DNA of 64,000 nt. It comes from Brevibacterium linens ATCC 9172 (GTDB lineage Bacteria > Actinomycetota > Actinomycetes > Actinomycetales > Brevibacteriaceae). A program made the position numbers and the translations under genes. This document shows positions 1 to 64,000 of the stretch, piece after piece (position 1 is the stretch's first letter; the number at the start of each line of letters is the position of its first letter). The notes beneath the pieces were generated by a model. That model did no database searches. It saw only the letters and a program-made list of their open reading frames with translations, and was not told the DNA's origin. Where the stretch lies: positions 186,001 through 250,000 of the forward strand of contig NZ_FXYY01000002.1 of assembly GCF_900169165.1 (NCBI RefSeq). Direction: 5' to 3'.

Positions 1-222
1 GCCGCAGCCGTAGCCGTCGAGGTGCATGCCGAGCAGACCGAGCTCGCCGAGTCCTTCGGCCAGTTCGCGAGCGGGGATGGTGGCGTCGAGGAAGTAGTCG
101 CCGATCTTCTCCCGGACGTTCTCGTCCAGCCACTTCTTCACGATCGATGCGAATTCGAGGTCATCGGGTTCGAAGACCGAATCCAGTCCAAGAATGTCGT
201 CAGGGCTCAGCGTTGTGCTCAT
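1..222 (-). CDS. acyl-CoA dehydrogenase family protein, N-terminal part (cut by window edge)
   Basis: The reverse frame is open from the ATG at 222 to the window edge and encodes 74 residues. It ends in LGLLGMHLDGYGCG, the kind of segment seen near the N-terminus of acyl-CoA dehydrogenases of the glutaryl-CoA dehydrogenase type, where the N-terminal helical domain leads towards the substrate pocket. By family it would be an FAD flavoprotein oxidising an acyl-CoA to an enoyl-CoA. I chose the ATG at 222 because AAAGAG lies 6 bases upstream; an in-frame ATG at 240 is the alternative. The FAD-binding and catalytic regions lie outside the window, so substrate class is uncertain. The gene is divergent from dxr. 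Confidence 0.75.
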   Translation of the reverse strand, partial: MSTTLSPDDILGLDSVFEPDDLEFASIVKKWLDENVREKIGDYFLDATIPARELAEGLGELGLLGMHLDGYGCG

Positions 223-302
223 ATCCATCTCTTTCGCCATTGATTCTTCTCACCCACTGTTTCACCGGAGCGCGGTGGACAACCGACGCATCCGAACCAC
301 AA

Positions 303-330
303 GATCTCCGCGGCTCCCTGGGCGGAGATC
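303..330. other. perfect inverted repeat between the acyl-CoA dehydrogenase and dxr
   Basis: GATCTCCGC (303–311) and GCGGAGATC (322–330) form a perfect 9-bp stem around a 10-base spacer. It lies in the 169-bp divergent intergenic region, 60 bases before the dxr start. It could be an operator or a leader hairpin; nothing in the sequence decides between them. Confidence 0.4.
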
Positions 331-391
331 GAAGCGACATACGAGAACGTGTCGAGTCATTTCCCAGAGAACTTTGGCATCATCGGTTGGC

Positions 392-1612
392 GTGAGTAAA
401 CGTGGTTTCATTGTAGTCGGCTCAACCGGTTCGGTCGGCACCCAGGCCCTTGACGTCCTTGCCGAACACCGGGACGAGCACATGATCGTCGGCTTGGTCG
501 CCGGTTCCCAGCTCGACCTTCTGCTCGAGCAGGCCCTCGATTTCCACGTTCCCGTCATCGGGCTCGCCACTCCTCCTGCCGGCGGCGAGACCGAGGTGCG
601 TGCGCGACTGACCGAGTTGGCTGCCGAGCGGGGGATCACCGATCCCGTCGACGCCATCCACCTCGGTGACGACGCCGCCGAGGCGGTCGCACGTTTGGCC
701 GCGGACATGGTCCTCAACGCGATCACCGGTGCCGCCGGTCTCGGCGCGACCCTGGCCGCTCTCGAACGCGGCACGGATGTGGCCCTGGCGAACAAGGAAT
801 CCCTCATCATCGGCGGGTCCATCGTCCTCGACGCCGCTCGTGCCTCCGGGGCCCGGCTGGTGCCGGTTGACAGTGAGCACTCCGCGATCGCCCAGGCGCT
901 GCGCGCCGGAACGCACGGTGAAGTCAGCAAACTCATCATCACCGCTTCGGGCGGACCGTTCCGCGGAATGACCCGCGATGCCCTGCGTCGGGTCACCCCC
1001 GCCCAGGCGCTCAACCATCCCACCTGGTCGATGGGGTCGATGATCACCATCAACTCGGCGACCCTGGTCAACAAGGGCCTCGAAGTCATCGAAGCCCACC
1101 TGCTCTTCGACATCGACTTCGACCACATCGAAGTCGTCGTCCAACCGCAGTCGCAGATCCATTCGATGGTCGAGTTCACCGATGCCTCGACGATCGCGCA
1201 GATCTCCCCACCGGATATGCGCCTGCCGATCTCCTATGCTCTGGGCACCCAGGACGACGGGACGACGAAGCGACTGACCTCGGGAGCCGTCCCGCACAAT
1301 TGGGGCCAGCCCATGCACTGGTCGTTCGAACCGGTCAACCATCTCGCCTTTCCCGCGCTCGGCCTGGCCATCGACGCCGGTAAGAAAGGGCGCAGCTACC
1401 CCGCGGTGCTCAACGCCGCCAATGAGGAACTCGTCGCCGCGTTCATCGCCGGTGACATCGCCTTCACCGGAATCGATAAAGGTCTGGCCCGAGCCCTGGC
1501 CGCCCACGAACCTGCGGCCGAACACACGGTGGAGACCGTGCTGGCCGCCGACGGGTGGGCCAGGGACTTCGCTCGCGCCGACGTCGCCGAACAGAACGGG
1601 GGCCGCCGATGA
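392..1612 (+). CDS. dxr: 1-deoxy-D-xylulose 5-phosphate reductoisomerase
   Basis: Catalyses the NADPH-dependent conversion of DXP to 2-C-methyl-D-erythritol 4-phosphate, the second step of the MEP isoprenoid pathway, in the cytoplasm. Visible motifs are the N-terminal dinucleotide-binding GSTGSVG, the NKES segment, the metal/substrate-binding VDSEHSAI, SGGPFRG, HPTWSMG with NSATLVNKGLEVIEA, and SQIHSMVEF. The 406-residue length is normal for the family. The start is set at the GTG at 392 because it places GFIVVGSTGSVG at the very N-terminus; no strong ribosome-binding site is present. Its stop overlaps the next start in an ATGA, so dxr and rseP are probably translationally coupled. ispG of the same pathway lies 3 kb downstream. 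Confidence 0.95.
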   Translation: MSKRGFIVVGSTGSVGTQALDVLAEHRDEHMIVGLVAGSQLDLLLEQALDFHVPVIGLATPPAGGETEVRARLTELAAERGITDPVDAIHLGDDAAEAVARLAADMVLNAITGAAGLGATLAALERGTDVALANKESLIIGGSIVLDAARASGARLVPVDSEHSAIAQALRAGTHGEVSKLIITASGGPFRGMTRDALRRVTPAQALNHPTWSMGSMITINSATLVNKGLEVIEAHLLFDIDFDHIEVVVQPQSQIHSMVEFTDASTIAQISPPDMRLPISYALGTQDDGTTKRLTSGAVPHNWGQPMHWSFEPVNHLAFPALGLAIDAGKKGRSYPAVLNAANEELVAAFIAGDIAFTGIDKGLARALAAHEPAAEHTVETVLAADGWARDFARADVAEQNGGRR

Positions 1613-3162
1613 CCGTTGTGCTCTACATCGTCGGGATCATCCTGTTCCTCATCGGCATCTCGATCTCGATTGCGCTGCACGAACTCGGCCACCTCACTCC
1701 GGCGAAGAAGTTCGGGGTGAAAGTCACGCACTATATGGTCGGCTTCGGACCGACCCTGTTTTCCTTCCGCCGCGGTGAGACCGAATACGGCATCAAAGCC
1801 TTCCCCCTCGGCGGGTTCATCGCGATGCCGGGAATGTACCCGCCGGAAGAGGCCACGAAGTCCCGCCATGAGACAGCCGCCGCTGGACGGAAAGGCGGTG
1901 CCGCCGGCATCGTCGTCGACGGCGGGGTCGACGGAACGGCGGGCCGCCTCGGCGAACCGGACGGGGCGCCGGACTCAACGGACAACGAAACGTCGGGCCG
2001 GCTCGGCGGAGGGACGGAAGACGGCGACGCCGCACCGCTGCGTCGGGACCGGAAGAAACGGAAGGGGCGGCTGTTCGAAGATACGATGGCCGATGCCCGG
2101 GAGTTCTCGAATCAGGAGATCGAGCCGGGGGAGGAGCGCCGGACGTTCTATGCGCTCAGCGTGCCCAAACGGCTCGTCGTCATGTTCTCGGGTCCCTTGG
2201 TCAACCTCGTCCTGGGCATCCTCATCATGGCGATCTCGCTGCTGGGCATCGGTGTGATCACTCTGACGACGACCGTCCAGACCGTCGTCGAATGTGCGGT
2301 GCCCGCCTCCGAGGCGCAGCAGCGTCCTGCCTCGGAACAGAACACCTGCCGTGACGACGATCAGCTCACTCCCGCGTGGGAAGCCGGGATCAAACCGGGG
2401 GACGAGATCACCGCGATCGCCGGCGTCGAGACGAAGGACTGGGATCAGCTGTCCTCGGTCATCAAGGACCATGCCGGCGAACGCGTCGACGTCGACTTCA
2501 TCCGCGACGGTCAGGCCCAGACGGTGACGGTGCCGATCATCGCCACCGAACGGCCGAAGGTCGACGACGCGGGCAGGGCCGTGCTCAACCCGGACGGGAC
2601 CCCGCAGACCGAGACACAGGGATTCTTCGGCGTCGGACCGGTCCAGGAACGTCAGTCCCTGCCGCTCGATGAGTTCCCCGGCGCCGTGTGGGACCAGGTT
2701 TCAGGAGTCTTCCACGCGATCCTGACGCTGCCGGTCAAACTCGTCGACATCGGCGAGGTGGCCGTCGGCACGAAGGACCGCGATGCCGAGGGACTCGTCG
2801 GCATGGTCGGCGTCGGCCGCATCGCCGGCGAGATCGTGTCGACCGACCAGATCGACGTCGTCGACAAGGCGCAGATGGGGCTGGGCATGCTCGGCTCACT
2901 CAACATCTTCCTCTTCGCGTTCAACATGATCCCGCTGCTGCCCCTCGACGGCGGACACATCGCCGTGGGCCTCTACGAAGGTGCGCGCCGCCGCATCAAC
3001 CGGTGGCGCGGGCGCGGGCTGGTCGGTCCCTTCGACACCGCGAAGCTGCTGCCGCTGACGTACGTGTGCATCGGACTGATGCTGTGCATGACGGCGCTGC
3101 TCGTCTACGTCGACCTCGTCAAACCCATCACCCTCGACGCGATCTTCAACTCCGGCGGGTAG
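1609..3162 (+). CDS. rseP: site-2 intramembrane zinc metalloprotease (M50, RseP/Rip1 family)
   Basis: A 517-residue membrane protease that by family cuts transmembrane substrates such as anti-sigma factors. The first membrane helix carries HELGH (residues 24–28), the zinc-binding HExxH motif. A PDZ domain follows (about residues 255–325), and near residue 445 the sequence LPLDGGH supplies the third zinc ligand motif before the last helices. Start ATG at 1609 overlaps the dxr stop. An unusual hydrophilic, Gly/Asp/Arg-rich insertion (about residues 82–150, ending in RRDRKKRK) sits between the first cytoplasmic segment and the next membrane region; it includes a GRLGE stretch encoded by the iterated CCGCCTCGG word. 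The gene order dxr–rseP–ispG matches mycobacterial dxr–rip1–ispG. Confidence 0.93.
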   Translation: MTVVLYIVGIILFLIGISISIALHELGHLTPAKKFGVKVTHYMVGFGPTLFSFRRGETEYGIKAFPLGGFIAMPGMYPPEEATKSRHETAAAGRKGGAAGIVVDGGVDGTAGRLGEPDGAPDSTDNETSGRLGGGTEDGDAAPLRRDRKKRKGRLFEDTMADAREFSNQEIEPGEERRTFYALSVPKRLVVMFSGPLVNLVLGILIMAISLLGIGVITLTTTVQTVVECAVPASEAQQRPASEQNTCRDDDQLTPAWEAGIKPGDEITAIAGVETKDWDQLSSVIKDHAGERVDVDFIRDGQAQTVTVPIIATERPKVDDAGRAVLNPDGTPQTETQGFFGVGPVQERQSLPLDEFPGAVWDQVSGVFHAILTLPVKLVDIGEVAVGTKDRDAEGLVGMVGVGRIAGEIVSTDQIDVVDKAQMGLGMLGSLNIFLFAFNMIPLLPLDGGHIAVGLYEGARRRINRWRGRGLVGPFDTAKLLPLTYVCIGLMLCMTALLVYVDLVKPITLDAIFNSGG

Positions 3163-3192
3163 GCCGGGCCGGGCCGGCGCGGGCTGTCGAAC

Positions 3193-4593
3193 TCAGGAAC
3201 TGAGGGTGATCGCCTGGACCTCGCCGAGGTGATTGAGCCCGACCGTGATCGTGGACTTCGCCTCGGCTGTGCCCGGCACCGTGACCACTCCGCGCAGTGG
3301 GGAGACCATCTCGAGGTCCGCCTCGGCGAAGGGACGGTCGAGCTGCTTCTCCGCCCGCCACCGGGCGAAGCTCTCCCGCCGCTCGTCACGGGGTTCGTCG
3401 AGGTCCACGTTCACCCCGAAGATCTCCTCGGCGACGGTGTCGTCGAAGTCATTGACGAGGTTGGCCGCGGCCATCACGGTGTCGATCTGGGCTCGGCCCG
3501 CAGAGTAGCAGGGCACCGGCGCCGAGGTGGTCCGCCGTTCCAGCCGTATGCCCTGTTGTCCCGTGGCCGCCGCCCACCCGAGGTCGAGCGCATCTTGGAC
3601 CACACGCTGCGCCGGATAGTACGTGGTGTTGCCGAGGACGACGAGGCTCAGCCCCAGGTCGGGGAACCAGCGCATATGTGAGCCGTACCCGGGGTAGCCG
3701 CCGGAATGGCAGACGACTCGGCCGAAGCGCGTGTCCAGTCGAGTTTCGAGCCCGTGCCCGTAGCTGAGCGACTCCGCGTGATGGTCGCTCGTCTGGATCT
3801 CCATGGTCCGTCGTGGCTGCTGGTCGTCGGTCAGTATCCGTGACAGGGACCCGGGAGCGTAGGAGTCAATGCGTTCGAGGGCGTCGAGATGCGCGCCCAT
3901 CCATGTGCCGATGTCGTTCACGGTGGAGATGATCCCGCCGATGGGGGAGAAGACCCCGGGCCCGGTGAGTTCGGCCGGGTGGAGGCCACCGCCCAGATCG
4001 ACTCGGTGACCGGGCGCCAGGTCCGGGAAGTCGGTGTGGTCGAAACCCGTGTGCGTGAGCGTCAGGGGTCCGACGATCTCCGCGGCCACGAGTTCGGTGA
4101 ACGGTCTGCCCGTGACCGCCTCGGCGACCATGCCGAGAAGCGCATAGCCGAGGTTCGAATACTCATAGCCGGTGTCGGCTGGGGCGCAGGCGATGGCGCC
4201 GCGGTGCAGCCAGTCGGTGAGCTCGGCCGGAGTCATCGCCTCCATCCTGTCGGCCCACGGGTCGTCCTTGGTGAAACCGGTGCTCATCGTCAGGGCCTGC
4301 CGGCAGGTGCGGTCGGCAATGGCCGTACCGGCCATTTCGGGGAGCAGGGCAGAGAAGGGAGCGTCGAGGTCGAGCGCGTCGGCGGCGAGGACCCCGATGG
4401 CCGCGGCGGTGAAGGACTTCGTCATCGAAGCGATCCGGTACGGAACGTCGGCGTTGACGGTTCGGGCAGGGTCGCCTCGGCGAAAGACTCCCCATGCCAG
4501 GGATCCACCCTGGTCGTCGAGCTGCTGTGCTGCGGCATCGAGAGCCGCAGACATCGCCTCGACATCGGGTTCGACGAATCCGGGTGTGCTCAC
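3193..4593 (-). CDS. serine hydrolase, beta-lactamase/penicillin-binding-protein-like (class C fold)
   Basis: The 466-residue protein has the motif set of the serine beta-lactamase-related family: SMTK at residues 56–59 (nucleophile Ser56 and Lys59), YSN at 145–147, and HSGG at 296–299 in the place of the KTG-type third motif. Such proteins are esterases, D-aminopeptidases or carboxypeptidases more often than true beta-lactamases. No signal peptide is visible at the N-terminus (MSTPGFVEPD), suggesting a cytoplasmic enzyme. A C-terminal extension after residue 330 is not part of the catalytic core. It lies in reverse orientation between rseP and ispG, an insertion in an otherwise conserved order. 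Its substrate cannot be told from sequence. Confidence 0.85.
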   Translation of the reverse strand: MSTPGFVEPDVEAMSAALDAAAQQLDDQGGSLAWGVFRRGDPARTVNADVPYRIASMTKSFTAAAIGVLAADALDLDAPFSALLPEMAGTAIADRTCRQALTMSTGFTKDDPWADRMEAMTPAELTDWLHRGAIACAPADTGYEYSNLGYALLGMVAEAVTGRPFTELVAAEIVGPLTLTHTGFDHTDFPDLAPGHRVDLGGGLHPAELTGPGVFSPIGGIISTVNDIGTWMGAHLDALERIDSYAPGSLSRILTDDQQPRRTMEIQTSDHHAESLSYGHGLETRLDTRFGRVVCHSGGYPGYGSHMRWFPDLGLSLVVLGNTTYYPAQRVVQDALDLGWAAATGQQGIRLERRTTSAPVPCYSAGRAQIDTVMAAANLVNDFDDTVAEEIFGVNVDLDEPRDERRESFARWRAEKQLDRPFAEADLEMVSPLRGVVTVPGTAEAKSTITVGLNHLGEVQAITLSS

Positions 4594-4800
4594 AGGGCTG
4601 CTCCTTCGTGCCGATGGCAGGTCACCTTCACACTACCGTCAGCCGGTGACACGAAGGCGATTGCCGATTGCGCCCTGCGGACGGACAGCCCTGTGTCTGT
4701 GCGAGATCCTACAATGGTGATGGTTCGCACAATCCGGGTCCCGCATCGGCGCCGGCTCGGACATTGTGGCTGGTCACCAGCCTGACTGAAGGGATCCTTC

Positions 4801-5964
4801 GTGACATCGGTCAATCTCGGAATGCCCGCGCCACCGCCTCCCGTGCTCGCTCCGCGGAGGAAGACGAGGCAGATCAACGTCGGAAAAGTGGGGGTGGGGT
4901 CCGAATCCCCGGTGAGCGTGCAGTCGATGACGACGACGCAGACGACGGACATCAACGGCACCCTGCAGCAGATCGCCGAACTCACCGCCGCCGGCTGCGA
5001 TATCGTGCGCGTGGCCTGCCCGACCGCCGACGACGCCGCAGCCCTGCCGATCATCGCCGGCAAATCCCAGATCCCCGTCATCGCCGACATCCACTTCCAA
5101 CCCAAATACGTCTTCGCCGCCATCGACGCCGGCTGTGCGGGAGTGCGCGTCAACCCCGGCAACATCCGCAAGTTCGACGACCAAGTCAAGGAGATCTCGA
5201 AGGCCGCCGCCGAGGCGGGTGTGTCCATCCGCATCGGCGTCAACGCCGGCTCCCTCGACAAACGGCTGATGGACAGATACGGCAAGGCCACGCCCGAAGC
5301 GCTCGTGGAATCCGCCTTGTGGGAGGCGTCCCTGTTCGAAGAACACGGATTCTATGACTTCAAGATCTCCGTCAAACACCACGACCCGGTGATCATGGTC
5401 CGCGCCTACGAACTGCTCGCCGAGCGCGGCGATTGGCCGTTGCACCTCGGCGTCACCGAGGCGGGGCCGGCCTTCCAGGGCACGATCAAATCCGCCACCG
5501 CCTTCGGTCACCTGCTGGCCGAGGGGATCGGGGACACCATCCGCGTCTCCCTGTCGGCTCCTCCGGCCGAGGAGGTCAAGGTCGGCAACCAGATCCTCGA
5601 ATCCCTCAACCTGCGGCCCCGGAAGCTCGAGATCGTCTCCTGTCCGTCCTGTGGGCGTGCGCAGGTCGACGTGTACACGCTCGCCGAACGCGTCACCGCC
5701 GGACTCGAAGGCATGGAGGTGCCGCTGCGGGTGGCCGTCATGGGCTGCGTGGTCAACGGCCCCGGTGAGGCCCGAGACGCCGACCTCGGTGTGGCCAGCG
5801 GCAACGGCAAAGGGCAGATCTTCGTCAAGGGTCAGGTCATCCGAACCGTGCCCGAATCCGAGATCGTCGAGACCCTCATCCACGAGGCCAACCGCATCGC
5901 CGAGGAGGCCGCGGGGCAGCCATCCGGTGCTGCGTCGGTGCCGCCTGAAGTCACCGTCGGGTAG
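4801..5964 (+). CDS. ispG: (E)-4-hydroxy-3-methylbut-2-enyl-diphosphate synthase
   Basis: Converts MEcPP to HMBPP, the penultimate MEP-pathway step, using a [4Fe-4S] cluster. The 387-residue protein shows the TIM-barrel part ([23 protein letters not shown]) and the C-terminal cluster domain with CPSC (Cys281, Cys284) and [10 protein letters not shown] (Cys316) as cluster ligands. It is the short bacterial form without the plant insertion. The start is the GTG at 4801. A possible -10 element TACAAT lies at 4710–4715, in the 207-bp region shared with the divergent serine hydrolase, but I see no convincing -35. The downstream GNAT gene is in the same orientation. Confidence 0.96.
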
Positions 5965-6045
5965 GTGCGATACCTTGTGAGGACGAACAGATACATGGTC
6001 CACTCATCGGCCCATGCTGACGGCTGAGAAAGAGTTCAGGGGCAC

Positions 6046-6927
6046 ATGGCGCTGAGGATCGCACGACTGGAACATCAGCACACCCGGTGGCTGACGGACC
6101 TGCTTGCGCGCAATCCCTGTGAGAACGTCTACCTCATCTCCCTGCTCGAAGTCACAGGTACCGCCCGTCTGGGCTCTCCTGCCGGCACGCTGTACGGAAT
6201 CTTCGACGGTGACCGGCCCGTCGCCGCCTACTGGGTGGGCGGCAACATCATCCCGGTCGCGGCGACTCCGGCGACGAACGAAGTGCTTGCCCGCAAGCTC
6301 AATGCCGACGGTCGTGTGTCCTGCTCGCTCATCGGCAACCGGTCGGTCATCCTCGACCTCCAGCAGCGACTCAATTGGGGGCGTCCGCGGGGAGTGCGCG
6401 AACGGCAGCCTCTGCTGGCCATCAGTTCCGACCCGCAGGTCACCCCCGACGAGCATGTGCATCGGGTGACCCTCGACGACCTGGGTGCGGTGTTTCCCGC
6501 CAGTGTGGACATGTTCACCAAAGAGGTCGGATTCTCACCGATCGAGGACGGCACCGCCGGGTACCTGTCGCGAGTGCGCGGGATCATCCGCGGCAAGAAC
6601 TGCTATGCCCGGATCTCTGCGAGCCTGCCCCAAGGAGGCGCGGTGCCGAGGTGGCCGGCGAGGGAGCAGGACGAACAGGTGCTGTTCAAGGCCGATATCG
6701 GCATCCGCGCTCGCCGCATCGTCCAGGTCCAAGGGGTATGGGTCCATCCCGCAGCGCGCAATCAGGGGCTCGGGGCTGCGGGCATGGCCGCGGTCGTCCA
6801 GCGCACCCGCGACAAAGGCCATTCCACGGTGAGCCTGTATGCCAATGACTACAACGAGACGGCGCTGCGCATGTACGCCCGCGTCGGCTTCGAACAGGTC
6901 GGCACCTTCGCCACCGTCATGTACTGA
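6046..6927 (+). CDS. GNAT family N-acetyltransferase with N-terminal DUF4081-like domain
   Basis: This 293-residue protein has an N-terminal domain (about 1–130) like those found with DUF4081, and a C-terminal GNAT domain whose acetyl-CoA-binding motif reads VHPAARNQGLGAAGM, followed by a typical YANDYNETALRMYARVGF segment. It corresponds in position and architecture to mycobacterial Rv2867c, which also follows ispG. The acetyl acceptor is unknown. The gene starts 82 bases after ispG and is probably in the same transcription unit. Family assignment is firm; function is not. Confidence 0.9.
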   Translation: MALRIARLEHQHTRWLTDLLARNPCENVYLISLLEVTGTARLGSPAGTLYGIFDGDRPVAAYWVGGNIIPVAATPATNEVLARKLNADGRVSCSLIGNRSVILDLQQRLNWGRPRGVRERQPLLAISSDPQVTPDEHVHRVTLDDLGAVFPASVDMFTKEVGFSPIEDGTAGYLSRVRGIIRGKNCYARISASLPQGGAVPRWPAREQDEQVLFKADIGIRARRIVQVQGVWVHPAARNQGLGAAGMAAVVQRTRDKGHSTVSLYANDYNETALRMYARVGFEQVGTFATVMY

Positions 6928-6959
6928 GCGCTCGGACGTTCAGGTATTGGAAGATCTCA

Positions 6960-7082
6960 CCGACCGCTCGAGTTGCCGTCGCTGTATCACGTTATGCGGT
7001 GAGCGGTCGGCGGCAACGTGAGCTCTCGGCGGGCAGGGGGCGTTATGCGGTGAGCGGTCGGCGGCAACGTGAGCTCTCGGCG
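6960..7082. repeat. 42-bp direct repeat pair with an upstream inverted copy, between convergent genes
   Basis: Two identical 42-bp copies lie at 6990–7031 and 7041–7082 with a 51-bp period; each starts CGTTATGCGGTGAGCGGTC. The segment CCGACCGCTC at 6960–6969 is the exact complement of GAGCGGTCGG at 7001–7010 and 7052–7061, so the first part can pair with either copy. The element fills the space between the GNAT gene and the reverse-strand S4 gene, where it could act as a bidirectional terminator or be a REP-like repeat. Confidence 0.75.
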
Positions 7083-7084
7083 AA

Positions 7085-7501
7085 TCAGTCGCGGCGGTTG
7101 CGCGACCGGGGCTTGGCCAGATCGCCGAGGAACTTCTCCATCTCCCGGCGGTCCTTCTTCGTCGGACGCCCCAGCCCTTTGTCGCGTCGGGGCACGAAGC
7201 CGCGCAGCGCGGGATCGGGCGGGGGAGTGAGGTCCTCATAGCACTGTACGGCCACACTGGCCTGCATCCGGGTGGGGATGAACCCGGTGATCCTCCAGAT
7301 GAACTCGGACCCGGCCTTGCGCACCCGCACCTCTTGGCCGATCGTCACTTTCTGCGCGGCCTTGACCCGCTGACCGTCGACCTGCACATGCCCGCCACGA
7401 CACGCCTGAGTGGCGAGGTTGCGGGTCTTGAACATCCGCGTCGTCCACAGCCACACGTCGACGCGCATGTGCTTGGCCGCATCCCGGTTGATCTCGGTCA
7501 T
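7085..7501 (-). CDS. RNA-binding S4 domain protein (Hsp15/HslR-like)
   Basis: A 138-residue basic protein whose residues 10–60 form an S4 RNA-binding domain: RVDVWLWTTRMFKTRNLATQ and GGHVQVDGQRVKA are the characteristic halves. The C-terminus is rich in Arg and Lys (PTKKDRREMEKF). Hsp15-type proteins bind stalled 50S subunits carrying peptidyl-tRNA and recycle them; that role is inferred from the family. Its ATG overlaps the stop of the upstream NUDIX-type gene in an ATGA, so the pair is probably translationally coupled. Confidence 0.88.
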   Translation of the reverse strand: MTEINRDAAKHMRVDVWLWTTRMFKTRNLATQACRGGHVQVDGQRVKAAQKVTIGQEVRVRKAGSEFIWRITGFIPTRMQASVAVQCYEDLTPPPDPALRGFVPRRDKGLGRPTKKDRREMEKFLGDLAKPRSRNRRD

Positions 7502-8391
7502 CAGCGATGACCGTCCGGAGAATTCGGGCCGGCAGGGCGGGTATCGGCAGTGTGCGTGCCCGATGAGTGCACGCCCGCATCGGCCCCATCGGGCGCCTGG
7601 ATCCGGGTGTCGGCGCGCAGCGCCAGAGCCGAACGCCGGGTGAATGTCTGCGCCGGACGACCTCGTCCCTGGCTGACGGCCTCCCCGGTGGGATCGAGCA
7701 GAGGCAGCATGGTGCGACGGAACGTATCGGCCTGCAGGCTCTCCCCGGCGACGATCTCATGGAGTTCGCGCAGCTGCCGCAGCGAGAACTCCTGCTCCAG
7801 CAGCCCGAAGGGATCCGGGGTGCGCTCGTGAAAGGCCCGCAGGCGGTGCACGGCCACGCGCACGATCTCCTGATGTTCGGCACTGAGCTCACCGACATCG
7901 TGGACGGGCACGAGCTTCCGGCTGTGGACGGGGGAGTCCGGGTGATCGGAATCCGACTCCGCAGACTCAGGGTCGGCAGCCTCGGGGAGGGCTGCCTCGG
8001 TGGGGGACGTCTGGGCTCCCTCGGTCGCAGCATCCGGCACGGCCGCCTCGGTGGGATCGCCCTCCTCGGCGAGTCCGACATCGGAGGCGGAGAGTACGTC
8101 GAGATGGGCCACGGAGATCACCCAGCCGCGATCATCACGGTCGGGCTGGTCGAACACGTGCAACTGGACGGGGGCGCGGTCGACCAACCGGGCCTTCTCG
8201 CGCAGACAGCGGGCGACCGCCTCGGCGAGGCGTTCCTGCGGGCGCAGGATCGACCCGGGCAGCTGCCACACTCCGTCCCCGGGATGGGTCATGAGAACAT
8301 GCAGGCCACGGCCGGGCACGGGGCAGAGGACCGCGGTGTCGACCGCGACCGAGGGCCGCGGGAACTGCGTGAGTTGGCTGGGATCAGGCAT
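7501..8391 (-). CDS. NUDIX-domain protein with C-terminal winged helix (NrtR-like regulator)
   Basis: The 296-residue protein has an N-terminal NUDIX fold (PGDGVWQLPGS followed by a Nudix box) and a C-terminal region with FSLRQLRELHEIVAG and FRRTMLPLLDPTGEAV, which matches the winged-helix part of NrtR-type regulators of NAD metabolism. The Nudix box is degenerate: where the family needs RE-U-x-EE it reads RCLREKARL, so catalysis is doubtful and ligand sensing is more likely. An acidic, Ala/Glu-rich linker of about 50 residues separates the domains and contains two PTEAA repeats encoded by the iterated CCGCCTCGG-type word. Start ATG at 8391 is preceded by AAGAG. It is divergent from proS. Confidence 0.75.
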   Translation of the reverse strand: MPDPSQLTQFPRPSVAVDTAVLCPVPGRGLHVLMTHPGDGVWQLPGSILRPQERLAEAVARCLREKARLVDRAPVQLHVFDQPDRDDRGWVISVAHLDVLSASDVGLAEEGDPTEAAVPDAATEGAQTSPTEAALPEAADPESAESDSDHPDSPVHSRKLVPVHDVGELSAEHQEIVRVAVHRLRAFHERTPDPFGLLEQEFSLRQLRELHEIVAGESLQADTFRRTMLPLLDPTGEAVSQGRGRPAQTFTRRSALALRADTRIQAPDGADAGVHSSGTHTADTRPAGPNSPDGHR

Positions 8392-8597
8392 GCTCTTCGT
8401 ATCGTTCGGACTCGTCTTCTCAGCGGGGACCGGGCGGGGGACAGGATGGCCCCGCCCGATGCCGGGCTTCGGTGCTGCAGTCCCCAGTCTAATTCTCTTC
8501 CCGCAGGTGACGAATCCGCACCCGCTCGGATTCCCTCCGGCTCGCCCGCGTGCGATAGTGTTCGATCTGAGTCTTGACAAGTTGAGGAGATTTACCC

Positions 8598-10445
8598 ATG
8601 GCCCTGCGCATGTCGTCCCTGTTCGTGCGAACCCAGAAGGAGGACCCGGTCGGCGCCGAGGTGGCCAGCCACAAACTGCTGCACCGTGCCGGATACATCC
8701 GCAGGTCGGCACCGGGAATCTACACGTGGCTGCCGTTGGGCCTGGCCGTGCTGGGCAAGATCGAGGCCATCGTGCGCGAAGAGATGGCGCTCGCCGGCTC
8801 CCAGGAGGTCCACTTCCCGGGTCTTCTGCCCGCCGATCCGTACAAGAAGTCCGGCCGTTGGGAGGCCTTCGGACCTGACCTCTTCCATCTCAAGGACCGC
8901 CGCGAGAATGACTACATCCTCGCCCCCACCCATGAGGAGGTCTTCACCCTCCTGGTCAAGGATCTGTACTCCTCTTACAAAGACCTGCCGCTGTCGATCT
9001 ACCAGATCCAGACGAAATACCGCGACGAGGCTCGCCCTCGGGCAGGACTGCTGCGCGGGCGCGAGTTCATCATGAAGGACGCCTACTCCTTCGACATCGA
9101 CGACGCCGGACTCGACGCCTCCTACGAGGCCATGCGGGTGGCCTATCTGCGGGCCTTCGCCCGCCTCGGCCTGCCGTGCCTGCCGGTCAAGGCGACCCCG
9201 GGTGCCATGGGCGGCTCCGGAACAGAAGAATTCATCTACCCCTCCGAGGTTGGCGAGGACACGTTCGTGAAGTCGCCCGGCGGATATGCCGCGAACGTCG
9301 AGGCCGTGACCTCGATCGTGCCCGAGGCGATTCCCTACTCGCAGTCGCCGGCCGCCCATGTCGAAGACACCCCGGACACCCCGACGATCGAGACCCTCGT
9401 GGCCGCGGCGAACGCCTCGCACCCGCGCTCCGATCGCGAATGGACGGCCGCAGACACGCTGAAGAACGTCGTCTGCGCCGTCACCCACCCCGACGGCACC
9501 CGCGAGATCATCGTCATCGGCCTGCCCGGTGACCGCGAAGTCGACCTCGACCGGGCCGCCGGCACCGGAATGCTCGGCGACGGTGAGGTCGACCTCGAAG
9601 CCGCGACGCCTGAGGATCTCGCCGCCCACCCGGAGCTCGTCAAGGGCTACATCGGACCCGGCAACTCCCTCGATGCCCCGGTGCTCGGCATCGAATCGCC
9701 CTCGAAGATCCGCTACCTCCTCGACCCTCGCGTCGTCGATGGCACCCGCTGGATCACCGGCGCCAATGAGCCCGGCCGTCACGTCTTCGACCTCGTCGCC
9801 GGACGCGACTTCACCGCCGACGGCACCATCGAAGCCGCCCAGGTCGTCCTCGGCGATCCGGCACCGGACGGCTCCGGTCCGCTGGAACTGGCCCGGGGTG
9901 TCGAGATCGGTCAGATCTTCAAGCTCGGCCGCAAGTACTCCGAATCCCTCGACCTCAAGGTGCTCGACCAGAACGGCAAGGCGACCACCGTGACCATGGG
10001 TTCCTACGGCCTCGGCGTCACCCGTGTCATGGCCTGCATCGCCGAGGAGTACCATTCCGAGGACGGACTCCTGTGGCCGCAGCATCTGGCCCCGGCCGAT
10101 GTGCACATCATCGTCGCCGGCAAGGGCGAGGAGATCGCCGCAGCCGCCGAGAAGATGACGACCGAACTCGAAGCCGACGGTGTCAGCGTCCTGCTCGATG
10201 ACCGCAACAAGGTCTCGCCCGGGTTCAAGTTCGCCGATGCCGAGCTCATCGGCATCCCCACCGTCATCGTCGCCGGCCGCGGACTGGCCGACGGCGTCGT
10301 CGAGGTGCGTGACCGTCTGGCCGGGGAGAAGTCCGATCAGCCCGTCGCCGAGGTGGTCCCCGCCACCGTGGCACGGGTGCGTGAGGCGTACGCGAAGGCC
10401 GCAGCCGCAGCCGATGCGGCGGTCAGCGCCGACCGGAACGCCTGA
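8598..10445 (+). CDS. proS: prolyl-tRNA synthetase (bacterial type with editing insertion)
   Basis: Charges tRNA-Pro with proline. The 615-residue length and the insertion between class II motifs 2 and 3 (about residues 220–410) identify the bacterial type with the INS editing domain that hydrolyses Ala-tRNA-Pro. Visible features are the motif 1 region ([10 protein letters not shown]), motif 2 ([17 protein letters not shown]), the late catalytic motif [12 protein letters not shown], and the anticodon-binding domain near the C-terminus (about 475–570). The start ATG at 8598 follows GAGGAG. The 206-bp upstream region separates it from the divergent NUDIX-type regulator. Confidence 0.97.
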
Positions 10446-10454
10446 GCCGCCTCG

Positions 10455-11264
10455 GTGTTCGACGCCCTCGCCGGAGGCATCGACGTCACCTGGACGATAG
10501 TCCTGTGGCTGCTCGCCGCGGGAGTCCTGGCCGGCTGGATCGATGCCGTCGTCGGCGGGGGCGGACTGATCCAGCTGCCCGCGCTGCTGCTCGTGCCGGG
10601 GATGAGCCCCGTCCAAGCGGTTGCGACGAACAAGGTCGGGTCGATTGCGGGCACGACCGCCTCGGCGATCACCTATCTGCGCACGATCACCCCGGACCGG
10701 TCGGCGACGATCCCGGCCGCGGCCTCGGCGTTCTTAGGCGCCGTGCTCGGGGCGAAGCTCGCGACCTTGGTGCCGGCTGAGGCGTTCACCCCGATCATCC
10801 TGGTCGCGCTCATCGGGGTCGGGATCTTCACGGTGCTCAACCCGAGCCTCGGGGCCGACGCCACCCTGCGGTTCGGGGAAACGTCGAAACGCCACCACGC
10901 GCTGTCGTGGCTGATCGGGTTCGTCATCGGCATCTACGACGGGGTGCTCGGACCGGGCACGGGATCGTTCCTCGTCATCGCCTTCGTCTCGATCATCGGA
11001 TTCTCGTTTCTGCAGGCCTCGGCGACGGCGAAGGTCATCAACTGGGCAACGAACTTCGGAGCGCTCGTCTACTTCATCCCCGACGGTCAGGTCGTCTGGC
11101 TGCTGGGCGTGGTCGTGGCCATCGGCAACGTCACCGGTGGAATCTTCGGTGCCCGCACCGCGCTGGCGAGGGGCTCCGGGTTCGTCCGTGTCATCTTCGT
11201 CATCGTCGTCTCCGTGCTGATCCTCAAGCTCGGCTTCGACGTCATCGCCACCCTCATCCACTGA
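10455..11264 (+). CDS. TauE/SafE (TSUP) family membrane permease
   Basis: A 269-residue integral membrane protein with about eight hydrophobic helices. The N-terminal GWIDAVVGGGGLIQLPAL and the central GIYDGVLGPGTGSFLV are the duplicated TSUP signature. Members export sulfite, sulfoacetate or related organosulfur anions, or import them; the substrate here cannot be told. The GTG start at 10455 lies only 10 bases after the proS stop, so it is probably cotranscribed with proS, although no functional link is evident. A perfect 56-bp palindrome directly follows the stop codon. Confidence 0.9.
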   Translation: MFDALAGGIDVTWTIVLWLLAAGVLAGWIDAVVGGGGLIQLPALLLVPGMSPVQAVATNKVGSIAGTTASAITYLRTITPDRSATIPAAASAFLGAVLGAKLATLVPAEAFTPIILVALIGVGIFTVLNPSLGADATLRFGETSKRHHALSWLIGFVIGIYDGVLGPGTGSFLVIAFVSIIGFSFLQASATAKVINWATNFGALVYFIPDGQVVWLLGVVVAIGNVTGGIFGARTALARGSGFVRVIFVIVVSVLILKLGFDVIATLIH

Positions 11265-11267
11265 TTA

Positions 11268-11323
11268 CTACCTGACGGGGGCCCAGCAACCTCGCGCGAG
11301 GTTGCTGGGCCCCCGTCAGGTAG
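11268..11323. repeat. 56-bp perfect palindrome, copy A of a dispersed family; likely bidirectional terminator
   Basis: The 28-bp arms are fully complementary with no loop: the left arm begins CTACCTGACGGGGGCCCAGC at 11268, the centre is CTCGCGCGAG at 11291–11300, and the right arm ends in TAG at 11323. It exactly fills the gap between the convergent TSUP permease and the APH(6)-like kinase. A second copy lies at 35476–35537. The two copies differ at two symmetric positions, and both arms change together so that pairing is kept. Confidence 0.9.
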
Positions 11324-11332
11324 CAAGTGGGG

Positions 11333-12352
11333 TCAGCCGATGGGTTTGAGGGCGTGAGCGTTGACTCCGGCGACATCGGCGCCGGACAGGGCGCGGGCCA
11401 CCCACAGGGAACGAGCCGCATCGGCCAGGCTCGAATTCGACCCACCGGAGGCTGCGCGCAGGTACCAGAACATGTTCGTGATCTCACGAGCCACGGTCGC
11501 GCCCATCCCGTACTGCGGATCGACCCCGGCACACAGCGCCAGGTCCGTGGCGAAGCCGCGCAGCCACGCCGCCTGCGCCTGCGGATGGTCCGAGGGGATC
11601 TCGGCCAGACGGTTCCACAGGATCGGGGCCAAGGTGTACGCGGTCGGACCGGCCAAGGGCTGCGGATCGATGGCCTTCCATGTCGAAATGCCCGTCGGGT
11701 CGGGGTTGCCGGCGAGAATGTTGTAGTAGTGCAGATCGGCATGGATGAGCCAGTTCTCATCCGACGAGGCCAGGGTCTGCATCCAGTTGCGGGCGAACGA
11801 CAACAGCAGGGAATCGTGCGGACCCGCCTCCGACCACCCGGTCAGCAGCGCGGCATCGGCATCGAACGAGTTCAGCCACCCGGCCACGACATCCTGGACG
11901 CGCAGGAACTCCGAGGTCGCCGGAATCTCCAGGGACCGTTGCAGGGCACCCCAGATCGGTGGCACATCGGCCAGGGGCAGCACGGAGAGATTGTCCTTCG
12001 TGCGCAGCCGCTCCTGCAGAGTGACCCGGAAGCTGCGATCATCCCGAATGACCCGCACGGCCCCGTGCCCGTTCCACATCTTCAACGCGCGCAGCACCTG
12101 CGCATGCGCTGCCGTGTGCGCCGAGGTGGGAGCCGCGAACCGCAGCACCCCCTGATAGTTCTCCTGCGTGAGCACCGGAATCACCAAGGACTCGCAGCCG
12201 GCCCATGGGGCGCCGGGCACATCGTCGAAGCGCAGCTTCCACCGGTCGAGGAGCTCATTGGCCATATAGTCGAGCGCCGCAACCCACGAATCGGTGCGGT
12301 ATTCGCCGATGATCTCGCGCGTCGCACGGTAGAGAACCGGTGGAACCTTCAC
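11333..12352 (-). CDS. aminoglycoside/hydroxyurea resistance kinase family protein (APH(6)-like)
   Basis: The 339-residue protein carries the phosphotransferase catalytic loop HADLHYYNIL and the metal-binding region IDPQPLAGP that characterise the streptomycin-6-phosphotransferase/hydroxyurea kinase family (protein-kinase-like fold). Such genes are common chromosomal genes in Actinobacteria, and most have no proven resistance role, so I do not infer resistance. Its ATG overlaps the TGA of the upstream DUF4439 lipoprotein gene (12349–12352), implying a two-gene unit. It ends 9 bases after palindrome copy A. Confidence 0.82.
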   Translation of the reverse strand: MKVPPVLYRATREIIGEYRTDSWVAALDYMANELLDRWKLRFDDVPGAPWAGCESLVIPVLTQENYQGVLRFAAPTSAHTAAHAQVLRALKMWNGHGAVRVIRDDRSFRVTLQERLRTKDNLSVLPLADVPPIWGALQRSLEIPATSEFLRVQDVVAGWLNSFDADAALLTGWSEAGPHDSLLLSFARNWMQTLASSDENWLIHADLHYYNILAGNPDPTGISTWKAIDPQPLAGPTAYTLAPILWNRLAEIPSDHPQAQAAWLRGFATDLALCAGVDPQYGMGATVAREITNMFWYLRAASGGSNSSLADAARSLWVARALSGADVAGVNAHALKPIG

Positions 12353-13344
12353 TTCTGCACCTCCGCCTGCCCGGGTTCGTCATAGGTGAATCGCAGCGGC
12401 TGCGGGTCGGCGAAGACCGATCGGGTCCGGGCCGATTCCCACAGCCGCAGAATCGCCGAGGCGTCCGCCTCCAACCAGGGCAGAAGTGCCGACGCGATGC
12501 CGTCCTCGAGGGAGAGCGCGAGGTCCTTCGCGGAGTCCGCGTCCGTCGGGGTGGGGTCGAGCTTCCACGCCGAGGCGGCCGGATCGGCCGTGTGCTCACC
12601 GAGGCGTTCGAGCATCTCCCCGGACAGAGCACCCAGGGATTCGAGCCGAGCCAGCGCAGCCGTGCGTTCGCGTGACTTCGAGCCGAAGTTCACGGCGAGC
12701 CGCTCATAGCCGTACGCGGCCGCCCGGGACTGGTTGAGGATCGCGTTGTACATGTCTGCCTGCCCCGCGGTCTCCTCGCTTCCGGAGTCATTCGCTCCGG
12801 CATCCGCGTCGGCCTTGCCGGCGGCGCTGGGCGACGCCGTCGACTCAGCGCCGCGGTCCGAGCCGTCGAGCTCCTCACGCCCGGCACGGATGAGTTCGGC
12901 GGCGGTGGTGATGATCTCCGGCTTCTTCGCCCCGGCCACCAGGGCCAGCCCTGTGGCCACATCGGCCAGGACGGGAATGAGACCCGATCCCAGGGACGCC
13001 GAGGCCTCGAAGACGGCGCGGGAGGCCACCTCGGCGGCTTCGACGAAGGTCCGTTCATCCTCGGTCGGGGGTGCCTCGGTGGCGAACTCTGTCGGCGGAT
13101 TCCACACCGGTCCGACCGCCGCAGCGAAAGCGGCGAGGTCCTCACCAGCGGTTTCGGGATCCCCTGTGCCGGGGGAGGCGGAGTCGAGGATGCGGGCCAG
13201 ACGGTTGCGCAGCTGCTGGGTCGCATCCAGCGTGGGGATCTCCGGGTCCTGATCGAGTCGCAGACCGCAGGCGGTGAGCAGACCCACGCTCAGCCCGCCG
13301 ACGCCGGCAGTCAACAGGCCGCGGCGACTGACGGGAAAACGCAT
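12349..13344 (-). CDS. DUF4439 (ferritin-like) domain lipoprotein
   Basis: A 331-residue exported protein. The N-terminus has RRGLLTAG (twin-arginine-like) and a lipobox LLTAC, so it is likely lipidated at the cysteine near residue 26. The C-terminal helical region (about 200–330, with AYGYERLAVNFG) resembles DUF4439, a ferritin-like four-helix domain. A flexible acidic segment near 165–195 separates two helical parts. The same family (Rv2844) sits between proS and rimP in mycobacteria, so the location is conserved. Function unknown; a surface-associated role is inferred from the signal peptide. Confidence 0.82.
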   Translation of the reverse strand: MRFPVSRRGLLTAGVGGLSVGLLTACGLRLDQDPEIPTLDATQQLRNRLARILDSASPGTGDPETAGEDLAAFAAAVGPVWNPPTEFATEAPPTEDERTFVEAAEVASRAVFEASASLGSGLIPVLADVATGLALVAGAKKPEIITTAAELIRAGREELDGSDRGAESTASPSAAGKADADAGANDSGSEETAGQADMYNAILNQSRAAAYGYERLAVNFGSKSRERTAALARLESLGALSGEMLERLGEHTADPAASAWKLDPTPTDADSAKDLALSLEDGIASALLPWLEADASAILRLWESARTRSVFADPQPLRFTYDEPGQAEVQK

Positions 13345-13535
13345 ACGGCAATCCTATCGGATGCCTCGTCACGGGCGGGGGAGACCCGATCGACACCCGA
13401 ACCGGGACGAAGGCTTAACCTCGACGGCGGCTGTCGCTTAGGGTGGGTGAGAACACGGCGGTCGCACACGTGCACGGTACGCCGGCCCCCTCGCCCCGCC
13501 TCGGCGACGGGGACGCACAAGGATATGGAGGAGAC

Positions 13536-14000
13536 ATGGACGAAGACGTCGAGCGGATCAAGGGCCTGCTCGCCCCGCCCCTGCAGGAGGCGGGATTCCA
13601 CCTCGAGACCGTCAAGGCGGTCGCGGCCGGTCCGCGGCGCACGCTCACCGTCGTCGTCGACCTCGACGAATCGAGCACCGATCCGATGTCGATGGAGAAG
13701 ATCGCCGAATCGACGAAGATCGTCGGCGACGCCCTCGACGAGGTCGAGATCTTCCGGGACAAGCCCTACCAGCTCGAGGTCACGAGCCCTGGCGCCACCC
13801 GGAAGCTCGAGACCCCACGCCACTTCCGACGCGTCATCGGCCGGCGTCTGGAGATCACGACGAAGAAGGACACCTTCAAGCTCGACCTCGCCGAGGTGGG
13901 GGAGAGCTCGATCACGGGCACGGACCCCCAGCGCAAGGAATCGAAGACGGTCGACCTCGGTGAGATCCGCAAGGCTCAGGTGGAACTGAAGTTCCGCTGA
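13536..14000 (+). CDS. rimP: ribosome maturation factor
   Basis: Needed for 30S subunit maturation, in particular late assembly of the ribosomal head (family knowledge). The 154-residue protein shows the two-domain RimP fold: an N-terminal alpha/beta part with DLDESSTDPMSMEKIAE, the linker YQLEVTSPGATRKLETPRHF, and a C-terminal Sm-like barrel (RRLEITTK, VDLGEIRKAQVELKF). The start is the ATG at 13536 because GGAGGAG lies just upstream; an upstream open frame to 13443 has no such signal. It is the first gene of the rimP–nusA–ylxR–infB cluster. Confidence 0.95.
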   Translation: MDEDVERIKGLLAPPLQEAGFHLETVKAVAAGPRRTLTVVVDLDESSTDPMSMEKIAESTKIVGDALDEVEIFRDKPYQLEVTSPGATRKLETPRHFRRVIGRRLEITTKKDTFKLDLAEVGESSITGTDPQRKESKTVDLGEIRKAQVELKFR

Positions 14001-14137
14001 GGCGAACCTCACGCTCGGACGGCAGTGAGATGGCCCCAGCACGGACAGAGTGCGGGCGCGGACTGGGATAGACTGTTACGCCTGCATAAGTGAACACAGA
14101 CAATTCAATGCTCGGTTGAGCGAGAGAGGATTTAGAC

Positions 14138-15100
14138 ATGGACATCGACCTCAATGTTCTGCGCGTGATCGAACGAGAGCGTGAGATTCCACTGGAAACC
14201 CTCATCGAACTCATCGAACAGGCGCTCTTCCTCGCCTACCAGAAGACCGAAGGAGCCTGGCCCGACGCCCGCGCCGAACTCGACAAGTCCACCGGCGAGG
14301 TGCGCATCCTGGCCGTGGAGTTCGACAACGACGACAACCCGATCGGCGAATTCGACGACACCCCCACCGGCTTCGGCCGCATCGCCGCCCAGACCGCCCG
14401 ACAGGTCATCCACCAGCGGTTGCGCGATGTCGAGGACGAGACCCTGCTCGGCACGTTCAAGGGACGCGAGGGCGAGATCGTCTCGGGCATCATCCAGCAG
14501 GGCCGGGACCCGCAGATGATTCAGGTCGACATCGGCGACGTCGAGGCGGTGCTGCCGCCGCACGAACAGGTCCCCGGCGAGACCTACGCCCACGGCACCA
14601 GACTGCGCGTCTACATCGCCGATGTGCACAAGGGCACGAAGGGCACCTCGGTCACCGTCTCCCGCACCCATCCGAACCTCGTGCGCCGACTCTTCGCCCA
14701 TGAGGCCCCGGAGATCGCCGACGGCACCGTCGAGATCGTGTCTCTGGCCCGCGAGGCCGGCCACCGGACGAAACTCGCCGTGCGCGCCACGAAGCCGGGA
14801 GTCAACGCGAAGGGATCGTGCATCGGCGAGCTCGGCTCACGTGTGCGGGCGGTGATGAACGAACTCGGCCAGGAGAAGATCGACATCGTCGACTACTCCG
14901 ACGACCCGGCGAAGTTCATCGCCCACGCGCTGTCCCCGGCCAAGGCCAAGAGCGTCGAGATCCTCGACGCCGCCGCGCAGGAATCCCGTGCCGTCGTCCC
15001 CATCGACCAGCTGTCCCTGGCCATCGGCAAGGAAGGGCAGAACGCCCGCCTGGCGGCCAAGCTCACCGGGTGGAAGATCGACATCGTCGCAGGCGAGTAG
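14138..15100 (+). CDS. nusA: transcription termination/antitermination protein NusA
   Basis: Binds RNA polymerase and nascent RNA to modulate pausing, termination and antitermination. The 320-residue protein has the N-terminal polymerase-binding domain (MDIDLNVLRVIEREREIPLE...), an S1 domain (about 110–180, with GEIVSGIIQQGRDP and VSRTHPNLVRRLF) and two KH domains (GSCIGELGSRVRAVMNEL and IGKEGQNARLAAKLTGW). It lacks the acidic C-terminal repeats of the E. coli protein, as is usual in Actinobacteria. The ATG at 14138 follows AGAGAGGA. The 137-bp gap after rimP is long enough for an internal promoter, but none is clear. Confidence 0.96.
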   Translation: MDIDLNVLRVIEREREIPLETLIELIEQALFLAYQKTEGAWPDARAELDKSTGEVRILAVEFDNDDNPIGEFDDTPTGFGRIAAQTARQVIHQRLRDVEDETLLGTFKGREGEIVSGIIQQGRDPQMIQVDIGDVEAVLPPHEQVPGETYAHGTRLRVYIADVHKGTKGTSVTVSRTHPNLVRRLFAHEAPEIADGTVEIVSLAREAGHRTKLAVRATKPGVNAKGSCIGELGSRVRAVMNELGQEKIDIVDYSDDPAKFIAHALSPAKAKSVEILDAAAQESRAVVPIDQLSLAIGKEGQNARLAAKLTGWKIDIVAGE

Positions 15101-15109
15101 CCTGTCGCA

Positions 15110-15448
15110 GTGATTCGCACCACTGGCCCCCTTGGCGCGAGCGGGGGTGCTGGTGCTGTAGAATCATTCATTGTGAATGTTGGTGATGGACCCGTAAGGA
15201 CGTGCATCGCCTGTAGGCAGAGGGCCGGTCGGGACGAGCTGACACGCTTCGTGTTCCGCCCCGACCAGCATCCCGCCGTCGTCCATGACGTGTCAGCGAC
15301 ACTGCCGGGACGTGGTGCGTGGGTGCATCCCGATGAGAAGTGCCTGAACAGGGCCCTGACCACTGCCGCCTTCGCTCGATCCTTTCGAACGAAGATCACC
15401 GCCTCGGACCTCCCGAGGCCGGACACCGAACCCAAAGAGAACGGGTAG
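15110..15448 (+). CDS. ylxR: YlxR family RNA-binding protein (DUF448)
   Basis: A small basic protein between nusA and infB, the standard place for YlxR. The family signature VRTCIACRQRAGRDELTRFV and the later LPGRGAWVHPDEKCL are present. Structures of the family suggest RNA binding, and a link to RNase P regulation has been proposed. The start is uncertain: the GTG at 15110 gives 112 residues, while a GTG near 15173 would begin just before the conserved core and better match family length. Confidence 0.88.
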   Translation: MIRTTGPLGASGGAGAVESFIVNVGDGPVRTCIACRQRAGRDELTRFVFRPDQHPAVVHDVSATLPGRGAWVHPDEKCLNRALTTAAFARSFRTKITASDLPRPDTEPKENG

Positions 15449-15504
15449 CCGAATGGATGACAAGTTGTGAGTGTCGCACGATGACACCCAGACGGAATTC
15501 GAGA

Positions 15505-15564
15505 GAGCAGTGAAATGAGTACTGCTCGTCATTGATGAGGTTCTTTCCTGACCGGGAAAGAACC
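15505..15564 (+). promoter_or_regulatory. two hairpins in the infB leader
   Basis: GAGCAGT (15505–15511) pairs with ACTGCTC (15521–15527), and GGTTCTTTCC (15539–15548) pairs perfectly with GGAAAGAACC (15555–15564) around a 6-base loop. The second hairpin ends 15 bases before the infB GTG and sits immediately upstream of its GGAGAA ribosome-binding site. No U-tract follows, so a leader element affecting translation or RNA stability is more likely than a terminator. Confidence 0.6.
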
Positions 15565-15578
15565 CGGACAGGAGAACT

Positions 15579-18509
15579 GTGGCAAAGCCCCGTGTCCATG
15601 AGCTCGCGAAAGAGCTCGGCACAACAAGTAAGAACGTCCTCGAAAAGCTCCAGGACATGGGCGAATTCGTTCGCTCCGCCTCTTCGACGCTCGAAGCGCC
15701 CGTCGTGCGCCGCGTGAAGGAGGCATTCGCCGATTCCGCTTCCGCCGACGGTGGGAAGTCGACCGGCGCGAAGAAGGCCGCCAAGCCGGCCGCGAAGCCC
15801 GGAGCCCCGAAGCCCGGTGCGAAGCCCGCACCCAAGCCCGCCGCGAAGTCGGCTGCGAAACCGGGTGCTGCCAAGCCCGGTGCTGCCAAGCCCGCCGGAG
15901 CGGCGACGTCGGCCCCCGCCGAGGATGCCGCCCCCGCTGCGAAGTCCGCGCCGAAGTCCGCGCCGAAGCCCGGCGCCAAGCCGGCCGCACCGAAGGCCGA
16001 TCCGACCGAGGCTCCCGCAGCCAAGCCGGCTGCCTCCTCGACGCCGAAGCCCGGTGCCCCGAAGCCGTCTGCCGCGCCCAAGCCCGGCTCCCCGAAGCCC
16101 GGAGCACCCAAGCCGGGTGCGGCGAAGCCCGGCGGTCGCGGTGCCGGACGTCCCGGAAACAACCCCTTCGCCTCCTCGCAGGGAATGCCGAAGCCCGGCC
16201 GCGGACCCAAGCCCGGCGGTCGCTCCGGCGGTCAGGGTGGCCAGGGCGGTCAGGGAGGCCAGGGCGGACGCCCCGGCAACAACCCGTTCGCGCCCTCGCA
16301 GGGAATGCCGAAGCCCGGTCAGAAGCAGCGCTCCGGCGGTGACGAGACCTCCGGCGGCTCGCGTCCGGCACCTCGCCCGGGCGCACCTCGCCCGAACCCG
16401 TCGATGCTGAAGAACTCGGCACTGAACAAGCCCGCTCCCGGCCGCGGTCGCGGCGGCGGACGCGGAAATGCCCCCGGCGGTGCACCCGGTGCACCGGGCG
16501 GCGGTCCCGGCGGACCGCGTCGCGGACCCGGCGGCGGTCCCGGTGGTCGCGGTTCAGGTCGCGGTCGCGGAAGCACACAGGGTGCATTCGGCCGCGGCGG
16601 CGGTCCCCGTCAGAAGGGACGCAAGTCGAAGCGGGCGAAGCGCGCAGAGCTCGAGCAGATGCAGGCTCCGTCGGTCGGCGGCGTCACCGTTCCGCGCGGA
16701 GACGGCAACACTCCGCTTCGTCTGCGTCGCGGCTCCTCGCTGGCTGACTTCGCCGAGAAGATCAACACCGATCCGACGAACCTCGTGACCGTGCTCTTCC
16801 ACCTCGGTGAGATGGCCACGATCACGCAGTCCCTCGACGAGGCGACCTTCGAGGTCCTCGGCGAAGAGCTCGGCTACAAGATCGAGATCGTCTCGCCCGA
16901 AGACGAAGACCGTGAGCTGCTGGAGACCTTCGACATCGACCTCGATGCCGAAGCCGCAGAAGAGGACGACGAGGACCTGCAGGCACGTCCGCCGGTCGTC
17001 ACCGTCATGGGTCACGTCGACCACGGTAAGACCAAGCTGCTCGACGCGATCCGCTCGGCCAATGTCGCTTCTCGCGAAGCCGGCGGAATCACCCAGCACA
17101 TCGGTGCCTACCAGGCCGAGGTCGAGCACGAGGGAGAAGATCGCAAGATCACCTTCCTCGACACCCCGGGTCACGAGGCGTTCACCGCCATGCGTGCCCG
17201 TGGTGCGAAGTCGACGGACCTCGCGATCCTCGTGGTCGCCGCCGACGACGGCGTCATGCCGCAGACGATCGAAGCTCTCAACCACGCTCAGGCGGCCGAT
17301 GTGCCGATCGTCGTGGCCGTGAACAAGATCGACAAGGAAGGCGCCAACCCCGCCAAGGTCATGCAGCAGCTGACCGAATATAACCTCGTGGCCGAAGAAT
17401 ACGGCGGCGAGACCATGTTCGTGCCGATCTCCGCGCTCAAGCGCGAGGGCATCGACCAGCTGCTCGAATCCGTTCTGCTGACCACCGATGCGGCCCTTGA
17501 CCTGCGGGCGAACCCCGACAAGTCCGCTCGCGGCATCGCGATCGAAGCCAAGCTCGACAAGGGCCGCGGTGCGGTTGCCACCGTCCTCGTCGAGTCCGGC
17601 ACCCTGCGTCAGGGCGATGCCATTGTCTGCGGCACCGCCTACGGACGTGTGCGTGCGATGTTCGACGAGAACGGAAACGTCGTCGAGGAGGCCGGACCCT
17701 CCCGCCCCGTGCAGGTGCTCGGCCTGTCGTCCGTCCCGCGTGCCGGTGACTCGTTCATCTCCACCGATGACGACCGCACAGCCCGTCAGATCGCTGAGAA
17801 GCGTGACGCCATCGAGCGCAACGCCGCTCAGGCCCGCGGTCGCAAGCGCATCAGCCTCGAGGACTTCACGAAGGCTCTGGCTGAGGGCAAGGTCGACATG
17901 CTCAATCTCATCCTCAAGGGTGACGTCTCCGGTGCTGTCGAAGCGCTCGAGGATTCGCTGCTCAAGATCGATGTGGGCGACGACGTCGACCTGCGGATCA
18001 TCCACCGCGGAGTCGGTGCGATCACGGAGAACGACATCAACCTGGCCACGGTCGACAATGCGATCGTCCTCGGCTTCAACGTCCGTCCGGAAGCGAAGGC
18101 TCGCGACCTGGCAGACCGCGAAGGCGTCGACGTCCGCTACTACTCGGTCATCTACCAGGCGATCGACGACATCGAGTCCTCGCTCAAGGGTATGCTCAAG
18201 CCCGAGTACGAAGAGGTCCAGACCGGTACGGCGGAGATCCGCGAGGTCTTCCGTTCCTCGAAGTTCGGCAACATCGCCGGCTCGATCGTCCGCGACGGCC
18301 TCATCAAGCGGAACTCGACCGCTCGCGTCACCCGCGACGGAATCGTCATCGGCGACAACGTCCACATCGAATCGCTGCGCCGGTTCAAGGACGATGCGAC
18401 CGAGGTCCGCGAGGGCTACGAGTGCGGTATCGGACTCGGCAAGTTCAACGACCTGCGCGTCGGCGACATCATCGAGACCTTCGAGATGCAGGAGAAGCCG
18501 CGCGACTGA
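15579..18509 (+). CDS. infB: translation initiation factor IF-2
   Basis: GTPase that brings initiator fMet-tRNA to the 30S subunit and promotes subunit joining. The 976-residue protein has an IF2_N domain at residues 1–50 ([20 protein letters not shown]), a very long low-complexity region (about 50–360) of Ala/Pro/Lys then Gly/Arg repeats with two GNNPFA blocks, a second IF2_N-like domain, and the G domain (GHVDHGKT near 477–484, DTPGH, NKID near 580), followed by the C-terminal domains. Long disordered N-termini are normal for actinobacterial IF-2. The GTG start at 15579 follows GGAGAA. Confidence 0.97.
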
Positions 18510-18593
18510 TCGGTCGCACCGCGAGTCGCATCCGCCTGATCGGAGCGCAGCAGCGCACCCGAGGAGACGGATGGGACTGACACCATGAGTCGA

Positions 18594-18634
18594 CGGCTCC
18601 GGTCGGCCCCCGGACGGGGGACCGACCGGAGCCG
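18594..18634 (+). terminator. strong hairpin between infB and rbfA
   Basis: CGGCTCCGGTCGG (18594–18606) is perfectly complementary to CCGACCGGAGCCG (18622–18634), with additional C/G pairing inside. It lies 85 bases after the infB stop and 66 bases before rbfA. The trailing sequence is not T-rich, so termination may be partial. Confidence 0.65.
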
Positions 18635-18700
18635 GTTCGATTCCACCGCTAATATAGGGCCGGAAGAGTTGTTCCGGCCCCGAACAGAAGGACACGCACC

Positions 18701-19135
18701 ATGGCAGACTCGACACGGGCCCGCAAGATCGCCGACCAGATCAAGGTCATCGTCGCCAGCACCATCGAGCGCAAGCTCAAGGACCCCCGCCTCGGCTTCG
18801 TCACCGTCACCGATGTGCGCGTGACCGGCGATCTGCAGCACGCCACCATCTTCTACACCGTCTACGGCGACGACCAGGACCTCGTCGGCACCGGTCATGC
18901 CCTCGAATCGGCCAAGGGCTTCATCCGCTCCGAGGTCGGCAAGGGACTGACGATCCGTCTGACTCCGAGCCTCGAATTCATCGCCGATGCCGTCCCCGAG
19001 GCGGCCGCCCGTCTCGACGGTCTGCTCGCTCAGGCCGCCGCCGACGATGCCCGCGTGGCCGGGCTGGCCAAGAACGCGCAGCATGCAGGTGAATCCGACC
19101 CGTACAAGAAGACCGACGACGCCGACGAAGACTGA
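18701..19135 (+). CDS. rbfA: 30S ribosome-binding factor A
   Basis: Assists 16S rRNA 5'-end processing and late 30S assembly. The 144-residue protein has the KH-like RbfA fold: RARKIADQIKVIVASTIERK at the N-terminus, KDPRLGFVTVTDVRVTGDLQ with the conserved T-D-V, then FIRSEVGKGLTIRLTPSLEF. The C-terminal 30 residues are charged and variable. The start ATG at 18701 follows AAGGAC. In related genomes an nrnA-type DHH gene often follows rbfA; here a secreted protein gene does. Confidence 0.95.
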   Translation: MADSTRARKIADQIKVIVASTIERKLKDPRLGFVTVTDVRVTGDLQHATIFYTVYGDDQDLVGTGHALESAKGFIRSEVGKGLTIRLTPSLEFIADAVPEAAARLDGLLAQAAADDARVAGLAKNAQHAGESDPYKKTDDADED

Positions 19136-19243
19136 TGGCCGCATCCGACCGGCCAGATCATCGCTCCTGGTCATCGGCGGAGAACGGCAGAACGGCGGCT
19201 GAGGGGCGGATTTGAGCTTCGTCACGTCGCGAAAAAAGTTCTC

Positions 19244-19303
19244 GTAACAGTTTTGTTATCTTTCCGAGATGTCGTAGACTTCTTGCGGTAACGAAATGAT
19301 TAC
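19244..19303 (+). promoter_or_regulatory. promoter region with two GTAAC-N6-RTTAY sites upstream of the secreted hydrolase
   Basis: Site 1 is GTAACAGTTTTGTTAT (19244–19259) and site 2 is GTAACGAAATGATTAC (19288–19303); both fit GTAAC-N6-RTTAY. Between them TTGTTA (19253–19258) and TAGACT (19275–19280) with a 16-base spacer make a plausible sigma-A promoter, so site 1 overlaps the -35 and site 2 lies downstream of the -10. GTAAC-type half-sites are known for MtrA-family regulators of cell-wall hydrolases, but assignment to MtrA is my inference. Confidence 0.55.
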
Positions 19304-19326
19304 GACTCTGTTAAGGGAATTCTGCA

Positions 19327-20235
19327 TTGGGTAAGCACTCCTCACCGAAGCCGTCGTTCGCGAAGCAGCTGATCCGGGATCTGACTCCCGGCAAGCGCCC
19401 CGCCGGACGACGCGCAGCGAATGCGCCGTCCTCGGCGACTTCCGTGCTGGCGACCGTCAAGCAGCGTCCAGTCGTCGCCGCGATCGCCGTTCCTGCAGCC
19501 GCGACCGCCGCCGTCGTCGGTTCGACCGTTGTCATGGGGCCGCCCGAGTCCGGCAACGTCACCACCGAAGCCGCCTCGACGACGACCCCCGAGGAGTCGA
19601 CCACTTCCTCGACCGTGAGCCAGAAGGAGCTCGACGCCGAACGCAAGAAGGCCGGCGAAGAGTACCTGGAGAAGGTCAAGGACGACCCGAAGTACAAGAA
19701 CAAGTCCTCGAAGACCGACCTCGAGGTCAAGGCCCCGCCGAAGCCCAAGCCAACCGCCGAATCCTCGGCCGCTGCGAAGACGAGCGACGATTCGTCCTCC
19801 GACGAGAAGTCGAGCGATGAGAAGTCCTCCGACGAGAAGTCGAGCGATGAGAAGTCCTCCGGCGGCGGCACCTCCTCGGACACCTCGGCTCCGGCCTGCA
19901 GCGTGTCGTCGTCGATCGAGTCCGGTCTGCTGCCGAACGCCGTCAACGGCTACCGTGCCGTCTGCGCGAAGTTCCCCGAGGTCAAGACCTTCGGCGGACG
20001 TCGTCCCGGCACCGGTTCGGACCACAACACCGGTGAAGCCGTCGACATCATGATCACGGGTGCCACCGGCGACCGCATCGCCGAATACCTCATCCAGAAC
20101 CAGGGTGCTCTCAACGTCAAGTACGTCATCTGGGAACAGCGCATCTGGATGCCCGGACGGGGCTGGAAGGGCATGGAGGACCGCGGAGGCGCGACCGCCA
20201 ACCACTTCGACCACGTGCACGTGTCCTTCAACTGA
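19327..20235 (+). CDS. secreted M15-like peptidoglycan-hydrolase domain protein
   Basis: A 302-residue protein starting at the TTG at 19327. After a basic N-terminus comes one hydrophobic segment (about residues 48–78, VVAAIAVPAAATAAVVG), then a Ser/Lys/Asp/Glu-rich linker including a perfectly repeated DEKSSDEKSS, and a C-terminal domain from about residue 190. That domain has SDHNTGEAVDIM and NHFDHVHVSF, the H…D…HxH arrangement of M15-type zinc D-Ala-D-Ala peptidases and ARB_07466-like domains. A cell-wall role is therefore inferred. It interrupts the rbfA–truB order and has its own AT-rich promoter region with two putative operator sites. Confidence 0.8.
   Translation: MGKHSSPKPSFAKQLIRDLTPGKRPAGRRAANAPSSATSVLATVKQRPVVAAIAVPAAATAAVVGSTVVMGPPESGNVTTEAASTTTPEESTTSSTVSQKELDAERKKAGEEYLEKVKDDPKYKNKSSKTDLEVKAPPKPKPTAESSAAAKTSDDSSSDEKSSDEKSSDEKSSDEKSSGGGTSSDTSAPACSVSSSIESGLLPNAVNGYRAVCAKFPEVKTFGGRRPGTGSDHNTGEAVDIMITGATGDRIAEYLIQNQGALNVKYVIWEQRIWMPGRGWKGMEDRGGATANHFDHVHVSFN
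19801..19860 (+). repeat. two perfect 30-bp tandem copies inside the linker of the secreted hydrolase
   Basis: Positions 19801–19830 and 19831–19860 are identical and encode DEKSSDEKSS twice. Each 30-bp unit itself consists of two diverged 15-bp halves. It is a candidate for copy-number variation that would change linker length. Confidence 0.9.
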
Positions 20236-20247
20236 TCGCCGAACCCA

Positions 20248-21186
20248 GTGAGCGATTCTTCCCCACAGGGCGTCCTCGTCTGCGACAAGCCGCAGGGACT
20301 GAGCTCCCACGGTGTGGTCTCCCGCATCCGCCGCTGGTTCGGGACGAAGAAGGTCGGCCACGCCGGCACTCTCGACCCGATGGCCACGGGCGTGCTCGTC
20401 CTCGGCCTCGGCCGCGGCACCAAGCTGCTCACCTATATCACCGGGGTCTCGAAGACCTATTTCGCCACCATCCGTCTGGGGTCGTCGACCCCGACCGATG
20501 ATGCCGATTCCGAGCCCGATCGGTTCGCCGATCCGACCGATCTGGCACGTGTCGACACTTCTGCCATCGAGGCCGCCGTGGCCAAACTGCGCGGTCCCAT
20601 CGACCAGGTGCCCAGTGCGGTCTCGGCGATCAAGGTCGACGGCAAGCGCTCCTACGCCCGTGTCCGTGCCGGCGAGGACGTCGAACTCAAGGCCCGCCGC
20701 GTCGAAGTCTCGGAGTTCCAGATCATCGACATCCGCTTCGCCGCCGTGGACGGACATATCGACGTCGATGTCGAAGTCGACTGCTCGTCGGGCACCTATG
20801 TGCGCGCCCTGGCCCGCGATATCGGCACCGACCTCGGCGTCTTCGGCCACCTCACCGCGCTCCGGAGGACGCGTGTCGGCGATTTCCATATCGACCAGGC
20901 CGAGATCCTGCCCGCGGACCTCGACGTCCCCGCGCCCACCCTCATCTCGCTCGCCGAGGCGGCCCGCACCCTCCTGCCCGTCGTCACCGTCGATACCGAT
21001 CGGGCCCGCGCCCTCATGCAGGGCAAGACCGTTGCTGCTGGTGACTGGCATACCGACCCCGATGCCGACGACACGGGGAGCCGAGAGGTCGCCGTCGTCT
21101 GCGACGATGCCCTCGTCTCCGTGGCCGAGGTGCGTCGGAACGGCGGTCTGAAGTCGCTGACCGCCTTTGCCATCGACCTCGCCTGA
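20248..21186 (+). CDS. truB: tRNA pseudouridine(55) synthase
   Basis: Makes pseudouridine 55 in the T-loop of tRNAs. The 312-residue protein has VCDKPQGLSSH at the N-terminus, the catalytic motif HAGTLDPMATGVLVLGLG (nucleophile Asp in TLDP), KTY, and RALARDIGTDLG. The C-terminal third is a PUA-like region. The GTG start at 20248 lies 12 bases after the stop of the secreted hydrolase, so the two are probably cotranscribed. Confidence 0.95.
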   Translation: MSDSSPQGVLVCDKPQGLSSHGVVSRIRRWFGTKKVGHAGTLDPMATGVLVLGLGRGTKLLTYITGVSKTYFATIRLGSSTPTDDADSEPDRFADPTDLARVDTSAIEAAVAKLRGPIDQVPSAVSAIKVDGKRSYARVRAGEDVELKARRVEVSEFQIIDIRFAAVDGHIDVDVEVDCSSGTYVRALARDIGTDLGVFGHLTALRRTRVGDFHIDQAEILPADLDVPAPTLISLAEAARTLLPVVTVDTDRARALMQGKTVAAGDWHTDPDADDTGSREVAVVCDDALVSVAEVRRNGGLKSLTAFAIDLA

Positions 21187-21220
21187 CGGGGCCAGCCCCA
21201 CACTCGGAAACAATGAGTTC

Positions 21221-21243
21221 AGTTGTATTTGTCAAGTACAACT
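21221..21243. promoter_or_regulatory. palindromic putative operator upstream of satD
   Basis: AGTTGTA (21221–21227) and TACAACT (21237–21243) form a perfect inverted repeat with a 9-base spacer in an AT-rich stretch 43 bases before the SatD-family gene. A weak promoter, TTGTCA (21229–21234) and TGTATC (21252–21257) with a 17-base spacer, overlaps it. Autoregulation by the helix-turn-helix-containing SatD protein is inferred. Confidence 0.5.
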
Positions 21244-21285
21244 AAAACTCTTGTATCCGATGCAATCATCTGATCTACTTGTCCT

Positions 21286-21906
21286 ATGTTCGTCTTGACC
21301 ATCGACCAGCAGGACTCGCGCTCACACGCCGACGCCGTGCCCCGAATCCTCGAGGCGCTGGCGCCGATCGAGACGATCGTCCCCTTCGCCCGCACCATCG
21401 GGGACGAGGTCCAGGGGGTCCTCGACGACCCTGATGCCGTCGCCGAGGCGGTCCGCCGCGTCGGCGTCGACGCCGGCTGGCATATCGGCCTCGGCATCGG
21501 CGAGGTCGAACGACCGCTGCCCGAGTCGACCGCCGAGGGCAGGGGAGAGGCCTTCTACTCCGCCCGCCGGGCGGTCGAAGCGGCCAAATCCGCACCCGCC
21601 CACCTCGTCGTGAGTGCCGATCCGGACGGTGACCATCGTGGGCTGGCCGAGGCGGCCCTGCGGCTCCTGATCAGCACACTGACCGAGCTGCGCGGACACT
21701 CCCGCGGCTACGTCGGATACCGACTCGACCATCCGGACGCCACACAGGCCGAGATCGCCGCGGAATTCGACGTCTCTCAACAGGCGGTCTCCCGGGTGCT
21801 GGCGGCCGGTCCCGCCGAGATCATCGCCGGGGCCGAGCGTCTGGCCCGACATCATCTCGACCGGCTCCAACGAGCCCTATCGGAAGGAGACGCACATGTG
21901 GACTGA
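21286..21906 (+). CDS. SatD family protein with helix-turn-helix
   Basis: The 206-residue protein begins FVLTIDQQDSR, followed by IGDEVQGVLDDP, the conserved SatD N-terminal region, and ends with a helix-turn-helix QAEIAAEFDVSQQAVSRVL (about residues 152–171). SatD-family proteins are known from the satABCDE acid-stress locus of streptococci, but the biochemical role is not established. The gene overlaps by 11 bases with a small membrane-protein gene. A perfect palindrome lies just upstream, suggesting autoregulation. Confidence 0.75.
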   Translation: MFVLTIDQQDSRSHADAVPRILEALAPIETIVPFARTIGDEVQGVLDDPDAVAEAVRRVGVDAGWHIGLGIGEVERPLPESTAEGRGEAFYSARRAVEAAKSAPAHLVVSADPDGDHRGLAEAALRLLISTLTELRGHSRGYVGYRLDHPDATQAEIAAEFDVSQQAVSRVLAAGPAEIIAGAERLARHHLDRLQRALSEGDAHVD

Positions 21907-22267
21907 CGTGCTCGTCGCCATCGCCGCCGCCATCATCGCGGCCCTCATCGGCTGGCCACTCGTCCCGCTTCTCCTCCGTCTGACCCATGCGGGCCCGGGC
22001 TCCAAGCCCGAACGCACAGGAGCCGAGGACCTCGAAGTCCTGCGCGGCGGACTGTGGATCGGCATCGTCGAACGCGCACTCATCGCCGGAGCGATCGTGC
22101 TCGGTCGCCCCGAACTCATGGCCGTGGTCATCGCGGTCAAAGGGCTCGGACGCTTCGCGGAGATCAAATCCTCGGCGGCCGCGGGGGAGCGGTTCATCAT
22201 CGGCACCTTCGTCTCCATCGCCCTGGCCTCCCTCCTCGGCGTCATCGGCTGGGCGATCGTGGCCTGA
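21896..22267 (+). CDS. small membrane protein paired with SatD
   Basis: A 123-residue protein with hydrophobic segments at about 5–28, 55–80 and 100–122. The stretch GLWIGIVERALIAGAIVLGR, then KGLGRFAEIK and ERFIIGTFVS, resembles the membrane part of proteins often encoded next to SatD in Firmicutes and Actinobacteria. Its ATG at 21896 lies inside the satD 3' end, so translation is coupled. Function is unknown; a SatD-linked membrane partner is an inference from position. Confidence 0.7.
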   Translation: MWTDVLVAIAAAIIAALIGWPLVPLLLRLTHAGPGSKPERTGAEDLEVLRGGLWIGIVERALIAGAIVLGRPELMAVVIAVKGLGRFAEIKSSAAAGERFIIGTFVSIALASLLGVIGWAIVA

Positions 22268-22368
22268 CCGGGGTCTCCCGGGTCTTCCCCGCCTCGGCGA
22301 GGTCCGGGTTAGGAGGCGGAAGATCTCTGCGATAATCTGAGTCGGTGCACGGAAGGAGCGAATGTCTG

Positions 22369-23307
22369 GTGGAGCTGTATCACGGACTCGGTGAGGTCGA
22401 GGTCGACGCTGTCGGCACCGTCGTCACCCTCGGCAACTTCGACGGCGTGCACCGCGGACACCAGACGGTCCTTGCCACCGTCGCCGCCCTGGCCAGGCAG
22501 GAGGGCCTGCGCTCGATCGCGATGACCTTCGACCCGCACCCGCGCACGGTCCACCGCCCCGACGACCCGACCGTGATGATCACCTCGACCCGGCAGCGCG
22601 CCGAGCTCATCGCCGCCACCGGAATCGACGGCCTGCTCATCCAGCCCTACGACCTCGACTTCGCCGCCCAGTCGGCCGAGGAGTTCGTGCGCAGATATTT
22701 CGTCGAAGCCCTGCACGCGAAGATCGTCGTCGTCGGCGACGATGTCCGCTTCGGGCGTGACAACGAAGGCACGATCGAGACTCTGCGCAGCCTCGGCGAG
22801 AAATTCGGCTTCCGGACCGAGACGATCGACGAGGTCGGGCGCGGGGGACGGTATTCGTCCTCCCGGATCCGGGAGCAGCTCACTGCCGGTGATGTCGCCG
22901 AGGCGGCCGATCAGCTCGGGCGCTACCACGCACTCCACGGCACCGTCGTCCACGGCGATGCCCGCGGACGCGACCTGGGATTCCCGACGGCGAACCTCTC
23001 GGACAATCCCGACGGACTCGTCCCCGCCGACGGCGTCTACGCCGGCTGGGCGACGTTCTCGGGTGAGGATCAGGCGTACCCGGCGGCGATCTCCGTGGGC
23101 ACGAACCCGACCTTCCAGGGACAGGTCCGACGGGTCGAGGCGTACGTGCTCGACAAGGAGTTCGGCGAATTCGACGTCTACGACCGTGAGATGACTCTCG
23201 AATTCGTCTCGCGCATCCGCGGGCAGGTCGCGTTCACCGGGATGGACGACCTCATCGTGCAGATGCATGAGGATATCGCCGATGTGCGCGAGGTCCTGCA
23301 CACCTGA
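22369..23307 (+). CDS. ribF: bifunctional riboflavin kinase/FAD synthetase
   Basis: Phosphorylates riboflavin to FMN and adenylates FMN to FAD. The N-terminal FAD-synthetase half has [10 protein letters not shown] (nucleotidyltransferase HxGH-like motif) and SSSRIREQL; the C-terminal kinase half starts near residue 185 with [18 protein letters not shown] and the late [13 protein letters not shown] place the start at the GTG at 22369 (312 residues), 10 bases after GGAAGGAG, which gives [10 protein letters not shown]; a GTG at 22345 is in frame but lies before this Shine-Dalgarno sequence. Confidence 0.95.
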
Positions 23308-23398
23308 TAAGCTGATCTCTGCCGTTTTCACCGGCCGCGGTCCCATAGGGCAGAGACTTCAGGTCCCTGCGCCGCGCAACGACACGAAGGAGAACTCC

Positions 23399-23668
23399 AT
23401 GGCTCTCGATACCGCTGTGAAGCAAGAGATCATCAAGGAATATGCAACTCATGAGGGCGACACCGGTTCTCCCGAGGTCCAGGTTGCACTGCTGACCCGC
23501 CGGATCACCGATCTGACCGAGCACTTCAAGGATCACAAGCACGACCACCACTCGCGTCGTGGCCTGCTGCTCCTCGTCGGCCAGCGTCGCCGCATGCTCA
23601 AGTACCTCGCGAAGGTCGACATCGAGCGTTACCGTTCGCTCATCAAGCGCCTCGGCCTGCGCCGCTGA
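23399..23668 (+). CDS. rpsO: 30S ribosomal protein S15
   Basis: Primary 16S rRNA-binding protein of the 30S platform. The 89-residue sequence is complete and typical, with [30 protein letters not shown] and RRRMLKYL. The ATG at 23399 follows AAGGAGAA. It is followed by a strong hairpin and the long pnp leader; the rpsO–pnp order is widely conserved. Confidence 0.97.
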
Positions 23669-23720
23669 TTCGAGTCTGCTGATCAGCACCGTCTGATCGG
23701 ACCGTCTCGAACTGTTCGGA

Positions 23721-23746
23721 AGCGTCCCACCTCTCGGTGGGGCGCT
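23721..23746 (+). terminator. rho-independent-like hairpin after rpsO
   Basis: AGCGTCCCACC (from 23721) pairs with GGTGGGGCGCT (to about 23746) around a short TCTC loop, with one bulge, and is followed by TTCGTGCTTC. It lies 53 bases after the rpsO stop and would separate rpsO from pnp. Confidence 0.7.
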
Positions 23747-23767
23747 TTCGTGCTTCTGCGGTAGACT

Positions 23768-24043
23768 CATGCGTGGACGCACATGCCATGGACGTTTCGG
23801 TCTTCGGTAGTGGCCTCCGGAGGAACGCGCGCTGACACAGGCTTGCAGATGCAAGTGGCTGCCGGCACCGGTTCCGTGGGCCCCGATCGATGACCGGCGT
23901 GGATCCATGCATCGTCCACTGCCAATATCCCGCCGGAAGGGCGCGGGGCTTCGCACTGTGCAATGCAGGGCGCTGCCTCTTCGCGCCGAGGGGCCTCCCT
24001 CGAGCGTTGCAGGTCTTGCGATGACCGCCGCGCACCGGCACAA
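23768..24043 (+). promoter_or_regulatory. long structured pnp 5' leader (candidate Actino-pnp RNA)
   Basis: About 280 bases lie between a possible -10 element TAGACT (23762–23767) and the pnp start, with no credible gene. The stretch has several hairpins, such as CCTCCGGAGG, CTTGC-AGAT-GCAAG and a G/C-rich region near 23930–24010. A conserved RNA structure, the Actino-pnp motif, is known upstream of actinobacterial pnp genes and is thought to be an autoregulatory target. Assignment here rests on position and structure, not on a covariance-model match. Confidence 0.55.
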
Positions 24044-24056
24044 ACTAGGAGACTAC

Positions 24057-26279
24057 GTGGGACTCAATCCTGAATCCGCCGTTGCCCATATCGACAACGG
24101 CAGCTTCGGCAAACACACCATTCGCTTCGAAACCGGACGACTTGCCCAGCAGGCCGCCGGATCCGCCGTCGCCTACCTCGACGACGACACCATGCTGTTC
24201 TCGGCCACCTCGGCCGGAAAGAACCCCCGTGAGGGCTTCGACTTCTTCCCGCTGACAGTCGACGTCGAAGAGCGCATGTACGCCGCCGGCCGCATCCCCG
24301 GCTCGTTCTTCCGCCGTGAGGGACGCCCCTCCACCGATGCGATCCTCACCTGCCGCCTCATCGACCGTCCGCTGCGCCCCTCGTTCGTCAAGGGCCTGCG
24401 CAACGAGGTTCAGGTCGTCGTCACCGTGATGTCGGTCAATCCCGACCACATCTACGACGCTCTGGCCATCAACGCCGCTTCGATGTCGACCCAGCTCTCG
24501 GGTCTGCCGTTCTCCGGCCCCATCGGCGGTGTGCGCATCGCGCTCATCGACGGCCAGTGGGTCGCCTTCCCGAACCACTCGCAGCTTCAGGACGCCGTGT
24601 TCAACATGGTCGTCGCCGGTCGTGTTGTCGGTGACGACGTCGCCATCATGATGGTCGAGGCCGAAGCCACCGACAACGCCATCGACAAGATCAAGACCGG
24701 TGCGCAGGCCCCCACCGAGGAGGTCGTGTCCGAAGGTCTCGAAGCTGCGAAGCCGTTCATCGCAGAGCTCTGCCGCGCGCAGTCCGAGCTCGCCGATCGT
24801 GCCGCGAAGCCGACTGTCGAATTCCCCGTCTTCCGCGACTACGAGGACGACGTCTTCGAAGCGGTGAAGGAACTCGCCGAGGCGAAGCAGACCGAGAACT
24901 TCACGATCGCTGACAAGCAGGAGCGCGAAGCCGCCGGTGCCGCCCTCCTCGACGAGCTCTTCGAGAAGCTCGGAGAGCGCTTCGAAGGCCGTGAGAAGGA
25001 GATCGCGAACGCGCTCAACGGCCTGACCAAGCAGGTCGTGCGCAAGCGCATCCTCACCGAGCAGGTCCGCATCGACGGCCGTGGGCTCAAGGACATCCGT
25101 CCGCTCACCGCCGAGACGAACGTCATCCCGCGCGTGCACGGTTCGGCGATCTTCGAACGCGGCGAGACCCAGATCTTGGGTGTCACCACCCTGAATATGC
25201 TCAAGCTCGAGCAGACCATCGACTCGCTCTCACCCGAGACGTCGAAGCGCTACATGCACCACTACAACTTCCCGCCCTATTCGGTCGGTGAGACCGGCCG
25301 CGTGGGCAGCCCGAAGCGCCGCGAGATCGGCCACGGCGCTCTGGCCGAACGCGCCCTCGTGCCTGTTCTGCCCAAGCGTGAGGACTTCCCGTACGCGATC
25401 CGTGAGGTCTCCGAGGCCCTCGGTTCGAACGGTTCGACCTCGATGGGCTCGGTCTGTGCCTCGACGCTGGCTATGCTCTCGGCCGGTGTGCCGCTGCAGG
25501 CGCCCGTCGCCGGCATCGCCATGGGACTCGTCTCCGACGTCATCTCCACCGACCAAGGCGAGCAGACCGCCTACGCGGCTCTGACCGACATCCTCGGTGC
25601 CGAAGACGCCTTCGGCGATATGGACTTCAAGGTCGCCGGTACGCGTGACTTCATCACCGCGATCCAGCTCGACACCAAGCTCGACGGCCTTCCCGCCTCG
25701 GTGCTCGGTGCCGCTCTCAAGCAGGCCCGCGAAGCACGCATGGTCATCCTCGACGTCATCGCAGAGGCCATCGACGCCCCGGCCGAGATGGCACCGACGG
25801 CACCGCGGATCATCTCCGTGAACATCCCCGTCGACAAGATCGGTGAGGTCATCGGGCCCAAGGGCAAGATGATCAACCAGATCCAGGAGGACACCGGTGC
25901 GGACATCAGCATCGAAGACGACGGAACCGTCCTCATCGGTGCCACGGACGGACCGGCCGCCGAGGCCGCCCGTTCGATGATCAATGCGATCGCGAACCCG
26001 CAGGTTCCCGAGGTCGGCGAACGCTACCTGGGCACCGTGGTCAAGACGATGAGCTTCGGCGCATTCGTCTCACTGACCCCGGGCAAGGACGGCCTGCTGC
26101 ACATCTCCGAGCTGCGCAAGCTCAACGACGGCAAGCGCGTCGAGGACGTCGAAGACGTCGTCGGTGTGGGCCAGAAGGTCCAGGTTGAGATCACGAAGAT
26201 CGATGACCGCGGCAAGCTCTCGCTGGCTCCGGTCACCGACGAAGACGAGAAATCGGACGAAGAGGGATCAGACAACTGA
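24057..26279 (+). CDS. pnp: polyribonucleotide nucleotidyltransferase (PNPase)
   Basis: A 3'–5' phosphorolytic exoribonuclease and RNA polymerase of the degradosome. The 740-residue protein has two RNase PH domains (residues about 15–240 and 320–560, with [29 protein letters not shown] and [10 protein letters not shown]), then KH (from about 584, [17 protein letters not shown]) and S1 (from about 654, [17 protein letters not shown]). The GTG at 24057 is chosen because AGGAGA lies 5–10 bases upstream; an upstream in-frame ATG at 24021 lacks such a signal. Confidence 0.97.
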
Positions 26280-26296
26280 TACTGAGCAGTTCGCAC

Positions 26297-26338
26297 ACCG
26301 GGGAGGGCAGCCGAATCGATCGGTCTGTCCTCCCCGGT
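26297..26338 (+). other. strong hairpin between pnp and the M16 peptidase
   Basis: ACCGGGGAGG (26297–26306) pairs perfectly with CCTCCCCGGT (26329–26338), extended by GCAG/CTGT with one G·U pair. It sits between the pnp stop (26279) and the only standard start of the M16 gene (TTG 26342). The left arm holds the only Shine-Dalgarno-like GGAGG nearby, so folding would hide it. It could terminate pnp transcripts or control M16 translation. Confidence 0.65.
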
Positions 26339-26341
26339 GGT

Positions 26342-27655
26342 TTGACGCTGACCACCGAACACATGCCGGGCCTGGCCTCGGAGACGATCGGGATCTGGGT
26401 CGCAGCCGGGTCCCGCGACGAATCCGCCGAGACCGCCGGGTCGACGCATTTCCTCGAACACATGCTGTTCAAGGGCACCGGGTCGAGGGATGCGAAGTCC
26501 ATCGCCGCGGCCTTCGACCGCACCGGCGGGGATTCGAATGCGATCACCGCCAAGGAGCTCACCTGCTACTACTCCCGGTGCCTGGTGACCGACCTGCCGA
26601 ACATCACCGGGCTGCTCGTCGACATGGTCTCGAACTCCCAGCTCGATACCGAGGAGTTCGAACGCGAGCGCGGAGTGATCATCGAAGAGCTCGCCATGTC
26701 CGCCGATGATCCCGGCGACGTCCTCTTCGACGACTTCGATTCCCTGGTCTTCGGTTCGCACTCCCTGGCCCGGCCCGTGGGTGCGACGAAGGATCAGATC
26801 CGCGTACTCGGCCATCACACGGTCATCGACCACTATCAGTCGACGTACATTCCGCCTCGTCTGGTCATCGCCGCCGCTGGCGGTGCGACCCATGAAGAGG
26901 TCCTCGCGATGGTTGAGGATGCCCTCGCCGAGGCGGGGCTCGGATCTCGTGCCGACGTCTGGTCGGGTGCGGGGAGCGTGGTTCACGGTGCGGACTCGGT
27001 GGGCACCGGCGACGCGGACGGCGGGGCCGCCTCGGTGGCGAAAGGCTCGCACCTCGGTGGGGCCGCCCGGGTGCGTCCGGAATTCCACTCCGGGAAGTCG
27101 CATACGGTCAAGGACATCGAACAGCTGGGCATCATGCTCGGCTGCGAAGGTCTGGAAGAAGGCCATGACGACCGGTTCATCTACTCGGTCATGCTCACGA
27201 TGCTCGGCGGCGGAATGTCGTCGCGACTGTTCCAGAGCGTGCGCGAGGAGCGCGGACTGGCCTATGCCGTGAACTGTGTGGCCAGCCAGTTCACGGATAC
27301 CGGCACCTTCGGCATCTATGCCGGCTGTACGGCCGAGAACGGTCAGGCCGTCGTCGACCTGGCCATGAGCGAATGGGACCGGTTGGCGCACGAGACGCCG
27401 AGCCAGTTCGAGCTCGACGAGATCGTGTCCCAGCTCTCAGGCTCGATGGTGCTCGGTCTCGAGTCCTCTGCGGCGCGGATGAACCGTCTCGCGCGGTCGG
27501 AGATCTTCGGGCTGCCGCTCGAATCGCCGATGGACCTCATCGAACGTGTCCGCTCGGTCACGGCCGAGGACGTCAGCGAGATGGCCGGGCGGCTGCTGTC
27601 GCGGCCCAAGGCTCTGGCGCTGGTCGGACCGGCAGCCGAGGTTGAGCTGCCCTGA
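26342..27655 (+). CDS. M16 family zinc peptidase (pitrilysin/processing-peptidase type)
   Basis: A 437-residue protein with the inverted zinc motif HFLEH (His36, Glu39, His40) and downstream Glu residues of the M16 family, and the second-domain signature SRLFQSVREERGLAYAV. It corresponds to the conserved peptidase gene after pnp in Actinobacteria. A linker-like Gly/Ala/Asp insertion (about residues 205–240) contains GGAASV, encoded by the 15-mer repeat at 27023. The start is a problem: the family-typical VLPGGL precedes the TTG at 26342 in frame, but no ATG, GTG or TTG lies between it and pnp. Translation may begin at a rare codon such as the ATC at 26315. Confidence 0.85.
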   Translation: MTLTTEHMPGLASETIGIWVAAGSRDESAETAGSTHFLEHMLFKGTGSRDAKSIAAAFDRTGGDSNAITAKELTCYYSRCLVTDLPNITGLLVDMVSNSQLDTEEFERERGVIIEELAMSADDPGDVLFDDFDSLVFGSHSLARPVGATKDQIRVLGHHTVIDHYQSTYIPPRLVIAAAGGATHEEVLAMVEDALAEAGLGSRADVWSGAGSVVHGADSVGTGDADGGAASVAKGSHLGGAARVRPEFHSGKSHTVKDIEQLGIMLGCEGLEEGHDDRFIYSVMLTMLGGGMSSRLFQSVREERGLAYAVNCVASQFTDTGTFGIYAGCTAENGQAVVDLAMSEWDRLAHETPSQFELDEIVSQLSGSMVLGLESSAARMNRLARSEIFGLPLESPMDLIERVRSVTAEDVSEMAGRLLSRPKALALVGPAAEVELP

Positions 27656-27731
27656 GCGCGTTGCCGCGTGCAGGGCTTCGGCTCTCGGTCGCGTGATGCC
27701 CGTCAGCAGGAACGTAGAAGGGGTAGGCGAG

Positions 27732-28337
27732 ATGGCGAGGAAGAACGCGGCGGTCCGTCGGGAGGAGATCCTGGCGGCCACGGTCGAGGAGATCGAGGCA
27801 ACGGTTCTGCGCGGGCTGCGCGTCTCCGACGTCGCTGCCCGTCTGGGTGTGAGCGCCAGCCTCGTCATCTACCACTTCGAGACGAAGGAAGCCCTCGTGG
27901 CCGAAGCCTTCGACTTCGCCGGGCGGCAGGACATCGACCATGCCAGGGAACTGGCAGCTGGGGCTGCCTCGGCGAGGGGGAGTGCTTCGGCTCTCCAGCG
28001 ATTGCGGGACGTCGTCCGCTGGTACCTGCCCCGCGGGTCCTCGCGCAGCTGGAAGATCTGGATCGACGGCTGGTCGGCCGGACTCGTCGACGACGCTCTG
28101 CGGTCGACGTTCGCCGCTCTCGACCAGGAGTGGAAGTCGATCCTCGTGGGCCTCATGGACGAGGCCATCGCGGCAGGCGAATGCTCGGCCCCGGACGGCG
28201 GCACCGAGGCGTGTGCGACCCGGGTACTGGCCTTCCTCGACGGTCTGGCGATCCAGGTGATGGTCAATTCGCAGGCCGTCGACACTGAGGCGCTGAGCGC
28301 CTGGGTCGACGACTTCCTCCGCCGCGAACTCGGGTGA
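27732..28337 (+). CDS. TetR family transcriptional regulator
   Basis: A 201-residue regulator. Residues 8–55 form the helix-turn-helix domain (RREEILAATVEEIE, LRVSDVAARLGVSASLVIYHF with the typical YHF-K ending). The C-terminal ligand domain (GSSRSWKIWIDGWSAGL onward) resembles BetI-like TetR proteins. The ATG at 27732 is preceded by a purine-rich region; an in-frame ATG at 27694 is the alternative. A perfect 22-bp palindrome 53 bases after its stop, just before the catabolic genes, is the likely operator. Confidence 0.87.
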   Translation: MARKNAAVRREEILAATVEEIEATVLRGLRVSDVAARLGVSASLVIYHFETKEALVAEAFDFAGRQDIDHARELAAGAASARGSASALQRLRDVVRWYLPRGSSRSWKIWIDGWSAGLVDDALRSTFAALDQEWKSILVGLMDEAIAAGECSAPDGGTEACATRVLAFLDGLAIQVMVNSQAVDTEALSAWVDDFLRRELG

Positions 28338-28389
28338 GTACGCCCCTTGACGTGGTGGGCATCGCGCCGTCAGACTTGAGTCGTACACG

Positions 28390-28411
28390 TTACTGAATAG
28401 CGATTCAGTAA
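28390..28411. promoter_or_regulatory. 22-bp palindromic putative TetR operator
   Basis: TTACTGAAT (28390–28398), AGCG, ATTCAGTAA (28403–28411): arms are fully complementary. It lies in the AT-richest part of the gap between the TetR gene and the dehydrogenase-like gene, 41 bases before the latter's start. Length and symmetry fit a TetR-family operator. Repression of the downstream module by the adjacent regulator is inferred. Confidence 0.75.
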
Positions 28412-28451
28412 GGCTTGGACGTCATCTGCTCCCGACTCTCCTGGAGGCCCC

Positions 28452-29648
28452 ATGTTCATGGACATCACCTGGCAGGACTCTGTCACCGGCGCGGCAGGCT
28501 ATGTCGTCATCGACACCCTCGTGCGCGGCACCGCGTCGGGCGGACTGCGTATGCGCAAGGGCTGCTCGCTCGACGAGGTGCGCGGACTCGCCCAGGGGAT
28601 GACCCGCAAGGAAGCCATCCACCTCCGCGAGGGCCGACGCTATGTGCCCGTCGGCGGTGCCAAGGGCGGCATCGACTTCGACCCCCGCGCACCCGGAGCC
28701 AGGGACGTCCTCGAACGCTTCCTCGTCGACATCAATCCGATCATGCACGCCTACTGGGCTCTCGGCGAAGACCTCGGTGTCCGCCAGGACGACATCGACG
28801 AGATCCTCGACCGCCGCGCACTCGGCTCAGGACTGTCCGCCGTCGACAAGCTCGTCGACGATCCGGCCGCCGTCGAAGCCCGCGCGGACAAGGCGTTCTC
28901 CACCATCGTCGACGGCCTCGCCCAGGACGAACTCGTCGGCGGCCTCGGCGTAGCCACCTCGGTGCTTGCCGCCCTGCACGACGCCGGCCGCGCCCCCGGT
29001 GAATCCACAGCCGTCATCCAAGGATTCGGCTCCATGGGCGGAGCCACCGCCCGCTACCTCGCCGAGGCGGGACTGCGCATCGTCGGCATCGCCGATGCCG
29101 ACGGATTCGTCACCAACCCCGCGGGACTCGACGTCGAAGCGCTGCTGATCACCCGCGACCAGTTCGGCGGCATCGATCGCGCAGCACTGCGCCCCGAGGA
29201 CCACGTCGGCGATCGTGACGACTGGCTCGCCGCCGACGCCGACGTCCTGATCCCCGCTGCCGTGAGCTACTCGATCACGCCGGACAACTGCGACCGCATC
29301 ACCGCCTCACTCATCGTCGAGGCCGCGAACATGCCCGTCCTGCCCGCAGCCGAAGAAACGCTGCAGACCCGCGGCGTCACCGTCATCCCGGACTTCCTCG
29401 CGAACTCAGCGACAAACGCCTGGTGGTGGTGGGTGACCTTCGGCGACGTCGACGGCAGTTGGGACGACAGCCGCACCATCGTCACCACCACCCTGCGCGA
29501 CCTCACCGCCGAAGTCCTCACCGCCGCCCGCGACCAGGGCATCAGCCCCCGGGCGGCAGCGCAGGCGAAGGTCGATGCGAACCTCGCCGCGCTCCACGCG
29601 GCCTCTGCCGAAAACACCGCCGCCCCCGCCTCGGCGCCGGAGCGCTAG
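28452..29648 (+). CDS. Glu/Leu/Phe/Val dehydrogenase family protein
   Basis: The 398-residue protein has the N-terminal substrate domain with GGLRMRKGCSLDEVRGLAQGM and the catalytic-lysine motif VGGAKGGIDFD (Lys71), then an NAD-binding Rossmann domain with GFGSMGGATARYLAEAG and a late NSATNAWWWW segment. Family members oxidatively deaminate an amino acid to a 2-oxo acid. The sequence departs from classical glutamate dehydrogenases (short N-terminus, TASGGLR instead of the usual KGG substrate loop), so the substrate is open. It heads a unit with a CoA ligase 4 bases downstream, a TPP enzyme and an acyl-CoA dehydrogenase. Confidence 0.85.
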   Translation: MFMDITWQDSVTGAAGYVVIDTLVRGTASGGLRMRKGCSLDEVRGLAQGMTRKEAIHLREGRRYVPVGGAKGGIDFDPRAPGARDVLERFLVDINPIMHAYWALGEDLGVRQDDIDEILDRRALGSGLSAVDKLVDDPAAVEARADKAFSTIVDGLAQDELVGGLGVATSVLAALHDAGRAPGESTAVIQGFGSMGGATARYLAEAGLRIVGIADADGFVTNPAGLDVEALLITRDQFGGIDRAALRPEDHVGDRDDWLAADADVLIPAAVSYSITPDNCDRITASLIVEAANMPVLPAAEETLQTRGVTVIPDFLANSATNAWWWWVTFGDVDGSWDDSRTIVTTTLRDLTAEVLTAARDQGISPRAAAQAKVDANLAALHAASAENTAAPASAPER

Positions 29649-29652
29649 CGAC

Positions 29653-31755
29653 ATGGACGCGTTCTTCGATCCCGGCAGCGTCGCCGTCCTCGGAGCCTCG
29701 AACGATTCCAGCAAATGGGGTTTCTGGCTCGCGGCCGGAGCCCTGCGCGGATCCGAGCGCCGCCGCGTCTACCTCATCAACGCCACAGCCGCCTCGATCC
29801 AGGGCCGGCCGACGTACGCTCGCCTCAGCGACCTGCCGGAGACCCCGGAGCTGCTCGTCATCTCCGTGCCCGGCCCGACCGTCGCGGCAGTCGTCGCCGA
29901 AGCACTCGAGAACGGAGTGCGCGCCTTCCTCATCATCTCCGCCCGCGTCCCCGACGCCGACGCATTGGCTGCCACGATCCGTCAAGCCGGCGGCCGCCTC
30001 ATCGGCCCGAACTCCTTAGGGCTCGTCGACTCACACGCTGATCTGCTCCTGGCCTGGGGCAATTTCACCCCCGGAAGTCTCGCCGTGGTCACCCAGAGCG
30101 GACAGCTCGGCACGGAGATCGCCACCCTCGCGGCCCGCAGCGGACTCGGCATCTCCCGGTTCGCGTCGATCGGCGGCCAATCCGACGTCCGCGCCGCCGA
30201 AGTGCTCACCACCCTCGTCGACGACCCCGCCACCGCTCAGGTCGCGCTCTACCTCGAATCCTTCACCGGCGGCGCCGCCCTCGTCTCCGCCCTCAAAGCC
30301 CTGCGCGCCGCCGGGAAGCCGACGATGATCCTGACCACCGGAGCCTCCAATGCAGGAGCGCGACTGGCACGATCCCACACCGGGTCGATGACCACGGCCA
30401 TGGACACCATCGACGCCGCCTGCCGGGCCGCCGGCTCCATTCGCCTGACCACCCCCGGCCAGCTCGTCGAACTCGCCGGATTCTTCGCCTCGGCCTGGCT
30501 GCCGAACGGCCCGCGCATCGGTGTGCTCTCCGACTCCGGCGGGCAGGGAGCGATCGCCGCCGACACCGCCGAGAGCTGGGGTCTCAATGTCACCGAACTG
30601 ACACCGACCACGCGACAACGTGCCGCCGGAATCCTCACCGACGCCGACCACATCGACAACCCCATCGACCTCGACGGCGCAGGAGAGAAGAACCTCGACG
30701 TCTACGCGGACCTCGCCGAGGTGCTGCTGACCGATACGGACATCGACGCCGTCGTCCTGTCCGGATACTTCGGCTGCTACGGCGAGGACGTCCCCGACCT
30801 CATCGACCGGGAACTGGCCGTCGTCGACCGGTTGGGTGACCTCGTCGCCGAGGCGAAGAAACCCGTCATCGTCCACTCGATGAGCGCATCCTCGCCGGCC
30901 GTCACCCGCCTCTGGGAGCTCGGCGTCCCCGTCTGCACCTCCATCGAAGCGGCCATGCGCGTGCTCGCCCGCGCCGACTTCTACGCCGCCCATTCGGGCC
31001 GGCTCACCGAACCACTCGAACTCACCGGCCCCGTCACCCCGTGGGGCACCGGATACGCCGCCGCCCGAGCGGTGATCGAGGACGCGGGGATTCCCGTCCC
31101 TGCCGCTGTCACCGTGGGCAGCGTGGGCCCGGGGGAGACCCGCGCACCCACCGAGGCGGTCCCGGAATCCGGACTCAATCCACCGTTCGCGCTCAAGGCC
31201 GGATGGCCTGCTCACAAGACCGAGGTCGGGGGCATCGCACTGGGGTTGAACGACCTCCACGCGGTCGAAACGGCGTATGCGGACATGGTGGGCCGCCTCG
31301 GCGATGGTGAGTACATCCTCGAGGAGATGGACACACGTGACCATGTCGTCGAGATCCTCGTCGGGGGTCGGCAGGACGAGAACTTCGGGCCGCTCGTCAT
31401 CGTCGCCGCCGGCGGGACGGAGACCGAACTCTTCGCCGATACGTGGCTCGAACTCGCCCCCGTCACCCACACCGAAGCCCTCGACATGATCGCGCGGCTG
31501 AGCTGCTCGCGGCTGCTCACCGGATGGCGGGGCAGGCCCGCCGCAGACATCGACGCCCTGGCCGAGGTCATCGTCGCGGTGTCCCGACTGGTGGCCGGGA
31601 ACAACGCCATCGCCGAAATCGAGATCAACCCGGTGCGAGTCGCCCCGGACGGCGCCCTGGCTGTCGACGCACTCGTCGTGACAACGGACTACCCGCCAGC
31701 GGAGAACGTGTCAGCAGGGAATGTGTCAGCAGAGAACCCGAACAGCGAGGACTGA
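29653..31755 (+). CDS. acetate–CoA ligase family protein (NDP-forming acyl-CoA synthetase, fused subunits)
   Basis: A 700-residue protein with the alpha-type half first (CoA-binding SVAVLGASNDSSKWG, GPNSLGLVD, TQSGQLGTEIA, and the phosphohistidine motif ARSHTGS with His242), then an ATP-grasp beta-type half from about residue 470 (FALKAGWPAHKTEVGG, EILVGGRQDENFGPLVIVAAGG, EIEINPVRV). Family members interconvert an acyl-CoA, NDP and Pi with a free acid, CoA and NTP through a phosphohistidine. The ATG at 29653 is 4 bases after the dehydrogenase stop. Acyl-chain specificity cannot be read from sequence. Confidence 0.88.
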   Translation: MDAFFDPGSVAVLGASNDSSKWGFWLAAGALRGSERRRVYLINATAASIQGRPTYARLSDLPETPELLVISVPGPTVAAVVAEALENGVRAFLIISARVPDADALAATIRQAGGRLIGPNSLGLVDSHADLLLAWGNFTPGSLAVVTQSGQLGTEIATLAARSGLGISRFASIGGQSDVRAAEVLTTLVDDPATAQVALYLESFTGGAALVSALKALRAAGKPTMILTTGASNAGARLARSHTGSMTTAMDTIDAACRAAGSIRLTTPGQLVELAGFFASAWLPNGPRIGVLSDSGGQGAIAADTAESWGLNVTELTPTTRQRAAGILTDADHIDNPIDLDGAGEKNLDVYADLAEVLLTDTDIDAVVLSGYFGCYGEDVPDLIDRELAVVDRLGDLVAEAKKPVIVHSMSASSPAVTRLWELGVPVCTSIEAAMRVLARADFYAAHSGRLTEPLELTGPVTPWGTGYAAARAVIEDAGIPVPAAVTVGSVGPGETRAPTEAVPESGLNPPFALKAGWPAHKTEVGGIALGLNDLHAVETAYADMVGRLGDGEYILEEMDTRDHVVEILVGGRQDENFGPLVIVAAGGTETELFADTWLELAPVTHTEALDMIARLSCSRLLTGWRGRPAADIDALAEVIVAVSRLVAGNNAIAEIEINPVRVAPDGALAVDALVVTTDYPPAENVSAGNVSAENPNSED

Positions 31756-31757
31756 GA

Positions 31758-33392
31758 ATGGACCAGACGACCACCACCGGCGGGGCACATCTGGCTCGCG
31801 CACTCTAGGCCGAAGGGATCACCCGTGTCTTCGGGATCCCCGGCACCCATAACCTCGAGATCTTCGCGCAGCTGAGTGCCGCCGGAATCGCCATCGTCTC
31901 ACCCCGCCACGAACAGGGCGCGGGCTATATGGCCGACGGCGCCGCCCGCGTCACCGGTGAGGTGCAGGTCGTCGTCACGACCACCGGACCGGCCGCGCTC
32001 AATGCGCTCACCGCCCTGCTGCAGTCCTTCACCGACTCCGTACCCGTCCTCCTCATCACGCCGGGCATGCCGCTGACCCACCCCGGCCGCGGCAACGGGC
32101 TCCTCCATGAGGTTCGCGATCAGTCCGCGGCTCTCTCAGCCGTCCTCACCGAGGTCATGCGGGTCACGAGTCCCGGCGAGGTGTCGCTGGCGGTGGGGCA
32201 GACACTGTCGGCGATGCGTTCGGGGCGGACCCGTCCGGCCGCAATCGAGATCCCGCTCGATCTCATCGAAGCCGCCGGCCCCGGAACACGCCACCCGTCC
32301 GTGACCCGGGCACTGCCGGCTCCGGTGCCCTCAGCGATCGATGCCGCCGCCGAGGCGATCGCCGGTTCGACGCGACCGCTCATCATCGCCGGCGCCGGAG
32401 CTCACGGAGCAGGAGAGGAGGTCGCAGCGTTGGCGGAGACGCTCGGAGCGGGAATCGTCCTGTCGTCGAATGCGAAGGGACTCGTCGACGACCGCGCCGA
32501 GACCACCATCGGCGCCATCGGGGTCCTCGAACTGCTCCCCGAGCTCACGGGCGATGCCGATGCGGTCATCGCGATCGGCACCGAACTGGCCCCCAGCGAC
32601 TTCTGGCCCGACCCCCTGCCGCTGCCCGACACCGTCGTGCGCATCGACATCGACGAGGTGCAGATGCTCACGAACGCTGACGTCAGCCATCCGATCCTCG
32701 CCGCCGCGAAGGACGCGACAGCCGCCCTGAACGAGCGGATGTCCGTGCAGCGGACGGAGTCCGCGACCATCGCCGCACGGGACTGGACGGGCGGCTGGAA
32801 GGCAAGGGCCGCCTCGGCGATGGAATCCGACGGTCGACCCTGGGCCGATCTCTCGACGGCACTCACCGCGTTCGCGGAGACCGACGACTCGCCGCTCATC
32901 GTCGCGGCGGACTCGACGATGGCCTGCTACTACGGGGCGCAGACCGGGTGGAAGGCCCGCCCCGGTGACCGGTTCCTCTACCCGGCAGGGGCGGGCACGC
33001 TCGGCTTCGGTCTGCCCGCCGGAATCGGTGCGAAACTCGCGGCTCCGCAGGCCAGAGTGGTCGCGGTCGAAGGCGACGGGGGAGCGATGTTCACGATCGC
33101 CGAACTCGCCGCAGCCGTCCAGGCAGGCGTGCGGATGAGCCTCATCATCGTCGACAACGGCGGGTACGGGGAGATCCTCAACGAGATGGACGACCGCGGG
33201 GACACCCCGTCCGGGGTGAAGCTGACCGGACCGGACTTCCCGGCGCTGGCGCAGGCGATGGGGGCACGCGGGGTCCATGTCGACGGGGCAGATGCGCTGC
33301 TGGCCGCTCTCACCGAGGCGGAAGCAGCAAATGGTCCGACACTCATCCACATCACCGAGGATTCCCGGGCCGGAGCGGACATGCTCGACTGA
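31758..33392 (+). pseudogene. TPP-dependent 2-oxo-acid decarboxylase/acetolactate synthase-like gene with in-frame TAG at codon 17
   Basis: From the ATG at 31758 (2 bases after the ligase stop, with GAGGA upstream) the frame reads MDQTTTTGGAHLARAL, then TAG at 31806–31808, then AEGITRVFGIPGTHN and an uninterrupted 527-codon frame. Both sides match the start of TPP enzymes, where an ordinary residue, often Gln or Arg, fills the TAG position. The rest is intact: RHEQGAGYMADG with the catalytic Glu, and the TPP motif GDGGAMFT…DNGGYG. The next in-frame ATG (31929) lies after the catalytic Glu, so re-initiation would not give an active enzyme. A CAG-to-TAG change, readthrough or a sequencing error are the options. 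Confidence 0.8.
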
Positions 33393-33462
33393 CTGGGGAC
33401 GAGGGACGTCGGTCGGGCGCAATGGGGCGCCCGACCTCCACTGACAATGCGAAGGAGAACCG

Positions 33463-34629
33463 ATGAACTACACACCGTGGCCGCTGACCGATGAACAGCA
33501 CGACATCCTCGACCTCGTGCGCGGATTCGCTCACGACACGATCCGACCGGCCGGTCGCCGCGTCGACGAAGCCGACACCGAATCGCCCGTCGACATCTTC
33601 ACCGCAGCCGCGAAGCTCGGGATCACCGACTTCATGATCCCCGAGGAATTCGGCGGCGGCGGATTCACCGATGTCTTCACCCAATGCCTCGTCCAGGAAC
33701 AGCTGTGCTTCGGGGATCCGGGCATCGGGAACTTCGTGTGCTCGAACGGCTTCTTCGCCGACCCGATCCTCGCATTGGGCACGCCGGAGCAGAAAGAGGA
33801 GTGGCTGCGACCTCTCACGGGGCCGGAGCCGAAGATCACGGCGCTGGCGACGACGGAACCCGGCTCCGGATCGGATTCGGCGTCGATCATCACCCGGGCG
33901 GATGCCGTCGACGGCGGGTACGTGCTCAACGGGCAGAAGGCCTGGATCTCGAACGCGGGGCTCGCCGACTTCTACGTCGTCTTCGCCAAAACCGACTCCT
34001 CGCAGCGTTCGCGCGGGATCAGCGCATTCCTGCTGCCGCGGGAGACCGAGGGGATGGAGTTCGGGGCGCCGATGAAGAAGATGGGACAGCGGGCCATCGT
34101 GTGTCGGGAGATCTTCCTCTCCGACGCCTTCGTGTCCACTTCGGGCCGCCTCGGCGAGGAAGGGCAGGGGTTCTACGGACTCATGCGCACCTTCGACATC
34201 TCACGGGTGGTGCTCGGGGCTGCGGCGCTCGGCACGGCACGGGCGGCCTTCGAATATGCGCGTGACTATGCGCGAGAGCGCACACAGTTCGGGACGAGGA
34301 TCATCGATCATCAGGCCGTGGCGTTCCGGCTGGCGGATATGTCCTCGCGGATCGACGCCGCGTGGCTGCAGGTGCTCAACGCGGCGCGGATGCTCGACGC
34401 CGGTGACGCCGTGGGCCGGGAGAAGACGACGGCCGCGGCGGCCATGGCGAAGCTGAACGCCTCGGAGACGGCGATGTTCTGCACCTGGGCGGCCGTGCAG
34501 ACCCTCGGCGGATGGGGGTATTCGCGAGAGCATCCCGTCGAGCAGTGGATGCGCGATGCCAAGCTCGAGGAGATCGAGGAGGGCACCTCGGACATCATGC
34601 GGCTGCTCATCTCACGCAACCTCGGGTGA
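33463..34629 (+). CDS. acyl-CoA dehydrogenase
   Basis: FAD enzyme of 388 residues, full length for the family: N-terminal helices (LTDEQHDILDLVRGFAHDTI), the FAD-binding segment ALATTEPGSGSD, the middle beta domain (GYVLNGQKAWISNAG), and the C-terminal helical domain with RTQFGTRIIDHQAVAF and the catalytic-base region EEGTSDIMR. It would oxidise an acyl-CoA to the trans-2-enoyl-CoA and pass electrons to ETF. AAGGAG precedes the ATG. As the last gene of the module it fits downstream of the CoA ligase, suggesting oxidation of a branched or aryl acyl-CoA derived from an amino acid (inference). Confidence 0.92.
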   Translation: MNYTPWPLTDEQHDILDLVRGFAHDTIRPAGRRVDEADTESPVDIFTAAAKLGITDFMIPEEFGGGGFTDVFTQCLVQEQLCFGDPGIGNFVCSNGFFADPILALGTPEQKEEWLRPLTGPEPKITALATTEPGSGSDSASIITRADAVDGGYVLNGQKAWISNAGLADFYVVFAKTDSSQRSRGISAFLLPRETEGMEFGAPMKKMGQRAIVCREIFLSDAFVSTSGRLGEEGQGFYGLMRTFDISRVVLGAAALGTARAAFEYARDYARERTQFGTRIIDHQAVAFRLADMSSRIDAAWLQVLNAARMLDAGDAVGREKTTAAAAMAKLNASETAMFCTWAAVQTLGGWGYSREHPVEQWMRDAKLEEIEEGTSDIMRLLISRNLG

Positions 34630-34759
34630 AACCGTCACCGGCACGCAGGTGGCGGTGGCAGGTTGACGTCGGGGCCGCCTCGGTGAGGGGGTCAGCCTTT
34701 CCGGAACGGCGTCGAGATGTCACCTCGCGTCATATGGAATAGGTTGCCGAATCCCCTTG

Positions 34760-34788
34760 TTGTCCGAGATGAGACCCTGGGATAGGGT
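34760..34788 (+). promoter_or_regulatory. putative sigma-A promoter of sodA
   Basis: TTGTCC (34760–34765) and TAGGGT (34783–34788) are separated by 17 bases and lie 53 bases upstream of the sodA ATG, after a 130-bp gene-free stretch. The hexamers fit loose actinobacterial -35/-10 consensus sequences. No operator is obvious nearby. Confidence 0.45.
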
Positions 34789-34840
34789 CGAAATGAAGCC
34801 ACCGATGTGGTGGTCATCAAATCTGATCAGGAGGAATCTC

Positions 34841-35467
34841 ATGGCTGAGCAGTACACACTTCCGGAACTGCCCTACGACTACTCCGCTCTTGAGCCGCAC
34901 ATCTCGGCTCGCATCATGGAGCTGCACCACGACAAGCACCACGCCACCTACGTCAAGGGCGCCAACACCGCCGCCCAGCAGCTGGCCGAAGCCCGCGAGT
35001 CCGGCAACCTCGCGAATGTGCCGAAGCTGACCCGCGACCTCGCGTTCAACTTGGGCGGTCACGTCAACCACTCGATCTTCTGGAACAACATGTCCCCGGA
35101 CGGTGGAGACAAGCCGGTCGGTGAACTCGCCGCAGCCATCGACGACCAGTTCGGTTCGTTCGACAAGTTCCGCGAGCACTTCACCACCGCGGCCACCACG
35201 ATCCAGGGCTCCGGCTGGGCCGTCCTCGTCTACGACCAGCTCGGCGGGAACCTCTTCATTGAGCAGCTCAAGGACCAGCAGTCCGACATCCAGCTCGGGG
35301 GCACCCCGGTTCTGCAGCTCGACATGTGGGAGCACGCCTTCTACCTCGACTACCAGAACGTCAAGCCCGACTACGTCAAGGCTTGGTGGAACATCGTCAA
35401 CTGGGCCGACGCCGGCGCACGTTTCGACCGTGCAGTCGCTCAGACCAAGGGCCTCCTCCTCGGCTGA
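34841..35467 (+). CDS. sodA: superoxide dismutase (Mn/Fe family)
   Basis: The 208-residue enzyme dismutates superoxide. Metal ligands are His29 (ELHHDKHH), His76 ([10 protein letters not shown]), Asp160 and His164 ([12 protein letters not shown]). The residues around GGHVNHS and [12 protein letters not shown] favour manganese, though metal choice cannot be fixed from sequence. The ATG at 34841 has an excellent GGAGG 6–10 bases upstream. Monocistronic by context, with its own promoter and palindrome copy B just after the stop. Confidence 0.96.
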
Positions 35468-35475
35468 GACCCCAA

Positions 35476-35537
35476 TTGCTACCTGACGGCGGCTCAGCAA
35501 CCTCGCGCGAGGTTGCTGAGCCGCCGTCACGTAGTAA
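35476..35537. repeat. near-perfect palindrome, copy B of the dispersed family; likely terminator of sodA
   Basis: The left arm reads TTGCTACCTGACGGCGGCTC (35476 onward) to the centre CTCGCGCGAG (35502–35511), and the right arm returns to GTAGTAA at 35537, with two mismatched pairs. It begins 9 bases after the sodA stop. Compared with copy A at 11268, G→C and C→T changes in the left arm are matched by C→G and G→A in the right arm. Confidence 0.9.
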
Positions 35538-35676
35538 CAAGAGTGTTCGGAGGGTCACTGGATGTGAAGAGAACTGCCGAGGGTCGCTAGACTGACTGGC
35601 GGAGATCGTTCCGGTCGTCTCGCCTCGTCCCGACCGGCGCTTCTCACAGGGATCGTCACACAAGGAGTCACAGCAT

Positions 35677-36423
35677 ATGAGCATTCGCGTAGCCGTCATC
35701 GGAGCCAAGGGTCGGATGGGATCCCACGCCGTCGATGCGATCAACGACGCCGAAGGACTCGAACTCGTCGCAGCCCTGGGCAGCAGCGATTCGCTGGAGA
35801 CCCTGATCGAGAAGAACATCGACGTCGCCGTCGAACTGACCGTGCCCAAATCCACCGAGGACAATGTCACCTTCCTCGTCGAGAACGGCATCGACACCGT
35901 CGTCGGTACCACCGGCTGGGATAACGACCGTCTGGCCCGCCTCGAAGCCACACTCAAGGACCACCCGAAGACCGCTGTGCTCATCGCCCCGAATTTCTCG
36001 ATCGGTGCCGTCCTGGCCATGCGCTTCGCCGAACTCGCGGCTCCCTACTTCGACTCGGCCGAAGTCGTCGAAATCCACCACACCCGCAAACTCGACGCCC
36101 CGTCGGGCACAGCGAACCACACGGCCCAGCGCATCGCCGCAGCCCGCAACGCCGCCGGACTGCCGGCCGTTCCCGACTCCACCGAATCCGATCCGCAGGG
36201 TGCACGCGGCGCCGTCATCGACGGAATCCACGTCCACGCCATCCGTCAGCAGGGCATGAACGCCCACGAAGAGATACTCTTCGGCTCCGACGGCGAAGCC
36301 CTGACCATCCGCACGGACTCACACTCCACCTCGGCGTTCATGCCCGGCATCGTCACCGCCGTGCGGTCCATCGCCGATTACACCGGGCTCATCCACGGCC
36401 TCGAGAACATGCTCGACCTCTGA
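35677..36423 (+). CDS. dapB: 4-hydroxy-tetrahydrodipicolinate reductase
   Basis: NAD(P)H-dependent step of the lysine/meso-diaminopimelate pathway, directly after DapA. The 248-residue protein has the dinucleotide-binding GAKGRMGSHAVDAI, TTGW, the substrate motif APNFSIGAVLAMRFAE, and the catalytic EIHHTRKLDAPSGTA. AAGGAG precedes the ATG. In many relatives dapB directly follows the M16 peptidase gene; here about 8 kb of accessory genes separate them. dapA lies 7 kb downstream. Confidence 0.96.
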   Translation: MSIRVAVIGAKGRMGSHAVDAINDAEGLELVAALGSSDSLETLIEKNIDVAVELTVPKSTEDNVTFLVENGIDTVVGTTGWDNDRLARLEATLKDHPKTAVLIAPNFSIGAVLAMRFAELAAPYFDSAEVVEIHHTRKLDAPSGTANHTAQRIAAARNAAGLPAVPDSTESDPQGARGAVIDGIHVHAIRQQGMNAHEEILFGSDGEALTIRTDSHSTSAFMPGIVTAVRSIADYTGLIHGLENMLDL

Positions 36424-36881
36424 TGTCGAAGGCCAAGATCGGGGCGATCATCGTCTCCGTCGTCCTCGTCTTCTACTTCGTCCTCATGGGACAGCGGGCG
36501 TTGATCCTCGTGCGCGAACCCGCGATGATCCCCACGATCATGGGCATCGCCCTGTTCGTTCTGCCCGTCATCGGCGCCTGGACGCTCATCGTCGAACTCG
36601 TCTTCGGTGCCCGTACGGAGAAGCTCGCGCGCATCCTCGGCGATGAAGGCGGACTGCCCGTCGACGACCTGCCCAGGACACCGGGCGGGAAGATCATCCG
36701 CGAGGCCGCCGACAAGGAATTCGTGAAGTACCAGGCCGAAGCCGAGGCCGCACCCGAGGACTGGCGGTCCTGGTTCCGGCTCTCGTGTGCCTACGATGCC
36801 AGCGGCGACCGCAAACGAGCGCGCGCCACGATGCGCAAATCGATCAGCCTTTTCCGGGACGGTCAGAAGCAGGGCGCTTAG
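36423..36881 (+). CDS. small membrane protein with C-terminal TPR-like helices
   Basis: A 152-residue protein with two N-terminal membrane helices (about 7–25 and 36–62) and a soluble C-terminal part containing WRSWFRLSCAYDASGDRKRARATMRKSI, which looks like a single tetratricopeptide-type helix pair. The start codon shares one base with the dapB stop, so they are cotranscribed. I recognise it only as an uncharacterised actinobacterial membrane protein. Its 3' end overlaps by 38 bases with the convergent acyltransferase-like gene. Confidence 0.75.
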   Translation: MSKAKIGAIIVSVVLVFYFVLMGQRALILVREPAMIPTIMGIALFVLPVIGAWTLIVELVFGARTEKLARILGDEGGLPVDDLPRTPGGKIIREAADKEFVKYQAEAEAAPEDWRSWFRLSCAYDASGDRKRARATMRKSISLFRDGQKQGA

Positions 36882-38124
36882 GTCCCGGCGACGCCACCCT
36901 GATGATGCCCGCGATTCCGCCTTCCAACGGGCCGCGGGCGCTGACAAATGCTTTCCACAGCAGAGGCAGCAGCACGAATGTGAGTGCGTGGATGACGAAC
37001 TCGAGAGTCTGCTCGTCCGTCGTTGCGGGCTCCTCCATCGGATTGCCGACGATCTGAGATCTCGTGATCTCCAACAGCACGACGTGCGCCGAATACACGC
37101 TCAACGGCATCGATCCCGGTGCCGACAGCGGTGCAAGCACCCACGAGCGGCGACCCAACAGCAGCGCCGCAGCCTGGCAGGCGGCGATCGTCATCACCGC
37201 GGTGCCGCCTGTGGAGAGCAGATCGAACGGCGTCCCCGAATGCGGTCCCGCGATCGCCAGCCACCACCACGACGTCGCCGGAGTGACCCCGTAGCTGCCG
37301 GTGAACAGGGCCGCCGTGAGATCCGTGCCCCACATCTGCGAAACCTCCACGAGCGCGGCATCACCGCCGTAGACATTGAGCAGAATCCACGAGGCACCGC
37401 GACCGGCGACGAAGAGTCCGAGTCCGGCCGTGAACAGCGCGCGCAGGTGCCGGCCGATGTCGAGCTTCGCCACGGCCATGCCGAGCAGAATGTATGACAG
37501 CCACTGCAGCACCGGGTAATAGCCGGTGAGGAACAGGTCGGTGAGCATCGTCCCCGGCGTTGCCAGGTCGAAGAAGCCCATCGGCAGGTAGCTCGGTTCG
37601 AGGAGGAATGTCGAACGCACCCACATCGACACGATCGGGGAGACGACCATCCAGACTCCGGCGATCGCGAACAGCGCACCGGCCCGCAGACGCAGGAAGA
37701 ACAGCGCAAGTGCGAACATGATCCCGTAGTTGACGAGGATGACCGCCAAGAGGCTCGAGATCGACCCGAGGCACAGCCCGATGAGGACGATGGCCGCCGC
37801 CCTGATGAGCACGCTCGGCGCCGCATCGCGCAAGCGGCCCGATTCCGCCATCCGTGACCGGGTCGAGAGCACCAGAGAGCAGCCGGCGAGGACGGCGAAC
37901 AGCGCCGAGGCGCGCCCGGCGAAGATCGCTGCCCAGGTCGGCATCCCCGTCTCGTCGCCGAGCGCGAAGATGTGCGTGACCATCATCGCCAAGAGAGCGA
38001 TCCCGCGGGCGACATCGAGTCCGATGAGGCGACCGTCGGGGCTGAGCCGCCGGGCAACCCTCGCCGAGGTGGCCGTGGAGTCTGCGTCGTGCGCTCGGTG
38101 AGGTTCCGCCGGGTGAGAGCTCAT
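36844..38124 (-). CDS. multi-spanning membrane protein with HGSNAT-like (DUF1624) N-terminal motif
   Basis: About 426 residues with roughly ten membrane helices. The N-terminal RLIGLDVARGIALLAMMVTHI is the signature shared by heparan-alpha-glucosaminide N-acetyltransferase-like and DUF418-type proteins, where the Asp/His-containing first helix is functional. The later PLSVYSAHVVLLEI is also typical. Such proteins are thought to acetylate extracellular or cell-wall substrates; no substrate can be named here. I chose the ATG at 38124; a GTG at 38148 is in frame. It is divergent from the metallopeptidase gene. Confidence 0.75.
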   Translation of the reverse strand: MSSHPAEPHRAHDADSTATSARVARRLSPDGRLIGLDVARGIALLAMMVTHIFALGDETGMPTWAAIFAGRASALFAVLAGCSLVLSTRSRMAESGRLRDAAPSVLIRAAAIVLIGLCLGSISSLLAVILVNYGIMFALALFFLRLRAGALFAIAGVWMVVSPIVSMWVRSTFLLEPSYLPMGFFDLATPGTMLTDLFLTGYYPVLQWLSYILLGMAVAKLDIGRHLRALFTAGLGLFVAGRGASWILLNVYGGDAALVEVSQMWGTDLTAALFTGSYGVTPATSWWWLAIAGPHSGTPFDLLSTGGTAVMTIAACQAAALLLGRRSWVLAPLSAPGSMPLSVYSAHVVLLEITRSQIVGNPMEEPATTDEQTLEFVIHALTFVLLPLLWKAFVSARGPLEGGIAGIIRVASPGPKRPASDRPGKG

Positions 38125-38192
38125 GGAACGATTCTCACACGACTTCACATCTGCTCGCCTGCCCTTGTCCGCTCCCGGGGTATCTTTATGCC

Positions 38193-39074
38193 ATGACCTT
38201 CAACCCGAACGCCGATATCAGCGGCAACAGGACGAGCAGACGCGGTCGCAGCACCGCGATCGTCGGGGGTGGCGGCGTGGGCATCGTCGGCTTGCTCGTC
38301 TTCCTCATCGGACCGCTGCTCGGCGTTGATGTCACCGGGCTGATGGGCGGAATCACCCCGGAAGGCGGTGGCAACCAGAACCAGTCGAGCGGGGCCAGCA
38401 TGTCCCAGTGCGATACGGGCGAGGACGCGAATACGAACATCGACTGCCGCATGGCCGGAGCACAGGTCGTCCTCGATGACTACTGGGCCCAGCAAGTGGA
38501 CGGCTACGAACCGCCGGCGATGACACTGGTCGACGGTCAGACCTCGACGGCCTGCGGAACCGCTTCGAACCAGGTCGGGCCGTTCTACTGTCCGGCCGAT
38601 CAGGGCGTCTACATCGATCCGAGCTTCTTCGACATTCTGCGCCAGCAGTTCGGTGCCTCGGCCGATGAGCTCGCCCAGCTCTATATCGTCGGGCACGAAT
38701 GGGGTCACCACATCCAGAACATCACCGGCGTGATGAGCGAGCACCCGAACAACGGCACCGGACCTGAGAGCAACGGCGTGCGCACCGAACTCCAAGCCGA
38801 CTGCTACGCCGGTGCCTGGCTCGGCAAGATCACCACACTCACCGACGACAACGGCACTGCGTACCTCGAAGAGCCCACGAAGGAACAGCTCGACGATGCC
38901 CTCAATGCGGCCTTCGTCGTCGGCGACGATCACATCCAAGAGCAGTCCGGATTCGTCAACCCGGAATCCTTCACCCACGGGTCGAGCGAACAGCGCCAGA
39001 AATGGTTCACCACCGGATACAACGAGGGGCTGAACAGCTGCGACACCTTCGCGGTGTCGGGCAGCGAGCTCTGA
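38193..39074 (+). CDS. neutral zinc metallopeptidase (YpfJ family)
   Basis: A 293-residue protein with one N-terminal membrane anchor (about 25–45, after a basic SRRGRS segment) and an extracytoplasmic domain. The zinc motif GHEWGHHIQNITG (His168, Glu169, His172) and the downstream ELQADCYAGAWLG, which supplies the third ligand region, define the YpfJ/neutral zinc metallopeptidase family. Paired cysteines suggest an oxidising compartment. Substrate unknown. The start is 69 bases from the divergent acyltransferase-like gene. Confidence 0.88.
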   Translation: MTFNPNADISGNRTSRRGRSTAIVGGGGVGIVGLLVFLIGPLLGVDVTGLMGGITPEGGGNQNQSSGASMSQCDTGEDANTNIDCRMAGAQVVLDDYWAQQVDGYEPPAMTLVDGQTSTACGTASNQVGPFYCPADQGVYIDPSFFDILRQQFGASADELAQLYIVGHEWGHHIQNITGVMSEHPNNGTGPESNGVRTELQADCYAGAWLGKITTLTDDNGTAYLEEPTKEQLDDALNAAFVVGDDHIQEQSGFVNPESFTHGSSEQRQKWFTTGYNEGLNSCDTFAVSGSEL

Positions 39075-39146
39075 CAGACCGATTCGTTCGGCGGCAGGGG
39101 CGCCGCCCTTTCGGCGATGGGCAGCAGGGGGCCAACCCTTGCCGCC

Positions 39147-39172
39147 GTTAGTCATACGGTGATATGAATAAC
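39147..39172. promoter_or_regulatory. 26-bp inverted repeat, putative operator of the flavoprotein–TetR unit
   Basis: GTTAGTCATA (39147–39156), CGGTGA, TATGAATAAC (39163–39172): nine of ten positions in each arm are complementary. It lies 63 bases before the flavoprotein start in a locally AT-rich stretch. The TetR gene cotranscribed downstream (41271) is the likely binder, giving autoregulation (inference). Confidence 0.65.
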
Positions 39173-39234
39173 TGAGGCAGCCCCAACGAGGGGCAGCCAC
39201 CCAGCACCTCACGACGAACTGATCAAGGATGATC

Positions 39235-41274
39235 ATGTCTCAGCTGTTCCCCCACCTCTTCGAACCCATCACGATCGGCTCGACGACGATCCGCAACCGC
39301 ATCGTCTCCTCCGGCCATGACACCGTCCTCGACGATCACGGCCACATCGGCGACGACCTCGTCGCCTACCATGAGGCCCGTGCGCAGGGCGGAGCCGGAC
39401 TCATCGTGCTCCAGGTCTCCGGCGTCCACGAAACCGCCCGATACACCAGCCACGTGCTCATGGCCACCGACGAATCCTCCGTCCCCGGATACCGGGCCGT
39501 CGCCGAGGCGGTCCACCGCCACGGAGCCACGATCGTCGCCCAGCTCTTCCACCCCGGCCGCGAAGTCATGGACGGCGAGCGCGGAATGGCACCCCGGGCC
39601 AAGGCCCCGAGCGATGAACCGCAGGAACGCTTCAAAGTCGTCCCCGAAGCGCTGACCACCGCTGAGGTCAGAGACATCATCGCCGGCTACGGGCATGCAG
39701 CGAAGCGCATCGTCGAATCCGGAATCGACGGCGTCGAGATCGTCGCCAGCCACGGCTACCTGCCCATCCAGTTCTTCAACCCCGCCGTCAACACCCGCAC
39801 CGACGAGTACGGCGGCTGCCCGGAGAATCGTCGCCGGTTCCTCGCCGAGGTGGCCCAGACCGTCCGCGCCGCCGTCGGACCCGATGTCGTCGTCGGCGTG
39901 CGGGTCTCCGGTGAGGAGAAGACCGAGGACGGGCTCGTCGCCGCTGAGATCCTCGACCTCATCGACCACCTCGACTCCCTGACCGCCGACGACACCGACG
40001 GCGTCGCCGACGTGGCCGACGCCGCCAACGGCGTCGACTGCCTCGACTACTTCTCCATCACGGCTGGCGATTCCTCCACCCTGCAGGGTGCCGTCCACAT
40101 CGTTCCCTCGATGCAGATCGACCCCGGATACGCGACGAACCTGTCCGAGCAGGTCAAGAAGATCACCGACAAGACCGTCATGGTCGCCGGCCGCATCAAC
40201 CAACCCCACGAAGCCGAAACCGCGATCGCCGAAGGCCGCACCGACATGGCGATCATGACCCGCGCGATGATCTGCGACCCGGAGATCGCGAACAAATCTG
40301 CAGCCGATAACGTCGACGAGATCCGCGCCTGCATCGGCTGCAACCAAGCCTGCATCGGCCACTTCCAACAGGGTGTGCCGATCTCGTGCATCCAATACCC
40401 CGAATCCGGTCGGGAACTGACCTTCCTGCCCCGACCGACGGTGCGCACCAGACGCAAGGTCCTCGTCATCGGCGGGGGACCGGCCGGACTCAAGGCCGCA
40501 GCGGTCGCCGCCGAACAGGGCGACGACGTCGTTCTGTGCGAGAAGGAGCCCCACCTCGGCGGGGCGGTTCAATTGGCGCAGGAACTGCCGTACCGGTCCG
40601 AGTTCGGGGGAGCGGCGACGAACCTGACCGCCGAGGCGGCCCGCGCCGGCGTTGACATCCGCACCTCCGCACCGGCCACCCAGAACCTCATCACCGAGGT
40701 GGCCCCCGACCATGTCATCATCGCCACCGGTGCCGAACAGCGCATGCCCGCCCTCGAGATCGCCGACGACGCGTTCGTCATCGGCGCCCGCGACTATCTG
40801 CGGGAGTCCCCGGACCTGCCGGTCGGGCGCGTGCTCGTCACAGACTGGAAGGGCGACTGGATCGGACTCGGCATCGCCCTGCGCCTGGCCGAAGCCGGAC
40901 GCCAGGTGACTCTGGCGACCGCGGCGAACTTCGCCGGTGCCGCGATCCAGCAGTACACCCGCACCCTGCTCGTGTCCCAAGCACTGCGGACCGGCCGGGT
41001 GCAATTCGTCAACGACGCCCGCCTCGTCGGCGTCGATACCGACACCGGGTACCTGCAATCCACACTCTGCGAGGTCGTCCACGAGGTCGACGGCGTCGCC
41101 GCGACGATCGTGTCGGCGGCACCGCGATCGGTGCCGGTCGACCTCGACGTCGGGGCCGCCTCGGTGACGGTGATCGGCGACGCCCTGGCCCCGCGCACGG
41201 TCGAGGAGGCCGTGTACGAAGGTCTGACCGCGGCGACCGATCTGGCCGAACGACGAGAATCGGTCAGGGCATGA
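39235..41274 (+). CDS. old-yellow-enzyme-type FMN/FAD/4Fe-4S oxidoreductase (2,4-dienoyl-CoA reductase/TMADH family)
   Basis: A 679-residue multidomain flavoenzyme. Residues 1–350 are an FMN-binding TIM barrel (GSTTIRNRIVSSGHD, GVEIVASHGYL, NTRTDEYGG). A cysteine cluster CIGCNQAC…C (Cys366, 369, 373, 385) binds [4Fe-4S]. The C-terminal part has an FAD/NAD(P) fold (VIGGGPAGLKAAAVAAEQG). Family members reduce dienoyl-CoAs or enoates or demethylate amines; the substrate here is open. The ATG at 39235 is preferred over 39229 because of the spacing from AAGGA. The stop overlaps the TetR start (ATGA). Confidence 0.88.
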   Translation: MSQLFPHLFEPITIGSTTIRNRIVSSGHDTVLDDHGHIGDDLVAYHEARAQGGAGLIVLQVSGVHETARYTSHVLMATDESSVPGYRAVAEAVHRHGATIVAQLFHPGREVMDGERGMAPRAKAPSDEPQERFKVVPEALTTAEVRDIIAGYGHAAKRIVESGIDGVEIVASHGYLPIQFFNPAVNTRTDEYGGCPENRRRFLAEVAQTVRAAVGPDVVVGVRVSGEEKTEDGLVAAEILDLIDHLDSLTADDTDGVADVADAANGVDCLDYFSITAGDSSTLQGAVHIVPSMQIDPGYATNLSEQVKKITDKTVMVAGRINQPHEAETAIAEGRTDMAIMTRAMICDPEIANKSAADNVDEIRACIGCNQACIGHFQQGVPISCIQYPESGRELTFLPRPTVRTRRKVLVIGGGPAGLKAAAVAAEQGDDVVLCEKEPHLGGAVQLAQELPYRSEFGGAATNLTAEAARAGVDIRTSAPATQNLITEVAPDHVIIATGAEQRMPALEIADDAFVIGARDYLRESPDLPVGRVLVTDWKGDWIGLGIALRLAEAGRQVTLATAANFAGAAIQQYTRTLLVSQALRTGRVQFVNDARLVGVDTDTGYLQSTLCEVVHEVDGVAATIVSAAPRSVPVDLDVGAASVTVIGDALAPRTVEEAVYEGLTAATDLAERRESVRA

Positions 41275-41894
41275 GCCCGCGCCCGGCTCAGCCGCCCGAG
41301 CAGGCCGAGGCGAAGAAGTTCGCGATCATCCAGGCGACCCTCGACGCCATCGTCGCCAAAGGTCCCGCCGCGGTCCGACTCGGGGACGTGGCGAAAGCAG
41401 TCGGCATGTCCATCGGCACCGTGCAGTACTACTTCGAGTCCCGGGACGACCTGCTCGCCCAGGCGTTCTCCTTCCATACCGCGACGGTGCTGCTGCACCT
41501 CGAAGAGATGGCGAAGCCGGGCGATGACCCGCGCGGTCGGATGGCTCGCTATCGCCTGCACGATGCGTTCGCTGCCGTCCATGGGGTGGGCATGCACGAG
41601 CAGCGGTCGCGGATCTGGCTCGAACTCGTCACCGCCGCGCGCACGGACGAAGGCCTGCAGAACTGTGTCGATGCCGTGTTCGCCGGATGGCGGAGACTGT
41701 TCCGGACGATCGTCGACGAAGGGCTGAAGAGGCACGAATTCGAGCTCTTCCAGCTCTCCGCCGCCGAGGTGGTCGACACGTTCGTCGCCATCATCGACGG
41801 TTTCGACCTGGCCACCGTCGCCGGTCACGGTCCCGATCCGTCCACGATGACGCGGATCCTCATCGAGACCGCGGACCGCCTGCTCGAAGGGTAG
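41271..41894 (+). CDS. TetR family transcriptional regulator
   Basis: A 207-residue regulator. The helix-turn-helix is at about residues 15–65 (FAIIQATLDAIVAKG, VRLGDVAKAVGMSIGTVQYYFESRDDLL). The C-terminal domain is of the common TetR ligand-binding type. Its ATG overlaps the flavoprotein stop in ATGA, so it is translated from the same mRNA, and it probably controls the unit through the inverted repeat at 39147. Confidence 0.9.
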   Translation: MSPRPAQPPEQAEAKKFAIIQATLDAIVAKGPAAVRLGDVAKAVGMSIGTVQYYFESRDDLLAQAFSFHTATVLLHLEEMAKPGDDPRGRMARYRLHDAFAAVHGVGMHEQRSRIWLELVTAARTDEGLQNCVDAVFAGWRRLFRTIVDEGLKRHEFELFQLSAAEVVDTFVAIIDGFDLATVAGHGPDPSTMTRILIETADRLLEG

Positions 41895-41930
41895 GGGCAC
41901 CGTACCCGAGCGACGGATACTGCGACCGGC

Positions 41931-43244
41931 TCACAGCCTGGCGATCGTCTCCACGTCTTCGCCGAACTCCCGGGCTGTCTCCTCGGACACCGTCGCTCGC
42001 GTCGCCCGCAGAGCCTCGAGGTAGTCATCGGTGGAGAGCACATCCGACCGAGAGGAGATATCGACGTGCTGCTGTCGCAGCGACGACGCCAGAGCTTCCT
42101 GCGAAGCACGCCGGGCCGCATACTCGATATCGGCCGGGGTCAGACCGTCACTGGCATTGACGAGCACCTCGAGATCGACACCGGCGATCGTGTGCTCGGG
42201 AATGTAGCGCGACCAGATCGCCTCCCTGGCGGTGGCATCCGGCAAACCGATGGGGATGACGTAGTCGAAGCGCCCGTGCCGCAGGAACGCCGCATCGAGG
42301 GCGCGGACGAAGTTCGTCGCACAGATGAGCAGCCGGCCCTCCCGATCTCGAAACTGACCGACCTGCTTGAGCAGCTCATTCGTCACACCCTGCGTCGGCG
42401 ACGGCGGCTCACCCCCGCGCTTCGACGCGATCTCCTCGACCTCATCGATGAACACGACAGCATGCTCGAGCTCGTTGATCTGCTCGAACGTCGTGCGCAG
42501 ACCCGCCGCCACACCACCGGGCTCGCCGGACAGACGCGACGGAAACACCTCGACGAACGGCCAATCCAACCGCGACGCCACGGCCTTCGCAAACGTCGTC
42601 TTCCCCGTCCCCGGCGGACCGAAGAGCATCACCGCACGAGGCGGCACCACCCCGAAATGATCGGCGAGATCCGGTTCGGCCAAGGGCACGACGAGGCGGT
42701 CCTCGAGCGTGTCCTTCTCCTCCTGCATCCCGCTCACCCCATCCCAGAGGTGACGCGGCAGGATCCGTCCGCCCACCGTTTTGAGCCGGTCGAGTTCACG
42801 ACGTTGGACGGGCAGGTGCCGTTCGACGTACTTCAGCCCGGACCGGGTCTCGAACCCGTTGGCCACCAGACCATCGCAGGCCGACGTCCCTGCGGGAATG
42901 AGCATCGACAGCTTTCCCAAGCCCAGCGGCATGAGACGGCGTTCGAGCGCATCGAGCAGCCCCGCCTCGGCGCGGGTGCCCTGCTCCGGATCGGCACGCA
43001 CCGCCTCGAGGACATGGAAGAACACGAGCACCCCCTGACCGTGGGCGGCGCGGCCGACGGCGGCACCGACGATCTCCTCATCGCGGACGGCCACGACGGC
43101 CTGATTGCGCTGGCAGGCGGCCAGCACCTCGGAGAGCGGATAGAGCGGGGGAGCGGTTGCAGATTCCGGGACGGCGGCTTCGAAGAGACGGATGATTCCG
43201 TCGAGGTCATCATCATGGAAATCGCGGATGCGGGTGCGGGTCAT
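41931..43244 (-). CDS. GNAT-like domain fused to an AAA+ ATPase
   Basis: A 437-residue protein with an unusual architecture. Residues 1–145 resemble a GNAT acetyltransferase (TRIRDFHDDDLDGIIRLFEA, GLGKLSMLIPAG, CDGLVANGFETRSGLKYVERHL), but the usual Q/RxxGxG/A acetyl-CoA loop is not clear. Residues 165–400 are an AAA+ module of the Cdc48/FtsH type: Walker A GPPGTGKT (209–216), Walker B VVFIDEVEE (263–271), sensor-1 ATN (309–311) and the arginine finger in LRHGRFD. No membrane helix and no protease domain is present. Known AAA biology suggests protein remodelling; the GNAT-like part may sense a ligand or target proteins (inference). Confidence 0.8.
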   Translation of the reverse strand: MTRTRIRDFHDDDLDGIIRLFEAAVPESATAPPLYPLSEVLAACQRNQAVVAVRDEEIVGAAVGRAAHGQGVLVFFHVLEAVRADPEQGTRAEAGLLDALERRLMPLGLGKLSMLIPAGTSACDGLVANGFETRSGLKYVERHLPVQRRELDRLKTVGGRILPRHLWDGVSGMQEEKDTLEDRLVVPLAEPDLADHFGVVPPRAVMLFGPPGTGKTTFAKAVASRLDWPFVEVFPSRLSGEPGGVAAGLRTTFEQINELEHAVVFIDEVEEIASKRGGEPPSPTQGVTNELLKQVGQFRDREGRLLICATNFVRALDAAFLRHGRFDYVIPIGLPDATAREAIWSRYIPEHTIAGVDLEVLVNASDGLTPADIEYAARRASQEALASSLRQQHVDISSRSDVLSTDDYLEALRATRATVSEETAREFGEDVETIARL

Positions 43245-43419
43245 CGAAAACTCCTGAGTTTCGGTGGCAGGCAGGGCACAAGCGTAGACGATCGGACGGA
43301 CACGAGTGTGATCCGTCTCTCACTGTGACCGCATGAGCGCCGCATCCGAGGCGAACGACACCCGCAACGCGGGTGAACCACTGCACTGATGAGACGACGT
43401 GGGCGGTATCCTTGGGTCT

Positions 43420-44343
43420 ATGGCGATTCTCGGTGATCAGGCAGCAGCGACTGCCATTGACGCGTTCGGTTCCGTCGGCACTGCAATGGTGACTCCATTC
43501 AAGCGCGACGGCAGCATCGACTATGCGTCCGTGGAGAAGGTGGCGAACCACCTCGTCGAGCTCGGCAACGACATGCTCGTCGTCTCCGGCACCACCGGCG
43601 AATCACCGACGACGACCGACGATGAGAAGGTCGAACTCATCCGCGTCGTCCGCGGAGTCATCGGCAAGCGGGCGAAGATCGTCGCCGGCACCGGCAACAA
43701 CGTCACCGCACACACCATCGACCTCTCCCGCCGCTCGGCCGATGCCGGAGCCGACGGGATCCTGCTCGTCACCCCGTACTACTCGAAGCCGACCCAGCCG
43801 GCGATCGAAGCCCATATGCGCGCGGCCGCCGACTCCACCGACCTGCCGGTCATGCTCTACGACATCCCCGGCCGCGCCGGTGCCCCGATCATCACGGACA
43901 CCCTGCTGCGACTCTCGGACCACCCGAACATCCTCGCGGTCAAGGACGCCAAGGGCGACCTCTTCGCCTCCTCGTTCGTCATGAACAACTCCTCGCTCGT
44001 GTACTACTCCGGCGAGGACGCGCTCAACCTGCCGCTGCTGTCCCTGGGCGCACTCGGACTCGTGTCCGTGGCCGGGCACGTCTGCTCGGACCGGTTCGCC
44101 GCGATGGTCTCCGCAGTGGCGAACAACGACCTGGACACCGCACGCACCCTCTCCCGCGACACCGCGGACGTGGTGGATGCGCTCATGAACCACATGCCGG
44201 GAGTGATCTCGGCGAAGGCCGCTCTGCAGGCCCAAGGAATACTCGACAACCGCGACGTGCGTATGCCGCTGCTCCCAGCTGATGAGGATCAGATGGCGTT
44301 CGTCGCCGCCCAATTGACCAGGAGTGGTTACCTCAGTGAATAA
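43420..44343 (+). CDS. dapA: 4-hydroxy-tetrahydrodipicolinate synthase
   Basis: Condenses pyruvate with aspartate semialdehyde in the lysine/diaminopimelate pathway. The 307-residue TIM-barrel protein shows GTAMVTPF, the VSGTTGESPT motif, the catalytic Tyr147 in LYDIPGR and the Schiff-base Lys175 in LAVKDAKGD. The start is the ATG at 43420; a GTG at 43399 is in frame but lacks family similarity. Its TAA overlaps the rnj start. The dapA–rnj pair is conserved in Actinobacteria. Confidence 0.96.
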   Translation: MAILGDQAAATAIDAFGSVGTAMVTPFKRDGSIDYASVEKVANHLVELGNDMLVVSGTTGESPTTTDDEKVELIRVVRGVIGKRAKIVAGTGNNVTAHTIDLSRRSADAGADGILLVTPYYSKPTQPAIEAHMRAAADSTDLPVMLYDIPGRAGAPIITDTLLRLSDHPNILAVKDAKGDLFASSFVMNNSSLVYYSGEDALNLPLLSLGALGLVSVAGHVCSDRFAAMVSAVANNDLDTARTLSRDTADVVDALMNHMPGVISAKAALQAQGILDNRDVRMPLLPADEDQMAFVAAQLTRSGYLSE

Positions 44344-46024
44344 TGCATTGACCCAAGAACTGTCCCTCCCGCCGAAGATGGACAGAGAAGCCGTCCGCAT
44401 CGTCGCGCTCGGCGGACTCGGCGAAGTCGGCCGCAACATGACCGTCTTCGAATACCACGGCAAACTCCTCATCGTCGACTGCGGTGTGCTCTTCCCCGAA
44501 GAGGACCAGCCCGGCGTCGACCTCATCCTCCCCGATTTCTCCTACCTCGACGACCGCCTCGATGACATCATCGGCCTCGTGCTCACCCACGGCCACGAAG
44601 ACCACATCGGGGCCGTTCCCTACCTGCTGCGCCGCAAGGGCGACATCCCGATCCTCGGTTCGCAGCTGACGATCGCGCTCATCGAAGCCAAGCTCAAAGA
44701 GCACCGCATCAAACCCATCACCCGTGTGGTGGCCGAAGACGATGTCGACCAGCTGGGTCCCTTCGACCTCGAGTTCGTCGCCGTCAACCACTCGATCCCC
44801 GACGCCCTGGCCGTGTTCATCCGCACCGGCGCCGGCAACATCCTGCACACCGGCGACTTCAAGATGGATCAGTTGCCGCTCGACGGCCGCATCACCGACC
44901 TGCGCGCCTTCGCCCGCCTCGGCGAAGAGGGCGTCGACCTGTTCATGACGGACTCGACGAACGCCGAGGTCCCCGGCTTCACCGCGCTGGAGAAGGACAT
45001 CGGGCCCGTGCTCGAAAACCTCTTCGGCACCGCCGAGCGCCGCATCATCGTCGCCTCGTTCTCCTCCCACGTCCACCGCGTGCAGCAGGTGCTCAACGCC
45101 GCCACCGCCCACGGCCGCAAGGTGGCCCTCGTCGGCCGCTCCATGGTGCGCAACATGAAGATCGCCGAAGACCTCGGCTACCTCAACGTGCCGGCCGGAA
45201 CGCTCATCGACATCAAGAAGGTCGACGACTACCCCGAGGACCAGATCGTCCTCATGTGCACCGGTTCCCAGGGTGAGCCGATGGCCGCCCTGTCGCGGAT
45301 GGCCAACCGCAATCACCGCGTCGACGTCGGCGACGGCGACACCGTCATCCTCGCCTCCTCGCTCATCCCCGGCAACGAGAACTCCGTGTTCAAGGTCATC
45401 AACGGCCTGATGAAGCTCGGCGCCCGCGTCATCTCGAAGGCCGATGCGAAGATCCACGTGTCCGGCCACGCCTCCGGCGGCGAGCTGCTCTACTGCTACA
45501 ACATCGTCAAACCCCGCGGCGTCATGCCCGTCCACGGCGAATGGCGTCACCTGCTGGCCAACGCCCGCCACGCCGAGGCGACCGGAGTCGACCCGAACAA
45601 CATCGTCCTGGCCGATGACGGCTGGGTCGTCGACCTCAAGGACGGTCACGCCGAGGTCGTCGGCGCCGTCGACTGCAACTACGTCTTCGTCGACGGTTCG
45701 TCGGTCGGTGAGATCACCGAGGCGGACCTCAAGGACCGCTTGGTCCTGTCCGGCGAGGGGTTCGTGACGATCTTCATGGCCGTGAACTCGCAGACGAAGT
45801 CGCTCATCGCCGGACCCGAGATCCACGCCCGCGGTGTGGCCGAGTCCGATGACGTCTTCGACTCGATCATCCCGAAGGTGCAGAAGGCCGTCGAGGATGC
45901 CTTGCGTGACGGCACCACCGATCAGTACCAGCTCCAGCAGGTGGTGCGCCGCACCACCGGCCGCTGGGTGTCGTCGAAGCTGCGCCGCAAGCCGATGATC
46001 GTCCCCATGGTCGTCATCGTCTGA
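44336..46024 (+). CDS. rnj: ribonuclease J
   Basis: A beta-CASP metallo-beta-lactamase ribonuclease with endonuclease and 5'–3' exonuclease activities, acting in rRNA maturation and mRNA decay. The 562-residue protein has the zinc motif THGHEDHIG, HTGDFKMD, MTDSTNA, the beta-CASP SFSSHVHR and GRSMVRN, and the CTGSQGEPMAAL and HVSGHASGGEL motifs. The GTG at 44336 is chosen because AGGAG lies about 11 bases upstream; it overlaps the dapA stop, so translation is coupled. A GTG at 44324 is an alternative. Confidence 0.96.
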   Translation: MNNALTQELSLPPKMDREAVRIVALGGLGEVGRNMTVFEYHGKLLIVDCGVLFPEEDQPGVDLILPDFSYLDDRLDDIIGLVLTHGHEDHIGAVPYLLRRKGDIPILGSQLTIALIEAKLKEHRIKPITRVVAEDDVDQLGPFDLEFVAVNHSIPDALAVFIRTGAGNILHTGDFKMDQLPLDGRITDLRAFARLGEEGVDLFMTDSTNAEVPGFTALEKDIGPVLENLFGTAERRIIVASFSSHVHRVQQVLNAATAHGRKVALVGRSMVRNMKIAEDLGYLNVPAGTLIDIKKVDDYPEDQIVLMCTGSQGEPMAALSRMANRNHRVDVGDGDTVILASSLIPGNENSVFKVINGLMKLGARVISKADAKIHVSGHASGGELLYCYNIVKPRGVMPVHGEWRHLLANARHAEATGVDPNNIVLADDGWVVDLKDGHAEVVGAVDCNYVFVDGSSVGEITEADLKDRLVLSGEGFVTIFMAVNSQTKSLIAGPEIHARGVAESDDVFDSIIPKVQKAVEDALRDGTTDQYQLQQVVRRTTGRWVSSKLRRKPMIVPMVVIV

Positions 46025-46093
46025 GACCCGGTCTTCGAGCGGCTCCGTCGTTGAGCGGCTCCGTCGGCGGGCGGCTGCGCCGACGAACCCACG

Positions 46094-46128
46094 AACGCCC
46101 GCAGGTGCCTGACGGTCCTGCGGGCGTT
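46094..46128 (+). terminator. rnj terminator hairpin
   Basis: AACGCCCGCAGG (46094–46105) and CCTGCGGGCGTT (46117–46128) are perfectly complementary with an 11-base loop, 70 bases after the rnj stop. The following TGTCGCGTT has few T residues. Between the stop and the hairpin, GAGCGGCTCCGTCG is present twice in tandem. Confidence 0.75.
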
Positions 46129-46144
46129 GTCGCGTTCCGGACGA

Positions 46145-46200
46145 ATCGCCTTCTGATCGGCACATCGCGTTTGAACCCGATGCCTGGATCAGAAGGCGAT
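46145..46200. repeat. 14-bp inverted repeat
   Basis: ATCGCCTTCTGATC (46145–46158) and GATCAGAAGGCGAT (46187–46200) are perfect complements with a 28-base spacer. A third partial copy AAAGGCGATGAC follows at about 46214. It lies between convergent rnj and the lactate permease gene, directly after the rnj terminator; function unknown. Confidence 0.8.
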
Positions 46201-46232
46201 GACTCCTGTGCCAAAAGGCGATGACACGGCGC

Positions 46233-46356
46233 GGGAACGATTCGCGCGGACGGCAGCGTCAGGTGCGAGGGACGATCCGCGCGGACGGCAGCGTCAGGTG
46301 CGGGGACGATCCGCGCGGACGGCACAGTCAGGCGCGGGCGGCAACGTCAGGTGCGC
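46233..46356. repeat. tandem repeat array, about 35-bp unit, reaching into the lctP stop codon
   Basis: Three near-identical units carry GGGACGATCCGCGCGGACGG or a close variant followed by CAGCGTCAGGTGCG, and a fourth truncated unit GGCAACGTCAGGTGCG ends at about 46356. The TCA at 46347–46349 in the last unit is the complement of the permease TGA stop. The units are adjacent with no unique spacers, so this is not a CRISPR array. With the elements at 46094 and 46145 it fills the 322-bp gene-free stretch between convergent genes. Confidence 0.8.
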
Positions 46357-48218
46357 GTGGTGGGCTCCGGATCGTCGTCGGCCGTGCCTTCGCTGCCGCC
46401 GGCCGCCGCCCCGACGCCGACCTCGGCAAGCGGCTTGCCCGGGGAGCGGCGGATCATCACCACGACCACGGCGAGGCCGATGATGATCGCGGTGAGGACG
46501 ACGGTGCCCGCATTGAAGCCCAGACCGTTGAGGCCGATGAACGCCAGCGCGCCCGCGGTCAGCGAATAGACGAGCATCGGGATCGACGTCCGCCGGATGA
46601 GCTCGCCTTCCCGACCGATGAGGCCCACCGTCGCCGAGGCGGCCACGACGTTGTGGACGGCCACCATATTTCCAGCAGCGCCACCGACCGCCTGAGCCGC
46701 GACCACGGTCTCGGGGCTGGCCGCACCGATCGCGGTGCCGGTGGAGAACTGGAACTGCGAGAACATGACGTTCGAAACCGTGTTCGACCCTGCCACGAAT
46801 GCACCCAGCGCACCGGCGAACGGGGCGAACAGCGGCCAGGCGTCGCCCACGGAGCTGGCGGCCGCCTCGGCGAGGGTGACCGGCATCGAATCCAGGCCGG
46901 CACCGTTGTAGTCGGCGCCGGAGTTGATGAACACGCGCACCAGCGGCAGGGAACACAGCAGAGCAACGGCAGCGCCGGCGATCTGCGAACCGGCGATCTG
47001 CCAGGAGCCTGCGATCTGCTTACTCGTCATCCGGTGGATGAAGTACGTCAGCCCGCAGGCGAGGACGAAGATCGCCCCCGGCGACCACAGCAGATCCATA
47101 TTCTGGCTGATCGGGGTGCCGAAGATGTTATCGATCTTGATCACGGCCGGACCGGTGAGGAACTCCTTGATCGCGGGCACATTGCGCGTGATGAGCAGCA
47201 GGGCGACGACGATGAGATAGGGCGACCAGGCGCGGGCCAGCGACATCTTCTTCGTCAGCTGCGCCTTCTCCTTGTTCGGGTCGACGGTGCCCATCCAGGT
47301 CGCCGGCCATGTCTCACGCGGAGCGAAGTCCCAGGTCTTCTTCGGCATGAGGAAGCCCATCCGGGAGGTCGTCACGACGATGGCCAGACCGATGAGTCCG
47401 CCGAGCAGCGACGGGAACTCGGGTCCGAGCACATTGGCCACGATGAGGTAGGGCACGATCATCGCCACAGCCGCATAGATCGCGAACGGGGCGATGGCCA
47501 GACCGTCGGCGAAGCGCCGATTGGCACCGAAGAACCCGGTCATCATGCACGACAGCAGCAGCGGGATGAGAATGCCGCAGCAGGCGTGGATGAGCGCGAC
47601 CTGAGCGGCGGTGTGAGCGACGAACTCGGCCTGGCCGAGGCCGAGCTGACCGGCGCGCTCGGCGACATCGGCCGACATCGAGCCGTCCTCCTGAGACAGG
47701 CCGGTACCGATGCCCACGACCATCGGGGTGCCCACGGCGCCGAAGCTCACCGGAGTCGACTGGATGATGAGACCGGCGAGGACCGCGGCGATCGCGGGAA
47801 AGCCGAGGGCCAGCAAGAGCGGGGCGACCACGGCCGCCGGAGTGCCGAAGCCGGCGGCACCCTCGATGAAGGAGCCGAAGAGCCAGGCGATGATGATGAC
47901 CTGCACGCGCCGGTCCGGGGAGATCGCGATGAACCCGGAGCGGATCGTCTCGATCGCTCCGGACCGGGTGACCGTGGCCAGCAGCAGAAGCGCGCCGAAG
48001 ACGATCCACAGCAGTCCGATCGCGACGAGGAGGCCCTGGACGACCGATGCGCCGATCGTCACCCACTCGATCTGCCAGGCGAAGTTCGCCACGAGCGCGG
48101 CAGCGATCAGTCCGATCGGCATGGCGTATTTCGCAGGCCACCGGAATCCGATGAGAAGGATTCCGGCCAAGAGAATGGGGGAGAGGGCCAAGAGAGCTGC
48201 AACAGCGAGGTTGTCCAC
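46347..48218 (-). CDS. lctP: L-lactate/glycolate permease (LctP family)
   Basis: A 623-residue integral membrane protein with about 13–14 helices. Signature parts are [36 protein letters not shown], the [14 protein letters not shown] loop and [17 protein letters not shown], as in LldP/GlcA. The family imports L-lactate, D-lactate or glycolate with protons. Start is the GTG at 48218. It is divergent from malate synthase and faces a palindromic operator candidate. The neighbourhood (malate synthase and a GlcE-like flavoprotein) makes glycolate a plausible substrate beside lactate. Confidence 0.9.
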
Positions 48219-48388
48219 TTTTCAGTCCGATCCGCGGCGTCGTTGCCGCCTCGGCGAGTCCACGAGAAATGTCCTTCTCATCCTCTCCGGCCCCTTGGGC
48301 GGTGTCAACGAACACACCGTCTCGAATGCAGGATAGGGTTTGACGAGACGTACATCACCTCATATTCTTTCGTTGTGTGAACAAACAT

Positions 48389-48403
48389 TTTCACAATGTG
48401 AAA
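48389..48403. promoter_or_regulatory. palindromic operator candidate between lctP and malate synthase genes
   Basis: TTTCACA (48389–48395), A, TGTGAAA (48397–48403) is a perfect palindrome with a one-base centre in the AT-richest part of the 281-bp divergent region, 97 bases before the malate synthase start. A further GTGTGAACAAA lies just upstream at 48375. The regulator is not identifiable from the window. Confidence 0.55.
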
Positions 48404-48499
48404 GTTTCGCGGTCAAAACCCCGTTGACCAGCGAAGAAATCGCATCACCAGATGTGGATAAGGACGCAGCACCGATGTGCTGACTAAGGAGAACCATCG

Positions 48500-50104
48500 A
48501 TGACCGCTCATATCGAAAACCTGGACATCCCCGCCGGGATGGAGATCACCGGTGAGCTGCCGGACGGGGCTGAGAAGGTCCTCACGTCCAAGGCGCTTGA
48601 GCTCATCGTCGATCTGCACCGGAAGTTCAACGGCGACCGTCTCGAGCGCCTCGAGGCTCGCAAGAAGCGCCAAGCCGAGATCGCCGCAGGCAAGGACCTC
48701 GACTTCCTCGAAGAGACCGCTGAGATCCGCAATGATCCGTCCTGGCAGGTCGCCCCTCCGGCACCCGGTCTCGAAGACCGCCGCGTCGAGGTCACCGGCC
48801 CCACCTACAAGAAGATGACGATCAACGCGCTCAACTCCGGCGCGAAGGTGTGGCTGGCCGACCAGGAAGACGCGAACACCCCGCAATGGGATTCGGTCGT
48901 CCAGGGCCAGATCAACCTGCTCGACTCGCTCAACCGCGAAATCGACTTCACCTCGCCCGAGGGAAAGGAATACAAGCTCGCCCCTGACGAGGAGCTGCCG
49001 ACCATCGTCGTGCGCCCCCGCGGCTGGCACATGCCCGAGAAGCACATCCTCATCGACGGTGAGGAGACCTCCGGTTCGCTCGTCGACTTCGCCCTCTACT
49101 TCGCCACCGCCGGCCAGATCCAGATCAAGAAGGACCGCGGCCCCTACTTCTACCTCGCGAAGATGGAGTCCCACCTCGAGGCCCGCCTGTGGAACCAGGT
49201 CTTCGAGCACGCCGAAGATGCCTTCGGCCTGTCCCGCGGCACCATCCGGGCCACCGTGCTCATCGAGACCTACCCCGCGGCCTTCGAGATGGAGGAGATC
49301 CTCTACGAACTGCGCGAGCACTCGGCCGGCCTCAACGCCGGACGCTGGGACTACATCTTCTCCGTCATCAAGTACTACCGCTCCCGCGGCTCCGACTTCC
49401 TGCTGCCGGATCGTTCGGACGTGACTATGACGGTGCCGTTCATGCGCGCCTACACCGAACTGCTCGTGCGCACCTGCCACAAGCGCGGTGCGCATGCCAT
49501 CGGCGGAATGTCCGCATTCGTTCCCTCGAAGGACGAAGCCGCGAACAAGGCCGCTTTCGACAAGGTGCGCGAGGACAAGTCGCGTGAGGCCTCCAACGGC
49601 TTCGACGGCTCCTGGGTCGCTCACCCCGGAATGGTCGCCCTGTGCAAGGAGGTCTTCACCGAGACCCTCGGCGACAAGCCCAACCAGATCGACAACAAGC
49701 GCGAAGACGTCAATGTCACCGCCGCCGATCTGCTCGACGTGAAGTCGACCCCGGGTGCGATGACCGAGGCCGGCCTGCGCACCAACGTGTCCGTCGGCAT
49801 CCAGTACCTGCGCGCCTGGCTCGAAGGCAACGGCGCGGTCGCCATCAACGGACTCATGGAGGACGCCGCGACCGCCGAGATCTCCCGCTCCCAGGTGTGG
49901 CAGTGGCTGGACGCCGGAATCACCCTGGACTCCGGTGAGAAGGTGACCAACGAGCTCGTCGAGCGCATCGTCGCCGAGGAGGTCGCCAAGCTGCCCGGTG
50001 ACGACGCAGGCTGGAAGGACGCCACCGACACCTTCGTCTCGGTCGCCCTCGATCCCGAGTACGTCGACTTCCTCACCCTGCCGGCGTACGCCCGCATGCC
50101 GTGA
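48500..50104 (+). CDS. aceB: malate synthase (A type)
   Basis: Condenses glyoxylate with acetyl-CoA to malate, the anaplerotic step of the glyoxylate cycle. The 534-residue protein is of the A-type length, with LADQEDANTPQWD, RPRGWHMPEKH, ATVLIETYPAAFEMEEILYE with metal-binding Glu, GRWDYIFS and GGMSAFVPSK. AAGGAGAA precedes the ATG. No isocitrate lyase gene is in the window, so the glyoxylate could come from glycolate through the adjacent flavoprotein, or from isocitrate lyase elsewhere. A strong terminator follows. Confidence 0.96.
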   Translation: MTAHIENLDIPAGMEITGELPDGAEKVLTSKALELIVDLHRKFNGDRLERLEARKKRQAEIAAGKDLDFLEETAEIRNDPSWQVAPPAPGLEDRRVEVTGPTYKKMTINALNSGAKVWLADQEDANTPQWDSVVQGQINLLDSLNREIDFTSPEGKEYKLAPDEELPTIVVRPRGWHMPEKHILIDGEETSGSLVDFALYFATAGQIQIKKDRGPYFYLAKMESHLEARLWNQVFEHAEDAFGLSRGTIRATVLIETYPAAFEMEEILYELREHSAGLNAGRWDYIFSVIKYYRSRGSDFLLPDRSDVTMTVPFMRAYTELLVRTCHKRGAHAIGGMSAFVPSKDEAANKAAFDKVREDKSREASNGFDGSWVAHPGMVALCKEVFTETLGDKPNQIDNKREDVNVTAADLLDVKSTPGAMTEAGLRTNVSVGIQYLRAWLEGNGAVAINGLMEDAATAEISRSQVWQWLDAGITLDSGEKVTNELVERIVAEEVAKLPGDDAGWKDATDTFVSVALDPEYVDFLTLPAYARMP

Positions 50105-50195
50105 TCCGTACGTCGTGATCTGCGCGTCGTGAGCGACTCCGGCCGCACCGCGCGCCCTGACCAGGGCATGCAGGTACGCGGTCGGTGACGACGCC

Positions 50196-50242
50196 GAACG
50201 CCTCCGAAATCTGTGCCTCGCGCACCGATTTCGGAGGCGTTC
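50196..50242 (+). terminator. malate synthase terminator
   Basis: GAACGCCTCCGAAATC (50196–50211) is perfectly complementary to GATTTCGGAGGCGTTC (50227–50242), a 16-bp stem with a 15-base loop, followed by TTCGTTAA. It separates aceB from the FAD-linked oxidase gene, which therefore probably has its own promoter. Confidence 0.85.
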
Positions 50243-50302
50243 TTCGTTAAGCTCGACATACACACGCACGCAGCGCAGCGCCCGAGACAGCAGGAACGGA
50301 AG

Positions 50303-51469
50303 ATGCGGATGAGCCTGACCACAGACGAACTGCCCCGACTGGCCAGTCCCAGCAGCATCGCCGAACTCTCCGAGCTCATGGCCCGCGCCCACGCCGAGAA
50401 CCGTACCGTCGCTGTGTTCGGCGGTGGCACCGCCTTCGACGATCATCCGCCCGCGTCCACTCCGGGCCTGCTCATCGACCTGACCTCGATCGCCGAGGTG
50501 GCCGACCATTTCAACGCCGGCGATGCCGTCCGCGCCGGAGCCGGAACCCGGATCAGCGCGCTCAACAGGTCCGCGGCCCCATCGGGACGGGAGATCCTCG
50601 CCGACCTTCCCCCAGACCGCATCGACGCCGGCGCCACCCTCGGCGGAATGATCGCCACCGCGGCCACCGGGCCGCGCCAACTGCGCCGGCCGCGGCTGGC
50701 TGAGACAGTCCTGTCCGTGACGACTGTCGCCGCCGACGGGACCATCGCCCGCACAGCCCACGGCCTCCATCCGGATCTGGGCCGTCGCGCTCTGCCGCGC
50801 CTCATCACCGGATCCTGGGGGACCCGGGCGATCATCGCCCAAGCCGAGATCCGTCTGACCGAGCGACCCGAAACGCAGAGATTCGTGTGGATTCCCGGCA
50901 CCGAGGCGGCCTGCGACCTTCTGACCGCCCGTCGCGTTCCCGACGCGGTCGTCATCGAACGCCCAGCCGGTTCGCCGGCGGCGACAGTAGTTCTCATCGA
51001 AGGGGAGACCGACGCAGTCGAGGAGGAGGTGGGCAACCTCGTCGATCGTGTTCCCGGCGCGACTCCGTGCGCCGAGCCGGAATGGTGGGGTCGCAGAGCG
51101 CGGCTGGCCGCGACCATCGAGCTGTCGGTGGCACCGAGCTTCATTCCGACCCTCATCGATGCCGTCGACCGGCTGGAGACGACGATCGGCTATCCGCTGC
51201 AGCTGCGCGGCAGCGCGACAGGGTCCTTCGAACTGGGCGTCGGCGCCCCGGATTCCGAACCCGGAGTGGCCACGCGCGTGGTCCTCGAACATCTGCGCAG
51301 CTTCGGACTGCACTTCATCGCCGCCCGGCTCATCCATGCGCCCGCATCGGTCTGGGATGAGGTCGACGCGTGGGGCCCGCAGCCGGGCCGGCAGGGTCTG
51401 GTAGAGCTCAAGTCGCTCGTCGATCAGCGCGGAATCCTCGCCCCGGGCCGCGGAATCGCCGGGGTCTAG
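50303..51469 (+). CDS. FAD-linked oxidase domain protein (GlcE-like)
   Basis: A 388-residue protein with an N-terminal PCMH-type FAD-binding domain: VAVFGGGTAF, LLIDLTSIAEV, RAGAGTRISALN, AGATLGGMIATAATGPRQLRR and GSWGTRAIIAQAEI. Compact size and the short C-terminal part ending GILAPGRGI resemble the glycolate oxidase subunit GlcE rather than full-length GlcD. No glcD or glcF gene is adjacent. Start ATG at 50303 (a second ATG at 50309) follows GGAACGGAAG. Its position by malate synthase and an LctP permease supports a 2-hydroxy-acid role, by inference only. Confidence 0.78.
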   Translation: MRMSLTTDELPRLASPSSIAELSELMARAHAENRTVAVFGGGTAFDDHPPASTPGLLIDLTSIAEVADHFNAGDAVRAGAGTRISALNRSAAPSGREILADLPPDRIDAGATLGGMIATAATGPRQLRRPRLAETVLSVTTVAADGTIARTAHGLHPDLGRRALPRLITGSWGTRAIIAQAEIRLTERPETQRFVWIPGTEAACDLLTARRVPDAVVIERPAGSPAATVVLIEGETDAVEEEVGNLVDRVPGATPCAEPEWWGRRARLAATIELSVAPSFIPTLIDAVDRLETTIGYPLQLRGSATGSFELGVGAPDSEPGVATRVVLEHLRSFGLHFIAARLIHAPASVWDEVDAWGPQPGRQGLVELKSLVDQRGILAPGRGIAGV

Positions 51470-51531
51470 CGCCGCGCGACTGACGCGTCACGACTGGCGC
51501 CGCGTACCGGGCCGCGACCTGTCCCGCGCTT

Positions 51532-51993
51532 CTACTTCACCAACAGCACCGGGCACTCGGCTTCGAGGATGACCTGCTGCGTACTCGACCCGAGCAGCAG
51601 CTTCACGATGGGTGAGCGGCGCTTCGTGCTCATGACGATCATCGCCGCGTCGTGCTCCTCGGCCAGGCCGAGGATCTGCTCGGCCGGATCGGGACCGGCA
51701 CGGTGGACGGCATACTCGAGTCCCGCCTCGGCGAGGGCCGTGCCCAACTTCGTGCACTCGGCCAGAGGAGAGGTCGACGGCGCGGTCGTCGTATCCGTGC
51801 CGAACACGACGGCCTGCACCGCTGCGTTCTCACGGCGGGCCGCGGCGATCGCCTGTTCGAGCACTTCGTCCGAGGAATCGGGGCGCAGCGCCAGGACCAC
51901 GGTGCGCGAGGCCGAGCCGATGCCCGGTGACGCGGTGACCTGCCGAGACGGAACGGGGAAGCGGGGCTGTGAGGTCGAGTAGAGATCAGTCAT
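51532..51993 (-). CDS. universal stress protein (UspA-like)
   Basis: A single-domain Usp of 153 residues with a 30-residue N-terminal extension. Family features are TVVLALRPDSSDEVLEQAI, the AEEHDAAMIVMSTKRRSP segment and the C-terminal LLGSSTQQVILEAECPVLLV. The GxxGx9GS ATP-binding signature is incomplete: the first glycines are replaced (STKRRSP), so ATP binding is doubtful. It starts 13 bases after the citrate transporter stop and is probably the second gene of that operon. Confidence 0.85.
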   Translation of the reverse strand: MTDLYSTSQPRFPVPSRQVTASPGIGSASRTVVLALRPDSSDEVLEQAIAAARRENAAVQAVVFGTDTTTAPSTSPLAECTKLGTALAEAGLEYAVHRAGPDPAEQILGLAEEHDAAMIVMSTKRRSPIVKLLLGSSTQQVILEAECPVLLVK

Positions 51994-52006
51994 CTGGGGC
52001 CTCCGC

Positions 52007-53512
52007 TCAGCCGATTCCGATGACGCCGACGGCCACACCGACTGCGAGCATGACGAGGGCGACGATGAGCGCCCGCCACAGCACCTTCTTGTGGTGATCG
52101 CCGAGCTCGACGCCGGACAGCGACACGAGCAGCAGGATCGCGGGCACCAGCGGTGACTGCATGTGCACGGGCTGGCCGGTGATCGAGGCGCGGGCCATGT
52201 CGGCTGCGGAGATGCCGAAGTGGGAGGCCGTCTCGGCGAGCACGGGCAGGATGCCGAAGTAGAAGGCGTCATTGCTCATGAAGAACGTCATCGGGATCGA
52301 CAGCAGACCGGTGATGACGGCCATGTAGGGGCCCATTGCGTTCGGGATGACGTCGACGAGCCATGCGGCCATCGCGTCGACCATTCCGGTGCCGGACATG
52401 ACGCCGGTGAGCACGCCTGCGGCCATGACCATGGCCACGACGGAGATGATCGCAGTCGCGTGGGAGGCGAGTTCCTCCTGCTGGTCCTTCATCTTCGGGA
52501 AGTTGACGATGAGTGCGATGACGGTGCCGATCATGAACAGGTACGGCAGCGGCAGGATGTCGATGATGAGCAGGACCATCACGGCCACGGTCAGGGCCAG
52601 GTTGAACCAGAACAGCTGCGGCCGCAGGGTTGCGCGGTTGGGATCGAGTGCGGTGTTCGTCAGGCCCGAACCAGTTTCGGCGGATCCGTCTGTGTCGCTT
52701 CCGGAGGCGGGTCCTGCCTCGGTGGTGGTGCCATCGTTCGCCGAGGCGGTCGACCCGAATCCGTGTCCGTGTCCACCCGTGGTCGCACCGTTCCCGGTGC
52801 CCGCGGACGAACCCGCGGTCGTGCTGGCTCCGGCCACGGCGCCGACGAGGTCCCTGCGACGGTTCGACCCGCGGTCGGAGGCCCAGGCGACGCCGTTCTT
52901 GGCCAGGCGGCGGCGTTCGGAGATGCCGAGCACATAGGTGAAGACGAAGCACACGAGCAGGCCGGCCACCAGGGAGGGGACCATGGGGACGAAGATCTCG
53001 TTGGCGTCGATCTGCAGCGCCGAGGAGGCTCGGGCCGTCGGTCCGCCCCATGGAACGATGTTGAGGGTGCCGTTGATGAGACCGGCCACGCAGGTGAGCA
53101 CCACGGGCGACATCTCGAGACGCTGGTAGATCGGCAGCATGGCCGCGGTGACGACGATGAACGTCGTCGATCCGTCACCGTCGAGGGACACGGCACCGGT
53201 GAGCAGCGCAGTGCCGAGGACGACCTTGACGGGGTCGTTGCCGGCGACCTTGAGGATGAACTCGACGAGCTTGTCGAAGAGGCCGACGTCGATCATGATG
53301 CCGAAGTAGATGATGGCGAAGAGCAGCAGCGCTGCCGTCGACGACATCGAGGCGATCGCGTCCATGACCATCTCACCGATGCCCAGACCGGCCCCGGCGA
53401 AGAGGCCGAAGATGGTGGGCACGAGGATGAGTGCGAGGATCGGCGAGAGTCGTTTGGTCATGATCAGTGTCATGAAGACGGCGATCATGGCGAAACCGAG
53501 AATGACAAGCAC
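52007..53512 (-). CDS. citrate/metal–proton symporter (CitMHS family)
   Basis: A 501-residue membrane protein of the CitMHS family with about 12 helices: LALILVPTIFGLFAGAG, FAIIYFGIMIDVGLFD, GAVSLDGDGSTTFIVV, LINGTLNIVPWGGPTARA and the mirrored C-terminal half with SNDAFYFGILPV. Members import citrate complexed with Mg2+, Ca2+ or Fe3+. A hydrophilic loop of about 80 residues in the middle (Gly/Ser/Thr/Asp-rich) is an insertion with iterated-word sequences. The GTG at 53512 is chosen because AAGGAG lies upstream; the frame is open to 53551. It is divergent from a CitA/CitB-type two-component system. Confidence 0.9.
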   Translation of the reverse strand: MLVILGFAMIAVFMTLIMTKRLSPILALILVPTIFGLFAGAGLGIGEMVMDAIASMSSTAALLLFAIIYFGIMIDVGLFDKLVEFILKVAGNDPVKVVLGTALLTGAVSLDGDGSTTFIVVTAAMLPIYQRLEMSPVVLTCVAGLINGTLNIVPWGGPTARASSALQIDANEIFVPMVPSLVAGLLVCFVFTYVLGISERRRLAKNGVAWASDRGSNRRRDLVGAVAGASTTAGSSAGTGNGATTGGHGHGFGSTASANDGTTTEAGPASGSDTDGSAETGSGLTNTALDPNRATLRPQLFWFNLALTVAVMVLLIIDILPLPYLFMIGTVIALIVNFPKMKDQQEELASHATAIISVVAMVMAAGVLTGVMSGTGMVDAMAAWLVDVIPNAMGPYMAVITGLLSIPMTFFMSNDAFYFGILPVLAETASHFGISAADMARASITGQPVHMQSPLVPAILLLVSLSGVELGDHHKKVLWRALIVALVMLAVGVAVGVIGIG

Positions 53513-53655
53513 GAGCTTCTCCTTCGAAGGCGAATGTGAGGCTCGAAACACCGTAGGGCCCAGATCACGGGCTCCGCGCGTTTGTGTGCGCTGATGACTT
53601 TTAGATCGTTGCGTGCCTTTTGCGCATTGCGCTCAAACGCGGCTACGCTGAGCGC

Positions 53656-55590
53656 GTGCCCCGGCCCCATCGTTCGTTCTCCCGTCGTGTGCTGATCTCT
53701 CAGCTCGCGCTCGTCATCGTGATCCTTACCCTGATCACCGGCGTGTTCGCGTGGATGGGAGCGCGCACCGTCACCGAGGTGACCGAGACGAAGGCGCTGT
53801 CCACTGCCCGCACGCTGGCGATCGATCCGGACGTCCGTGCCGCTGCCACGCAGGCTTCGGCCGAACACGCCGCTGAGCCCGATGAGCAGCTCGTGACCTC
53901 GATGCTGAAGATCACCGATGATCTGCGCGACCGGTCGGGCATCAGCTTCGCCGTCATCACCGACGACCGCGGCATCCGACTCACCCACCCCGACCGGTCG
54001 AAGATCGGGCACAAGGTCTCGACATCGCCGGATGAGGCGCTGGCCGGTCGCGAGAACGTCTCCCACGAATCCGGAACTCTGGGCGAGACGGTGCGGGCGA
54101 AGGTCCCGATCTATTCGACCGAGGACGGAGAAACTGTCGTCGGTGAGGTCTCGGTGGGCATCTTCGCCTCCGTGCTCGATGCCGATGTCCGCCGCGAACT
54201 CATCCTGCTCGGCACTGTGGCCGTGTTCGCCCTGGCGCTCGGCGGAGTCGTGTCGGTCATGCTCGGGCGCCGGCTGCGCAGGGAGACGCTCGGCGTCGGA
54301 CCCGAAGAGCTCGCCGAGATGGCCCGTGATCAAGGGGCCGTGCTCCACGGCCTCGACGACGGAGTGCTCGGGTTCGACACGAACGGGAAACTCACCCTGA
54401 GCAATTCGAATGCGAAGGAGCTGCTCGGGGCCGCCTCGGTGAAGCACGTCGACCATGCGAACGGCACGGTGGACGCGAACGGGGCAGCCGCCTCGGCGGG
54501 GGATTCCGACCGCGAACTGGCCGCCGTCTCCGACGAGGAACTCGTCAATGTCCCCGACGAGGTCACCGCGCTCATGGCCGATGCGCCCGCGGACGGGGCG
54601 CTACGGCGGAGGATCACGATCAACGACCGGATCCTGTTGGCCACGGCCGTGCGGGTGCAGCGCGATGGGGTCTCCGTCGGCGGGGTCGTGACCGTCCGAG
54701 ACGAGACGCAGATGCTGACGATGGCCCGCCAGCTCGAATCCGTCACCGCGATGGCCAGGGCATTGCGCACTCAACGTCACGAGTTCGCCAACCGGCTGCA
54801 CACTGTGCTCGGCCTCGTCGACACGGGCGCGACGGACGAAGCCCACACCTATCTGTCCTCCCTTTTGGGCACCGGACCGATCACGACCCCCGTCGAGGAC
54901 ATCGACCTCATCTCCGACCCGTACCTGCGGGCCGTCCTCGAAGCGAAGGGGACGACCGCCGCTGAAGCGGGAGTGACCCTGGCCGTGACACCGGACTCCC
55001 TTGCCGTGGGCGCGGTCCGCGACCCGGAAGCGGTCACGCTCATCCTCGGCAACCTCATCGACAACGCCGTGCGCGCGGCCGTGGCGGGGCAACGGTACGC
55101 CGGGGACGGGGGCCGGGTCGAAGTGGAAGTGCTCAGCTCCGGGACGGAACTGCACGCGGTCGTCACGGACACCGGCGACGGGATCGACGACGAGGTGGCG
55201 GGACGGATCTTCGACGAGGGATTCACAACCTCGACGGCCGCCTCGGCGCCGGATTTCGGGATCGGACTGACCACGGGCACCGGCACCGGGGACGGTCACG
55301 GACTCGGCATCGGCCTCGCGCTCTGCCGCCGGGTCGCGCAGAAGGGCGGGGGAGAGGTGTGGCTCATCGACGGACACGATCCGGACCTCGGCGGGGCGAG
55401 CTTCGGCGTACGCCTGCCCGATGCGCTCGACGATCCTGACGGCGCGGGTGACGCCGGCGACGACGGCGATGCGGTCGCTGACGGTGCGGGCGACGTGACA
55501 GCGGCAGGCTGCGCGGGCGGCGCGGGCGCTGACGGCGCGGGCGATGTGACGGTCGCCGACGACGATTTCCCAACTGGTGAGGAGAGATGA
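53656..55590 (+). CDS. CitA/DcuS-type sensor histidine kinase
   Basis: A 644-residue kinase. One membrane helix (about 15–37) precedes an extracytoplasmic sensor domain with LTHPDRSKIGHKV…ALAGR, the di/tricarboxylate-sensor (CitA/DcuS) signature; a second helix follows (about 188–212), then a PAS-like domain, an H-box HEFANRLH (phospho-His375), NLIDNAVRA (N-box), DTGDGID and GHGLGIGLALCRR (G-boxes). The PAS region carries a Gly/Ala/Asp insertion with two iterated words (54427, 54485), and the last 45 residues are a Gly/Asp/Ala low-complexity tail. It should sense citrate or a related acid and activate the partner regulator (55587). Confidence 0.9.
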   Translation: MPRPHRSFSRRVLISQLALVIVILTLITGVFAWMGARTVTEVTETKALSTARTLAIDPDVRAAATQASAEHAAEPDEQLVTSMLKITDDLRDRSGISFAVITDDRGIRLTHPDRSKIGHKVSTSPDEALAGRENVSHESGTLGETVRAKVPIYSTEDGETVVGEVSVGIFASVLDADVRRELILLGTVAVFALALGGVVSVMLGRRLRRETLGVGPEELAEMARDQGAVLHGLDDGVLGFDTNGKLTLSNSNAKELLGAASVKHVDHANGTVDANGAAASAGDSDRELAAVSDEELVNVPDEVTALMADAPADGALRRRITINDRILLATAVRVQRDGVSVGGVVTVRDETQMLTMARQLESVTAMARALRTQRHEFANRLHTVLGLVDTGATDEAHTYLSSLLGTGPITTPVEDIDLISDPYLRAVLEAKGTTAAEAGVTLAVTPDSLAVGAVRDPEAVTLILGNLIDNAVRAAVAGQRYAGDGGRVEVEVLSSGTELHAVVTDTGDGIDDEVAGRIFDEGFTTSTAASAPDFGIGLTTGTGTGDGHGLGIGLALCRRVAQKGGGEVWLIDGHDPDLGGASFGVRLPDALDDPDGAGDAGDDGDAVADGAGDVTAAGCAGGAGADGAGDVTVADDDFPTGEER

Positions 55591-56246
55591 TGGTCAACGT
55601 TCTCGTGCTCGATGACGACTTCTTCGTCGGGCAGATCCATGCCCGCTATGTCGACGAGGTGCCCGGCTTCACGGCGCTCGAACCCGTCCGCGACCTGAAG
55701 ACAGCGCGCGAGATCATCGCCGAGCACGACGTCGACCTGCTTCTCGTCGACTATGTGCTGCCCGAGGGCACCGGTGTCGACCTCATCCGCGAGACCGATA
55801 TCGATGCGATCATGCTCTCGGCGGTCACGGATCCGCAGGTGGTCCGCTCGTCGCTGCGGGCCGGCGCGATGACGTACATCGTCAAGCCCTTCGCAGCCGA
55901 GGTGCTGCAGAACTTCCTGCGCCGCTACGCGAGGTTCCTCCGCTATTGGGAGCGGGAGAAGGTCGGTCAGGCCGACCTCGAGCGGCAGCTGCGCAACCTC
56001 CACGATGCCGCGGCCGTCGGCGGAACCGGGGCGAGCCCGGCGGGATCGTCGACGACGACGCGGATCCTCGCCGCACTCGAGGAGGCGAGCGGTCCGATGA
56101 CGGCACTCGAGGTCGCCGAGGCGGTCGGTGCCTCCCGTGCCACCGCGCAGCGGCATCTGGCGAAGCTCGCCGAAGCGCGCACGATCACGGTGTCCCTGCA
56201 GTACGGGTCGACAGGCCGGCCCGAGCACCTCTACGCGACCCGCTGA
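55587..56246 (+). CDS. CitB/DcuR-type response regulator
   Basis: A 219-residue regulator with an N-terminal receiver domain (acidic pocket LDDD at 8–11, phospho-Asp55 in LLLVDYVLP, Lys in IVKPF) and a C-terminal winged-helix domain (TALEVAEAVGASRATAQRHLAKL). The start overlaps the kinase stop in ATGA. Family partners control citrate or C4-dicarboxylate transport; the divergent CitMHS gene is the obvious target. Confidence 0.92.
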   Translation: MMVNVLVLDDDFFVGQIHARYVDEVPGFTALEPVRDLKTAREIIAEHDVDLLLVDYVLPEGTGVDLIRETDIDAIMLSAVTDPQVVRSSLRAGAMTYIVKPFAAEVLQNFLRRYARFLRYWEREKVGQADLERQLRNLHDAAAVGGTGASPAGSSTTTRILAALEEASGPMTALEVAEAVGASRATAQRHLAKLAEARTITVSLQYGSTGRPEHLYATR

Positions 56247-56264
56247 GGTGGGGCACATCTCGCT

Positions 56265-56330
56265 GACAACTTGGTGAACCTGCAACAGCCTGGTGCAGGG
56301 ACCGAGCTGATGCACGTTCACCAAGCTGTC
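56265..56330. terminator. bidirectional hairpin between the response regulator and MFS genes
   Basis: GACAACTTGGTGAAC (56265–56279) pairs with GTTCACCAAGCTGTC (56316–56330) with one mismatch, and the inner CTGCA/TGCA extends the stem. It fills most of the 106-bp gap between the two convergent genes. Confidence 0.75.
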
Positions 56331-56352
56331 GATTCGCAACGCTCCTTCGCCA

Positions 56353-57690
56353 TCACTCTCGATCGGCGGTTGCGCTGCTGCCGAGCAGATCGAGTTCGCG
56401 GGGGAGTGCGCGCATCCGCACGAGCGGGGAGGCGAGTACCGGCAGTGAGCCGAGCAGCGCACAGGCCGCCAAAATCCACATCGTCGTCGTCACCCCGAGC
56501 CAGTCGCCGAGGATGCCGGCGAGGAAAGCGCCGAGCGGCATCGGCCCCCATACGAGGAAGCGGATCGAGGCATTCATGCGGCCCAGCAGCGGCTTCGGGC
56601 ACAGGCGCTGGCGGAAGCTCACCTGCGCAATGTTGTAGACGACGACCGCCCAGGTCGCAAGGAACCAGCTGATCAGCAGGGTCGGCAGTGCCGGCAGGAC
56701 GGTGGCGAGCGGGACACCGAGGAAGCAGAGGCCGCCGGTCAGCGCGGACAGGGCGATGCTCGTTCCTTCGCCGAGGATCTTCTGCGCCCATGCGGCAGAG
56801 AGCGCACCGAGGATGCCGCCGGCCGAGGCGACGGACATGATGATGCCGAGCTCGACCTGGTGCAGTCCCAGCGTGGTGAGGGCGTACAGCACGAAGAGAG
56901 CGAAGATGCCCGACGACGCGAAGTTCGTCAGACCTGTGCAGGCAGTGATCCGGCGCAGCAGCGGGTGGCCGATGACGAAACCGAGTCCCTCGCGGATCTC
57001 GGCGACGAAGCCGGCCCGCACCTCGGCCGGCCGTGGGGTTTCGCGGTGTCGGATGAGCCCGACGAGGATGCTGGAGAGTCCCATGCAGATGCTCGTCAGT
57101 CCCACGGTGAGCGGGGCGCCGATCGCGGTGACCAGTCCGGAGGCAAGCGTAGGGCCGGCGACTCCGGCAGTCTGCTGGCTGGCTTGGAGCTTGCCGTTGC
57201 CGTCGGAGATCGCATCGCTGTCGACGAGCTCGGGCAGATAGGACTGATTGGCGATGTCGAAGAAGACACTGACGATTCCGACTCCGGCCGCGACGAAGTA
57301 GAGCTGGACCATGCTCAGGGCGCCGACCATCCAGGTCAGCGGGATGGTCAGGAGGATGGCGGCGCGGATGATGTCGCCGGAGACGATGACAAGTCTCTTC
57401 GGCAGACGGTCGACCCAGGCCCCGGCGGGCAAGCTGATGAGCAGGAAAGCCGCGGATTCCAGGGTTGCGAGCACTCCCATTTCGAAGGCGTCGGCGTGGA
57501 GGAGCTGCACGGCGATGAGAGGGAGGGCGAAGAGGACGAGCTCGGATCCGAACACGGAGACCGTGTCGCCTGCCCATAACTTCATGAAGTCACGGTGTCT
57601 CCACAGTGAGACGTGTTTCGGCCGTAGTGGTGAAGCGGGACCGTGTTGCTGTTGTGGTTCGCTCGATGGCGGTTGGTCGGATGTGGCCAT
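56353..57690 (-). CDS. MFS transporter (drug-efflux type)
   Basis: A 445-residue membrane protein with about 12 helices of the major facilitator superfamily (MFS_3/enterobactin-exporter-like). The N-terminal HRDFMKLWAGDTVSVFGSEL and the loop GAWVDRLPKRLVIVSGDIIRA are typical. Members export drugs or siderophores; the substrate is not predictable. It is divergent from an ArsR-type regulator, and three ATTGA…TCAAT sites lie between them, so regulation by that ArsR protein is likely. Confidence 0.88.
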   Translation of the reverse strand: MATSDQPPSSEPQQQHGPASPLRPKHVSLWRHRDFMKLWAGDTVSVFGSELVLFALPLIAVQLLHADAFEMGVLATLESAAFLLISLPAGAWVDRLPKRLVIVSGDIIRAAILLTIPLTWMVGALSMVQLYFVAAGVGIVSVFFDIANQSYLPELVDSDAISDGNGKLQASQQTAGVAGPTLASGLVTAIGAPLTVGLTSICMGLSSILVGLIRHRETPRPAEVRAGFVAEIREGLGFVIGHPLLRRITACTGLTNFASSGIFALFVLYALTTLGLHQVELGIIMSVASAGGILGALSAAWAQKILGEGTSIALSALTGGLCFLGVPLATVLPALPTLLISWFLATWAVVVYNIAQVSFRQRLCPKPLLGRMNASIRFLVWGPMPLGAFLAGILGDWLGVTTTMWILAACALLGSLPVLASPLVRMRALPRELDLLGSSATADRE

Positions 57691-57737
57691 GGCTCTTCCT
57701 CGAGACGGCGGGCGGAGGATCAGTGATTGAGCGTCAG

Positions 57738-57823
57738 TGATTGAGGGTTGTCAATCAGTAATGCTCCACGAGCGATTGAGGGAAGTCAATCACTCGACGG
57801 GATTGATTGACTTCTCCCGATCA
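57738..57823. promoter_or_regulatory. three operator-like inverted repeats between the MFS and ArsR genes
   Basis: O1 is TGATTGA-GGGTTG-TCAATCA (57738–57757, perfect arms). O2 is GATTGA-GGGAAG-TCAATC (57774–57791, perfect). O3 is TGATTGACTTCTCCCGATCA (57804–57823), a degenerate copy in the opposite orientation ending 18 bases before the ArsR start. Spacing between O1 and O2 centres is 35 bases. Multiple sites in a divergent promoter are the pattern expected for autoregulation plus control of the exporter. Confidence 0.8.
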
Positions 57824-57840
57824 CTCGCTAGCGTTGAGGC

Positions 57841-58380
57841 ATGAGCGATGACACACCCGCCGCGGCCTCCCTCGCCCGAGCAGTCGAGCGCCGGGACGCC
57901 ACCGAGGCCGAGGCCAAAACGCTGGCCTCGAGTATTCGCATCCGAATCCTGCGGCTGTGCCTGGACGAAGCCCTGAGCAATCGTGAGATCGCCGAGGCGA
58001 CCGGCCTCAATCCCGCGACCTCGCTCCACCACGTGCGGATGCTCGCCGACACCGGCTTCCTCGAGGCTCAGGAGGCGCGGAGGGGCAGGCGCGGGTCCCG
58101 AGAGATCCCGTACCTCGCCACGGGCAAGAGCTGGTTCCTCAACACCGGTGACATGACGACCGAGATGCTCGAGGCCTTCACCGCCGAGTTCACCGCCGCA
58201 CCCTATGAGGAGCGGACGATGGGGCGGATGGCCGCGATGCTCACGGCGGATGAGGTCGAGGAATTCCGGTCGCGGATCGATGAGCTGTTCGAAGAGTTCC
58301 GCAGTCGGCGCAAGAAGGACGGCGCCACTCAGTGGGGTCTGTTCATCGCCATGCATCCGAGCGATTCGCATGCCCGCTAA
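57841..58380 (+). CDS. ArsR-type winged-helix regulator
   Basis: A 179-residue regulator. The winged helix is at about 25–95 (LASSIRIRILRLCLDEALSNREIAEATGLNPATSLHHVRML, then a basic wing ARRGRRGSREI). The C-terminal half is an alpha-helical effector domain without the cysteine metal sites of classical ArsR proteins, so an organic ligand is likely. Its stop overlaps the methyltransferase start, and three inverted repeats lie upstream. Confidence 0.88.
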   Translation: MSDDTPAAASLARAVERRDATEAEAKTLASSIRIRILRLCLDEALSNREIAEATGLNPATSLHHVRMLADTGFLEAQEARRGRRGSREIPYLATGKSWFLNTGDMTTEMLEAFTAEFTAAPYEERTMGRMAAMLTADEVEEFRSRIDELFEEFRSRRKKDGATQWGLFIAMHPSDSHAR

Positions 58381-59173
58381 CGGCGCTCGGAATCCCGCTG
58401 ATGACGCCGGGGACAGCTATGTCGACGCGCGCTGTGCGGCCGTCTATGACATCTTCGAAGGGCCAGAACGGGACGACCTCGACGTCTACGCGGCGATGGT
58501 CGAGGAGTTCGGGGCCGCCTCGGTGGTGGATGTGGGATGCGGAACGGGTACGTTCGCCACGATGCTCGCCGGTCGGGGAGTGGAGGTCGTGGGCGTCGAT
58601 CCCTCGGCGTTGGCGTTGGACGTGGCGCAGTCGAAACCCCATGCCGGCAAGGTGACGTGGGTCTACGGGATCGCAGCGGACCTGCCTCCGCTGCAGGCCG
58701 GCATGGCTTTCATGACAGCCAACGTGGCGCAGGCGATTCTCGGAGATGAAGCCTGGGCGGAGACGTTGACGGCGATCCGCCGGAGACTGTCGCCGGGCGG
58801 ACTCCTCGTCTTCGAATCACGCGACCCCGAGAGGCAGGCGTGGCTGGAATGGACGAAAGAGTACACCTATTCGACGGCCGAGGTCGGCGGTGTGGGTACG
58901 GTCAAGTCGTGGGTGGAATTCGACGCCGCGCACGGCGCGTTCGTCGATTTCGTTGGAATGTTGGTCTTCGAACGTGACGGCCGTCGCGTCGAACAGAGGA
59001 GCCGCCTGCAGTTTCGTGACCGTGCTGAGCTGACGAAGTCACTGGAGGACGCCGGATTCGTCGTCGATGAGATCCGTGACGCCCCGGACAGACCGGGCCG
59101 CGAGTTCGTCTTCATCGCTCGCAAGAGCCAGCTTACCTATCAGCGGAATGTCGACGCGGACCAGCCGTGCTGA
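58370..59173 (+). CDS. class I SAM-dependent methyltransferase
   Basis: A 267-residue protein with the Rossmann-like SAM-binding motif I VVDVGCGTGTFA, motif II VVGVDPSALALDVA, and the post-motif LSPGGLLVFESRDP. The substrate is unknown. The ATG at 58370 lies inside the ArsR 3' end (11-base overlap), so the two are coupled. The 15-mer repeat GGGGCCGCCTCGGTG at 58511 encodes the start of the first beta strand (GAASV before VDVG). Together with the efflux pump and the ArsR protein it could modify and export a small toxic compound (inference). Confidence 0.85.
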   Translation: MPANGARNPADDAGDSYVDARCAAVYDIFEGPERDDLDVYAAMVEEFGAASVVDVGCGTGTFATMLAGRGVEVVGVDPSALALDVAQSKPHAGKVTWVYGIAADLPPLQAGMAFMTANVAQAILGDEAWAETLTAIRRRLSPGGLLVFESRDPERQAWLEWTKEYTYSTAEVGGVGTVKSWVEFDAAHGAFVDFVGMLVFERDGRRVEQRSRLQFRDRAELTKSLEDAGFVVDEIRDAPDRPGREFVFIARKSQLTYQRNVDADQPC

Positions 59174-59194
59174 TTCTGCCGCGCTGGGCAGGTT

Positions 59195-59251
59195 AAGTGT
59201 GCGCAGATTGCCAAAATCCGGCGGTGGAAAACGTGCAATCTGAGCCCACTT
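59195..59251. terminator. imperfect bidirectional hairpin
   Basis: AAGTG…CAGATTGC (59195–59211) is complementary to GCAATCTG…CACTT (59235–59251) with an internal mismatch region. It lies between the convergent methyltransferase and lipoprotein genes. Confidence 0.55.
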
Positions 59252-59276
59252 ATCTCGCTCAACGCCGTGCTCAGTT

Positions 59277-60074
59277 CTAGTTCGCCGCCATTTCTGCCTT
59301 CTTGAGCGCCGTCGGGAGAAGATCTTCGGTCAGGTAGTCGCTGACACCGTTCATGGCTTCCTCGTCGATGGCGGGGCTGGTTTCGCCTTCGAACGCCATC
59401 TGATGAACTGTCAGCAACTCACCGGCCCAGGAGACGTAGCACTCTGACATCGCGATCTTCCCTTGGCCCAAGAAAGTTCCGTTGTAGGCCGCAGTGCAGA
59501 AGCCTTCGCCCTTGTTGCCTTTGGGTTCGAAGACGTCGACCGACTCGGCAGGCTCAGCGTTGATCGACTCCTGGCAGTCGTTGACAGTCTTGCGGAGTTC
59601 TTTGAGCAGCGGTTTCGAGCCATTCTCAAGTCTGGACAATGAGGTCATGATGTATGAACCGCCATTGTCGCCGGACTGATCAAAGGTTCGGGCGGCAGAG
59701 ACTCCGTCCAATTCTGATGAGTGAGCTGCCATGGCGCCGACGATGCATTCTGACTGTGAGGAAGCGGCATCGGCAGAGCTGTCGTCGGAGTCAAACGGAT
59801 TGACTGACTGCTCTTCCTTCTCTCCGAACTTGACGTCGTCACCGACAGTGAAGCCACTGGGCAGGTCCTCCAGTGAGAGGATTCTGTCGCTGTATTCGTC
59901 GCCGCTCAGAGCCGCGCGTTCGTCGGCTTCCTGAGATTCGACAGCTGCTGGATCAGGGGAGGCCTCATCCTGTTTCTGGCCTTGCCCAGCCTGATCACCG
60001 GATCCGCCAGAGCAGGCAGACAGCGTGAATGCGCAGGCCACAGCCATGATTCCGATCGTGAAGCGTTTCAACAA
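59277..60074 (-). CDS. putative lipoprotein, function unknown
   Basis: A 265-residue exported protein. The signal peptide MLKRFTIGIMAVACAFTLSAC ends in a lipobox LSAC with the modified Cys at residue 21, followed by a Gly/Ser/Gln-rich linker. The rest is acidic, with three further cysteines (in ECIVG, DCQES and ECYVS regions) that may pair. I do not recognise the domain; the arrangement resembles actinobacterial surface-sensor lipoproteins. Base composition is visibly less G+C-rich than that of neighbours, which hints at transfer or relaxed selection. The gene is monocistronic. Confidence 0.78.
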   Translation of the reverse strand: MLKRFTIGIMAVACAFTLSACSGGSGDQAGQGQKQDEASPDPAAVESQEADERAALSGDEYSDRILSLEDLPSGFTVGDDVKFGEKEEQSVNPFDSDDSSADAASSQSECIVGAMAAHSSELDGVSAARTFDQSGDNGGSYIMTSLSRLENGSKPLLKELRKTVNDCQESINAEPAESVDVFEPKGNKGEGFCTAAYNGTFLGQGKIAMSECYVSWAGELLTVHQMAFEGETSPAIDEEAMNGVSDYLTEDLLPTALKKAEMAAN

Positions 60075-60256
60075 ATTGCCCTTTCGTGAGCGGCGTTTCA
60101 GCAGGAGCCTACAATATCCGTTGTCTTTTTGATCGTTTCAGTCCAGTTTGTGGCGGACTCGCCCTTCCTCCCTTCTGGAGCGCTAGACGCAGACGGTCGA
60201 TTCCAGCCCGCGGAGAGATTCAGCCGTGACGCAAAACGGATCGCGGCAGAGCATCG

Positions 60257-60332
60257 TCGCCGAGAAACGGGTGAAGCGTCGAGAAACGCATGTGCACACC
60301 CGTTTTTCGACACGCAGCCCGTTTTTCGGCGA
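60257..60332. repeat. nested inverted repeat with four GAGAAACG-type units
   Basis: Outer arms TCGCCGAGAAACGGG (60257–60271) and CCCGTTTTTCGGCGA (60318–60332) pair with one mismatch. Inner arms CGTCGAGAAACG (60277–60288) and CGTTTTTCGACACG (60301–60314) repeat the same word. The element is in the 494-bp gene-free stretch (60075–60568) between the lipoprotein gene and ftsK. I see no gene in that stretch; apart from this element and the tandem repeat at 60412 it holds nothing recognisable. Confidence 0.75.
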
Positions 60333-60411
60333 GATAGGCATTCACTCCGCATGGTGTCGAATGCAGCACTTCCAGCCTGCAGGCCGGCACTCCGCTGCCT
60401 TGCGCAACCTT

Positions 60412-60453
60412 CTCGCCAACACCCCAGGTGACCTCGCCAACACCCCAGGTGAC
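60412..60453. repeat. perfect 21-bp tandem duplication upstream of ftsK
   Basis: CTCGCCAACACCCCAGGTGAC is present twice in direct succession, at 60412–60432 and 60433–60453, about 115 bases before the ftsK start, where it could influence promoter spacing. Confidence 0.85.
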
Positions 60454-60568
60454 GTCGAAATCTGTCGGACTCGCCTCGGCTGCCGAAGCCCCTGCCGACC
60501 GCCGCGCCACACGCCGAAACCTGCGGATTTGCTGGGCAGGAGCCAGGTATCGTCCTAAGATGAGAGAC

Positions 60569-63487
60569 ATGGCGACCAGAACGACTTCCCCCGCTTCTGG
60601 TTCCGGGAAACGCACAGCGCGCAAAAACGCTGGTCGGTCCGGTCAAGCGGGGACCGAAGAACCCGGGACAAACGTTGTCACCGGTGCATGGAGGGGAGTG
60701 GCCCACATGGCCGGAAACCGTGCGCGAAAGACTCTCAGCGACGAACCGACCGATCAATCACCGACGAAGCGGGACGGCACAGCCTTCTTCCTCATCGGAC
60801 TCTCGATCATCATCGCCGCCTTCGAATGGTGGAACATCCCCGGCGCGATGAGCGACGCCGTCCGCGGAATCGTCGAAGGCACCTTCGGCCGAGTGGCACT
60901 CGCCCTGCCGGTGGTCTTCACCTGCTATGCGATCCGCCTGTTCCTGCGCGGCGACGACAACCGCGGCAACAACCGCATCCTCATCGGGATGATCTTCGGT
61001 CTGCTCGCCGCCTCGGGGCTGGCCCATATCGCCGCCGGCAACCCGACCTTCACGAACTCTCGCGAAGCCATGGCCAACGGGGGAGGCGCGCTCGGATTCG
61101 TCGTGTCCTCGCCGCTGGTCATCGCGACGACCGTCTACGTCGCCGTGCCGCTGCTCGTCCTCCTCGGGCTGTTCTCCCTGCTCGTGGTCACCGCAACACC
61201 GGTGCGCGCGATTCCCCGCCGACTCACCGACCTGTACTACCGACTCACCGGCGGTGCCCGACCCGCAGCCGACGCCGAGGCGGCCGAGACCAAACAGTCC
61301 GACCTCGTTGCCGAGAACGGCCGCACCTCCGACCTCAAACCCGTCATGGGCGCCAAGCGCCGCAGTCGCAAGAAGAAGACCGAGATCCCGGATGCCGACT
61401 CGGATGCCGCCGCCGACGACACCGCCACGAAGGCCTACGACAAGGCGTACATCCACGAGAACGACGTCAGCGACGAAGAGGCCGACACCACCCGGATCGA
61501 GACCAGCCCGGAGCCGAAGCTCAAGCCCGGCCAGCGCCGCCCCACCAAGGCCGAACGCGAGATGGCCGAGCTGAAGAAGACCATCGGGATGGACGACGAT
61601 GCCGCGAACCAGGCGAAGAAGTCCGAGCCGGCTGCCGCCTCGGCGCCGGTGCCGATCACGAACGCACCCGCACCTCCGCCCACGGAGCAGCTGCCCGAAC
61701 GCGTCGAGCAGCTCACCCTGGCCGGCGACGTCACCTACACCCTGCCCGCCTCCGACAACCTCCAACCCGGACCTCCCGCCAAGGAACGCTCCGAGGCCAA
61801 CGACCGTGTCGTCGAAGCCCTGCGCGATGTGCTCGAGCAGTTCAAGATCGACGCCGAGGTCACCGGCTTCTCCCGCGGACCGACGGTCACCCGCTACGAG
61901 GTGGAGCTCGGCGCCGGCACGAAGGTCGAGAAGGTCACGGCACTATCGAAGAACATCGCCTACGCCGTGGCCAGCGCCGATGTGCGCATCCTCTCGCCGA
62001 TCCCCGGCAAGAAGGCCATCGGCATCGAGATCCCGAACACCGACCGCGAGAATGTCGCCCTCGGCGACGTGCTGCGCTCGAAGGCCGCCCGCAAGACCGA
62101 CCACCCCATGGTCATGGGCGTGGGCAAGGACGTCGAAGGCGGATTCGTCGTCGCCGATCTGTCGAAGATGCCCCACCTGCTCGTCGCCGGTGCCACCGGT
62201 GCCGGTAAGTCGAGCTTCGTCAACTCCATGATCACCTCGATCATGATGCGCGCGACCCCCGACGAGGTCCGCATGATCCTCGTCGACCCCAAGCGCGTCG
62301 AGCTGACGATCTACGAAGGCATCCCGCACCTGATCACCCCGATCATCACGAATCCGAAGAAGGCCGCCGAGGCACTCGAATGGGTCGTGCGCGAAATGGA
62401 CGCCCGCTACGACGACCTCGCGCACTACGGCTTCAAACACGTCAAGGAGTTCAACAAAGCCGTTCGCGAAGGTCGGATCCACCCGCCCGCCGGCTCCGAG
62501 CGCGTCCTCCAGCCCTACCCGTACCTGCTGGTCGTCGTCGACGAGCTCGCCGACCTCATGATGGTCGCCCCGCGCGACGTCGAAGCCTCGATCCAGCGCA
62601 TCACGCAGCTGGCCCGTGCCGCCGGCATCCACCTGATCCTCGCCACGCAGCGACCCAGCGTCGACGTCGTAACCGGCCTCATCAAGGCCAATGTGCCCTC
62701 ACGTCTGGCGTTCGCGACCTCATCGCTGGCCGACTCGCGAGTCGTGCTCGACCAGCCCGGCGCGGAGAAGCTCATCGGACAGGGTGACGCGCTGTTCCTG
62801 CCGATGGGTGCGGCCAAACCGATGCGCGTCCAGGGAGCCTGGGTCAACGAGTCCGAGATCGAGAAGGTCGTCGAGCACGTCAAGAGCCAGCTGACCCCGA
62901 ACTACCGCGAAGACGTGGCCGTCGAAGCACCGAAGAAGCAGATCGACGAGGACATCGGAGACGACCTCGAACTGTTGCTCCAGGCGATCGAACAGGTCGT
63001 GACCACGCAGTTCGGATCGACCTCGATGCTCCAGCGCAAGCTGCGCGTCGGCTTCGCCAAGGCCGGTCGCCTCATGGACCTCATGGAGTCCCGCGGCATC
63101 GTCGGACCCTCCGAGGGATCGAAGGCCCGCGATGTGCTCGTGCGCCCCGACGATCTGCCCGGCACCCTGGCCATCATCAAGGGCGAGACCCCGCCCGACG
63201 GTGATTCGTCCGGCGCGGCGGCCGACGCCCCGACCGACGGGGGCCAGGGCCACGGCCAGTCCGGATCCGGGCACGCGTCGGCGGCCGGGGACTACGACGA
63301 GGAGTTCGACGACGACTACGGGAACACCTCCCACGGCTCGGCGTCGTCCAGCTCAGCATCGTCCGACCGATACGCGAACGGAGTCGGCCATGCCGGCGAC
63401 CTCACCGTCGGCGACGTCGACCCGGAGACCGGGCTCGAGGTCGTCGAAGCTGCAGGAGAGGACGCCTGGCAGCTCACCGGCCGCTGA
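60569..63487 (+). CDS. ftsK: DNA translocase FtsK/SpoIIIE
   Basis: A 972-residue septal DNA translocase that pumps chromosome termini during division. Four N-terminal membrane helices (about 70–210) are followed by an acidic/Ala-Pro linker (210–430), then the motor: alpha/beta domains with Walker A GATGAGKSSFV (about 540–547), VDPKRVELTIYEGIPHL, and LVVVDELADLMM (Walker B), and the gamma winged helix (about 795–865, FGSTSMLQRKLRVGFAKAGRLMD) that reads polar DNA sequences. A Gly/Ser/Asp-rich tail follows. The ATG at 60569 is preferred over 60560 because of GAGAG upstream. Confidence 0.96.
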   Translation: MATRTTSPASGSGKRTARKNAGRSGQAGTEEPGTNVVTGAWRGVAHMAGNRARKTLSDEPTDQSPTKRDGTAFFLIGLSIIIAAFEWWNIPGAMSDAVRGIVEGTFGRVALALPVVFTCYAIRLFLRGDDNRGNNRILIGMIFGLLAASGLAHIAAGNPTFTNSREAMANGGGALGFVVSSPLVIATTVYVAVPLLVLLGLFSLLVVTATPVRAIPRRLTDLYYRLTGGARPAADAEAAETKQSDLVAENGRTSDLKPVMGAKRRSRKKKTEIPDADSDAAADDTATKAYDKAYIHENDVSDEEADTTRIETSPEPKLKPGQRRPTKAEREMAELKKTIGMDDDAANQAKKSEPAAASAPVPITNAPAPPPTEQLPERVEQLTLAGDVTYTLPASDNLQPGPPAKERSEANDRVVEALRDVLEQFKIDAEVTGFSRGPTVTRYEVELGAGTKVEKVTALSKNIAYAVASADVRILSPIPGKKAIGIEIPNTDRENVALGDVLRSKAARKTDHPMVMGVGKDVEGGFVVADLSKMPHLLVAGATGAGKSSFVNSMITSIMMRATPDEVRMILVDPKRVELTIYEGIPHLITPIITNPKKAAEALEWVVREMDARYDDLAHYGFKHVKEFNKAVREGRIHPPAGSERVLQPYPYLLVVVDELADLMMVAPRDVEASIQRITQLARAAGIHLILATQRPSVDVVTGLIKANVPSRLAFATSSLADSRVVLDQPGAEKLIGQGDALFLPMGAAKPMRVQGAWVNESEIEKVVEHVKSQLTPNYREDVAVEAPKKQIDEDIGDDLELLLQAIEQVVTTQFGSTSMLQRKLRVGFAKAGRLMDLMESRGIVGPSEGSKARDVLVRPDDLPGTLAIIKGETPPDGDSSGAAADAPTDGGQGHGQSGSGHASAAGDYDEEFDDDYGNTSHGSASSSSASSDRYANGVGHAGDLTVGDVDPETGLEVVEAAGEDAWQLTGR

Positions 63488-63508
63488 TCCGATCCGAACC
63501 CCACCCCT

Positions 63509-63550
63509 CGCCGAGGCGGCTCACCGTTGCGACGGTGCGCCGCCTCGGCG
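63509..63550. terminator. ftsK terminator hairpin built from a pair of the iterated words
   Basis: CGCCGAGGCGG (63509–63519) and CCGCCTCGGCG (63540–63550) are perfect complements; inside them CACCGT (63522–63527) pairs with ACGGTG (63532–63537) around TGCG. It follows the ftsK stop by 21 bases and shows the iterated 9-mer and its complement used as a stem. Confidence 0.8.
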
Positions 63551-63612
63551 ATTGTCGTCGTGAATCTCATGGTTGGAATGATCTGCTCAGCTCACTCCGA
63601 TAGGCTGGATGC

Positions 63613-64000
63613 GTGAACGATCGAATCGAGGCCGGAGCCTCCCAGCAGCCCGCAGCGGAACCGAGTCCGTGGAACATTCCGAACGCACTCACGGTGCTGC
63701 GCATCATCATGGTGCCCCTGTTCCTCGTGCTCCTGCTGACCGACGGCGGCAGCGATGTGACCCTGCGCTGGTGGGCGCTCGTCGTGTTCCTGCTGGCCAT
63801 GTTCACCGACTTCGTCGACGGCTACCTGGCCAGGCGGAACAACCTCATCACGAACTTCGGCAAGATCGCCGATCCCATCGCTGACAAATCGCTCATGGCA
63901 GCCGCGCTCATCGGTCTGGCGATCATCGCCGAACTGCCCTGGTGGGTGCCCGTGATCATCCTCGTGCGCGAATTCGGCATCACCGTGCTGCGGTTCTTCA
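63613..64000 (+). CDS. pgsA: CDP-diacylglycerol–glycerol-3-phosphate 3-phosphatidyltransferase, N-terminal part
   Basis: The frame opens at the GTG at 63613 and runs off the window after 129 codons. After a 20-residue variable start comes WNIPNALTVLRIIMVPLF, the typical first helix of PgsA, and then the CDP-alcohol phosphotransferase signature D-x2-D-G-x2-A-R-x8-G-x3-D-x3-D in DFVDGYLARR…FGKIADPIADK. It makes phosphatidylglycerol phosphate at the membrane. The ftsK–pgsA order is conserved in Actinobacteria. The C-terminal helices are outside the window. Confidence 0.9.
   Translation, partial: MNDRIEAGASQQPAAEPSPWNIPNALTVLRIIMVPLFLVLLLTDGGSDVTLRWWALVVFLLAMFTDFVDGYLARRNNLITNFGKIADPIADKSLMAAALIGLAIIAELPWWVPVIILVREFGITVLRFF

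Follow-up and report, generated by a model that had tools for sequence, protein, structure and literature searches.

A probable recent nonsense mutation at codon 17 of a ThDP-dependent enzyme gene in Brevibacterium linens ATCC 9172

The interrupted gene and its reading frame

The window analysed here is a stretch of 64,000 nucleotides from Brevibacterium linens ATCC 9172 (G000:C27:186001-250000), taken from a draft assembly of 80 contigs. It carries a ThDP (TPP)-dependent enzyme gene that is interrupted by an in-frame TAG and is surrounded by the genes of what is probably a catabolic module. The features discussed below are as follows, with positions counted from the first letter of the window.

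28452..29648, forward strand: Glu/Leu/Phe/Val dehydrogenase family gene (PF00208), upstream; no internal stop
29575..31755, forward strand: NDP-forming acyl-CoA synthetase-like gene (ATP-grasp_5, Succ_CoA_lig), upstream; no internal stop
31747..31751, forward strand: GAGGA, likely ribosome-binding site of the interrupted gene, from the sequence; CGAGGA is kept before the start in close relatives
31758..33392, forward strand: ThDP (TPP)-dependent enzyme gene interrupted at codon 17, 544 codons plus stop, from translation, Pfam and Brevibacterium orthologues
31806..31808, forward strand: in-frame TAG at codon 17, CAG in the nearest relatives, from the sequence and the genus comparison
31911..31913, forward strand: codon of the catalytic Glu52 (RHEQ), from translation and homologue comparison
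31929..31931, forward strand: Met58, first in-frame start codon 3' of the TAG, from translation
33463..34629, forward strand: acyl-CoA dehydrogenase gene, downstream; no internal stop

Translation of the ThDP frame gives 16 codons, the TAG, 527 sense codons and a TGA at 33390-33392, and we found no frameshift or second stop elsewhere in the frame. In a Pfam search, the TPP_enzyme_N, _M and _C domains (PF02776, PF00205, PF02775) all match the part 3' of the TAG. Both results agree with a preliminary description of this DNA, which had recognized an otherwise complete TPP enzyme with a TAG at codon 17 and 527 open codons. The ATG at 31758 lies six bases after GAGGA and only 2 bases past the stop of the CoA ligase-like gene (TGA 31753-31755). 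The alignment with close relatives is free of gaps on either flank of the TAG (MDQTTITGGAHLARAL-Q-AEGIT in the nearest one), and therefore the ATG before the TAG is the real start, as had been proposed. The start of the synthetase-like gene itself is perhaps at 29656, which is a guess.

The catalytic role of the Glu in RHEQ is established for ThDP enzymes. The His51-Glu52 pair is present in 34/34 near homologues, counting the window's own copy, and in 64/64 distant ones, so the preliminary description was right to call this residue intact, and it is universal among the sequences compared. We considered whether translation restarts downstream of the TAG to give a shortened but working enzyme, as Met58 at 31929 does open a frame of 487 codons. 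A start-codon scan found no ATG, GTG or TTG in frame between the TAG and Met58, which makes Met58 the first available start, and it lies past the catalytic Glu. The restarted product would lack a residue found in 98/98 sequences (own copy included), and we rejected this explanation as having almost no chance of being correct.

Function and the surrounding module

Among NCBIfam families, the intact sister protein matches PRK07524 / NF005712 (5-guanidino-2-oxopentanoate decarboxylase) best, scoring 410 bits across almost its full length, and the window's part 3' of the TAG scores 400 bits. Neither reaches the curated cut-off, which is 500 bits. Since even the intact sister protein misses the cut-off, the "decarboxylation step" assigned to this enzyme in the preliminary description is a guess. 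The best matches among solved structures are BbmA (E value of 4e-43) and acetolactate synthases, which are significant but distant. A second homologue, 40% identical, lies elsewhere in the same genome (G000:C30:72771-74411). The nearest named relatives of the ThDP gene are from Brevibacterium. A literature search listed two papers, which by title and abstract concern Corynebacterium glutamicum and fungi and not this gene.

The module probably functions in amino-acid or 2-oxo-acid breakdown. In 19 of the 23 named Brevibacterium loci examined, the ThDP orthologue is flanked by the synthetase and acyl-CoA dehydrogenase genes. A second arrangement is seen in Brevibacterium permense VKM Ac-2280, B. 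iodinum ATCC 49514, B. oceani BBH7 and B. aurantiacum ATCC 9175 (L045, L047, L048 and L049, respectively), where a dehydrogenase-family homologue sits directly 5' of the ThDP gene and neither a synthetase nor an acyl-CoA dehydrogenase occurs within the stretch examined. By homology, the module recurs in a distant actinomycete, Kibdelosporangium philippinense (L059). Homologues of 4/4 module genes lie there within 7.5 kb at 47-60% identity and in another order, and the synthetase and acyl-CoA dehydrogenase homologues again adjoin the ThDP homologue.

Codon 17 in Brevibacterium and the draft assembly

Next, we compared codon 17 across a genus set of 57 genomes, including the window's own. A near full-length close match to the ThDP gene is present in 35 of these (own included), one further genome (G024) has a partial match, and the rest have weaker matches or none. 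Codon 17 was read in 29 other genomes plus four more (G027, G012, G023 and G024), with G078 and G075 left out. All 33 of the genomes read, from 35 others with an orthologue, have a sense codon at this position, and none shares the TAG. The codon is CAG in the nearest relative, G020, which is 98% identical in nucleotide sequence over the ThDP gene. Among the next six relatives, it is CAG in G013, G011, G035 and G033, AAG in G071 and GAA in G066. Judged from these codons, a single C-to-T change, private to this genome, accounts for the TAG. This is the cause that the preliminary description had thought simplest, and the comparison with sister genomes that it had suggested as a check bears it out.

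Residue 17 is variable, with K in 10, R in 9, Q in 8, A in 2 and S in 2 of the 33 other near orthologues, two more being unlisted. A change of Ile6 to Thr is also private among the aligned near orthologues (21 I, 4 L, 1 V; 7 unaligned), and Thr is common at this position in distant homologues. The 98% identity of the ThDP gene to G020 can be set beside that of the window segments, which align to G020 at 91-98%.

A single private base in a frame that is otherwise undecayed is also what a base-call or assembly error in an intact gene would look like. The assembly is a draft of 80 contigs, and although the TAG is present in it, this is the same source as the window and gives no independent support. 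Furthermore, no second genome of the species was found for comparison; the sets compared include a single genome for each species, and records very close to this genome may be absent from them, and neither an exact-pattern scan of viral contigs nor plasmids gave a match from other strains of the species. To the contrary, the assembly is not obviously error-rich. We mapped 198 of 248 sister-gene models to contig C27 and found ten with stops in the B. linens genome (12 stops in total) and one split model. Leaving the split model aside, we judge the ThDP gene to be the sole true coding interruption among the 198. From alignments and codon changes, we attribute the other nine to 5' ends modelled too long, to wrong frames or to a difference at the 3' end, and we rejected the idea of an error-rich assembly. 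Mapping the other way, onto G020, placed 200 of 215 models, with nine containing stops and one split. The one inspected closely, the sole TAG among these stops, lies upstream of the presumed real start of a PF00180 dehydrogenase gene. We regard an error as unlikely, and it is the main rival to a nonsense mutation.

Decoding of TAG, selection and probable loss of function

We then asked how TAG is decoded in this genome. Rfam identified 46 tRNA genes, and ARAGORN run on the 45 loci containing them returned 46 tRNAs with ordinary anticodons, including Gln CTG and TTG and Tyr GTA. No CTA anticodon is among the 46. RF1 has no internal stop, and its score of 458 bits is above the cut-off of 423. 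TAG is a regular stop here, ending 20 of 215 heuristic gene models on C27 (TGA ends 190 and TAA 5). Apart from the open frame, nothing speaks for TAG being read as an amino acid through a suppressor tRNA or a code change, and we rejected this as highly improbable given the tRNAs, the intact RF1 and the normal use of TAG. The preliminary description had left room for amber readthrough. Its suppressor tRNA is unlikely on this evidence, and what stands of the proposal is a slim chance of low-level readthrough. Programmed readthrough was likewise rejected, as RNA folding is unremarkable both 3' of the TAG and around it (z scores of -0.27 and +1.38, respectively) and relatives do not share the stop.

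Substitutions on the branch leading to the window were counted in two ways. Polarised with G013 only, the ThDP gene has 8 non-silent changes (stop included) to 11 silent ones on the window branch and 3 to 12 on the sister branch. The background, drawn from 43 further gene models in the window (three with trimmed 5' ends), gives 154:506 and 159:609, respectively. The difference from this background has a Fisher P of 0.058 with the stop (8:11) and 0.109 without it (7:11). Polarised with six outgroups, the counts are 9:11 (stop included) on the window branch and 3:14 on the sister branch. Six of the window-branch missense changes fall at outgroup-invariant positions (I6T, D45A, L331Q, V394A, S443A and R474L), as do three on the sister branch. 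Against eight other genes, the six-outgroup counts give P of 0.075 and the changes at invariant positions P of 0.060. A binomial comparison of the 8 missense and 11 silent six-outgroup changes with the 43-model background rate gives P of 0.054, so that rate is not rejected at the 5% level.

Missense changes are thus somewhat raised on the window branch. The rise is not significant and does not exceed that in the operon neighbors. The three module neighbors together have 20:28 in the six-outgroup polarisation, an equal ratio. The interrupted gene is therefore not alone in showing the excess, which is suggestive only as a sign of a dead gene. The missense share of these neighbors is above that of the 43 other models (154:506), which were polarised differently. 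There is perhaps a module-wide relaxation of selection across window positions 28452-34629. S443A, which lies beside the ThDP GDG motif, and R474L might be unfavorable. However, 12 further near orthologues carry Ala at 443, and 20 distant homologues carry Leu at 474.

Using the 8 missense changes of the six-outgroup count, the 11 silent changes and the G013-polarised 43-model background, we obtained a branch dN/dS of ~0.3 for the ThDP gene and ~0.1 for the sister branch. Neutrality over the whole branch is rejected (P of 0.005-0.015), as more missense changes would be expected if the gene were unconstrained throughout. Should the gene be dead, it was therefore lost recently. In the best fit, ~0.2 of the branch is unconstrained, and shares from 0 up to 0.65-0.79 have support. 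These counts fit a recent loss without proving one, and they do not separate a loss from a base-call error.

In-frame stops are widespread in bacterial genes and tend to be short-lived, according to Belinky et al. (2021, PMC7918605). As described there, they often occur in genes with dN/dS below 1, and readthrough has been proposed, in which the stop serves to damp expression (PMC7918605). The stop in the ThDP gene could similarly be tolerated if natural readthrough, for example by a near-cognate tRNA-Gln with a CTG anticodon, yields enough full-length enzyme. The intact remaining frame and a branch dN/dS well below 1 fit such tolerance, as do the many bacterial in-frame stops in genes with dN/dS below 1 in that source. 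However, the dN/dS argument weighs little here, because the stop is recent and private to one genome and the low dN/dS mostly predates it. The genome also has no suppressor tRNA detected, an intact RF1 and no unusual RNA structure at the site. We consider a tolerated stop improbable, and slightly more so the further proposal that the private TAG is a perhaps adaptive damper, in which low UAG readthrough would leave a little working enzyme and so tune module flux instead of abolishing it.

The explanation we favor, and think likely, is a recent loss-of-function nonsense mutation in an ordinary young broken gene. After the split from the nearest sequenced relative, as the comparison indicates, a C-to-T transition would have turned Gln codon 17 into TAG. 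Translation from the ATG at 31758 should then end after 16 residues, and a restart at Met58 would yield a protein without the catalytic Glu. Together, these two points make a young loss-of-function allele most likely. As expected of a pseudogene, intact orthologues occupy the equivalent locus in relatives (33/33 sense codons; synthetase and acyl-CoA dehydrogenase flanks in 19/23 loci), and an essential part is removed with no rescuing start, the first start being past Glu52. A recent CAG-to-TAG change in a frame that has not decayed further, one of the options named in the preliminary description, fits the relatives. The ThDP step of the surrounding module has probably been lost or taken over by another enzyme.

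For annotation, the ThDP gene is best marked as interrupted, and we predict that the ThDP step of the module is missing or reduced in the strain. The finding has little importance beyond this. It does offer a clean, natural, single nonsense change in a conserved cluster, usable to measure UAG readthrough in a high-GC actinobacterium.

The gene shares the three-domain ThDP-enzyme layout of the NF005712 family. It differs from that family in its sub-cut-off score, in the interrupting stop and in its acyl-CoA synthetase-like and acyl-CoA dehydrogenase neighbors. Among described in-frame stops, it resembles the Paenibacillus example of Belinky et al. (PMC7918605), in which a single in-frame TAG likewise stands in place of the CAG of relatives and the gene has dN/dS below 1. 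The main analysis in that paper deals with stops common to at least two species, whereas the TAG of the ThDP gene is found in one genome.
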